From positions 1 to 34,550 of the forward strand of contig SLKT01000084.1 of the NCBI GenBank assembly GCA_007134485.1: a stretch of 34,550 nt of DNA, read 5' to 3'. A program made the position numbers and the translations under genes. Below are positions 1 to 34,550 of this stretch, in pieces; the first letter of the stretch is position 1; every line of letters starts with the position of its first letter. The notes beneath the pieces are model-generated. The model searched no databases. It was not told the DNA's origin and worked only from the letters and a program-made list of their open reading frames with translations. This DNA is from Wenzhouxiangella sp. GTDB lineage: Bacteria; Pseudomonadota; Gammaproteobacteria; Xanthomonadales; Wenzhouxiangellaceae.

Positions 1-114
1 ATTCAGTCGGTCAACTATCTGATATCAAAGCATTTTATCTTATGAGGGCGAGACACCACTGGGCTGGATTGTTATTGTTTGACAGGCGTTTGGCGTTTTT
101 CGATAGCTTTGGCT

Positions 115-217
115 GTCGGACGCGTCGGTCCGACCTACAGTGACACCGACCACCGACCACCGACTTCCATCCCTGACCCCCGTCTTCCGTCTCCCCTCTC
201 CCCTCTCCCATCTCCCC
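115..217. repeat. Intergenic hairpin plus short tandem repeats
   Basis: A REP-like hairpin (arms GTCGGAC at 115-121 and GTCCGAC at 128-134, six-base loop) is followed by three exact copies of CACCGAC (144-164) and a pyrimidine-only CTCCC-type tract (191-217). All of it lies in the 263 bases before the first gene. A TTGACA at 79-84 could be a -35 box, but no good -10 follows it. I see no gene in this stretch. Confidence 0.55.
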
Positions 218-263
218 ATCAGTAAGTCATAATAGAACGCCAACCCAAATCCCGCACCCAGCC

Positions 264-749
264 ATGCCCCCGTCCACCCCCGACCTCTGTGACCAACACC
301 CCGACCGAATACAGGTTGTCACCGGGCTGCAATGGCAAAGCTACGGTGGCCGGGCGGCCTTTGCCGGGCCGATCGAGACCGTCAAGTGCTTCGAGGACAA
401 CTCGCGCATCAAGGAAGTGCTGGCCACGCCGGGAAACGGCCGGGTGCTGGTGGTCGACGGCGGTGGTTCGCTGCGCCATGCCCTGATCGGCGACATGATT
501 GCCGCCGGGGCACGCGACCACGATTGGGCGGGCATCATCATCAACGGTGCCTGCCGCGATGTGGAGGTGCTGGCCGGTATCGACTTCGGGGTGTTTGCCC
601 TGGGTTGTGTGCCGATCAAGTCGGTGCGGCGCGGCGAGGGTCAGCTTGGTGTCCCGATCCAGTTTGGCGGGGTGCGCTTTCTGCCCGGTCATCATGTCCA
701 TGCTGACGCCAACGGCGTGATTGTTGCCGATCAGAACCTGGACACATGA
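264..749 (+). CDS. RraA family protein (RNase E regulator / HMG-type aldolase)
   Basis: The 161-residue protein matches the RraA family over its whole length: LCD near the N-terminus, KCFEDN at 41-46, VLVVDGGGSLRHALIGD around 61-77 and the FGGVRFLPG loop near the C-terminus. RraA binds RNase E and inhibits RNA turnover. Relatives are class II aldolases for 4-hydroxy-4-methyl-2-oxoglutarate or oxaloacetate decarboxylases. The aldolase-type metal site needs an Arg-Asp pair, and R98-D99 are present here, so a catalytic role is possible; E. coli RraA lacks this Asp. The ATG at 264 has no clear Shine-Dalgarno but matches the family start. Its stop overlaps the agmatine deiminase start by four bases, so the two are probably co-translated. 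Confidence 0.9.
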   Translation: MPPSTPDLCDQHPDRIQVVTGLQWQSYGGRAAFAGPIETVKCFEDNSRIKEVLATPGNGRVLVVDGGGSLRHALIGDMIAAGARDHDWAGIIINGACRDVEVLAGIDFGVFALGCVPIKSVRRGEGQLGVPIQFGGVRFLPGHHVHADANGVIVADQNLDT

Positions 750-1765
750 GCACCCATTCCGGCCTGCGGGTGCCGGCCGACTGGGAGCCGCGCGCGGCCA
801 CCCTGCTGGCCTGGCCGGGGGTGGAAAGCCGTGATCTTCAGAAACAACTGGTCGAGTTCTACTGCGAACTGATCAGCGTGTTGCGCCGGCACGAGCCGGT
901 CTGGTTGCTGGTGCCACCGGATGAGAAGCCGGCCATTGCCGCGCTGCTCGGCGGCGAGGACGAATCCCTGCACCTGGAACCCCTGCTGACCAACGACCTG
1001 TGGATGCGCGATGCCGCGCCGATCAGCGCGCTGGATCAACAGGGTCGAACGGTTTTTCTGGATGGCAATTTCAATGGCTGGGGCGGAAAGTATCCGCACG
1101 AACTGGACCGCCTGATTCCCAATGTGCTCGCCCGCCGACTCGGGATCAAGCGAGTTGGCCTGCCGATAACCGTCGAGGGCGGCGCCATCGAAGTCAATGA
1201 CCGGGGCGAGCTGTTGACCACCGAGTCCGTATTGCTCAACCCCAATCGCAACAATCCGGAACGCGACCAGGTCGAGTCCGTGCTGCAATCGTTTTTCGGG
1301 GTCGAGCGCGTGCACTGGCTGGCCGGCGGCCTGAGCGGTGATGACACCGATGGCCATATCGACAACCTGGCACGATTCGTGAGCCCTGACCGCCTGGTGT
1401 GCATCAGCCCTGATCTGCCGGCCAATCATCCCGATCGGCAGGTACTGGCCGACAACCATGCGCGCCTGCAAGCCACGCAATGGGGCTCGGGTGGAGTCGA
1501 GATCATCGAATTGCCCTTGCCGGAAGTAATCGGGCGCGCGGGTCGCCGCCTGCCGGCCAGTTACGCCAACTTTCACATGGCCCCGGGGGTGGTTCTGGTC
1601 CCGCAATTCGGTCACAATGCCGATCACGAAGCCTTGAATGTTTTCGCTTCGGTCTTTTCGAATGATCGAGTCGAAGGGTTGGATTGCCGAGTCCTGCTCG
1701 AGCTCGGCGGATCATTGCACTGCATCAGCCAGCCATTGCGATTGGAGGAATTGCCGGAATCATGA
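746..1765 (+). CDS. aguA: Agmatine deiminase
   Basis: Converts agmatine to N-carbamoylputrescine and ammonia, the step from arginine-derived agmatine towards putrescine. It is 339 residues long, close to the usual size of about 340-370 for the peptidyl-arginine deiminase family. Family motifs visible are LLAWPG near 25, LWMRDAAP around 87, GGAIEVND, the GDDTDGHIDNLARF block carrying the catalytic Asp/His, and GGSLHCISQP, where C326 is the expected nucleophile. The start overlaps the RraA-like gene as ATGA, and the stop overlaps the next gene the same way. No N-carbamoylputrescine amidase (aguB) is visible in the window, so the partner must lie elsewhere or the product feeds another route. Confidence 0.95.
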   Translation: MSTHSGLRVPADWEPRAATLLAWPGVESRDLQKQLVEFYCELISVLRRHEPVWLLVPPDEKPAIAALLGGEDESLHLEPLLTNDLWMRDAAPISALDQQGRTVFLDGNFNGWGGKYPHELDRLIPNVLARRLGIKRVGLPITVEGGAIEVNDRGELLTTESVLLNPNRNNPERDQVESVLQSFFGVERVHWLAGGLSGDDTDGHIDNLARFVSPDRLVCISPDLPANHPDRQVLADNHARLQATQWGSGGVEIIELPLPEVIGRAGRRLPASYANFHMAPGVVLVPQFGHNADHEALNVFASVFSNDRVEGLDCRVLLELGGSLHCISQPLRLEELPES

Positions 1766-2709
1766 GCAGCTCAAGCAAGACATTGCACCTGCCCGAAATA
1801 GCCGGCCTGGCGATGGGGGCGATCTTCGTGGGTTTTTTCACTGCGGTGATCTTTTACGAGGCCGACGTGTTCTGGCCCGATACCGGCTTAGTATTCGGGG
1901 CCGCCCTGGTGGTTTGCCTTTGGGGCCTGTGGCGCAGCCAGGTGACCAGCTTGCATGTGATTTACCTGCACAACAATGCCGCCATCGGCATGGCCCGACT
2001 GGGCGTGATCGGATCGGTGCTCTGGTGCGGCTACGTGTTGCTGTTTCATGCCGACCCGACCATTACCGGGATCTGGACCGTACTGTATGCCGCCATGGCC
2101 TTTGCCGCCATCAAGTTGTTCGGGCAGTATGCGGCTGAAAGCTTCGGGCCCCGCCTGCGCGTTGATGCCTACGAGCGCAAGAATCTTGCTGCGGGAACCT
2201 GGCTGGGCGCCTTCACCTTTTCGACCGGACTGATTTTCGGCGGGGCAATGTGGGGCTCCATGGAAGGTGAGGCCCTGGAATACGGCTGGTTGTTCTCGTT
2301 CCTGCCCGGTTACGAGGATGGCTGGTGGATCACGCCGTGGTTTTTCATCATGGGCTGGCTGATCCTGTATCTCACCATGCGATTCTGGTTTCGGCGTGAG
2401 CGTACTGACTTTCGTACGCGCGTCGTTCGTGAGCGCAATCTCGAGGACGCCAGGGCCGCGTCGTATTTCTGCATTGCCTGCGCCATCACCATCGCCTACG
2501 CCGTCCAGGGCGATTATGTCGGCTTCCGCGACAGCCTGGTCGGGTTCAGCGTCATTGCCCTGCCCATTCTGGCCCACGAGCTGCTGCGACCGGGCTCTCC
2601 CGACGCTCATCGGCGCAAGGGCGAGGGCTGGATCTACATTGTCATGGCGATCGTCGGAATCATCACCATTCCCTGGCTGGGCCGGTTGGTCGGTCTGACC
2701 AATCTGTAG
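1762..2709 (+). CDS. Polytopic membrane protein, possibly DUF350-like
   Basis: I place the start at the ATG at 1762, which overlaps the agmatine deiminase stop (ATGA), giving 315 residues. About nine hydrophobic segments are visible, near 13-32, 41-57, 75-95, 102-122, 142-164, 190-208, 233-250, 257-275 and 291-310, with a charged cytoplasmic-type loop at 209-231. Segments 72-95 and 140-165 (HNNAAIGMARLG and ERKNLAAGTWLG) resemble the DUF350 pattern of a polar N-A motif leading into a glycine-rich helix. DUF350 proteins are frequent neighbours of glutathionylspermidine-synthase-like enzymes (E. coli yjfL beside yjfC), which is the next gene here. The DUF350 assignment is an inference from pattern and context; the function is unknown. 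Confidence 0.75.
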   Translation: MSSSSKTLHLPEIAGLAMGAIFVGFFTAVIFYEADVFWPDTGLVFGAALVVCLWGLWRSQVTSLHVIYLHNNAAIGMARLGVIGSVLWCGYVLLFHADPTITGIWTVLYAAMAFAAIKLFGQYAAESFGPRLRVDAYERKNLAAGTWLGAFTFSTGLIFGGAMWGSMEGEALEYGWLFSFLPGYEDGWWITPWFFIMGWLILYLTMRFWFRRERTDFRTRVVRERNLEDARAASYFCIACAITIAYAVQGDYVGFRDSLVGFSVIALPILAHELLRPGSPDAHRRKGEGWIYIVMAIVGIITIPWLGRLVGLTNL

Positions 2710-2724
2710 GGATTGTCCGGATCC

Positions 2725-3933
2725 ATGAGGACGCTGGCCTGGCCACTGGAGCCGGATGAGATCGAGGCCGTTTTCAAGGCCATGCGCTTTGCCCACTGCA
2801 AGTGGGACATTTACCACCGCGGCAAGCACAACCTGATGCCGGATGCCATCGTGCTCAGCCGGTCTGAGCATGAGCTTCTGACCGAGACCGCCGGACGGGT
2901 CTGGAAAAGTCTTCGCCAGCTCGAGAACCAAGTCATCGAAAGTCCCGAGGCATTGGCGGGCGTCGGCATTCCGGAAGCCTTGCGGCCGGCGATTACCGGC
3001 AACAAGCCGAAGGCCCCGCGCTTGAGTCGTTGTGATTTCCACCTGACCGTGGGCGGTCGCTGGATGATCAGCGAGTTCAACGAGGATGGTCCGGGCGGCT
3101 TTTCCGAAGCCCATGGTCTCAATGCCGTACTCTCCGGAGAATGGGGCCCTCGTTTCGATGGGCTCGAGTTTCCCGGTGGCATCCGGGAGCATCTGATCGC
3201 AGCGTTCGATCCCTGGCCGCGGATCGGTCTGGTATATGCGACCGCCTACTCGGAAGACCTGCAGCAGATCACCCTGATTGCAGACTGGCTCAGGGCGGCC
3301 GGTCACCTGGCCGTGTGCGGTTCACCAGCCAACCTGGTCATGGACGGCGATGCGGCCAGCCTGTTCGACGAGCCGGTTGATGCGCTGTTTCGATACTTCC
3401 CGGGCGAATGGTTGGGCGATCTGCCTAATGCTGGCGACTGGTTGCAAGCTATTCAAAGCGTGCCCATGATCAATTCACTCAATGCCCTGGTTTCCCAGTC
3501 CAAGCGCTTCTACGCTGCCGCCAATGAGCATGATCTGGACCTTGCCGCACATGATCGCGAGGTCATCGCCCATCATCTGCCCGAATCGCGCTACCTGGAA
3601 CCGGGCTTGCGAGAGCAGTTGATTGTCGAACGCGAAGACTGGGTGCTCAAGGGCGCCTTCGGTCGCATGGGCGATACCGTGCGTCTCGGAATTGGATGCA
3701 GTCCCCAGGAATGGGCCGATACGCTGGATCGAGCCCTGGGCCAGTCCGACCTGTATGCCGTTCAGCAGCGCTTCGACACCGTCCCAATGTGGTTCAGTTC
3801 CGGCCTGGCCTATGCAAGTGTGGGCGTATACCTGATCGACGGGCAATTTGCCGGTTATTACAGTAGAGTAAGCTCCTACCCGGTCATCAATTACGATTCC
3901 TGCCATGTCGCAACGCTGGTTGAAACTGCTTGA
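2725..3933 (+). CDS. Glutathionylspermidine synthase-like ATP-grasp ligase
   Basis: At 402 residues this matches the preATP-grasp/ATP-grasp family of glutathionylspermidine synthases and E. coli YjfC, which form an amide bond between a carboxylate and an amine such as spermidine. Visible motifs are RCDFHLTVGGRW near 101-114, the acidic metal/ATP loop SEFNEDGPGG at 116-125, and the ATP-grasp segment WVLKGAFGRMGD with K309. There is no N-terminal amidase domain, so it is the synthetase half only. ATG 2725 is preferred over the in-frame TTG at 2713. The 3' end overlaps the next gene by 29 bases. Placement right after agmatine deiminase suggests a polyamine or related amine as substrate, but the partner carboxylate is not known. 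Confidence 0.85.
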   Translation: MRTLAWPLEPDEIEAVFKAMRFAHCKWDIYHRGKHNLMPDAIVLSRSEHELLTETAGRVWKSLRQLENQVIESPEALAGVGIPEALRPAITGNKPKAPRLSRCDFHLTVGGRWMISEFNEDGPGGFSEAHGLNAVLSGEWGPRFDGLEFPGGIREHLIAAFDPWPRIGLVYATAYSEDLQQITLIADWLRAAGHLAVCGSPANLVMDGDAASLFDEPVDALFRYFPGEWLGDLPNAGDWLQAIQSVPMINSLNALVSQSKRFYAAANEHDLDLAAHDREVIAHHLPESRYLEPGLREQLIVEREDWVLKGAFGRMGDTVRLGIGCSPQEWADTLDRALGQSDLYAVQQRFDTVPMWFSSGLAYASVGVYLIDGQFAGYYSRVSSYPVINYDSCHVATLVETA

Positions 3934-4891
3934 GCGTATTGGGGCGCCCACGCGCTCCGTCCCCGAGCTGAGTGATGTTCGCCGTCCACCCCGCCTGCGC
4001 CAGGGCGTGTGGCACGAATTCCGCGATTACGACATCCTCTTTCAGCTCTACGGACCGCCGGAGAGCAGTCCGTTCTTTCCCTATCACTGTCCGACCCTGT
4101 TTGCCGCCATCGATCGGCTCAACCTGCAACCACGCCTGACCGAAATCAGCGGCGAGGTCACTGTCGAGCGACCGGAAGGAGCGTGGGAATGGCTGGATCA
4201 AGACACCTTCGTGTTACTCGAACTGCCCGGGGGGCTGAGCGTACAAATGGGCGCTCATCTGCTCATCGAGGCCGGCGCGCAATTGATCAGCACTTTCGAT
4301 CACTGGCCGCTGGCCAACCCGGTACGCCTGTTCGATGAGTCCGACTACACCGGCATGGAAGCCATGTCCTGGCCGCCGCAGCAGATCCGACTCGATGTGG
4401 CCATCGATTCGCGCGATATTCTCGATTCGATGGTGACTCTGGCGCCACGGGTCTTCGAGCGTACCGTGAAGGGCATTGCCGCCGATGCGCCGGCGGTGTG
4501 GATGTGCGATTCGCGCCGCACGGTGGCGACCCGGCCCGGTCCAGGCGATTTCGACAATCGTTACTTCATCGATGATTCCATCCTGCCGGGAGAAGCCCAG
4601 TTGCGACGCCTGGGTATCCGCAAGCTGGTCTTTTTCGGCGCCTCGGCCCAGACCTCGCCGTCGAACGATTTGTCGGTGTTCATCAATCAATGCCATCAAG
4701 CCGGCATGGAACTGATCAGCGTGGCCCTCGATGATCCGGCCACCTGGGCGGTGCCCTTGCCCATGAGTCCACCGCCCGAGGTGCGTCTGTCCGGGATCAA
4801 GTTTCCGAAGTCCCAGATTGGTGGTTTCGGGCGCAAGGTGCCGGTGCCTTCCGAGAGTTCGGGTGGCTCGTTTTCCGGGGCAGGGGGGTAG
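3905..4891 (+). CDS. Conserved-looking hypothetical protein in the polyamine-type operon
   Basis: I do not recognise this 328-residue protein. It has no signal peptide or membrane segment and looks cytosolic. Two parts are visible. The N-terminal half (about 1-190) is rich in aromatic and acidic residues, with HEFRDYDILFQLYG near 37-50. The C-terminal half (about 195-285) alternates beta-strand-like hydrophobic runs such as IRKLVFFGAS and MELISVALDD. A low-complexity Ser/Gly tail ends it. Its start lies inside the ligase gene (29-base overlap), which implies co-translation. It may be a subunit, carrier or partner of the ligase, but nothing in the sequence proves this. Confidence 0.8.
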   Translation: MSQRWLKLLERIGAPTRSVPELSDVRRPPRLRQGVWHEFRDYDILFQLYGPPESSPFFPYHCPTLFAAIDRLNLQPRLTEISGEVTVERPEGAWEWLDQDTFVLLELPGGLSVQMGAHLLIEAGAQLISTFDHWPLANPVRLFDESDYTGMEAMSWPPQQIRLDVAIDSRDILDSMVTLAPRVFERTVKGIAADAPAVWMCDSRRTVATRPGPGDFDNRYFIDDSILPGEAQLRRLGIRKLVFFGASAQTSPSNDLSVFINQCHQAGMELISVALDDPATWAVPLPMSPPPEVRLSGIKFPKSQIGGFGRKVPVPSESSGGSFSGAGG

Positions 4892-4915
4892 TGAAGGTAC
4901 AAGGTTCAAGGTTTT

Positions 4916-5097
4916 CTGATTAGCGTCGTGTCTCAGTGCCCGGGCTTCGTTACGGGCAAAGCCGTCCTCGGGTGGTGAATTCCGCTTCAGTTCGACGCGG
5001 TGGCGAGGCCTTCAGCGAAATTCCCCACCCGAGGACGGCTCGTAGCATCGACGTCTATCTATATTGCCAATGACTGCTGAGACACGACGCTAATCAG
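4916..5097. repeat. 182-bp palindromic element with nested inverted repeats (MITE/REP-like)
   Basis: The outer arms 4916-4936 and 5077-5097 are perfect 21-base reverse complements. Inside, 4961-4981 and 5019-5039 pair over 21 bases with one mismatch. The whole unit could fold into a two-tier hairpin. GTTCAAGGTTT occurs on both sides (4904-4914 and 5103-5113), possibly a target duplication, although the same word also occurs at 7214-7224. No protein is encoded. It lies between the unknown gene and the deoxyhypusine-synthase-like gene and may interrupt or modulate the operon. Confidence 0.75.
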
Positions 5098-5134
5098 GTA
5101 AAGTTCAAGGTTTAAGGGAAAAGCAGGTGATGGC

Positions 5135-6109
5135 TTGACCACCATTCGGGAGTTCGTTGACACCCATTTCGAGCACTTCAATGCGCGTGAGTTGCGTGCG
5201 GCGGTGCGTGCATTGAAATCTCATCTGGATCAGGGTGGGCGCTTGTTTCTGACCCTGGCCGGGGCGATGAGTACGGCCGGGATGGGGCGCACCCTGGCGC
5301 CGGCCATACGCGCCGGGCTGGTCCACGGTATTTCCTGTACCGGGGCCAATCTGGAAGAAGATGCGTTCCGGCTGGTTGGCGCCAACAGTTACGAGTCCAT
5401 CCCCGATTGGCCCACGCTCAAGCCCGAGGAGGAATTGGAGCTGTTCGAACGTGGCGCCAACCGGGTCACTGATACCACCATTCCCGATGAGGTGATGCTG
5501 GCCGTCGACGAGCAATTGATCGCACGCTGGGCCGCGGCCGCCCACAGCGGTCGATCGGCCATGCCGGCCGATTTCATGCTTGACGCCCTCAGCGACCCGG
5601 CGCTGACCGTTCGTTATGTCGATGCCGAGTCAAGCTGGCTTCTGGCGGCACGCGACATGAACGTTCCGATCTGGACGCCGGGCTGGGAAGACTCCAGCAC
5701 AGCCAATGCATTCAGTGCCGCCGTGATGCGCGGCGAAATCGGCTCGCACCATTGCGTGGAATCCGGCACGGCGCAAATGAACCGACTGATCCGCTGGTAC
5801 CTGGAAAACTGTGATCCGGCGCCGGGCATCGGATTCTTGCAGGTCGGCGGCGGTATCGCCGGGGATTTCCCGATCTGCGTGGTGCCCTTGCTGGTCAAGG
5901 AACTGCAGATGCCCGAGGTGCCGGCCTGGGGTTATTTCTGCCAGATCAGCGATGCCGAGCGAAGCTATGGCGGCTACTCCGGCGCGCCGCCCAACGAAAA
6001 GATTGCCTGGGGCAAGCTCAAGCCCGAAACGCCGCGTTTTTCCATCCAGTCCGACGCCAGTATCGTGTTGCCGTTGATGCTGGCCTACCTGCTGGACACG
6101 GAAGCCTGA
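5135..6109 (+). CDS. Deoxyhypusine synthase-like protein lacking the catalytic lysine
   Basis: The 324-residue protein follows the deoxyhypusine synthase fold along its length: LTLAGAMSTAGMG near 44, the EEDAF motif near 75, GWEDSS near 186, VGGGIAGDFPI around 237-246 and the YGGYSGAPPNEKIAWGKL segment near 280. Deoxyhypusine synthase transfers aminobutyl from spermidine to eIF5A lysine through an enzyme-lysine imine. The family motif GGGxxK is here GGGIAG, with Gly243 at the lysine position. Bacteria have no eIF5A, so the true reaction must differ; an NAD-dependent step on a polyamine is plausible. The start is a TTG at 5135 with AGGTGA at 5125-5130. The nearby ATG at 5130 is out of frame and stops after two codons. 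No other in-frame start exists upstream. Confidence 0.88.
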   Translation: MTTIREFVDTHFEHFNARELRAAVRALKSHLDQGGRLFLTLAGAMSTAGMGRTLAPAIRAGLVHGISCTGANLEEDAFRLVGANSYESIPDWPTLKPEEELELFERGANRVTDTTIPDEVMLAVDEQLIARWAAAAHSGRSAMPADFMLDALSDPALTVRYVDAESSWLLAARDMNVPIWTPGWEDSSTANAFSAAVMRGEIGSHHCVESGTAQMNRLIRWYLENCDPAPGIGFLQVGGGIAGDFPICVVPLLVKELQMPEVPAWGYFCQISDAERSYGGYSGAPPNEKIAWGKLKPETPRFSIQSDASIVLPLMLAYLLDTEA

Positions 6110-6117
6110 GCCGGATC

Positions 6118-6144
6118 AAAAAAAACCCGGGCCAATGCCCGGGT
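6118..6144 (-). terminator. Rho-independent terminator for the exported acidic protein gene
   Basis: An eight-base stem ACCCGGGC/GCCCGGGT (6125-6132 and 6137-6144) with a CAAT loop is preceded on the plus strand by a run of A residues at 6118-6125. Read on the minus strand this is a GC-rich hairpin followed by a T-run, 50 bases past the stop of the minus-strand gene. There is no T-run in the plus direction. Confidence 0.85.
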
Positions 6145-6193
6145 CAGGTCTTGAAGCGACGGTCTTATATTTTGGTTGGACGATCAATGCGGA

Positions 6194-7051
6194 TCAGTCT
6201 TCGCCATTCTCGTCATCATCGTCATTATCGTCGTCTTCATCTTCATCCAGATCGGAGTGGACATAGAACATACCCTCTTCCCCAAACAGGTAGTCATCGG
6301 GGGTCCATTCCAGCATTTCCCCCTCGATGCAGTCGACGTGTTCGTCGATCACCAGAGCCAGGGTGGCCTCTTCCTCGTTTTCGTCATAGTCTGCCGGCAG
6401 GTGGGTGGCGATATCGAAAGCATCTTCGAAATTCAGATTTCCACCATTATTGACAGTGGCGGTACCCAGACACAGCACACCCGGCGAGGGCAGGGGTTCA
6501 GGCAGGTAGGCGAGGGTCAATTCCATGCCGGGCTCGAGCTGCTTTCCGTTGAAAACATAATCGAACATTGGCGCGGTCCAGCGATACATCATTCGAGCCC
6601 AGGCGCCATCCTCGACCACTTCATCCGTTTCGCTATCGATCTGTACGAACTCGAGGTGGGCAATGCTGGACTTTCCCGCCTGTCCATCGGGTCCCTCGCC
6701 AGCTCCTGGCGAAGAGCAGAAGTCCGGCACATCGCCATTATCATCATCATCGGCATTGCCATCGTCACCCGGGTCCCCGTTGTCGTCATCATCGTCATCG
6801 TCATCGGCAAACGGTGGTGGATTCGGGTTGCCCGGTGGGCTCGGGTCACTCGGTGGTCCAGCATGCGGCGGTGGACCGGCATGAGGTGGTGGTCCCGGGG
6901 GAAAGAAGGGGCCACCGATACCCACTCCGGGTTCAACGAGCGGCCCACCAGGACCGAACGGACCACCGGACTGGCCCAGGGCTTGTGAACACAGCAAGAA
7001 CAGGCCTGACACCAGGACCAGAACAAAAGGAAGGGGTAGATTTCGTTTCAT
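6194..7051 (-). CDS. Exported proline- and aspartate-rich protein
   Basis: The start at 7051 gives 285 residues and is supported by an AGAGGA ribosome site seven bases upstream; an in-frame TTG at 7066 is less likely. A signal peptide is clear (MKRN, then a hydrophobic run ending SQALGQ, about residues 1-27). The mature part begins with a Gly/Pro-rich stretch (about 28-80), followed by poly-Asp and DDDDNGD-type runs (about 81-107). Next is a compact domain with three cysteines (about 111-245), then a second Asp/Glu tail (about 258-285). Acidic low-complexity flanks of this kind can bind calcium or keep a secreted protein soluble in salt. I recognise no family. It stands alone, with its own terminator. 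Confidence 0.8.
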   Translation of the reverse strand: MKRNLPLPFVLVLVSGLFLLCSQALGQSGGPFGPGGPLVEPGVGIGGPFFPPGPPPHAGPPPHAGPPSDPSPPGNPNPPPFADDDDDDDDNGDPGDDGNADDDDNGDVPDFCSSPGAGEGPDGQAGKSSIAHLEFVQIDSETDEVVEDGAWARMMYRWTAPMFDYVFNGKQLEPGMELTLAYLPEPLPSPGVLCLGTATVNNGGNLNFEDAFDIATHLPADYDENEEEATLALVIDEHVDCIEGEMLEWTPDDYLFGEEGMFYVHSDLDEDEDDDNDDDDENGED

Positions 7052-7270
7052 GGCGATTCCTCTCAAATTTTGACGAATGCACAGCGATTTGTGCTTTGGT
7101 CGTTGATGGAGTGCCGGGCAACGAGATCCCCTTCACATTATTCTCGCGACCGGCAACAACCGATCATCGAAGTGGCAGCCTATCACGCATGCGTGTGCCA
7201 AGTCCGTGATGCAGTTCAAGGTTTTCAATTCAACCGGAATGAAAAGGACCGCATCTCCTCGTCCGCTGAG

Positions 7271-8347
7271 TCACTCTTCCACGGGAGGTGGTTCCTTGAG
7301 ATATTTTTCAAAGTTGGACTTGGTGTGAGCCTTGGTATAGGCCTCCAGCGGTTCGATCTCGCCGGCCATCAGCAGCTCGAGGATGTGCTGATCGAGCATC
7401 TGCATGCCCAGCTTCTTGCCGGTCTGCATGACCGATGCGATCTGGTAGATCTTGTTTTCGCGGATCAGGTTGGCCAGCGCCGAGGTCGAAACCATGATTT
7501 CCAGCGCCGCCACCCGCCCCTTGCCACCCTTTTTCTTGAGCAGCACCTGTGAGACCACGCCGCGCAGGGACTCGGCCAGCATGGAGCGGATCTGGGGTTG
7601 CTGGGCGGTGGGAAAGACATCGATGATGCGATCAATGGTCTTGGGCGCCGAGGTGGTGTGCAAAGTGCCGAACACCAGGTGACCGGTCTCGGCTGCGGTG
7701 ATGGCCAGCTCAATGGTCTCCAGATCGCGCATTTCACCGATGAGAATGACATCTGGATCCTCGCGCAGGGCGGCGCGCAGGGCGCGGGCAAAGGATTCGG
7801 TGTTGCGTCCAATCTCGCGCTGGTTGACCAGGCATTTCTTGTTGTGGTGGGTAAACTCGATCGGGTCCTCGATGGTCAGGATATGGTCGCGCCGTTTCTC
7901 GTTGATCAGGTCGATGATGGCCGCCAGGGTGGTCGACTTGCCCGAACCTGTCGGCCCGGTCACCAGCACCAGGCCCTTGCTGAGCATCCCGAACTTGCGT
8001 ACCACCTCGGGCAGCTTGAGCTGGTCGGCGGTCAGCACCTCGGTGGGAATGGTCCGGAATACCGCACCCATGCCCTTGCGCTGCATGAAGGCATTGACGC
8101 GAAAGCGCGCCACGTCGGGAATCTCGTAGGCGAAATCGATGTCCATGCTCGCCTCGAACTCGGCGCGTTGGGACTCACTCATGATCTCGTGAACCAGGCC
8201 CTGGACTTCGCGGCCGGTCAGTTCGCGAAAGTTGTACGGGGTCATGGATCCGTGCAGGCGCATGATGGGCTGGGCGCCGGCGGTCAGGTGCAGGTCCGAA
8301 CCCCCGTTGTCGGCCAGCAACTTGAGAAATTGATCGATCTTGGCCAT
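7271..8347 (-). CDS. pilT: Type IV pilus retraction ATPase PilT family
   Basis: PilT is the hexameric ATPase that depolymerises type IV pili and powers twitching. From the ATG at 8347 the protein has 358 residues, typical for PilT/PilU. It shows GSDLHL near 16-21, Walker A GPTGSGKST at 131-139, the Asp box TIEDPIEF at 158-165, Walker B ILIGEMRD at 201-208 and the His box ETGHLVFGTLH at 220-230. The LIRENKIYQI segment near 294-303 corresponds to the AIRNLIRE retraction motif. The reading frame is open further upstream (an ATG at 8362), but that would add residues overlapping the preceding gene. It follows that gene after one base, so they are one transcript. PilU-type function cannot be excluded. 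Confidence 0.9.
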   Translation of the reverse strand: MAKIDQFLKLLADNGGSDLHLTAGAQPIMRLHGSMTPYNFRELTGREVQGLVHEIMSESQRAEFEASMDIDFAYEIPDVARFRVNAFMQRKGMGAVFRTIPTEVLTADQLKLPEVVRKFGMLSKGLVLVTGPTGSGKSTTLAAIIDLINEKRRDHILTIEDPIEFTHHNKKCLVNQREIGRNTESFARALRAALREDPDVILIGEMRDLETIELAITAAETGHLVFGTLHTTSAPKTIDRIIDVFPTAQQPQIRSMLAESLRGVVSQVLLKKKGGKGRVAALEIMVSTSALANLIRENKIYQIASVMQTGKKLGMQMLDQHILELLMAGEIEPLEAYTKAHTKSNFEKYLKEPPPVEE

Positions 8348-8348
8348 T

Positions 8349-9617
8349 TCAGCGATTCCCATTGGGTTGTGTCTCGGGCTGTTCACGTCGAAGTCTGAGC
8401 CCCCACCCTCCTGAACCGGCTTCGGCACCTGACCAGGACAGCAAAGCATCGATCTCCTCGGGGACCTGGCTTGGCCCGCCTGCCTCGCCCAGACCGACCA
8501 GAATGACCGGCGCCAGTGAAAGGGCATTGGTCAGCACACTGGCGATACTTTCGTGCTGCTCCAGAATTAGTACATCGAAGGCGAACCGTCGGACCTGGTC
8601 GGGTTGGTCCTCAAGCGTCTTGGGGCTGATCACTGGCAACCCGAGATCCGAAGGTGCGTCCTCCGATGTGACATACACGGCGCGGTGGCCGACCGGCAGC
8701 ATGGCGACCGCAATTCCGGTCAGCACTCTGGTTGTCCAGCGATCTTCGGGTTGCTCGACGCCGATCACCATGACGCCTTCATTGAGCATCTGGCGAAGCT
8801 CTGAAACCAGCTCTTCGGATGGAAATCGGCCGTCGGCATCGCCGTCCTTGCGATCAGCGCTCACCGACAGCTCGACGGCATCCGAGGTTACGATCGCGGC
8901 CAGATCGAACATCATCGGCTGAGGGACCAGGCGAGCCCTCCAAGTGTGCTGTCCGCATTTTTCCAGGTGTTCGGACGGCGGTGGATCGAACAGGCGATCC
9001 AGCGTTTCGCGCCAGTTACCCGAAAGTCGCATGCGCTGTTGATCATCGCCATCGCCGAGCCAGCCAATGACGCGCTCCGGTCGCCCGGAGATGCCCCAGG
9101 GACATCCGGACACTGGGTTGACCAGCTCCAGGAATCGCTCGATCGACACCGTTCCGGTCTGGGCCAGGCCCATGTGTCGCGAGCGTCGTCCCCAGAACAT
9201 TGCCCGGATCACACGATGGATGGCCGAAGTGGTGGCCAGGGCCAGTTCAACCCGGCAGCCGGTCTGCTGGCTCAGTTCGCTCGGCGCGTCGATATTGAGT
9301 GGAGAGTCGATGACCAACGTCAGGCAATCGCCATCGCGCATGATTGGCAGTGCGTTGTGGCGCAGCGCCCATTCCATGCTGACCAGCCCGGCCACTTCCG
9401 GGTCAACGGCGCGTGCTTCGGGAAAGATGAACGGCAGATCGAACTGATTGGCCAGACTCCATTCCAACTCGTCGGGCTCAATCAGACCCAGCTTGATCAG
9501 CGCTTCTCCGAACAGGCCACCGTGAATTCGCTGATGTTCCAGCGCTCGTTCGATGTCGGCTTCATTCAGCCGTCCCAGCTCCTTGAGGATCTGGCCGATG
9601 CTCTTTTTTGAAGGCAT
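8349..9617 (-). CDS. MshEN-domain protein with degenerate GspE/PilB-like ATPase half
   Basis: The 422 residues begin with a classic GspE/MshE N-terminal domain (IGQILKELGRLNEADIERAL, GEALIKLGLI, LANQFDLPFI within 7-64), which in relatives binds c-di-GMP or docks on the pilus machine. The C-terminal half has the order of a GspE ATPase but not its residues. VMVIGVEQPEDRWTTR (282-297) sits where the Walker A should be, and FDVLILEQHES (347-357) sits at the Walker B position. Neither the P-loop Gly-Lys-Ser/Thr nor the Walker B acid pair is kept. The family is normally about 560 residues. It is probably a non-catalytic regulator of the PilT encoded one base downstream. Confidence 0.85.
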   Translation of the reverse strand: MPSKKSIGQILKELGRLNEADIERALEHQRIHGGLFGEALIKLGLIEPDELEWSLANQFDLPFIFPEARAVDPEVAGLVSMEWALRHNALPIMRDGDCLTLVIDSPLNIDAPSELSQQTGCRVELALATTSAIHRVIRAMFWGRRSRHMGLAQTGTVSIERFLELVNPVSGCPWGISGRPERVIGWLGDGDDQQRMRLSGNWRETLDRLFDPPPSEHLEKCGQHTWRARLVPQPMMFDLAAIVTSDAVELSVSADRKDGDADGRFPSEELVSELRQMLNEGVMVIGVEQPEDRWTTRVLTGIAVAMLPVGHRAVYVTSEDAPSDLGLPVISPKTLEDQPDQVRRFAFDVLILEQHESIASVLTNALSLAPVILVGLGEAGGPSQVPEEIDALLSWSGAEAGSGGWGLRLRREQPETQPNGNR

Positions 9618-9731
9618 CCCTGCTTCCGGTCATTTTGACCGTCATCTTCGAGGATGGGTGGCGAGGGGTCAAGTTGTCGCAGATATGGATGAGATCGCTT
9701 GGCTGTGCGCGGCGCTACCGAGGCATGACCA

Positions 9732-9751
9732 TGGCCTCGAGTTCGAGGCCA
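9732..9751 (-). terminator. Hairpin downstream of the tricorn gene
   Basis: Arms TGGCCTC and GAGGCCA (9732-9738, 9745-9751) enclose a six-base loop, 17 bases beyond the tricorn stop on the minus strand. No T-run follows, so this is a possible terminator or an mRNA-end hairpin rather than a classical one. Confidence 0.45.
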
Positions 9752-9767
9752 GGCCATTCAATTGGAA

Positions 9768-12700
9768 TCAGCGTCCGAGTTGGGTGGGCAGCGGTGGCGG
9801 CTCGCGCGGGATGGCATCACTGTAGTCTTCAAGCTGATCGAGAATCTCGGCTATGGCTGCCTCGAGTTGGCTGTCGCGTCCGGCGTTGGTGATGAGCGGG
9901 TCGAGTTCCACGTGGATGTCCGGGGCCACGCCTTCATTCTCGATCGACCAGTTGTTATCGACATCGACGAAGCGGAAATGCGGCACCGTCATGACGCCGT
10001 TGTCGATCAGCAGTGGGTTGGCGAAGATGCCGATCAGACCGCCCCAGGTACGCGTGCCCATCAGCTTGCCGATGCCCAGTTCGCGAAACGCATAGGGCAG
10101 ATAATCGCCACCGGAGCCGGCATCCTGATCGATCAGCATGATCTTGGGGCCATGCAGCGCGCCCATCGGCGTGGTCGCCATCTTACCGTCGCGATAGACC
10201 CAGTTCGACAGGTGGCGACGACTCAGGACCTCGACAATATAATTGGCGGCCTGACCACCACCGTTCGAGCGCTCGTCGATGATCAGTGCCTCGCGATCGA
10301 GCTGGGCATGGAACATGCGGTTGAAGAATGTGTACCCGGGGCCGGCGGTATTGGGCAGGTAGATGTAGCCGACCCGGCCATCGGTGGCCTCGTCCACGGC
10401 CCGGCGATTGTCCTCGATCCAGCCCCACAGACGCAGCGCGGTTTCGCTGGCCGTCGGCTCGATGACGATGTCACGTCGGTCACGGCCGTCGCTGTGCGGG
10501 CCGACGCTGAGAGTGACCTGTTCGCTGACCTTGCCGACAAGCTGTTCGAACAGATTGTCATCGGCGCCCAGTTCGCGACCGTTGACGGCCAGGATGAATT
10601 CCCCTTCGCGCGCCTCATTACCGGGCTGAGCCAGCGGACCGCGCAGAAACGGATTCCAGGCTTCTCCGGAATAGATGCGCGCAATCTGCCAGCGGTCATC
10701 GCGAATCTCGAAATTGGCCGCCAGCAGGCCGACACCGGGGCCGTTGGGTCGGTGGACATCGCCGCCGCCTACACGGTTATGTCCGGCATGCAGTTCGGCG
10801 ATCATCTCGACCATCAACTCGTTGAGATCCTCGCGTCGCCCGACATGCTCGACCAACGGCAGATATTTGTCATAGGTGGCTTCCCAGTCCAGGCCATGCA
10901 GGTTCTCGGCGTAGAAGAAATCGCGCTGCATGCGCCAGCCTTCGTCAAAAATCTGTGCCCATTCGGCGCGCGGGTCGATGCGCATGCGCAGATCGCCCAG
11001 GTCCAGATTTTCCGGGCGAATCTCGTTACCGACCTCCGCCACGGCCAGGACGCCACCTTCTCGCTGGATCAACAAGTGCTTGCCGGCGGCCGCCATGTCA
11101 ATGCCCTGCAGGCCCGACAAGACATTCTGCGACTCACGCTTCTCGAAGTCGAAACGAACCAGGTTGTGATGCCGACTGATCGACTCGCCGGGCTGCACGA
11201 CCAATGAACCGGCCTGGGCGCGGTGGATGTAATAGAGATTGCCGTCGGCGCTGACTTTCAGGTCACCGTAATTGCCCTTGGCCACCGGCAGCGAAACCTT
11301 GCGCGCCAGCAGTCCGTCGAAATCGATGCGGGTCGCGTCCCGGTCGTTGTCGTTTTCACTTTCGTTGTCGTTGTTGCCTGTCTCTTCGTCACCCCGGCGC
11401 GGCTTGAGCGGCGAATCGCCGTCCTCGGCCAGCACCAGCGCATACAAGCCGGCGCGGTAGGGACGTTCCTGGCTGGACATGTCCAGGCTGAACTGCAGGG
11501 GTCCGGAATTGGTGGACGCGGCAAAATACAGGTACTGGCCATCGGGGCTGAAGGCCGGCGCGGCGACATCGGCCATGCCGTCGGTGACCCGATGGGCACG
11601 ATCATTTTCGACATCGTAAATGACCAGGTCGCGAAAATAGTTGGCCTGACGCAGGGTATGCGCCAGCCAGCGACCATCCGGCGACAAGGTCATGTCGAAA
11701 CCGCCCTGCCGGGAATTGCGGGCAATCTCGCGGGTCTTGCCGTCGGACAGATCGATCATGTGCAACCGCAGACGATTGTCGGTGTAGAAGATCCGATCAT
11801 TGTCGGCGTCCCAGGCCTGCAACTGGTAAAAGTCCGGCCCCAGCGTCAGACGCTCGGTCTCACCCAGCCCGGTCTGGTCGATGATTTTCAGGTGCTGGCC
11901 GTGCAGTGTTTCCACGATCCAGGCCACCCGGTCACCGGCCGGCGACCACAAGGCGGTGTATTCGCGCACATCATCGGTATTGGACAGGTTGCGCGTCGAG
12001 CCGTCCTTGACCGGCACCGTGAATACTTCGCCACGTGCGGTGATCAGGGCGCGCTTGCCGTTCGGTGACAGGCGTGCCGACTGGATATTGCCGCGCACAT
12101 TGCGCATCTCGGTGCGCAATTGCGGCAGGTCGGGGTTGATGCGGATGTCCAGCGTGCGGGTTTCGCCGCTGCCCGGATCCAGCTCATGCAGGCGGCCTCC
12201 GGCCTCGAAGACGATCTGATCGCCATGGCCGCTGGCCCAGCGGATGTCCCAGTCTTCCTGCTCGGTCAACTGCTCCAGGCTTTCGTCTTCCGGATCAAAG
12301 CGAAACAGGTTGAAGCGCTTGTCGGTCCGATCGGATTGAAAGTAGACCTGGCCATTCAGCCAGAACGGATTGATGTCGTTGACCCGCTCGCCTTCGATGG
12401 CGATGACCGATTCGGCTTCGGGGTCGAGAATGCGAATGGACGGCGTGGTGCCGCCGCGATAGCCCATCCAGCCGGCATTGCCACCATGCAGTCCGTCGTA
12501 GGCCGGTCCGAAATCAATATAGGCCAGACGCTGTCCTGTCTCTTCCCATTGACCACGAAAGAAGCGCGCTGCCATCTGACGAACCGGTGCGCCGCCTTCT
12601 GCCGGCACGTGATAAAGCTGGGCCGAGCGGCCATGATCGGTTTCGCGGGTGGAAGCGAAGGCCACCGCCGAACCATCAGCACTCCAGCCGACCGGGATGT

Positions 12701-13025
12701 CCTCGGCCGGATGCCAGGTCAGGCGTTGTGGCTGGCCGCCGTCCACACTGATGACATGCACGCTGGTGTTGCCGTCATAGTTGGCGGCAAAGGCAATCAG
12801 TTGCCCGTCAGGGGAAAAATGTGGATTGTTTTCCTCGGCCGGGCTGGAGGTCAGGCGGCGCGGATTGGTGCCGTCGCGTTCGGCCACCCACAGATCGCCG
12901 GCGTAGACGAATGCCAGGTGGTGCTCGGAAACAGCGGGCTGGCGCAGCAGGGCGGTTGGTTCGGCCAGCAGCGACCCGGCCATGAACAGGACGAACAGGC
13001 CAAGGGCAGGCTTGTGGATTCGCAT
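9768..13025 (-). CDS. Tricorn protease homologue (S41 family), exported
   Basis: At 1085 residues it has the size and order of tricorn: a signal peptide (1-21, ending SLLA), WD40-like beta-propeller repeats with HFSPDGQLIAF and SADGSAVAF motifs (about 30-330), a second propeller (about 330-690), then the PDZ and peptidase domains. Catalytic residues can be placed: His746 in AELHAGHNR and the nucleophile Ser971 in DAGSGGDYLPYAF. A Glu lies in the IENEGVAPDIHVEL segment. The family degrades peptides of up to about a dozen residues. A Glu/Asn/Asp-rich linker near 545-565 breaks the second propeller. ATG 13025 has GGGAG upstream. The signal peptide puts it in the periplasm or outside, unlike the cytosolic archaeal enzyme. 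Confidence 0.93.
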   Translation of the reverse strand: MRIHKPALGLFVLFMAGSLLAEPTALLRQPAVSEHHLAFVYAGDLWVAERDGTNPRRLTSSPAEENNPHFSPDGQLIAFAANYDGNTSVHVISVDGGQPQRLTWHPAEDIPVGWSADGSAVAFASTRETDHGRSAQLYHVPAEGGAPVRQMAARFFRGQWEETGQRLAYIDFGPAYDGLHGGNAGWMGYRGGTTPSIRILDPEAESVIAIEGERVNDINPFWLNGQVYFQSDRTDKRFNLFRFDPEDESLEQLTEQEDWDIRWASGHGDQIVFEAGGRLHELDPGSGETRTLDIRINPDLPQLRTEMRNVRGNIQSARLSPNGKRALITARGEVFTVPVKDGSTRNLSNTDDVREYTALWSPAGDRVAWIVETLHGQHLKIIDQTGLGETERLTLGPDFYQLQAWDADNDRIFYTDNRLRLHMIDLSDGKTREIARNSRQGGFDMTLSPDGRWLAHTLRQANYFRDLVIYDVENDRAHRVTDGMADVAAPAFSPDGQYLYFAASTNSGPLQFSLDMSSQERPYRAGLYALVLAEDGDSPLKPRRGDEETGNNDNESENDNDRDATRIDFDGLLARKVSLPVAKGNYGDLKVSADGNLYYIHRAQAGSLVVQPGESISRHHNLVRFDFEKRESQNVLSGLQGIDMAAAGKHLLIQREGGVLAVAEVGNEIRPENLDLGDLRMRIDPRAEWAQIFDEGWRMQRDFFYAENLHGLDWEATYDKYLPLVEHVGRREDLNELMVEMIAELHAGHNRVGGGDVHRPNGPGVGLLAANFEIRDDRWQIARIYSGEAWNPFLRGPLAQPGNEAREGEFILAVNGRELGADDNLFEQLVGKVSEQVTLSVGPHSDGRDRRDIVIEPTASETALRLWGWIEDNRRAVDEATDGRVGYIYLPNTAGPGYTFFNRMFHAQLDREALIIDERSNGGGQAANYIVEVLSRRHLSNWVYRDGKMATTPMGALHGPKIMLIDQDAGSGGDYLPYAFRELGIGKLMGTRTWGGLIGIFANPLLIDNGVMTVPHFRFVDVDNNWSIENEGVAPDIHVELDPLITNAGRDSQLEAAIAEILDQLEDYSDAIPREPPPLPTQLGR

Positions 13026-13114
13026 CGGTTGCTCCCGGGAGAGTCGAAAAAGACCGCATACAATAACCCAGGTCCGTTAACGAGACATGGCCCGAAAGTC
13101 ACAGGAATTTGCCC

Positions 13115-13804
13115 ATGATGAAGCCCGAAGCCGTTGCCCGAGAAAAAGTCTGGGATCTGCCACTACGTTTGTTCCACTGGCTGCTGGTCATTGCCGTGGC
13201 CGGCGCGCTGATCACCATCCAGTTCGGCTGGATGACCTGGCATGGACGCTTCGGCCTGGCGGTGGTGGGGCTGATCACCTTTCGGCTGGTCTGGGGCGTG
13301 ATCGGTTCGACCCATGCACGCTTCTGGAATTTCGTGACCGGACCGCACAAACTGCGGGCCTACCTGCGCGGTGATTATCACCCGGTTGGTCACAATCCTC
13401 TGGGCGCCTTGTCGGTGCTGGCCATGTTGCTGGTATTGGGTTTTCAGGCCGGCAGCGGTTTGTTCGCCACCGACGATATCGCCTATTCCGGGCCCTTGCG
13501 AGCGGCCGTGGACAGCACCACCAGCGCCTGGCTGACCGGCTGGCACATGCGCATGGAATGGGTGATTTACGGGCTGATTGCATTGCATATCGGCGCCGTA
13601 CTCTTTCATGTACTGGTCCGACGCGAAGCACTGATCCGACCCATGGTCACAGGCTACAAGCCGGTCAAGCCAGCCGAGCCTGCACGCGGCGGCGGATGGA
13701 TCGCCTTCCTGATCGCCCTGGCCATCACCACCCTCGTCCTGTGGATCGCCAACGGCGCCCTGCTGCCCGAACCCCCACCCCCACCCCCGGACCTGGGCTG
13801 GTAG
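13115..13804 (+). CDS. Cytochrome b561 / hydrogenase-type b cytochrome
   Basis: The 229-residue membrane protein belongs to the prokaryotic cytochrome b561/Ni-Fe hydrogenase b-subunit family. It starts VWDLPLRLFHWLLV, and the haem-ligand histidines are expected in LFHWLL, WHMRMEW and ALHIGAVLFH. Four core membrane helices are visible, plus a C-terminal anchor (WIAFLIALAITTLVLWI). It would shuttle electrons between the quinone pool and a periplasmic c-type cytochrome. ATG 13115 has AGGA at 13103-13106; ATG 13118 is equally possible. A cytochrome c gene converges on it just downstream, a common pairing for this family, which suggests that they work together. Confidence 0.9.
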   Translation: MMKPEAVAREKVWDLPLRLFHWLLVIAVAGALITIQFGWMTWHGRFGLAVVGLITFRLVWGVIGSTHARFWNFVTGPHKLRAYLRGDYHPVGHNPLGALSVLAMLLVLGFQAGSGLFATDDIAYSGPLRAAVDSTTSAWLTGWHMRMEWVIYGLIALHIGAVLFHVLVRREALIRPMVTGYKPVKPAEPARGGGWIAFLIALAITTLVLWIANGALLPEPPPPPPDLGW

Positions 13805-13836
13805 CCTCGGAGGGTTGATGGAATCTTCGTCGCTTG

Positions 13837-13907
13837 TCGGGTGGGAGTAGATTGATAGGGGAGCCAGATCGAAGCCTCCACCAGATTTTCAACCTTCTCC
13901 CACCCGA
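13837..13907. terminator. Possible hairpin between convergent cytochrome genes
   Basis: Perfect 11-base arms TCGGGTGGGAG (13837-13847) and its complement (13897-13907) enclose a 49-base loop in the gap between the convergent cytochrome b and c genes. It may act as a bidirectional terminator. No T-run is present on either side. Confidence 0.35.
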
Positions 13908-13920
13908 TGCTCCGCCAACC

Positions 13921-13972
13921 AACTAATCAACCAACAAACGAACAAACCAACAAACCAACAAACCAACAAACC
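13921..13972. repeat. Octanucleotide tandem repeat
   Basis: Four exact copies of AACAAACC occupy 13941-13972, preceded by a degenerate stretch of the same unit (13921-13940). The array ends three bases before the stop codon of the minus-strand cytochrome c gene, so copy-number changes would alter its 3' untranslated region but not its frame. Confidence 0.85.
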
Positions 13973-13975
13973 ACC

Positions 13976-14446
13976 TCACTCCGACGCACGGTAATTACGA
14001 TGGCACGCCCCGCACGAATCGGCGGTTTTCTGGAACTGGCGGGCGATGGCATCCTTGTCGCCGGTTTCGGCCACCTCGGCCAGCTTGCCGGTCTCTTCGA
14101 TAAACCGGCTGGCGATTTCACCGACCCGGTCAAGCTCGTCGAAAAACTCCGGCTTCAGGCGGGTCGGCTTCCAGCCGGTGCCCTCGACGGTGTCCGGCCC
14201 ATACATCGCACTCAACCCCGAATCGGCCACCGCGGCGATGGCACGAGCGGCCGCCTGGACCTGGGAGGGTTCAAATGGTTGTTCCCGATCGACGACCTGG
14301 GCGCGAATGCGGTTCATGTTCCAGCCAAGGAAGGTATAGGCCGACTGGCGAGCCTTGATCTGGTCCTCGACCGACTGGGCCTGGATCGTGGCGGTCAGGC
14401 CGAAAGCGACCAGCGAAGCAGCAACGCACAGCACAACGATTCTCAT
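13976..14446 (-). CDS. Cytochrome c' / c556 family protein
   Basis: I start the protein at 14446 (156 residues) because MRIVVLCVAASLVAFG is a good signal peptide ending near residue 24. The open frame continues upstream without a signal and runs into the divergent gene. The single haem site is CGACH at 145-149, close to the C-terminus as in cytochrome c'/c556, and the rest is a predicted four-helix bundle (KARQSAYTFLGWNM near the start). It is a periplasmic monohaem cytochrome that would accept electrons from, or deliver them to, the convergent cytochrome b561. Confidence 0.9.
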   Translation of the reverse strand: MRIVVLCVAASLVAFGLTATIQAQSVEDQIKARQSAYTFLGWNMNRIRAQVVDREQPFEPSQVQAAARAIAAVADSGLSAMYGPDTVEGTGWKPTRLKPEFFDELDRVGEIASRFIEETGKLAEVAETGDKDAIARQFQKTADSCGACHRNYRASE

Positions 14447-14614
14447 GGTTTGACAGCCTTTTTCAAAAATGAGCACAAGGCGCAAAGTTTGCCCAGCCCG
14501 GCTGGAGCGGTCAAGTCGAACAATAAACTGGTATTTGGCAGGCCGAATTGATAGGCTTTTTTGCAAGCGCGAGCGGATTGTCCGGCGCTTCGGACACCAT
14601 GAGGGAGATCTTTG

Positions 14615-16072
14615 ATGAATGCTGTCTGGTTGACCTTCGGTCTTTACTTCTGCGTACTGTTGCTGCTGGGCATTATCGCCTGGCAGCGCACCAGCAACCT
14701 TTCGGACTACATTCTCGGTGGCCGCCGCCTGGGCAGCGGGGTCACGGCCTTGAGTGCAGGCGCCTCGGACATGAGTGGCTGGTTGTTGCTGGGCCTGCCC
14801 GGGGCGGCCTACCTGGGCGGACTCGAGGCTGGCTGGATTGCCCTGGGTTTGCTGATCGGTACCTACTTCAATTGGCGCCTGGTGGCCACGCGCCTGCGGA
14901 TCGCCACCGAGAAGCTGTCCGACTCGCTGACACTTCCCGACTACTTCGAGCGCCGTTTCGCCGATACCAGCAGTCTTTTGAGAATCATTCCCGGGGTGTT
15001 CATCTTCATCTTCTTCGCGCTGTATGTCAGCGCCGGACTGGTCGCCGGGGGGCGGTTGTTCGAGACGGTTTTCGACCTGCCCTATCACTGGGCCGTGATT
15101 GCCGGCGCCTCGGCCATCATCATCTATACCTTTCTGGGCGGCTATCTGGCGGTCAGCTGGACCGATGCACTTCAGGGACTGTTGATGCTGCTGGCCCTGG
15201 TGGCTGTGCCGCTGATGGTCATGGGAACGGCCGATGCGGGCATCCTGGCCGCCGCACGAGAGGTCAATCCGGAAATGCTGAACCCGTTCACCGACAGCGA
15301 TGGCCAGATGCTTGGGCTGCTGGCCATCGTCTCACTGCTGGCCTGGGGTCTTGGTTATTTCGGTCAGCCGCATATTCTGGCGCGTTTCATGGGGATCCGC
15401 GCCGCCGGCGAACTGACCCGGGCACGGCGCATCGCCATGAGCTGGGTCAGCATCTGCCTGGTGTGCGCAGTGCTGGTCGGCATGGCCGGGATCGCCGGTC
15501 TGGCCGAACCGCTGGATGGTCCGGATGCGGAGACAGTGTTCATACGCCTGGTCGAGGTCCTGTTCCATCCGGTCGTGGCCGGCATCTGCCTGGCTGCCAT
15601 CCTGGCCGCGATCATGTCCACGGCCGACTCGCAATTGCTGGTTTCGTCATCGGCAATTACCGAGGATTTCTACAAGGGCATGCTGCGCCCGAAGGCCGGT
15701 CAGCAGGAACTGGTCTGGATCAGTCGCGGAGCGGTCGTGGTCATCGCCCTGATTGCCCTGTGGCTGGCCGCCGATCCGGATCGCATGGTGCTTGAACTTG
15801 TTGCCTATGCCTGGGCGGGACTGGGTGCAACCTTTGGGCCGGTCATCCTGATGTCGCTGTACTGGAAAGACATGAGCCGGGTCGGGGCGATCCTGGGCAT
15901 GGTGGCCGGCGGGTTGACGGTCATCCTGTGGGGCCGTGCAGAAGGCGGCCTGTTCGATGTCTACGAAATTCTGCCGGCCGCCATTCTCGCCGCCCTGGCC
16001 GCCTGGCTGTTCAGCAAGCTGATCCCCGATGATGACAGCCGACGGGCATTCGACAGGATGCTGGAGTCCTGA
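14615..16072 (+). CDS. putP: Sodium/proline symporter
   Basis: The 485 residues match the PutP branch of the sodium:solute symporter family along the length. Visible are FYxxGR-like SDYILGGRRLGSGVTALSAGASDMSGWLLLGLPGAAY (about 30-67), the SLTLPDYFERRF segment, and GYFGQPHILARFM and ILAAIMSTADSQLLVSSSAITED, which carry the second sodium site. About 13 membrane helices are predicted. It imports L-proline with Na+. ATG 14615 follows GAGGGAG at 14601-14607; an in-frame TTG at 14612 is the only alternative. No proline dehydrogenase gene adjoins it. In this window it may take up proline released by the exported peptidases. Confidence 0.93.
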   Translation: MNAVWLTFGLYFCVLLLLGIIAWQRTSNLSDYILGGRRLGSGVTALSAGASDMSGWLLLGLPGAAYLGGLEAGWIALGLLIGTYFNWRLVATRLRIATEKLSDSLTLPDYFERRFADTSSLLRIIPGVFIFIFFALYVSAGLVAGGRLFETVFDLPYHWAVIAGASAIIIYTFLGGYLAVSWTDALQGLLMLLALVAVPLMVMGTADAGILAAAREVNPEMLNPFTDSDGQMLGLLAIVSLLAWGLGYFGQPHILARFMGIRAAGELTRARRIAMSWVSICLVCAVLVGMAGIAGLAEPLDGPDAETVFIRLVEVLFHPVVAGICLAAILAAIMSTADSQLLVSSSAITEDFYKGMLRPKAGQQELVWISRGAVVVIALIALWLAADPDRMVLELVAYAWAGLGATFGPVILMSLYWKDMSRVGAILGMVAGGLTVILWGRAEGGLFDVYEILPAAILAALAAWLFSKLIPDDDSRRAFDRMLES

Positions 16073-16124
16073 TCCATTTGTGGCATGATCGTACTCGGGC
16101 ACGTGCTTGCTGAGCCGAGAGGCC

Positions 16125-17948
16125 ATGTCGCGTAATCTGCCGCTGGTCGGCGTCATCTTGTTGCTGGGCTGGGCCTTCTGGGCCAGTCCGACCACGGCCG
16201 AGATCGCCGCTGGCGTGGCCGTTTTCCTGTTTGGCATGATGGCGCTGGAACAGGGGCTCCGGGGACTGGCCGGCGGCACCCTGGAAACCCTGCTCAGCCG
16301 CTCCACCGATCGTCTGTGGAAAGGCCTGGCCTTCGGCGCCGGGGCCACCGCGCTGACCCAGTCCAGCACCCTGGTGTCGCTGCTGACCATCTCGTTTCTC
16401 AGCTCCGGTCTGCTGGGTCTCTATCAGGGGCTGGGTGTGATCTTCGGGGCCAATCTTGGCACCACCACCGGCGCCTGGCTGATGGCCGGGCCGGCACTGC
16501 ATTTCAATATCGGTCGCGGTGCGTTGCCCATGCTGACCTTCGGTGTGGTGTTGATACTGACGCGCCATGCCACGCTGAAGTCGATCGGCTGGGCCCTGGC
16601 CGGCATCGGGTTTCTGTTTCTCGGCATTCAGTGGATGAAGGACGGTTTCGAGACCGTTCAACAGGCCTTCGATCTGACCGAATACGCCCTGACCGGGATT
16701 TCGGGACTGGCCTTGTACACCGTTATCGGCATTTTCGCCACCGTGATCATGCAGTCCAGTCACGCCACGCTGATTCTGACCATCACCGCCCTGGCGGCTG
16801 GTCAGCTCAGTTACGAAAATGCCCTGGCCATTTCCATCGGCGCCAATATCGGCACGGCGGTTTCGACCGGACTGGCCGCGATCACGGCCAACGTCGAGGG
16901 CCGGCGGCTGGCCGGCGCTCACCTGCTCTTCAATCTCGGCACCGCCATCGTGGCGCTGGTCTTCATTGTTCCGTTCATGCTTGCGGTCGAAAACCTGGCC
17001 GGGCTGTTCGGAGTTGGCGAGGACAACCATGCGCTCAGGCTTGCACTGTTTCATACGTTGTTCAACCTGGCAGGCATCCTGCTCATGGTCCCGCTGATTC
17101 CGGTCATGGTGCTGACCCTGGAGCGGATCTTTCGCAGCAAGCCGATGCCGGCCGATCAGCCCCGCTACATTCATGCCAACCTCTTGGGCACACCTGGCTC
17201 GGCCCTTGAGGCTGCGCGCAAGGAGTTGCTGCGCCTGTTCAATCGCGCATCCGGCGTCATGGCCACCGCGCTCAACTTCGAGCCCGCCCAATTTCGGCAA
17301 GCCGAGGATCCCGAAGCGCTGCTGCAGAAGCCGCCGCGGGTTCATGACCATGACATGGATGCGCTCTACCTTGAAAAGGTCAAGCCCTTGCACGGCTTGA
17401 TCGTTGATTTTCTGGCCCGTATTCCCGTAAAGGGCAAGCGCGCCCAGCAACTGGTTTCGCTGCGAATGGCCAGTCAGAGCCTGGTCGAAGCATTCAAGGA
17501 CACCAAGCATCTGAACAAGAACATGGTGCGCAATCTTCGCTCGAAGAATGCTGCCCTGAAGAAAGAGTACCTGCAAATCCGAGCCAATCTCGGGTGGCTG
17601 CTTAACCAGCTTCAGCACCTGTCCGACAGCGACGAAGAGGATCTTGAAGTCGAACTGGCCGAGCTCTCGGCGATGGCCGAGCAGGCCGATATCGTGGCCA
17701 GCGGTCATCTCGATCAGTTGATCCGTGATCGGCTGATCAGTGCAGAAGAAGCCACTTCACTGATGAATGACAGCGCCTACGCCTACCGCATTGCCCGAAG
17801 CCTGATTGTCATGGCCCGGGTCACGTTTGGTTCACTGGAGGGGCTCGACATGGAATTGCAGGACCAGCTCAGCCTGGACCCGGATGAATTGCGCGCCATC
17901 CTGACCCAGGCCGATTCAGAAACGCAGGAAAAGGTCGATCCACCATGA
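16125..17948 (+). CDS. Na/Pi cotransporter family protein with PhoU-like C-terminal domain
   Basis: The 607 residues combine two Na/Pi-cotransporter repeats with a cytosolic helical PhoU-like region. The first repeat has TALTQSSTLVSLLTISFLSSG near 85-105. The second has the matching VIMQSSHATLILTITALAAG near 208-227; the duplicated QSS motifs are the transport signature. The membrane part ends near residue 340 and the PhoU-like region spans about 350-600. These proteins, like E. coli YjbB, move phosphate with Na+. The start ATG 16125 has GAGAGG at 16117-16122. It overlaps the next small gene as ATGA. Confidence 0.92.
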   Translation: MSRNLPLVGVILLLGWAFWASPTTAEIAAGVAVFLFGMMALEQGLRGLAGGTLETLLSRSTDRLWKGLAFGAGATALTQSSTLVSLLTISFLSSGLLGLYQGLGVIFGANLGTTTGAWLMAGPALHFNIGRGALPMLTFGVVLILTRHATLKSIGWALAGIGFLFLGIQWMKDGFETVQQAFDLTEYALTGISGLALYTVIGIFATVIMQSSHATLILTITALAAGQLSYENALAISIGANIGTAVSTGLAAITANVEGRRLAGAHLLFNLGTAIVALVFIVPFMLAVENLAGLFGVGEDNHALRLALFHTLFNLAGILLMVPLIPVMVLTLERIFRSKPMPADQPRYIHANLLGTPGSALEAARKELLRLFNRASGVMATALNFEPAQFRQAEDPEALLQKPPRVHDHDMDALYLEKVKPLHGLIVDFLARIPVKGKRAQQLVSLRMASQSLVEAFKDTKHLNKNMVRNLRSKNAALKKEYLQIRANLGWLLNQLQHLSDSDEEDLEVELAELSAMAEQADIVASGHLDQLIRDRLISAEEATSLMNDSAYAYRIARSLIVMARVTFGSLEGLDMELQDQLSLDPDELRAILTQADSETQEKVDPP

Positions 17949-18202
17949 GCGATTCATTACGCAGCAAACTGAAGAAATTCATGTCGCGCGATTACCGCGA
18001 GCAGGTCGAGAAAAGAGACAAGCTGCGCAAGATCCTCAAGAAGATGCGCAAGCAACAATCGGAATTGACGGACAAGCTCAGTGATGAGGCTGATCCGGAC
18101 AAGCAGGATCAGTTGCGCACGAGGCTGCAATTGATCAGAGAGCAGCGCCGCAAGGGTATCAACCTGCTACGCGACCTGAAATCCCGGCCGGACAAGGATT
18201 GA
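17945..18202 (+). CDS. Small basic coiled-coil protein
   Basis: The 85-residue protein has no recognised family. It starts inside the stop of the Na/Pi cotransporter gene (ATGA), so it is co-translated with it. Nearly all of it is charged helix: Lys/Arg-rich at 7-37 (LKKFMSRDYREQVEKRDKLRKIL), acidic around 45-55, then basic again. The hydrophobic spacing suits a coiled coil. It is plausibly a soluble partner of the transporter's PhoU-like tail. Confidence 0.75.
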   Translation: MSDSLRSKLKKFMSRDYREQVEKRDKLRKILKKMRKQQSELTDKLSDEADPDKQDQLRTRLQLIREQRRKGINLLRDLKSRPDKD

Positions 18203-18527
18203 ACGCAACGGCCTCCATGCAGAGTGATTCAGTGTCGAGAATTCTCATGTGGGCAGTACCACTGCCACCAGGCAGGCCACCGCACGAATCATGTGTATTC
18301 CACGCACCTATGGATGGTCGGCATGACTGATGTTGCGGGCAACGACAAAGGCTATACGCATCTATGTTAGCGTGGTGGTGTTTGTTTGATCATGCCCGCT
18401 GTTCCCCATAGCGTTGACATTGCCGTAGTGATCCAGCCGGATTGCATGGTAGCCGTGCTTGTTGGTAGCAGGGCTTGACAACGATTACTCATCCACACTA
18501 GAAACTTGAACCAGCAGGAGGAACTTC
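18203..18527. other. 325-base gap with no convincing gene
   Basis: AT-richer than its surroundings, with small hairpins (GGCAGT..ACTGCC near 18252 and GTTGCGGGCAAC near 18333) but no start-plus-frame that looks like a protein. Its 3' end holds the promoter and ribosome site of the S74 gene. Confidence 0.6.
18475..18522 (+). promoter_or_regulatory. Candidate promoter and strong ribosome site of the S74 gene
   Basis: A consensus -35 TTGACA (18475-18480) is followed after 18 bases by TAGAAA (18499-18504), which matches four of six -10 positions. AGGAGG at 18516-18521 lies six bases before the ATG at 18528. The -10 is weak, so the promoter call is moderate; the Shine-Dalgarno is clear. Confidence 0.5.
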
Positions 18528-19586
18528 ATGAGACTGTATGCGAATTCAGTTTTGTTCGCGATCACGATGGGCGCACTTGCGTTTGCACATGCCGATTTGC
18601 CCCGCACCATATCTCACCAGGGTCAGTTGATTGATGAGTCGGGTGAACCGGTGGAAAACGAGACGCTCGACTTCACTTTCAGGCTCTATGACAGCGAGTT
18701 TGGCGAGAACGGTATCTGGATCGAGGAACAGCAGCTACAGGTTCGGGAGGGTTTGTTCAATGCCACTTTGGGTAGTGAATCGCCGCTCAATCTGCCGTTC
18801 GATGAGCAATACTGGCTGGGTATCACGATTGACGATGGCGATGAATTGACGCCCCGCATTCCACTCGATGCCACGCCTTATGCAATCAAGGCTCATTCCG
18901 TTCCGGATGGTTCCATTACCGGTGAAAAGCTGAGCTCGATGGGCGCGTCAGCCGGACAGGCACTGGTCTGGGAGGGTTCGATATGGATACCGCAAGATCT
19001 GGATGTCGATGAATCCAAATGGTCGATTGCCGATGATGGCATTTACTTCAAAGATGGACAGGTAGGCATCAATACCGATGCCCCCCAACATGACTTGCAT
19101 ATCATTCAATCGCCAACCTCTGCGGTTGGTGGAGTGACGTTATACCGGAGCAATCGACCCGATGAGTTGGAGTGGACCCTCTGGAACAGTGATGCGACCG
19201 GTAATTTTCATTTCAGGCATGAAGATAACTTGAGCGCCTGGATCACACCCGATGGAGAATTCAATGAAACCTCTGATCAACGGCTAAAGGCCGATATCGC
19301 AGGCATGGACGATGTCATCGCTAAAGTGATGTCCCTTGACCCGGTGCGGTATCGCTATCGGAGCAGTGACGATGAGACGATCGGCTTTGTCGCTCAGGAT
19401 GTCAAGGAAATTTTTCCGGAAGTCGTCAGTCACGAAAGCACGGATGAGGTTTACGGCATTTCCTATTCCGGAATGTCGGTCATCGCAATCCAGGCCATTC
19501 AGGAGCAACAGGAAATCATAGAACGTCAGGAAGAGGCGATTGACCGGCTCACCGAACAGGTCGAGTACCTGATCGAAAACTCCTAG
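18528..19586 (+). CDS. Exported protein with self-cleaving S74 chaperone domain
   Basis: The 352-residue protein has a signal peptide (1-22, ending AHA) followed by a beta-rich domain (about 25-125, ISHQGQLIDESGEPV) of the type found ahead of tail-fibre-like stalks. The C-terminal 105 residues are the intramolecular chaperone of endosialidase (peptidase S74). TSDQRLKADI holds Ser249 and Lys254, which match the Ser/Lys spacing of the autocleavage site; IGFVAQDVKEIFPEVV follows, then a coiled-coil end (EQQEIIERQEEAI). The domain trimerises the stalk and then cuts itself off. Phages use it on tail fibres; here the signal peptide and lack of phage genes point to a bacterial surface fibre. Base composition is more AT-rich than its neighbours, which suggests transfer. 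Confidence 0.85.
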   Translation: MRLYANSVLFAITMGALAFAHADLPRTISHQGQLIDESGEPVENETLDFTFRLYDSEFGENGIWIEEQQLQVREGLFNATLGSESPLNLPFDEQYWLGITIDDGDELTPRIPLDATPYAIKAHSVPDGSITGEKLSSMGASAGQALVWEGSIWIPQDLDVDESKWSIADDGIYFKDGQVGINTDAPQHDLHIIQSPTSAVGGVTLYRSNRPDELEWTLWNSDATGNFHFRHEDNLSAWITPDGEFNETSDQRLKADIAGMDDVIAKVMSLDPVRYRYRSSDDETIGFVAQDVKEIFPEVVSHESTDEVYGISYSGMSVIAIQAIQEQQEIIERQEEAIDRLTEQVEYLIENS

Positions 19587-19596
19587 CGCGAGCAGT

Positions 19597-19623
19597 CACG
19601 GAGCCCCGCTCAGGGGCTCCGTG
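19597..19623. terminator. Terminator hairpin between convergent genes
   Basis: An 11-base perfect stem (CACGGAGCCCC at 19597-19607 and its complement at 19613-19623) with a five-base loop lies 11 bases after the S74 stop. The S9 peptidase gene ends on the other strand at 19661, so the hairpin may serve both. The T-tract is weak. Confidence 0.65.
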
Positions 19624-19660
19624 GCGTCTATTGCTAAACTTCTTTCGGGGCATTGCCCCC

Positions 19661-21706
19661 TCAGCGTCCACCGGGCTCGGCAAAACGGCCCATCCATTCC
19701 TCAACCTGGTTGTACCAGTAGATGGAGTTGTTGGGCTTGAGGATCCAGTGGTTCTCGTCCGGGTAATAGATCAGGCGCGATTCGACATCCCGTGACTGCA
19801 GGGTGCGAAACAGTTCGAAGGCCTGGCCGACCGGGACCCGGTAATCGAGTTGACCATGAATGATCAGCGCCGGGGTATCGAAGTTTTCCGCGTAGTAATG
19901 CGGCGAGATTTCCTGGTAGATCGAGGGATCGTCCCAGTAATTGCCGAAGCGCACCGAATGCACGGCAAAGTCGGCGGCCATCTGCGAATACATGTTGTAG
20001 ACCGGAGCGTGGATCAGCAGGGTGTTGAACGGATGTTCGCGTCCGAGCAGGATGGATGACAGGTAGCCGCCGTAGCTGCCACCGCCGGCAACCATACGGT
20101 CATCGTCGATCCAGTCCTTGTCGGCAAACCATTCGGCCGCCGCGATGGTGTCGTTATAGGGTGCGGTGATCCAGTCGGGGTTGATGGTGTCGGTGAAATC
20201 CTGGCCCCAGCCCGGTGAGCCGTGGAAGTTGTGCCAGGCGGTCACGTAGCCCCATGAGGCAAAGGTCTGGGCATTCCAGCGGAAGTGAAAGCCATCGGTG
20301 ATCGGGCTGTGCGGGCCGCCGTGAATGAGCAGGAACAGCGGATATTCCTTTGAATCATCGAAGTCGGGCGGATAGTGCACCCACATCTGGATATCGGCGC
20401 CGTCATGGCCGGTGTAGGTGACCGACTCGTAATGGCCCAGGTCGATATTTTCGAGTACATCGTCATTGATGGTGTCCAGGCGAAAAGCCGATCCGGTGGC
20501 TGGGTCGATACGTACCACCCGCGGTGGATAGAGAAAACTCTGATTGTTGCCGACCAGGGTGCCGTCTTCGGCAATCGACAGGCCACCGAAGTCGGTCTTG
20601 TCGGTCACTGCACGCACTTCACCGCTGTCCAGCTCGATATGGAACAGGCGGGTGGTGCCGTGGTCGGCAGCGGTTCCGAAAAAGCCGCTGCTGTCGGCCG
20701 CCCACACCAGGCCGAAGGGTGAACGATCCCAGTCGGCGGTGATGTTGCGCCGTTCTTCGGAATCCAGATCCATGACCATGATGTTGACGGTATCGGCATA
20801 GAAACCGGGAATGGCCTGGCTGCCCCAGGCCAGCATGCGACCATCCGGGCTGAACATCGAGTTGCCGTCGCCGGCTGCGTTGTCGGGGGTCAGATTTTCG
20901 GCGCTGTCATCGCCAATGCGGGCCAGAAACAAGTCGATCTCCGGGTCGACACCTTGTTCACTGCTGTCTGAGTTGAAGGCGATGTAGGTCTCATCGGGAT
21001 GGATGTCGTAATTGCCGGTGCCCTGGGTCGAGCGCGGCAGTTCGCGGCCAAACGGCTGGGTGATCGGTTCGACATCGCCGCCCTCGGCGGGAATGCGAAA
21101 CACATGCGCCTGGCGGTCCTCGTCGATCCAGTGATCCCAGTGTGAATAGGGCAGCGCATTCCACTGATGGGCCGAGACCTTGGAGTCGCGGTCGGACTGG
21201 ATCTGCTCGGCCATTTCGTCCCAGTCCTTGTCCGGCCATACCCGGGCGATGAAATAGATGTGCTCACCGACCCATTTCAGCGCGGATACCCCGGTGGGGA
21301 CCTCGCTGAGACGCTCGGCCTCACCGGGACCATCCATGGGCAGCAGGTAGATCTGACCGGCTTCGTCATCGCCGCGCCGGGCGGTGAACGCCAGGGTCTT
21401 GCCATCCGGGGAAAAGACCGGGTTGCCGGCGGATTGACCGGCAGAGGTCAGGGGGCGCTGCACGTCGCCATCGACCGAGAACAGCCACAGGCGGGTCTCG
21501 GACTCATCGCCGTCAACGTCATAACTGGTCACCGGCGCGACCACATGGCCACCGGTCGGCGAAACAACCGGCGAGCTGATTCGTTCCAGCTCCCACAGCA
21601 CCTCGACCGACAAGGGCCGGCTGTCGTCGGCCAGTACCATCGTCGGCACAATCGCCGGCGCCAACAGCACCAGCACAAACAGAAAACACTTTCTCATCGT
21701 CATCAT
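19661..21706 (-). CDS. Exported S9 family prolyl oligopeptidase-type peptidase
   Basis: The 681 residues form a signal peptide (ending VLADD near 28), a beta-propeller with NPVFSPDGKTLAF and SMFSPDGRMLAW blades (about 35-400) and an alpha/beta-hydrolase domain (about 430-681). The catalytic triad can be placed as Ser544 in GGGSYGGYLSS, Asp621 in GQLDYRVPVGQ and His653 in DENHW. This matches acylaminoacyl- and dipeptidyl-peptidases, which cut short peptides. Three ATGs lie close together (21706, 21703, 21697); the choice does not affect the mature protein. With the tricorn homologue it makes a second exported peptide-processing enzyme. Confidence 0.93.
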   Translation of the reverse strand: MMTMRKCFLFVLVLLAPAIVPTMVLADDSRPLSVEVLWELERISSPVVSPTGGHVVAPVTSYDVDGDESETRLWLFSVDGDVQRPLTSAGQSAGNPVFSPDGKTLAFTARRGDDEAGQIYLLPMDGPGEAERLSEVPTGVSALKWVGEHIYFIARVWPDKDWDEMAEQIQSDRDSKVSAHQWNALPYSHWDHWIDEDRQAHVFRIPAEGGDVEPITQPFGRELPRSTQGTGNYDIHPDETYIAFNSDSSEQGVDPEIDLFLARIGDDSAENLTPDNAAGDGNSMFSPDGRMLAWGSQAIPGFYADTVNIMVMDLDSEERRNITADWDRSPFGLVWAADSSGFFGTAADHGTTRLFHIELDSGEVRAVTDKTDFGGLSIAEDGTLVGNNQSFLYPPRVVRIDPATGSAFRLDTINDDVLENIDLGHYESVTYTGHDGADIQMWVHYPPDFDDSKEYPLFLLIHGGPHSPITDGFHFRWNAQTFASWGYVTAWHNFHGSPGWGQDFTDTINPDWITAPYNDTIAAAEWFADKDWIDDDRMVAGGGSYGGYLSSILLGREHPFNTLLIHAPVYNMYSQMAADFAVHSVRFGNYWDDPSIYQEISPHYYAENFDTPALIIHGQLDYRVPVGQAFELFRTLQSRDVESRLIYYPDENHWILKPNNSIYWYNQVEEWMGRFAEPGGR

Positions 21707-21761
21707 CGTTTATCTCTCTATCGGTTTTATTCTTGACTAAAAGCTTGTTCTCTCGCAGAGT

Positions 21762-21922
21762 CTTCAGTCCCGGTTTCGGACCCGCTGTCGCAGTGCAAAC
21801 ACAAAAAACCTTTCAACGCAAAGATGCAAAGACGCAATGGTTTTAATGGATTGTTTTAACTTGGCTTCATAGCGTCTTTGCGTTTCAAAGGTTTTTCTCC
21901 GCGCCTTTGCGACTCCGCGCGA
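21762..21922. repeat. Intergenic repeat copy A with internal palindrome
   Basis: The left half (21804-21825) and right half (21872-21896) are imperfect reverse complements built on AACGCAAAGA(T/C)GC and AAAAACCTTT. The complement of 21762-21836 aligns by eye with copy B at 25712-25786. The right end (21891-21922) also matches 25703-25734 in direct orientation at 27 of 32 bases. No gene is present. Confidence 0.7.
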
Positions 21923-21931
21923 AAAGATTTT

Positions 21932-22414
21932 TCAATACAACTCCAGTTTCTTGACGTCCATCGTATACGCCGAGGCCGCCGTGTCGTTCGAGACATCTTC
22001 GATGTTCAATTGTCCCTCCATCCAGAACGCATCCCAGATATCAACCATGGGAATCGGCTCTTCCAGGCGGCCGTAAATGATCTGGTTGGCCGGTGGCGGG
22101 GGCACATGAATGCAGGCGCCGAAGTAGGGCACCAGGAAGAACTCCTTGAGTTTGCCGGCCCCGTCGGTTTCGATTGGCACCACGAAACCGGGAATGCGCA
22201 CATGCTCCCCGTCCAGTTCTGAAATGGTGCGAAAGGACTGGAAGGGCTCGGGCGCGGAAAAGCTGCTGTGGTCGACCTGGGCCGATTCCTCCAGCCAGGC
22301 ATCGGCTTCGTCTTCAGGCATCAGCTCCAGCCACTCGAGCTCGCGCACCTCGGCCGAAGCCAGTGTCACCAGAGCCATCAGGACCACGGTCGTCAAGGTT
22401 CGGATGTAGTGCAT
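21932..22414 (-). CDS. DUF3299 family exported protein of the Zrg-type zinc locus
   Basis: Starting at 22414 gives 160 residues with a signal peptide (MHYIRTLTTVVLMALVTLASA). Upstream in-frame codons to 22456 add residues without improving it. The family core is visible: IPGFVVPIE, then FFLVPYFGACIHVPPPPANQIIYG, whose Cys-His and PPPPxNQ motif defines DUF3299. In Vibrio and relatives these proteins are encoded with a His-rich ZrgA-type protein and an ABC transporter in a Zur-controlled zinc-uptake locus, as here. A periplasmic role in zinc delivery or as a metallochaperone is inferred. A 21-base-pair hairpin separates it from the permease gene. Confidence 0.88.
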   Translation of the reverse strand: MHYIRTLTTVVLMALVTLASAEVRELEWLELMPEDEADAWLEESAQVDHSSFSAPEPFQSFRTISELDGEHVRIPGFVVPIETDGAGKLKEFFLVPYFGACIHVPPPPANQIIYGRLEEPIPMVDIWDAFWMEGQLNIEDVSNDTAASAYTMDVKKLELY

Positions 22415-22476
22415 ATCCAGGGTTTGCATAAGGTAAGGTCCAGATTGTACTGACATTGAATGAACGGGTCGGGTTC

Positions 22477-22540
22477 ACCTGCCTTGTTCACCACCCTTCC
22501 GTAGCGCCGTTTTGTAGGTAGGGTGGTGAACAAGGCAGGT
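22477..22540. repeat. Perfect 21-bp hairpin between permease and DUF3299 genes
   Basis: Arms 22477-22497 and 22520-22540 are exact reverse complements with a 22-base loop. On the minus strand it starts one base after the permease stop codon and lies 63 bases before the DUF3299 start. There is no T-run, so it is more likely an mRNA-stabilising or inserted palindrome than a plain terminator. Confidence 0.8.
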
Positions 22541-22541
22541 T

Positions 22542-23807
22542 TTAGTTCCTGACCTGCATGCCGTCGGCCAGGGTGCGTCGATACGCCATCAGTGCCGGCA
22601 CCAGGGCGATCAGCAAGCCGGCCAGCCAGATGCCGCCGAGCACCATCCAGACTTGACCGGCCGGCAGGCTGGCACTGATGTGCAGTCCCAGCCGTTCCAG
22701 CAGAAACGGCGCACTGATGCCCTGAACCACGAACGCCAGCACCACGCCCAGAACGATGCCGGCGGCGGCGATCAGGCCGGCTTCGAACACCAGCAGCCCG
22801 GCAATCTGCACGGGACGGGCGCCATTGGCGCGCAGGATGGCCATTTCGCGGCGGCGTTCGTTGAGCGTGGTCAACAATACCGTGAGCATGCCGAGCAGTC
22901 CGGCCAGCACCACAAGCCCGGCGACCACCCGCAAGACCTGTTCGGCCAGCCCGGTGATACGCCACAATTCCTGCAAGGTGATACCCGGCATGATGGCGGT
23001 CAGCGCCTCGGGGCGGTAATCGTTGATCCGTCGCTGCAGGCCGAACACGGCCGCGCGCGAGGTCAACCCGATCAGAATCGCGGTGATGCTGTCGGGCCGG
23101 AGCTCCTCGGTACGCTCGCGGGCCTCCTCGGCATCCAGGCCGGCGCCGGGGCGCTGCACCCCCTGCTCCCAGCCGATATGAATCGCCCGGTGGGCGGCCA
23201 GTGATATGTAGAGTTGCTGATCGACCGGTGTGCCGGTCGGCGCCAGTATGCCGCTGATGGTGAATGGATGGTCATCATGCTGCTGCAGGCTGACCCGGCC
23301 CCCGCCATGGGCCAGGATCACCGAATCGCCAACGTCGTAGTCGAGCTGGCGGGCGACCTGGTGACCGATCACCACCTCGAACAGATCGTCGAATTCCCGA
23401 CCGGCGGCAACCTCGAGCTGCTGGCGGTCCGCGTAGCGGTAACGCTCGAAAAAGTCCCCGCTGGTGCCCATGACGCGAAAGCCGCGATGGGTGTCGCCGA
23501 GGGCCATGGGAATGGCCCAGTCCACCTCGTCCAGGGCCTGGAGCTGCTCGAAGGTTTCAATCGAGATGTTGTTGGTGGCATCGCCGATGCCGAATACCGA
23601 GTACAGCAGCAATTGCACCGGCGCGGTGCGTGCGCCGACGATCAGGTCGGTGCCCGACACCGAGCGATAAAATCCATCGCGCACCTCGGCGCGCATCTGC
23701 TCGACGATGACCAGCAGTCCGATCGACAGGGCAATGGTCAAAATCGTCAGAATGACCGCGAAGCGACGATTGAGCAGTGAGCGAATGGCCAGGCCGATCA
23801 GGTTCAT
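22542..23807 (-). CDS. FtsX/MacB-type ABC transporter permease (Zrg-type locus)
   Basis: The 421 residues have the FtsX-like layout: one helix near the N-terminus (about 16-35), a large periplasmic MacB-PCD-like domain (about 40-275), and three helices at the C-terminus (near 290-315, 345-370 and 380-405). LRANGARPVQIAGLLVFEAG is the usual coupling segment. Its start overlaps the stop of the ATPase gene by four bases (23804-23807), so the two subunits are made together. The partner set (ATPase, ZrgA-like, DUF3299) points to zinc acquisition rather than macrolide or lipoprotein export. How an FtsX-type permease drives uptake is unclear; it may handle a zinc-binding protein. Confidence 0.92.
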   Translation of the reverse strand: MNLIGLAIRSLLNRRFAVILTILTIALSIGLLVIVEQMRAEVRDGFYRSVSGTDLIVGARTAPVQLLLYSVFGIGDATNNISIETFEQLQALDEVDWAIPMALGDTHRGFRVMGTSGDFFERYRYADRQQLEVAAGREFDDLFEVVIGHQVARQLDYDVGDSVILAHGGGRVSLQQHDDHPFTISGILAPTGTPVDQQLYISLAAHRAIHIGWEQGVQRPGAGLDAEEARERTEELRPDSITAILIGLTSRAAVFGLQRRINDYRPEALTAIMPGITLQELWRITGLAEQVLRVVAGLVVLAGLLGMLTVLLTTLNERRREMAILRANGARPVQIAGLLVFEAGLIAAAGIVLGVVLAFVVQGISAPFLLERLGLHISASLPAGQVWMVLGGIWLAGLLIALVPALMAYRRTLADGMQVRN

Positions 23808-24496
23808 GATTCGACCCCGGCGCGATTGATCTCGGGCAGGCTGATCCGGCGGTCGAAATGACGGGCCAGATCCTTGTCGTGGCTGACGAACAGCAAGGTG
23901 CTGCCGGCCTGTTCGACCTGGGCAAACAGCAAGTCGATGAACACCTGGCGACGATCGGCATCGAGCGCCGAAGTCGGCTCGTCGGCCAGTATCAATGAAG
24001 GCGAGCCGATCAGCGCGCGCGCCGCGGCCACGCGTTGCTGCTGACCAACGCTGAGTTCATCGGCGCGCCGGCCCCACAGCGCCGGGTCCAGGTCCATACC
24101 GGCAAGCAGCGCCTCGGCGGCCTTGACGATATCACCGGCACGATGCGCCCGGGCCCGGGAAAATCGGCATGGCAGAGTGACATTGGTGCGCACATCCAGC
24201 CACGGCAGCAGGTTGAATTGCTGAAAGATCACGCCGAGGTGTTCGGCGCGCAGGCGATCACGCGCCGGGCCGGACATCGACTCCACTTCCTGGCCGGCAA
24301 AGTGCAGCGAGCCGCGATCGGCCCGCACCAGTCCGCCGATCAGCGCCAGCAGGGTGGATTTGCCCGAGCCGCTGGGCCCGAACAGAAACAACTTTTCGCC
24401 GGTTTCGATGCGAAACGAGGGCAGTTCAAGCACGTTGTGATCCTGCCCGGGCCAGGCGAACTCGATATCCGCGATTTCCAGCAAGGGTTCAGTCAT
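23804..24496 (-). CDS. ABC transporter ATP-binding protein (Zrg-type locus)
   Basis: The 230-residue ATPase is of the LolD/MacB type. It has Walker A GPSGSGKST (40-48), Q-loop FQQFNLLPW (91-99), signature LSVGQQQRVA (148-157), Walker B LILADEP (168-174) and the switch His in FVSHD (203-207). All catalytic residues are intact. It is co-translated with the permease, and the His-rich ZrgA-type gene ends 21 bases upstream of its start, so the order on the minus strand is ZrgA-like, ATPase, permease, DUF3299. Confidence 0.95.
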   Translation of the reverse strand: MTEPLLEIADIEFAWPGQDHNVLELPSFRIETGEKLFLFGPSGSGKSTLLALIGGLVRADRGSLHFAGQEVESMSGPARDRLRAEHLGVIFQQFNLLPWLDVRTNVTLPCRFSRARAHRAGDIVKAAEALLAGMDLDPALWGRRADELSVGQQQRVAAARALIGSPSLILADEPTSALDADRRQVFIDLLFAQVEQAGSTLLFVSHDKDLARHFDRRISLPEINRAGVES

Positions 24497-24517
24497 GCCT
24501 GTTGCATCGGTTCGTCA

Positions 24518-25168
24518 TCAGCGCAGATCGATACGAGTCCGACCGGGCGTCAATCGGGCGCGGGTGGCCAGCGCTTCGGTCAAGACATCGATCCGCATTC
24601 TTTCGTTTGCGGGATAGTCGTCGAAAAGTTCCAGATCGATCCAACCCAGGCTGGCAGGATGGCTGCATTCCAGCCGCACCTTGATCCTGAATTCGGCATG
24701 CTCATGGCCGTGGTGATCAATGTCATGATGACCCTCGTCGTGACTGTGCCCGTGGTCATGATGATCCCCGTGGCGCTCGTTATGGTCGTGCCCGTCATGA
24801 TCGTCATGGTGATGGCCATGGTCGTGACCTTCATCGCGCTCGAATCCGGGCGTGGCAATTTCGATCTTCTCGATACTGCATTCCGCGCGCGGATCGGCGA
24901 TCAGCCAGCGGGCGCTTTCCAGGTCGGCGATCACGCGTTCAAGAGTCTCGGACTGCTCTTCGGTTCGTGGCGGATGCTCGAATCCAGCCAGGTTGACACC
25001 GGGAATATCCAGCTCGATATGAATCTCCCCGCCATCCATGGCCAGGCTGCCGGTGGCTTCACCATGGACATGGGCGCCGTGCTGACGCTGCAGCTCGCCG
25101 GCGATCAGGATCCCGGGCAGGCTGGTGAACAACATCAACAACATGATCGGTGGAAAATGGCGTTGCAT
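24518..25168 (-). CDS. zrgA: ZrgA-type His-rich zinc-binding protein (DUF2796)
   Basis: The 216-residue exported protein has a signal peptide (1-23), the family signature HGAHVHGEATGSLAM (30-44) and a spectacular His/Asp cluster at 115-158 with about twenty histidines, which would bind zinc. The C-terminal part (160-216) is an IxVRLECSHP beta domain typical of DUF2796. ZrgA is the periplasmic component of the zinc-regulated Zrg system described in Vibrio cholerae. GGAGAT lies five bases before the ATG. The Zur box at 25194-25208 lies 26 bases upstream, so expression should rise when zinc is scarce. Confidence 0.93.
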   Translation of the reverse strand: MQRHFPPIMLLMLFTSLPGILIAGELQRQHGAHVHGEATGSLAMDGGEIHIELDIPGVNLAGFEHPPRTEEQSETLERVIADLESARWLIADPRAECSIEKIEIATPGFERDEGHDHGHHHDDHDGHDHNERHGDHHDHGHSHDEGHHDIDHHGHEHAEFRIKVRLECSHPASLGWIDLELFDDYPANERMRIDVLTEALATRARLTPGRTRIDLR

Positions 25169-25193
25169 GGTGATCTCCAGTGAGTCTAAGCAG

Positions 25194-25208
25194 TGTTATA
25201 ATATAACA
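25194..25208. promoter_or_regulatory. Zur operator (zinc-responsive), divergent
   Basis: TGTTATAATATAACA is a 7-1-7 palindrome, perfect apart from the central base, and matches the GTTATAATATAAC core of gammaproteobacterial Zur boxes. It lies in the 62-base gap between the minus-strand zrgA-like gene and the plus-strand MerC-like gene. A TATAAT word (25197-25202) sits inside it, so Zur-Zn binding would cover the promoters and repress both directions. The assignment is based on the sequence match and the zinc-locus context. Confidence 0.88.
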
Positions 25209-25230
25209 TATTCAACGCGAGACCTTGTTG

Positions 25231-25659
25231 ATGACTTATCGAGCCTGGCCTGACCGCCTGGGCATGTGTGTTGCCCTGGCGTGCGCACTGCATTGTGCCG
25301 GTTTGACTCTGGTTTTTCTGTTGTATCCAACCGTCTGGCTGAATCGCTCGTACTGGGAAAGCGGATTGTGGCACAAACTGCTCTGGCTGGAGTGGGGTCT
25401 GCTGGCCCTGACCTGGACAATGCTGCTCGCCGCCATGCTGGTCGGATGGTTGCGTCACCGGCATTTCGGCCCGGTCTTGCTGGCACTGATTTCAGCCGGA
25501 ATTCTGACCGTACTGATCGCCACACCGCTGCACTTTTCAGGACGCTGGACTGCGTTGGCGGCCGCTGGAGCAGGATTGCTGCTCGCCGGCGCCCACTTCT
25601 GGAACCTGCATCTAGGGCGGTGCCACATGCAGACTGCTGTACAACAATATTTCTCGTGA
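25231..25659 (+). CDS. MerC-like small membrane protein
   Basis: The 142-residue protein starts at ATG 25231 (in-frame TTGs at 25225 and 25228 are the alternatives). It has four hydrophobic segments (about 8-30, 48-70, 76-94 and 99-120) and the CALHC motif in the first, which is the metal-binding cysteine motif of the MerC mercuric-ion transporter family. Shared use of a Zur operator with zrgA suggests that it carries zinc or another metal rather than mercury; no mer genes are present. It ends with LGRCHMQ, another possible metal ligand pair. Confidence 0.85.
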   Translation: MTYRAWPDRLGMCVALACALHCAGLTLVFLLYPTVWLNRSYWESGLWHKLLWLEWGLLALTWTMLLAAMLVGWLRHRHFGPVLLALISAGILTVLIATPLHFSGRWTALAAAGAGLLLAGAHFWNLHLGRCHMQTAVQQYFS

Positions 25660-25702
25660 GGCGACACTAGAGGAAAAAGTGTGCTTTAGCATTTCCTGAA
25701 TT

Positions 25703-25786
25703 GTTTTTCTCTGCGTCTGTGCGCCTCTGCGCGAGTGAGCTTTTTTCGTTTGCTTCGCGACAGCGGGCTCGGGGGCGGGATTTGAA
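25703..25786. repeat. Intergenic repeat copy B flanking the zinc locus
   Basis: This stretch lies 44 bases after the MerC-like gene. It has a TCTGCG/GCGCC-type block (25703-25734), a T-run and the 20-base block 25748-25767, which matches the complement of 21781-21800 at 17 of 20 positions. It thus pairs as an inverted copy with the repeat at 21762-21836 on the other side of the zinc locus. No gene is present. Confidence 0.65.
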
Positions 25787-25859
25787 CCGAAACCGATGTT
25801 GGCGCAAAATGTGCGCCTGATAACAATTATTCACCGATTACCGGGGACTGGAATAATCC

Positions 25860-27224
25860 ATGCAAACCAGCTCGATTCATGGGATGTGGTCATCCCGTCT
25901 CGCTTTCATTCTGGCCGCTACCGGCTCGGCCGTCGGCCTGGGCAACATCTGGCGCTTTCCCTACATTACCTCCGAAAACGGCGGTGGGGCGTTCGTCCTG
26001 ATCTATCTGCTGTGTATTCTGGCCGTCGGGCTGCCGATCATGTTTTCCGAGATCGTCATCGGCCGACGCGGTCGCATGAGCCCGATCAACTCGATCAAGG
26101 AACTGTCCGACGACGCCAAGGCCACGCGTGCCTGGATGGGGCTGGGCTTTCTTGGGGTGGCGGCCGGGTTCATCATCCTGTCCTTTTACTCGGTGGTTGC
26201 GGGCTGGACCCTGCATTACGGTTTCGCCTACTTGAAGGAATTGGTCGGCATGGGCGCACCGATTACCGACCCCGGCGAAACCTTCGACAATCTGCTGGCC
26301 AGCGCCGGTGAACTGACCTTCTGGCACGGCTTGTTCATGCTGATGACCGTTGGCGTGGTCGCCTTCGGGGTGGAAAAGGGACTGGAGCGGGCGGTCAGCA
26401 TCCTGATGCCTCTGCTGTTCGTGTTATTGCTGATACTGCTAGGTTACGGCATGAATACCGGCAGTTTCCAGGAAGCGGTTGGATTCCTGTTTCGACCGGA
26501 CTGGTCACAGGTCTCCGGGGGCATGATCGTGACGGCCATGGGCCAGGCCTTTTTCACCCTGAGCCTGGGCATGTGCGCCATCATGACTTATGGCGCCTAT
26601 CTGCCGTCGGATGTAAACATTCCCAAGGTGGGCACCACGGTGGCCATTTCCGATACCGTGGTCGCGCTGATTGCCGGTCTGGCGATCTTCCCGATCGTGA
26701 TCTCGTTCGGTATCGATCCGGGAACCGGCGGGGCCGGATTCATCTTCACCTCGCTGCCGCTGGCCTTTTCCGAGATGCCATTCGGAATCGCCTACGGCAT
26801 GGCGTTTTTCCTGCTGCTGTCGGTGGCGGCCTGGACCAGTGCGATTTCGCTGATGGAGCCTGCCACTGCCTACCTGGTCGAAGCCACCAACCTGTCGCGC
26901 AAGAGCGCCGCCATGTGCGTGGCGGCGTTTGCATGGGTCTTGGGCTTGGCCTCGGTGTTTTCGTTCAATGTCTGGTCGGAGGTCACGATCGGGGGCGAAT
27001 CGATCATGGATGCCCTGGACTACGTTGCATCCCAGGTCATGCTTCCGCTCGGCGGTTTGCTGACGGCCTTGTTTGCCGGCTGGGTGTTGTCCAGAAAGAT
27101 CACCCGGGAGGAACTCGACGAGAAGATGCCTGACTGGGCGTTCAATGCCTGGCTCTGGTTGACCCGCGTGGTAACACCCTTGCTGATTCTCATTGTGCTG
27201 GCCAGTTTGCTGGGGATTGTTTGA
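25860..27224 (+). CDS. Sodium-dependent neurotransmitter-symporter family (NSS) transporter
   Basis: The 454 residues match bacterial NSS proteins such as LeuT and TnaT. The signature ATGSAVGLGNIWRFPYITSENGGGAFVLIYLL (about 20-50) carries the sodium and amino-acid binding residues of helix 1. The matching helix-6 and -8 segments (QAFFTLSLGMCAIMTYGAYLP near 225, LLLSVAAWTSAISLMEPATAYL near 320) are present. About eleven to twelve helices are predicted. Substrates are amino acids or similar amines taken up with Na+. Its last 35 bases overlap the convergent cmoB gene. Confidence 0.93.
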   Translation: MQTSSIHGMWSSRLAFILAATGSAVGLGNIWRFPYITSENGGGAFVLIYLLCILAVGLPIMFSEIVIGRRGRMSPINSIKELSDDAKATRAWMGLGFLGVAAGFIILSFYSVVAGWTLHYGFAYLKELVGMGAPITDPGETFDNLLASAGELTFWHGLFMLMTVGVVAFGVEKGLERAVSILMPLLFVLLLILLGYGMNTGSFQEAVGFLFRPDWSQVSGGMIVTAMGQAFFTLSLGMCAIMTYGAYLPSDVNIPKVGTTVAISDTVVALIAGLAIFPIVISFGIDPGTGGAGFIFTSLPLAFSEMPFGIAYGMAFFLLLSVAAWTSAISLMEPATAYLVEATNLSRKSAAMCVAAFAWVLGLASVFSFNVWSEVTIGGESIMDALDYVASQVMLPLGGLLTALFAGWVLSRKITREELDEKMPDWAFNAWLWLTRVVTPLLILIVLASLLGIV

Positions 27225-28215
27225 TGGTTGCAGCGAGCACGGCGCGTATGGGCGCTGGATGGCCTTCGCGAGTGCTCGCGGCATCGACCGGATCAAGTGC
27301 CTCGGCCAGTGAATGGAAGGGCATCCAGTCGGTGCTGCGTTGCTCTTCGCTGGTGGTCGGCGTGGTGTCGATGAGGCGAATGTCCTCGTAGCCGGCGGCA
27401 TCCATCCAGTCGATCAACTGCGAAACGGTCGGCAGTGCATGCACGTTGCGCATATTGGCGTAGCGACCCTGAGGAACCAGTACATTTCGATCCTCGCCCG
27501 GGATGATCAGGGTCTCAAGCACCAGCTCGCCGCCCTGCGCCAGACGCCGGGCCAGGTCGCTCAGGTGGGCAAGATGGTCGCGGCGGTGGTAGAGCACCCC
27601 CATTGAAAAGACCGTGTCGAAACCCGTCATTCCATCCGGCAGGTCCTCGAGCCGAAGGGCCAGCAAGTAATTTTCGGCCGGGCCGGCGAAGTGGCTGATG
27701 GCCTCGTGCTGCATCACGAACAACTGGGTGGGATCGCAGGCGATGACCCGGGCTGCGCCGGCTTCGAGCATTCGCCAGCCGAAATATCCATTGCCCGCGC
27801 CGACATCCAGAACCTGCTTGTCCCGCAAGTCGATGGCGCCGGCCAGTCGATTCCATTTGAGGTCCGATCGCCATTCCGTGTCGATGTGAACACCACCAAG
27901 CTTCAGGGGACCCTTTCGCCAGGGAATGAGGGTTCGAAGCTGCTTGATGAGCGTTTCAGGCTGATCGACCTCGGCGCCGGCTTCCAGGCAACCATTGATG
28001 ATTTGCCACCGGCGGTCGACCAAAGGCAGTTCGCTGATGGCTGCTTGCCAGCGTTTCAGATCGCCATGCCGGTCAAGATGACGGGCATGGGCCGACAGGG
28101 CCTGCTTGCTGATGTCGGGACCGAACGCCTCGGTCAGGGCGATGGAGAGCCGGTCGGTCAGAGCGCTGAACCAGTCAGTCGTCGAGCTTTTCGAGGATCG
28201 CTCCGACGATGTCAT
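27190..28215 (-). CDS. cmoB: tRNA U34 carboxymethyltransferase
   Basis: CmoB uses carboxy-SAM to make cmo5U in the wobble position of tRNAs. The 341 residues carry the diagnostic blocks LIPWRKGPLKLGGVHIDTEWRSDLKWNRL, VLDVGAGNGYFGWRM (SAM-binding), GVLYHRRD and LVLETLIIPGEDRNVLVPQGRYANMRNVHALP. Its 5' end overlaps the CBS-domain gene by 41 bases; no better start is seen downstream. The 3' end overlaps the convergent symporter gene by 35 bases. CmoA, which makes carboxy-SAM, is not in the window. Confidence 0.93.
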   Translation of the reverse strand: MTSSERSSKSSTTDWFSALTDRLSIALTEAFGPDISKQALSAHARHLDRHGDLKRWQAAISELPLVDRRWQIINGCLEAGAEVDQPETLIKQLRTLIPWRKGPLKLGGVHIDTEWRSDLKWNRLAGAIDLRDKQVLDVGAGNGYFGWRMLEAGAARVIACDPTQLFVMQHEAISHFAGPAENYLLALRLEDLPDGMTGFDTVFSMGVLYHRRDHLAHLSDLARRLAQGGELVLETLIIPGEDRNVLVPQGRYANMRNVHALPTVSQLIDWMDAAGYEDIRLIDTTPTTSEEQRSTDWMPFHSLAEALDPVDAASTREGHPAPIRAVLAATIKQSPANWPAQ

Positions 28216-28585
28216 TCATGGTCAGAATACCCTCGAGCTGGTTGTTGCTGGAGACAATCAGGCGCTTGATGCCCGAGTTGACCATCAGCGACACGGCATG
28301 CCGGACTTCGAGTTGACGCGGCACGGACAGTGCCGGCTTGGTGGCGATGTCATAGACATTGACCAGGTCGACATCGCCGTCCTCTTCAATGATGGTGCGA
28401 AGTATGGTGGTGTAGGTCAGCATGCCGTAGGCATCACTGTCCGTGCGCTTCTCGACGACCAGCGATTTGACCGAGTGTTCGCGCATCTTTTTCATCGCCT
28501 CGCGCAACGTGGCCAATGGCTCGATCGTCACGACCTCGGGTTTCATCAGGTCATCGACCAGTTTGCGGGATTGTTCATTGCTCAT
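28175..28585 (-). CDS. Stand-alone two-CBS-domain protein
   Basis: The 136 residues are two CBS motifs. LMKPEVVTIEPLATLREAMKKMREHSVKSLVV (about 13-44) opens the first, and ALSVPRQLEVRHAVSLMVNSGIKRLIVSSNNQLEGILTMNDIVGAI (about 84-131) is the second. Pairs of CBS motifs bind adenosine nucleotides and gate transporters or enzymes. It lies two bases after the PII-like gene and shares the transcript with the DUF1538 transporter, so it is a likely energy sensor for that membrane protein. Confidence 0.9.
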   Translation of the reverse strand: MSNEQSRKLVDDLMKPEVVTIEPLATLREAMKKMREHSVKSLVVEKRTDSDAYGMLTYTTILRTIIEEDGDVDLVNVYDIATKPALSVPRQLEVRHAVSLMVNSGIKRLIVSSNNQLEGILTMNDIVGAILEKLDD

Positions 28586-28587
28586 GA

Positions 28588-28935
28588 TCAGATCTCGTCT
28601 TCGATTTTCTGGGTGAATTGGCTCAGTTCGCGGGTATCGATACCGCCCAGGTGTTCCAGCGGAATGGTAAAGGCGATGCCGCGAGGGTCATTGTCCAGGT
28701 CGAGTTTCCTGGTCAGGCACTTGAGTACCTGCAAGGAGAGTTTCTTCTCGAGCACGAACATCAGTACCGACTGGGCGCCTTCGTAGGTCAGGCCGAAAAA
28801 GGTTTTCTTCTCGTCGCCGGTAATGCCGCGGGCGCTGAGCAGGGTCACGGCGCCGGCTCCGGCTTCGCGGGCAATGTCGACGGCCTCATCTTCCATCTCT
28901 TCGGCGAGGATGGCGACCAGAACGGAAAATTTCAT
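28588..28935 (-). CDS. PII-like signalling protein
   Basis: The 115-residue protein has the size and ferredoxin-like pattern of PII: MKFSVLVAILAEEMEDEAVDIAREAGAGAVTLL, then a short T-loop region around GITGDEKKTFFGL, VLMFVLEKKLSLQVLKCL and a C-terminal strand. Residues diagnostic of GlnB/GlnK uridylylation (Tyr at the T-loop tip) are missing, so this is a PII-like protein rather than a nitrogen regulator. PII-like proteins are trimers that bind ATP, AMP, bicarbonate or cyclic nucleotides and often gate an adjacent transporter. Its start overlaps the DUF1538 gene stop by four bases. Confidence 0.85.
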   Translation of the reverse strand: MKFSVLVAILAEEMEDEAVDIAREAGAGAVTLLSARGITGDEKKTFFGLTYEGAQSVLMFVLEKKLSLQVLKCLTRKLDLDNDPRGIAFTIPLEHLGGIDTRELSQFTQKIEDEI

Positions 28936-30437
28936 GACGATTGACCTCTCTTGGCAAGCTGCTCGGCCACTATGGCGTACAGCATAACGGTGATGATGGG
29001 AAAAATGGACGCGAAAGCGATCAGGCCAAAGCCGTCGATCATGATGTTGCGCCCTTCGATATGGGTGGCCAGGCCAATGCCCAGCGCGGTAATCAGCGGC
29101 ACCGTGACTTCCGATGTGGTCACGCCTCCCAGGTCATAGGCCAGCGCAATGATATAGCGCGGTGACAGCCAGGTCAGCACAATGACCACCGAATAGCCGG
29201 CAATGATGTACATGTGGATCGAGTCGCCGGCGATGATGCGATGCACGCCGATGGTGATGCCGATAGCCACCCCCAGTGCAACGATCATGCGGATGGCGTT
29301 GCCCCGAATCTTGCCCCTGGCGGCTTCCTCGGCTTTCCTGCCGACCGCAATCAGCGCCGGTTCGGCCATGGTGGTGGCGAACCCGATGGCGAAGGCGAAC
29401 AGGTAGACGAACACGATGCGGTCATGAGCGATCAGTTGCTCGGCCATGCGCTCGCCGATCGGAAACAGCCCCAGCTTGAGTCCGACCACGAAGGCATACA
29501 GGCCGATGATGACCAGCACGAACCCGAAACTGACCATGGCCAGATGGGGAATGCGTTTTCTAATGACTGCGAACTGAAAGATCAACACCACCAGGATGAT
29601 CGGCAACACGTCGCGCACCATGGTGGCCAAGTCCATCAATAGCCCGCTGACCGAGGCGGGTGCAGCGGTATCGGCATGCTCTTCCATGGCTCGAACCACC
29701 TCGGAGGCGTTCCCGGCCGTTTCGGCATCACCCAGGGTAAAGACGATCACTCCGTAGAGCTGAACGGTGATCATCGGCACCATCACGGCCAGGGCCACCA
29801 GCCCGAAGCCGTCTGTCAATGGATTGCGGCCGCGAATGGAGGCGGCCAGCCCCAGCCCCAGTGCTGCAATCAGGGGCACGGTGACGATGTTGGTGGTCAC
29901 GCCGCCGGAATCATAGGCCAGGCCGACGATTTCTTCCGGTGCGAAGAAGGTCACCACGACCACGGTCAGGTAGCCGCCGATCATCATCCAGTGCAGCGGC
30001 AGGCCGAGAATGATGCGCAAGACCCCCACCGAAATCACCGCGCCGACCGAACTGGCCACCAGCAGCCGCAGCACCAGGGGGTTGATGCGCCCCTCGCTGA
30101 TGATTTCGGCCTGCTCGGCCACCGCGATCAGCGCCGGTTCGGCGATTACGGCCGAAAATCCCATGAAAAACCCGAAGATCATCAGCCACGGCAGCGAACC
30201 CTTGGCCGCGAACTCGTCCGACAGGCTCTTGCCGATCGGGAAAACCCCCATTTCCAGGCCCTGCAGAAAAAGCGCCACCCCCAAGACCACGATCCCCAGT
30301 CCGACCATCATCGAGGTCAGGCCGTCGGGGACCTGTTGCAGCACCAGGAACTGGAATACACCCACCACGATGATGATGGGCAGCAGATTGCGGATGGAAT
30401 GAATCAGCGTATCGAAGAATTGATAAAGCAGTTTCAT
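28932..30437 (-). CDS. Membrane protein with two DUF1538 repeats, possible cation/proton antiporter
   Basis: The 501-residue polytopic protein is an internal duplication. FSAVIAEPALIAVAEQAE in the first half matches TTMAEPALIAVGRKAEEA in the second. GLGLAASIRGRNPLTDGFGLVALAVMVPMI is repeated as GIGLATHIEGRNIMIDGFGLIAFASIFPII. From memory, a Halomonas pair of separate DUF1538 proteins (UmpAB) was reported as a Na+(Li+,K+)/H+ antiporter; here both repeats sit in one chain. Each half has about six helices with conserved AEPAL and GGVTT motifs. It is the first gene of an operon with PII-like and CBS proteins, which suggests nucleotide-controlled ion transport. The substrate is not proven. Confidence 0.9.
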   Translation of the reverse strand: MKLLYQFFDTLIHSIRNLLPIIIVVGVFQFLVLQQVPDGLTSMMVGLGIVVLGVALFLQGLEMGVFPIGKSLSDEFAAKGSLPWLMIFGFFMGFSAVIAEPALIAVAEQAEIISEGRINPLVLRLLVASSVGAVISVGVLRIILGLPLHWMMIGGYLTVVVVTFFAPEEIVGLAYDSGGVTTNIVTVPLIAALGLGLAASIRGRNPLTDGFGLVALAVMVPMITVQLYGVIVFTLGDAETAGNASEVVRAMEEHADTAAPASVSGLLMDLATMVRDVLPIILVVLIFQFAVIRKRIPHLAMVSFGFVLVIIGLYAFVVGLKLGLFPIGERMAEQLIAHDRIVFVYLFAFAIGFATTMAEPALIAVGRKAEEAARGKIRGNAIRMIVALGVAIGITIGVHRIIAGDSIHMYIIAGYSVVIVLTWLSPRYIIALAYDLGGVTTSEVTVPLITALGIGLATHIEGRNIMIDGFGLIAFASIFPIITVMLYAIVAEQLAKRGQSS

Positions 30438-30504
30438 CCCGAATCAGCCTGTGTGCCCATCATTGGCGATGTTGGTGGTGCGGTGCCGCGTCAATGGTAA
30501 GGCA

Positions 30505-31647
30505 TCAGGCGATCTGGAGGGGCTTGCCCTGCGCTTTGGTGGCTCCGGTCGGGTCCACGCAGACCCGATTGCGACCGCAAGCCTTGGCCCGGTAGAGCGC
30601 CTGGTCGGCACGCCGAATCAATTCATCGACATTGCTGTCCTCATGCCAGGCGGCCACTCCCAGGCTGATGGTCAGGGGAATGCTGAGTTCGCTGACCGTC
30701 AGCGGCGTTTCTGCAATGGACCGGCGGATCTTCTCGGCCACGATTTGGGCCCGGGAGGCGTCGGTCTCGGGCAACAGGATGAGAAACTCCTCGCCACCCC
30801 ATCGGGCCGCCCGGTCTTCCCGACGCAGGATGGTCTCGACTCGGCGCGCTACCTCACGCAGCACTTCATCCCCGACCGAGTGTCCGTGGCGGTCATTGAC
30901 CTGCTTGAAATGGTCCAGATCGGCGAGCAGCACCGACAACGGCACACGATGACGGCGCGCCCGCGAGACCTCGCCTTCCAGTTGAGGTTCGATCGAGCGT
31001 CGATTGCTCAGTCCGGTCAACGGGTCGGTCAGGGCCATTTGTTCAAGCCGCTTGCGGTCCATGAAGGACTGGATCCGGATGCGATAAAGCAGCTCCGCTG
31101 CGATCAGCCCCACCCCGAGCATCATGACTGGCTCGATCAGTATGAATGACCATTCGGAAAACGGAAGTCCGGCCAGGTGCAACCAGACCAGAAAGCCGGC
31201 AAACGGCAGTCCAAAGAGCACCACCAATTCCGGTCCACCACGCAAGGTGACCAATGAAACGGCAAATGTGGCCAGGATCAGACCATGGATCATGCGACGC
31301 GGATCACCGTCGGCCGACAACAGGCTCGTCGCCAGAAGGCCAAATATCATCACCAGCACACTCAGGGCCAGCAATCTCAGCAGCACGGTGGCGCGTTTTC
31401 CGGCATTGGGGCTTGCACTCAGGATCAGTGTCACCACGGCCACGAAGACCGGCAGCACTCGCCACCACGCATGCTGAACCAGCAGCGCATCGGGCAGCTC
31501 CAGAATCCGCCACTCGATCAACTGGAAAGTCGAGACAAGAACAACCGTTAACACGGCCCCGATCAGTGCGAATTGGCGAGCCAGACGCTGCTCCTGCTGC
31601 TGAAGGGCTGGCAACAGGTGGGCGTCGATGTGCGTTGCATGCATCAT
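30505..31647 (-). CDS. Membrane-anchored diguanylate cyclase (GGDEF domain)
   Basis: Makes the second messenger c-di-GMP from two GTP. The 380 residues have a membrane sensor of about six helices (residues 25-195), then a linker and a GGDEF domain (about 205-365). The active site is RWGGEEFLILLPETD. The product-inhibition I-site RxxD is present as RRED five residues before it, so the enzyme is probably active and feedback-controlled. The start (ATG 31647) follows AGGAAGGGG. It lies 67 bases after the DUF1538 gene, likely as a separate unit. The MshEN-domain protein in this window is the type of effector that can bind its product. Confidence 0.92.
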   Translation of the reverse strand: MMHATHIDAHLLPALQQQEQRLARQFALIGAVLTVVLVSTFQLIEWRILELPDALLVQHAWWRVLPVFVAVVTLILSASPNAGKRATVLLRLLALSVLVMIFGLLATSLLSADGDPRRMIHGLILATFAVSLVTLRGGPELVVLFGLPFAGFLVWLHLAGLPFSEWSFILIEPVMMLGVGLIAAELLYRIRIQSFMDRKRLEQMALTDPLTGLSNRRSIEPQLEGEVSRARRHRVPLSVLLADLDHFKQVNDRHGHSVGDEVLREVARRVETILRREDRAARWGGEEFLILLPETDASRAQIVAEKIRRSIAETPLTVSELSIPLTISLGVAAWHEDSNVDELIRRADQALYRAKACGRNRVCVDPTGATKAQGKPLQIA

Positions 31648-31723
31648 TTGGCTTCCCCTTCCTGACCCGAAAATGACCGGGACAACCCCAAGCTATCGCG
31701 ATCCGGAGTTCGGAAAGTTGTCA

Positions 31724-31765
31724 CCGGTCAAAAAAGCCGTGATCTCAATCACCTTTTTCGACCGG
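31724..31765. terminator. Bidirectional terminator hairpin
   Basis: Imperfect arms CCGGTCAAAAAAG.. and ..CTTTTTCGACCGG flank a GTGAT/ATCAC stem with a CTCA loop. The inner stem is bordered by A and T runs, so it can terminate in both directions. It sits 44 bases past the end of the minus-strand acyltransferase gene and 77 bases before the diguanylate cyclase start. Confidence 0.7.
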
Positions 31766-31808
31766 CAATGTTGGCTGGATTGGACTTTCCCAGGCTATCT
31801 TGTTCAGG

Positions 31809-32744
31809 CTAGTGTTTATGGTTGGGGCGTGGCGAGTCGAGCATCTGCCTGATCCGCTCATCCTTGGACTCCCAAAGGACATTCAGCCACTCCTGGAAGC
31901 GGCGTCTGAAATCCGGATCGTTCTGGTAGTCGCCCCGGCGCAGCTCCTCGGGGGTGGGCATGATCTGGAAATCGACCCGGATCTCGGGAATGCGATTGGC
32001 AAACAGATCGCCCAGTTCGCCGGCCCCTTTCGGGTAAACGATCGTTACATCGACCAGGGTGTCGAGCGACTCGCCCATGGCGTCGACCACGAACGCCGTT
32101 CCGCCGGCGCGCGGTTTGAGCAGATGTTGAAACGGTGATTCCTGCTGGCTGTGCTTTTCGGAGCTGAAGCGTGTCCCTTCGACGAAATTGACCACCGATA
32201 CCGGAATTTTGCGAAATTTTCTGCAGGCGCGGCGAGTCGCCTCGATATCCCGTCCGGCCAGTTCAGGCCGGCGCTGGATCTGGTCGCGCGAGTAGCGCTT
32301 CATGAAGGGGAAATCCAGCGCCCACCAGGCCATCCCCAGCAATGGCACCCAGATCAGTTGGCTTTTCAGGAAAAAGCGCAGCAGGGGCAGGCGCCGATTG
32401 AGCAGTTTCTGTAACACCGGAATGTCGACCCAGCTCTGATGGTTGCAAACCACCAGGAAATGACCCTCAGGCATGGGCTCGGGCAGACCCGAAACCTGCA
32501 GGCGGGTGTCGGTCAGTCGCTCGAACAGTGCGCTGTTGACGTCAATCCAGCTGGCCGCGATCGCCATCAGCCAGCGATCGAACACGACCCGCGCTCTTCT
32601 CCATCGCAACAGTACCTTGAGCAATGCGATGAACATCAGGGGAATGACATGAAAGACGGAATTCAACAGCAGCCCGCAAAAGGCCACCCAGACCCGCAAC
32701 CACGGAGGAAGCCATCTCGATTTCACGACATTCGCTGCATTCAT
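31809..32744 (-). CDS. YihG-like lysophospholipid acyltransferase family protein
   Basis: The 311-residue protein has a membrane anchor (about 15-45) and the PlsC/LPLAT fold: NHQSWVD at 101-107 (HX4D catalytic His102 and Asp107), then VNFVEGTRFS around 185-194 (EGTR, phosphate binding). The MPEGHFLVVCNHQSWVD and LDFPFMKRYSRD blocks match the E. coli YihG branch, which acylates the sn-1 or sn-2 position of phospholipids. The start overlaps the stop of the upstream beta-repeat protein gene (ATGA), an unusual pairing. Confidence 0.9.
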   Translation of the reverse strand: MNAANVVKSRWLPPWLRVWVAFCGLLLNSVFHVIPLMFIALLKVLLRWRRARVVFDRWLMAIAASWIDVNSALFERLTDTRLQVSGLPEPMPEGHFLVVCNHQSWVDIPVLQKLLNRRLPLLRFFLKSQLIWVPLLGMAWWALDFPFMKRYSRDQIQRRPELAGRDIEATRRACRKFRKIPVSVVNFVEGTRFSSEKHSQQESPFQHLLKPRAGGTAFVVDAMGESLDTLVDVTIVYPKGAGELGDLFANRIPEIRVDFQIMPTPEELRRGDYQNDPDFRRRFQEWLNVLWESKDERIRQMLDSPRPNHKH

Positions 32745-33790
32745 GCAGCACGGGACAACAAGGCCCGCGAGCCAATCAACATCATCAACAGCACCAGCAG
32801 GACAAGCGCCGTGGTTGCATTGACCGGCACCGCCAGCGCTGGCGGTGGCTGGCGTTCAAATGTTGCGAAGACTTCGGTGTTGTTGCTGATGGTGACGGTG
32901 AGCGGATTGTCCATGCTCTCGACATCGCCACTCCAGCCGGAGAACACCCAACCCTCGTCGGCGACGGCGGTGATCTCGACGCTATCGCCGAACTGATAAT
33001 CGGCCTGCTCGGGACTGACATCAATGGAGCCGTCCCCCGACTCAACCAGCGTGACCAGGGCAAGCTGGCAGTCGAGGATGTTTTCCTGAAGCTCAGCAAT
33101 CATCGCGCTGGATGCCTGGGCCTCTGCATTGGCCGGGTACACTGCCACGGCCGTGGTCACACTGCCGGCCTCGATTCCCAACGAATCGCCGATCAGGGCA
33201 ATGAAATGAAATTCTCCGGAGGTGTTGCCGGAGTCGTCGGCGCCGACCGTGACGGAATTGAATGTGTGCATGACAACCGGATCGGTCGAGGAGGGATTCA
33301 CCACCACCGATGGCAGGGAAGCACCGGTTGCGGCAAAAGCCAGGTCGTTGTCCGCGTCGACCTGGGTCTCGGTAAACGGGGAATCGAAGCCTCCGATGCT
33401 TGCGCTCGCGTCGGCGACAGCACCGTCGGTCGTGGTGGAAACTTCCCCTTCGTAGGTGGTGACCACACACACCGGGTCACCGAGCTGTTCATCGGTGTCC
33501 GGTTCCGGCTGTGTTTCGAATTCAACCAAAAGCCTCGCGACCGCCGTTGCGGTGGACTCGGGCGAGTCCTCGTCTGCAACTGTAGTGGCCACCGCGAGAG
33601 TTTGGGCAGGTTGCGGCGAATCGGGCAGGGCTCGAATGCCTTGCTGGTGCTCGACCAGTTCACCGTTTTCGTAGTAGCGAAATTCACCATCGACCGGCCT
33701 GAGTTCGGCAGCCTGCAGTGTGCAGACAGCCATCAGCATGGCCAGAAAAACGAATGAGGTTGCGACACGGCGCACAGTGATGAAATTCAT
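32741..33790 (-). CDS. Exported beta-repeat protein with IPTL-CTERM-like tail
   Basis: The 349 residues start with a signal peptide (1-27, ending LQAA). A Ser/Thr/Asp-rich domain follows (about 75-235), then one bacterial beta-repeat, GSIDVSPEQADYQFGDSVEITAVADEGWVFSGWSGD (about 252-310). The C-terminus is a PVNATTALVLLVLLMMLIGSRALLSR tripartite tail: a Pro/Thr motif, a hydrophobic helix and a basic end. That is the architecture of IPTL-CTERM/PEP-CTERM sorting signals, though the motif is VPVN rather than IPTL. It would be held in the membrane and then cut by a sorting protease, which is not in this window. The downstream acyltransferase gene overlaps it by four bases. Confidence 0.8.
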   Translation of the reverse strand: MNFITVRRVATSFVFLAMLMAVCTLQAAELRPVDGEFRYYENGELVEHQQGIRALPDSPQPAQTLAVATTVADEDSPESTATAVARLLVEFETQPEPDTDEQLGDPVCVVTTYEGEVSTTTDGAVADASASIGGFDSPFTETQVDADNDLAFAATGASLPSVVVNPSSTDPVVMHTFNSVTVGADDSGNTSGEFHFIALIGDSLGIEAGSVTTAVAVYPANAEAQASSAMIAELQENILDCQLALVTLVESGDGSIDVSPEQADYQFGDSVEITAVADEGWVFSGWSGDVESMDNPLTVTISNNTEVFATFERQPPPALAVPVNATTALVLLVLLMMLIGSRALLSRAA

Positions 33791-34008
33791 TGATGACCCT
33801 TTTTTGAATGCTGGTTATTCGTATGCTGACATTCTGGACCGGGTCGGGACCAGAAAGCAAACCGCACAGATGAGCCGGTTTCCGGTCGCGGAGTCCCCAT
33901 CCGACCAGGCATTGAGCAGGGTGGTGAGGTTCTGTGGGCGGGCCGTGTTCCCTTGCCTTGATATTCGCGCTGTTTCGATCTCAATATACCCGCTCGCAAA
34001 GCGCAAGA

Positions 34009-34014
34009 CTATAC
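34009..34014 (+). promoter_or_regulatory. Candidate -10 box before the acyltransferase-3 gene
   Basis: A TATACT-like word at about 34010-34015 lies 30 bases before the ATG at 34046. The -35 region is poor, so this is a weak call. The rest of the 255-base gap 33791-34045 holds small hairpins (for example CCGG..CCGG near 33883) but no gene or known riboswitch that I can recognise. Confidence 0.3.
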
Positions 34015-34045
34015 TTCGCACAAACGAAGCTAGTGTTCCCCGCCC

Positions 34046-34550
34046 ATGAAATCCGATCCCTCATCGACCAGCCAACGTGACCGCTATCCCGACGCCCTGC
34101 GAGCCGGCGCCTTGCTGGTGGTGGTGTTCGGGCACTGGATTGCCACCCTGCCCAGGCTGGAGGACGGACAGTTGGTGGCCACTGACCATATCCTGGATCT
34201 GTGGTTTGCCGCCGGGGTGATGACCTGGGTCGTGCAAGTGGTTCCGTTGTTCGTGTTTGTCTCGGCCGCGGTCAGCGCCGACGGTGTTTCGCGCCGACTG
34301 GCCCAGGGACACGATCAGATGCATTGGTGGGCCGGGCGCGCGCTGGGCCTGGCCCGTCCCACGGTGACCTACCTGGCGGCACTGACCGCCTTTGCGCTGA
34401 TCTCCATGTACACCGGCGGGCGTCTGCTTAGCCCCTTCAATCACTCGCTGACCGTGCACCTGTGGTTTCTGATCATGCTGATCACGGTGCAAGCCCTGCT
34501 GCCCTTGTCGGTGGAGGCCGACCGGCGATATGGCCTGAAAGCCGTGGTCG
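34046..34550 (+). CDS. Acyltransferase-3 family membrane protein, partial (cut by window end)
   Basis: Translation from ATG 34046 runs open for 168 codons to the window end. It begins RYPDALRAGALLVVVFGHWIATLP, the DALR..V..GHW motif that opens acyltransferase family 3 proteins, which move acyl groups onto surface sugars or lipids. At least four hydrophobic segments follow (for example VVPLFVFVSAAVSADG, TYLAALTAFALISMYTG and LWFLIMLITVQALLPL). The 3' part lies outside the window. It is transcribed divergently from the beta-repeat protein gene. Confidence 0.8.
   Translation, partial: MKSDPSSTSQRDRYPDALRAGALLVVVFGHWIATLPRLEDGQLVATDHILDLWFAAGVMTWVVQVVPLFVFVSAAVSADGVSRRLAQGHDQMHWWAGRALGLARPTVTYLAALTAFALISMYTGGRLLSPFNHSLTVHLWFLIMLITVQALLPLSVEADRRYGLKAVV

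Follow-up and report, generated by a model that had tools for sequence, protein, structure and literature searches.

Organization of the Cluster

Do the polyamine-related genes at positions 264–6109 of the window (the whole 34,550-nucleotide stretch of Wenzhouxiangella sp. DNA analyzed here) act together, and if so, what receives the polyamine? A sequence-only reading had proposed that the cluster makes or attaches a polyamine-type amide to a metabolite, envelope component, or protein. Its six genes, all on the plus strand as that reading stated, encode an RraA-like protein of 161 amino acids (264–749; PF03737, 5e-45), a second AguA-like (PAD_porph) guanidino hydrolase (746–1765; PF04371, 8e-89), a DUF350-like integral membrane protein of 315 amino acids (1762–2709), a GspS/YgiC-like ATP-grasp ligase (2725–3933; PF03738 [GSP_synth], 1e-14), a 328-residue fifth protein that we propose as the polyamine acceptor (3905–4891), and a deoxyhypusine-synthase-like (DHS) enzyme (5135–6109; PF01916, 6e-38). 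Pfam thus agrees with the earlier assignment of the RraA, AguA, ligase, and DHS families. The genes had also been described as a continuous chain of overlaps from the first to the fifth. Read from the sequence, the RraA/AguA and AguA/DUF350 pairs each overlap by 4 bp (746–749 and 1762–1765) and the ligase/fifth-gene pair by 29 bp (3905–3933), but the DUF350 and ligase genes do not overlap: the DUF350 stop codon occupies 2707–2709, and the next start is either TTG 2713, which is possible, or ATG 2725, which is conserved, yields about 402 amino acids, and leaves a 15-bp gap.

The DHS-like gene does follow the fifth gene, starting 243 bp downstream; its TTG start is uncertain. Within this gap lies a MITE/REP-like inverted-repeat element (4915–5100) with perfect 21-bp termini (4916–4936 and 5077–5097), which, counting itself, recurs at 20 genomic sites in alignments of at least 118 bases and 77–100% identity. 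The fifth gene and DHS stand much closer together in relatives than in the window.

Conservation of the Gene Order

The window's gene order is repeated in six relatives within the genus, as far as their contigs reach, and in loci of other phyla. Because the order recurs in this way, the cluster is more than a chance neighborhood, the outcome that the sequence-only reading had set against its own proposal, and on this point the proposal survives. Of 15 named loci, 10, from Wenzhouxiangella-type bacteria, Thioalkalivibrio, and Myxococcota, keep the DUF350-like, ligase, fifth, and DHS genes together; Thioalkalivibrio halophilus HL17 is an example of a cultured carrier. DHS lies on the opposite strand in three Myxococcales contigs and is convergent in L023–L025, and none was detected in three Planctomycetes loci. 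An AguA-like gene is present in 8 of the 15 loci. In L018 and L023, some 300 bases of sequence ahead of DUF350 gave no AguA match, an absence that does not support AguA as an obligatory member, and none was detected in L026–L028 either. RraA, present in five of the 15, adjoins the cassette in L008, L009, L010, L012, and L013 and has no match in L017 or L021; being a neighbor only within the genus group, it was rejected as a core member and probably lies outside the core.

The fifth-gene family was found in 1 of 274 sampled genomes of the class and 1 of 398 of the phylum, in each case the window's own; the genomes listed in these samples include no other genus relative, and the counts apply to class and phylum at large. 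The window genome (an assembly 94.6% complete) holds one GspS-family match and one DHS match, both in the cluster. Among 24 genus relatives, DHS occurs in four genomes, all of which carry the cassette, and in one further fragment (G008). This piece of 137 amino acids, 56% identical to the window DHS, sits at a contig end beside an unrelated-looking gene, and judging from its sequence it is probably contamination.

The co-occurrence of DHS with the cassette in these four genomes (the contamination-like fragment aside), together with the four-gene set in 10 of the 15 loci, argues against a reading in which two units are neighbors by chance, one comprising ligase, membrane protein, and acceptor and the other making free polyamine with AguA and DHS. 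That reading draws on the convergent DHS genes of L023–L025, on L018 and L023, whose ligase unit has no AguA next to it, and on genome G031, which has DHS together with AguA but no ligase there. On balance, we regard it as unlikely.

The DUF350-like Protein and the Ligase

A search of 1762–2709 with the DUF350 model only partly bears out the earlier family assignment: the window protein scores 23.3 bits against PF03994, under the 26-bit cutoff, while each of the 11 members aligned, the window protein among them, matches at E≤0.1, the best at 9e-10. Comparison of the family with five YjfL-type proteins by hhalign gave a probability of 3% (E = 0.014). The model of the window protein (mbdbc4077f947, pLDDT 74) has about nine predicted long helices, and no PDB match to it was found under E 0.001.

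The ligase matches PF03738 with 55 bits (cutoff 29.3) over residues 45–401 of its 406-residue reading and has no other domain; in particular, Pfam found no glutathionylspermidine amidase domain, as the sequence-only reading had noted. In an 11-row alignment that includes E. coli YgiC and YjfC, R102, D104, E117, N119, K260, K309, R314, and R381 do not vary, although overall identity to the two E. coli ligases is only 19% and 18%, respectively. We take these positions to be ATP-grasp catalytic or active-site residues. RefSeq names YgiC and YjfC peptide–spermidine ligases, and by sequence the window ligase is a homologue of both and so of a type already known. It has no NCBIfam match at E 1, and its profile returned nothing credible among PDB sequences, where the glutathionylspermidine synthetase structures were also not reached.

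A Glycine-Rich Tail as a Probable Link between the Fifth Protein and the Ligase

None of 14 aligned members of the fifth-protein family has a Pfam match at E 1, and none matches DUF1190, the YgiB/YjfM family, at the same threshold. Nor did the family profile return anything credible among PDB sequences, and no likeness to E. coli YjfK (DUF2491) was found. Structure comparisons of the model were likewise negative (Foldseek, best E 0.08, none below 0.001; a second comparison, best Z 4.1, none at or above 5); as a model-based result, this leaves the protein with no usable fold match and is not evidence for a new fold. What stands out is the C terminus. The window protein carries a GGFG motif (4820–4831, residues 306–309) and a Ser/Gly tail that closes with GG (motif and tail together 4820–4888), ending ...GGFGRKVPVPSESSGGSFSGAGG, which we propose as the site of ligase recognition and conjugation. 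GG[FY]G occurs near the end of all 15 complete C termini of the family, window included (GGFG in 14, GGYG in L025); the last residue is Gly in all 15, and 12 end in Gly-Gly. An AlphaFold model, fair in quality at pLDDT 76, predicts the tail to be disordered.

Tails of the same layout are carried by the E. coli partners of YgiC and YjfC, namely YgiB (TRGGFG...SMGG) and YjfM (SRGGYG...HWGG). The pattern extends to other Pseudomonadota, where, in 30 GspS-family loci taken as the best-scoring of 43 places, the gene directly upstream of the ligase bears a GG[FYW]G tail in 26 (25 automated matches, 23 with GG[FY]G and two with GGWG, plus L072). Among the downstream open reading frames listed for the sampled ligases, none of 22 has it. 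As background, 14 of 244 open reading frames show the same pattern; 12 of these belong to the fifth family or are the two E. coli partners, leaving 2 of 232, neither of which ends in Gly or Ser. The exceptions among the 30 ligases are L061 and L067, with no such neighbor, L066, with the variant RQGFGG, and L075, with ambiguous matches only. Of the 25 automated matches, 9 end otherwise than in Gly, eight in Ser and one in Glu, so the class has no strict requirement for a terminal Gly.

Because its tail is shared with YgiB, YjfM, and the neighbors of 26 of 30 ligases, the fifth protein is most likely a substrate of the ligase that would receive a polyamine amide at its C terminus, and we infer that an adjacent partner with a GG[FY]G tail is a defining trait of the peptide–spermidine ligase family. 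Tail peptides of YgiB and YjfM may already be reported as substrates in the study of YgiC and YjfC by Pederick et al. 2023, so we make no claim of priority for the tail rule.

The fifth family also keeps many invariant polar residues in its alignment (HCPT, CD, DNRY, DD), which suggests more than a passive acceptor. Such enzyme-like conservation, and the naming of PF03738 after glutathionylspermidine synthase, would fit a ligase that, as in glutathionylspermidine synthesis, amidates a small molecule (a metabolite or a thiol resembling glutathione), with the fifth protein as an accessory enzyme and the tail used for docking only. We consider this rather improbable: of the fifth protein, only the tail recurs beside other ligases of the class, RefSeq calls YgiC a peptide ligase, and YgiC is described as lacking glutathionylspermidine synthase activity in the passage of PMC12506659 that cites Sui 2012.

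Probable Polyamine Supply

The DHS-like enzyme has as its best NCBIfam model the homospermidine biosynthesis protein PRK00770 (123 bits, under the cutoff of 450), and its score is far below both NCBIfam equivalog cutoffs. W292 and K294 are invariant in all 12 aligned sequences and line up with WGK/WNK in DHS chains of solved structure, K294 presumably marking the catalytic-lysine position. DHS is described in PMC10981699 as having a critical conserved lysine. Sequence comparison makes a homospermidine-synthase type likely, and the enzyme probably supplies homospermidine. A link between DHS and polyamine genes is seen in G031, where a DHS 50% identical to the window's lies in an AguA-DHS-SpeA-AguB run, and in L025, whose row comprises the fifth gene, DHS, agmatinase, and a pyruvoyl arginine decarboxylase. 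Its membership in the DHS family and the kept lysine region could instead point to a protein modifier whose target, be it the fifth protein or another, would gain an aminobutyl group at a lysine, in parallel to hypusination. We think this very unlikely, given that the closest curated model, though below cutoff, is one for homospermidine biosynthesis and that, in both G031 and L025, the related DHS gene has genes of the putrescine pathway around it.

The AguA-like enzyme keeps GDDTDGHIDNLARF and LHCISQ, which we assume to be catalytic-type motifs, and its best solved relatives are 1xkn, 1zbr, and 6b10. It scores 175 bits against the agmatine deiminase model TIGR03380, under the 381.8 cutoff; because the AguA that adjoins AguB also fails it (176 bits), this cutoff is not decisive. 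An AguA-AguB pair lies on another contig of the same assembly (C121), its AguA 32% identical to that of the cluster, while SpeA adjoins a spermidine-synthase homologue on C3 and an AdoMet decarboxylase homologue lies on C197. The earlier statement that there is no aguB or spermidine synthase therefore applies to the neighborhood described and not to the genome, and since the genome holds homologues for spermidine synthesis, spermidine could be the donor.

A Candidate Protein-Polyamination Module

Taken as a whole, the sequence evidence is best explained, with somewhat better than even confidence, by a protein-polyamination module, for which we propose the following reaction, polyamine, membrane role, and physiological role. 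The DHS-like enzyme would transfer aminobutyl groups from putrescine (or agmatine) in an NAD-dependent reaction to form a homospermidine-type polyamine, with the AguA-like enzyme, where present, helping to supply a deiminated precursor and with SpeA and AguB, encoded elsewhere, also contributing. The GspS-like ligase would recognize the fifth protein by its GG[FY]G motif and flexible tail, activate its C-terminal glycine carboxylate, and form an amide with the polyamine, and the DUF350-like protein may anchor or handle the modified protein at the inner membrane. The core of the sequence-only reading, a polyamine amide that is made or attached, fits this evidence, and, among the acceptors that reading left open, the GGFG...GG tail suggests a protein from the operon itself.

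In a variant that we hold to be quite improbable, the fifth protein would be a polyamine carrier: the ligase would load its C-terminal Gly with an amine of the putrescine or agmatine type, and the AguA-like and DHS-like enzymes would deiminate and elongate the bound amine to protein-attached homospermidine for use at the membrane. LysW in lysine biosynthesis offers a comparable carrier-protein logic. If true, the carrier variant would mean that polyamines can be assembled on a carrier and that hypusine has a C-terminal counterpart.

Peptide–spermidine ligases are a recent addition, and it is difficult to place their natural substrates. Looking for a GG[FY]G tail in the product of a neighboring gene offers a simple rule by which candidate protein substrates of the class can be found, and the present cluster would extend that rule to a different protein family with a DHS-family polyamine synthase alongside. 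If the polyamination module is real, C-terminal protein polyamination would be a wider bacterial modification that uses more than one polyamine.

Comparison with Known Systems

Like the window cluster, E. coli YgiB-YgiC and YjfIJKLMC combine a GspS-family ATP-grasp ligase having the same active-site residues with an adjacent protein whose GG[FY]G tail ends in GG, and the yjf run likewise includes a DUF350 membrane protein, YjfL, although of 132 residues compared with 315 in the window. YgiB and YjfM, however, are DUF1190 proteins encoded upstream, whereas in the window the tail is borne by the 328-residue protein without a Pfam family, encoded downstream of the ligase. The window cluster also has DHS-like and second AguA-like genes that the E. 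coli ygi and yjf systems lack, while PspA, DUF2170, and DUF2491 are absent among its six genes. GspSA, the glutathionylspermidine synthetase/amidase, shares the PF03738 ligase family with the window enzyme, in which no amidase domain was found in about 402 residues and no NCBIfam match at E 1.

The PspA-CesT/Tir operons, as described in PMC11237479, encode a GspS-related ATP-grasp ligase, DUF350, and DUF1190, with an AdoMet decarboxylase in variants; they too unite a polyamine gene, an ATP-grasp ligase, and DUF350 in one operon, but with PspA and AdoMet decarboxylase where the window cluster has no PspA and a polyamine gene of DHS type. Given these ligase/DUF350 operons and the homology to YgiC and YjfC, the sequence-only verdict that this is not a known route was too strong. 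CdmS (caldomycin synthase) and the SpeY-type homospermidine synthases, according to the account in PMC10981699, are bacterial DHS-family enzymes that make homospermidine or a diguanidino precursor. The window DHS has the family and the catalytic lysine in common with the enzymes of that account but, unlike them, falls far below the NCBIfam equivalog cutoffs and is linked to a candidate protein ligase. The ligase type is known; the novelty lies in the proposed family of acceptors, in a dedicated polyamine synthase, and in the additional AguA-like gene.

Organization of the cluster and conservation of its gene order

The contig G000:C49 is the window in full (34,550 bases), so gene context begins at base 1. 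Six genes lie on the + strand at 264–6109. In order, their products are RraA-like, an enzyme of the PAD_porph family resembling AguA, a membrane protein of DUF350 type, an ATP-grasp ligase related to GspS, a protein of 328 aa that lacks a family assignment (the fifth protein) and a deoxyhypusine-synthase-like (DHS) enzyme. The sequence-only reading had the first five genes chained by overlaps; start and stop positions bear out three overlaps (4, 4 and 29 bp). The chain nevertheless breaks once, the DUF350-like and ligase genes being separated by 3 bp to a TTG or 15 bp to the conserved ATG. DHS starts 243 bp 3' of the fifth gene, and the gap contains a repeat with 21-bp inverted ends (4915–5100) that occurs at 20 places in the genome and looks like a later insertion, because the fifth gene and DHS lie much closer together in relatives. 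This 180–190-bp MITE/REP-like element has a further copy beside an AguA-AguB pair (G000:C121:3811-3993), as well as 18 others. An Asp-rich low-complexity ORF lies 3' of the cluster on the opposite strand, at 6194–7066 (-).

A protein search for the ligase covered the window's genome, 24 others from its genus group and 16 from its order, 41 in total; the seven genomes in which the ligase was found all belong to the genus group. To the extent of each contig, the six ligase-bearing relatives have the same neighbours as the window: AguA-like and DUF350-like genes in all six, RraA in five (G012 is cut), the fifth gene in five and DHS in four, with G012 and G014 cut by contig ends. Scanning named genome contigs for the fifth family yielded 15 loci, of which L014, L016, L019, L020 and L022 are apparently the same contigs as relatives already counted. 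DUF350, ligase, fifth gene and DHS occur together in 10 of the 15: Wenzhouxiangella-type sequences (L014, L015, L016, L018, L019, L020), Thioalkalivibrio halophilus (L021), a Nannocystineae MAG (L017) and Myxococcales MAGs (L023, L024). The L022 contig is cut within the fifth gene, that of L025 begins within it and continues into DHS, and the DHS strand is opposite in L023–L025. Three Planctomycetes loci carry the fifth gene; the ligase is intact in L028, reduced to a 61-residue remnant in L027 and not detected in L026. The remnant (L027:9706-9888), the last 61 ligase residues alone, lies directly 3' of an ORF judged by eye to be secretion-ATPase-like, and reflects either a deletion or an assembly error. 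Peptide methionine sulfoxide reductase-like and SpoU-type RNA methylase-like genes lie 3' of the fifth gene in L026–L028, assigned by Pfam in L028 and by eye from translations in L026 and L027.

Eight of the 15 named loci (L014–L017, L019–L022) have the AguA-like gene. In L018 and L023 it was not detected within the ~300 bases that precede DUF350, nor was it detected in L026–L028, and L024 and L025 are too short upstream to cover its position. RraA is found in five (L014, L015, L016, L019, L020). The AguA-like gene of T. halophilus (L021:6873-7821) is split over two frames (residues 8–119 and 135–331) and is therefore either frameshifted or mis-sequenced.

The fifth family is rare, appearing in 1 of 274 class genomes and 1 of 398 phylum genomes in evenly drawn samples, the window's genome each time. 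Many carriers bear sample codes of soda-lake sediments; PMC6146748 assigns the prefixes CSSed and T3Sed10 to Kulunda Steppe hypersaline soda lakes, the CSSed16 codes matching by prefix, and a haloalkaliphilic Wenzhouxiangella from hypersaline soda lakes is described in PMC7691419. Wenzhouxiangella-type sequences group together in the ligase and fifth-protein trees and not in the DHS tree; because the trees disagree and supports are mixed, horizontal transfer can be suggested only tentatively.

A GG[FY]G tail on proteins encoded next to the ligase

None of the 14 aligned fifth-family members has a Pfam match, and a model of the fifth protein gave no convincing fold match. All 15 complete C-termini, the window's included, carry GG[FY]G near the end (GGFG in 14, GGYG in L025), followed by a Ser/Gly-containing tail whose final residue is Gly in 15 of 15, with Gly-Gly in 12. 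AlphaFold pLDDT is below 50 at residues 296–310 and 315–328, as expected if the C-terminus is a flexible tail.

The pattern was then sought at ligases not selected for it. PF03738 matched 43 places in 38 of 200 sampled Pseudomonadota genomes, and at the best-scoring 30 of the 43 the product of the adjacent upstream gene was searched for GG[FYW]G among its final 40 residues. This automated search found the tail at 25 of 30 loci (GG[FY]G in 23, GGWG in L065 and L069); 16 of the 25 end in Gly, 8 in Ser and 1 in Glu. The shortened locus L072 also has such an upstream tail, giving 26 of 30. L066 has only a variant tail (RQGFGG...FGG), L075 only ambiguous downstream matches, and L061 and L067 no GG[FYW]G-tailed neighbour. 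The tail is present in 0 of 22 listed downstream ORFs of the sampled ligase loci. Applied to 244 ORFs taken from the window and from other loci, the same pattern matches 14, a control that is only rough because many of these ORFs are probably not real genes. Twelve of the matches belong to the fifth family or are the E. coli partners YgiB and YjfM; the other matches, 2 of 232, end in neither Gly nor Ser (1 of 232 when GG[FY]G is sought among the final 45 residues). Across Pseudomonadota (L055–L084), the tailed proteins directly upstream of YgiC/YjfC-type ligases vary in predicted length from ~110 to 300 aa.

Polyamine supply and the DHS-like enzyme

By homology, the route from arginine to putrescine is covered elsewhere in the window genome, and spermidine synthesis probably is also: SpeA (745.7 bits to TIGR01273) and a spermidine-synthase homologue lie on contig C3, an AdoMet decarboxylase homologue on C197 and an AguA-AguB pair on C121. 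The cluster's AguA-like gene is therefore an additional copy. In a search for PAD_porph matches scoring above 250 bits, 11 of 12 genus genomes lacking the cassette have a single match and G008 has none; of the four cassette genomes in that search, there are two matches each in G000 and G006, one in G012 besides another truncated at a contig end, and the cassette copy alone in G014.

No DHS gene besides that of the cluster was found in the window genome. Among the 24 genus relatives DHS was found in four, all cassette-bearing; G008 has a further fragment, apparently contamination. The best curated match of the cluster DHS, below cutoff, is homospermidine biosynthesis (PRK00770). A 50% identical DHS in G031, of the same order, lies within an AguA-DHS-SpeA-AguB run, and in the Myxococcales locus L025:768-3289 the fifth gene, a DHS-like gene, agmatinase and pyruvoyl-dependent arginine decarboxylase adjoin. 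The PRK00770 match and these neighbourhoods support a homospermidine-type product, which would derive from agmatine-derived putrescine. The G031 genes (L051, G031:C1:268000-284000, ~7100–12000), with AguA, DHS-like, SpeA and AguB consecutive, form an arginine-to-homospermidine-type run without a ligase. Alternatively, the cluster DHS may couple agmatine, as caldomycin synthase (CdmS) does (PMC10981699); if so, the extra AguA would gain a natural substrate.

Proposed mechanism and comparison with E. coli YgiC and YjfC

We propose that the DHS-like enzyme would make a polyamine, that the ligase would attach this polyamine at the fifth protein's C-terminal glycine, and that the DUF350-like protein would handle the product at the membrane. 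The pairing of ligase and tail is the best supported of these steps, and which polyamine is used is less well supported. The role at the membrane is conjecture, drawn purely from association; related operons are linked to membrane dynamics in PMC11237479.

Eight residues of the window ligase (R102, D104, E117, N119, K260, K309, R314 and R381) are invariant with YgiC and YjfC among 11 aligned sequences, at overall identities of 19% and 18%, respectively. These are two GspS-like ligases that E. coli K-12 has in addition to Gsp, and both are named 'peptide--spermidine ligase' in RefSeq. Each has an upstream partner of the DUF1190 family, YgiB and YjfM respectively, and the gene adjoining yjfM, yjfL, encodes a DUF350 protein. 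YgiB ends in TRGGFG...SRSMGG and YjfM in SRGGYG...HWGG, the same tail layout as in the window's fifth protein, although the latter has no DUF1190 match. The ligase class and its DUF350 pairing are already known, and the GG[FY]G tail rule for ligase partners may already be in print; as far as literature searches show, what is new is the family proposed as acceptor, the fact that it is encoded alongside a DHS-type synthase and an additional AguA-like gene, and its presence in three phyla.
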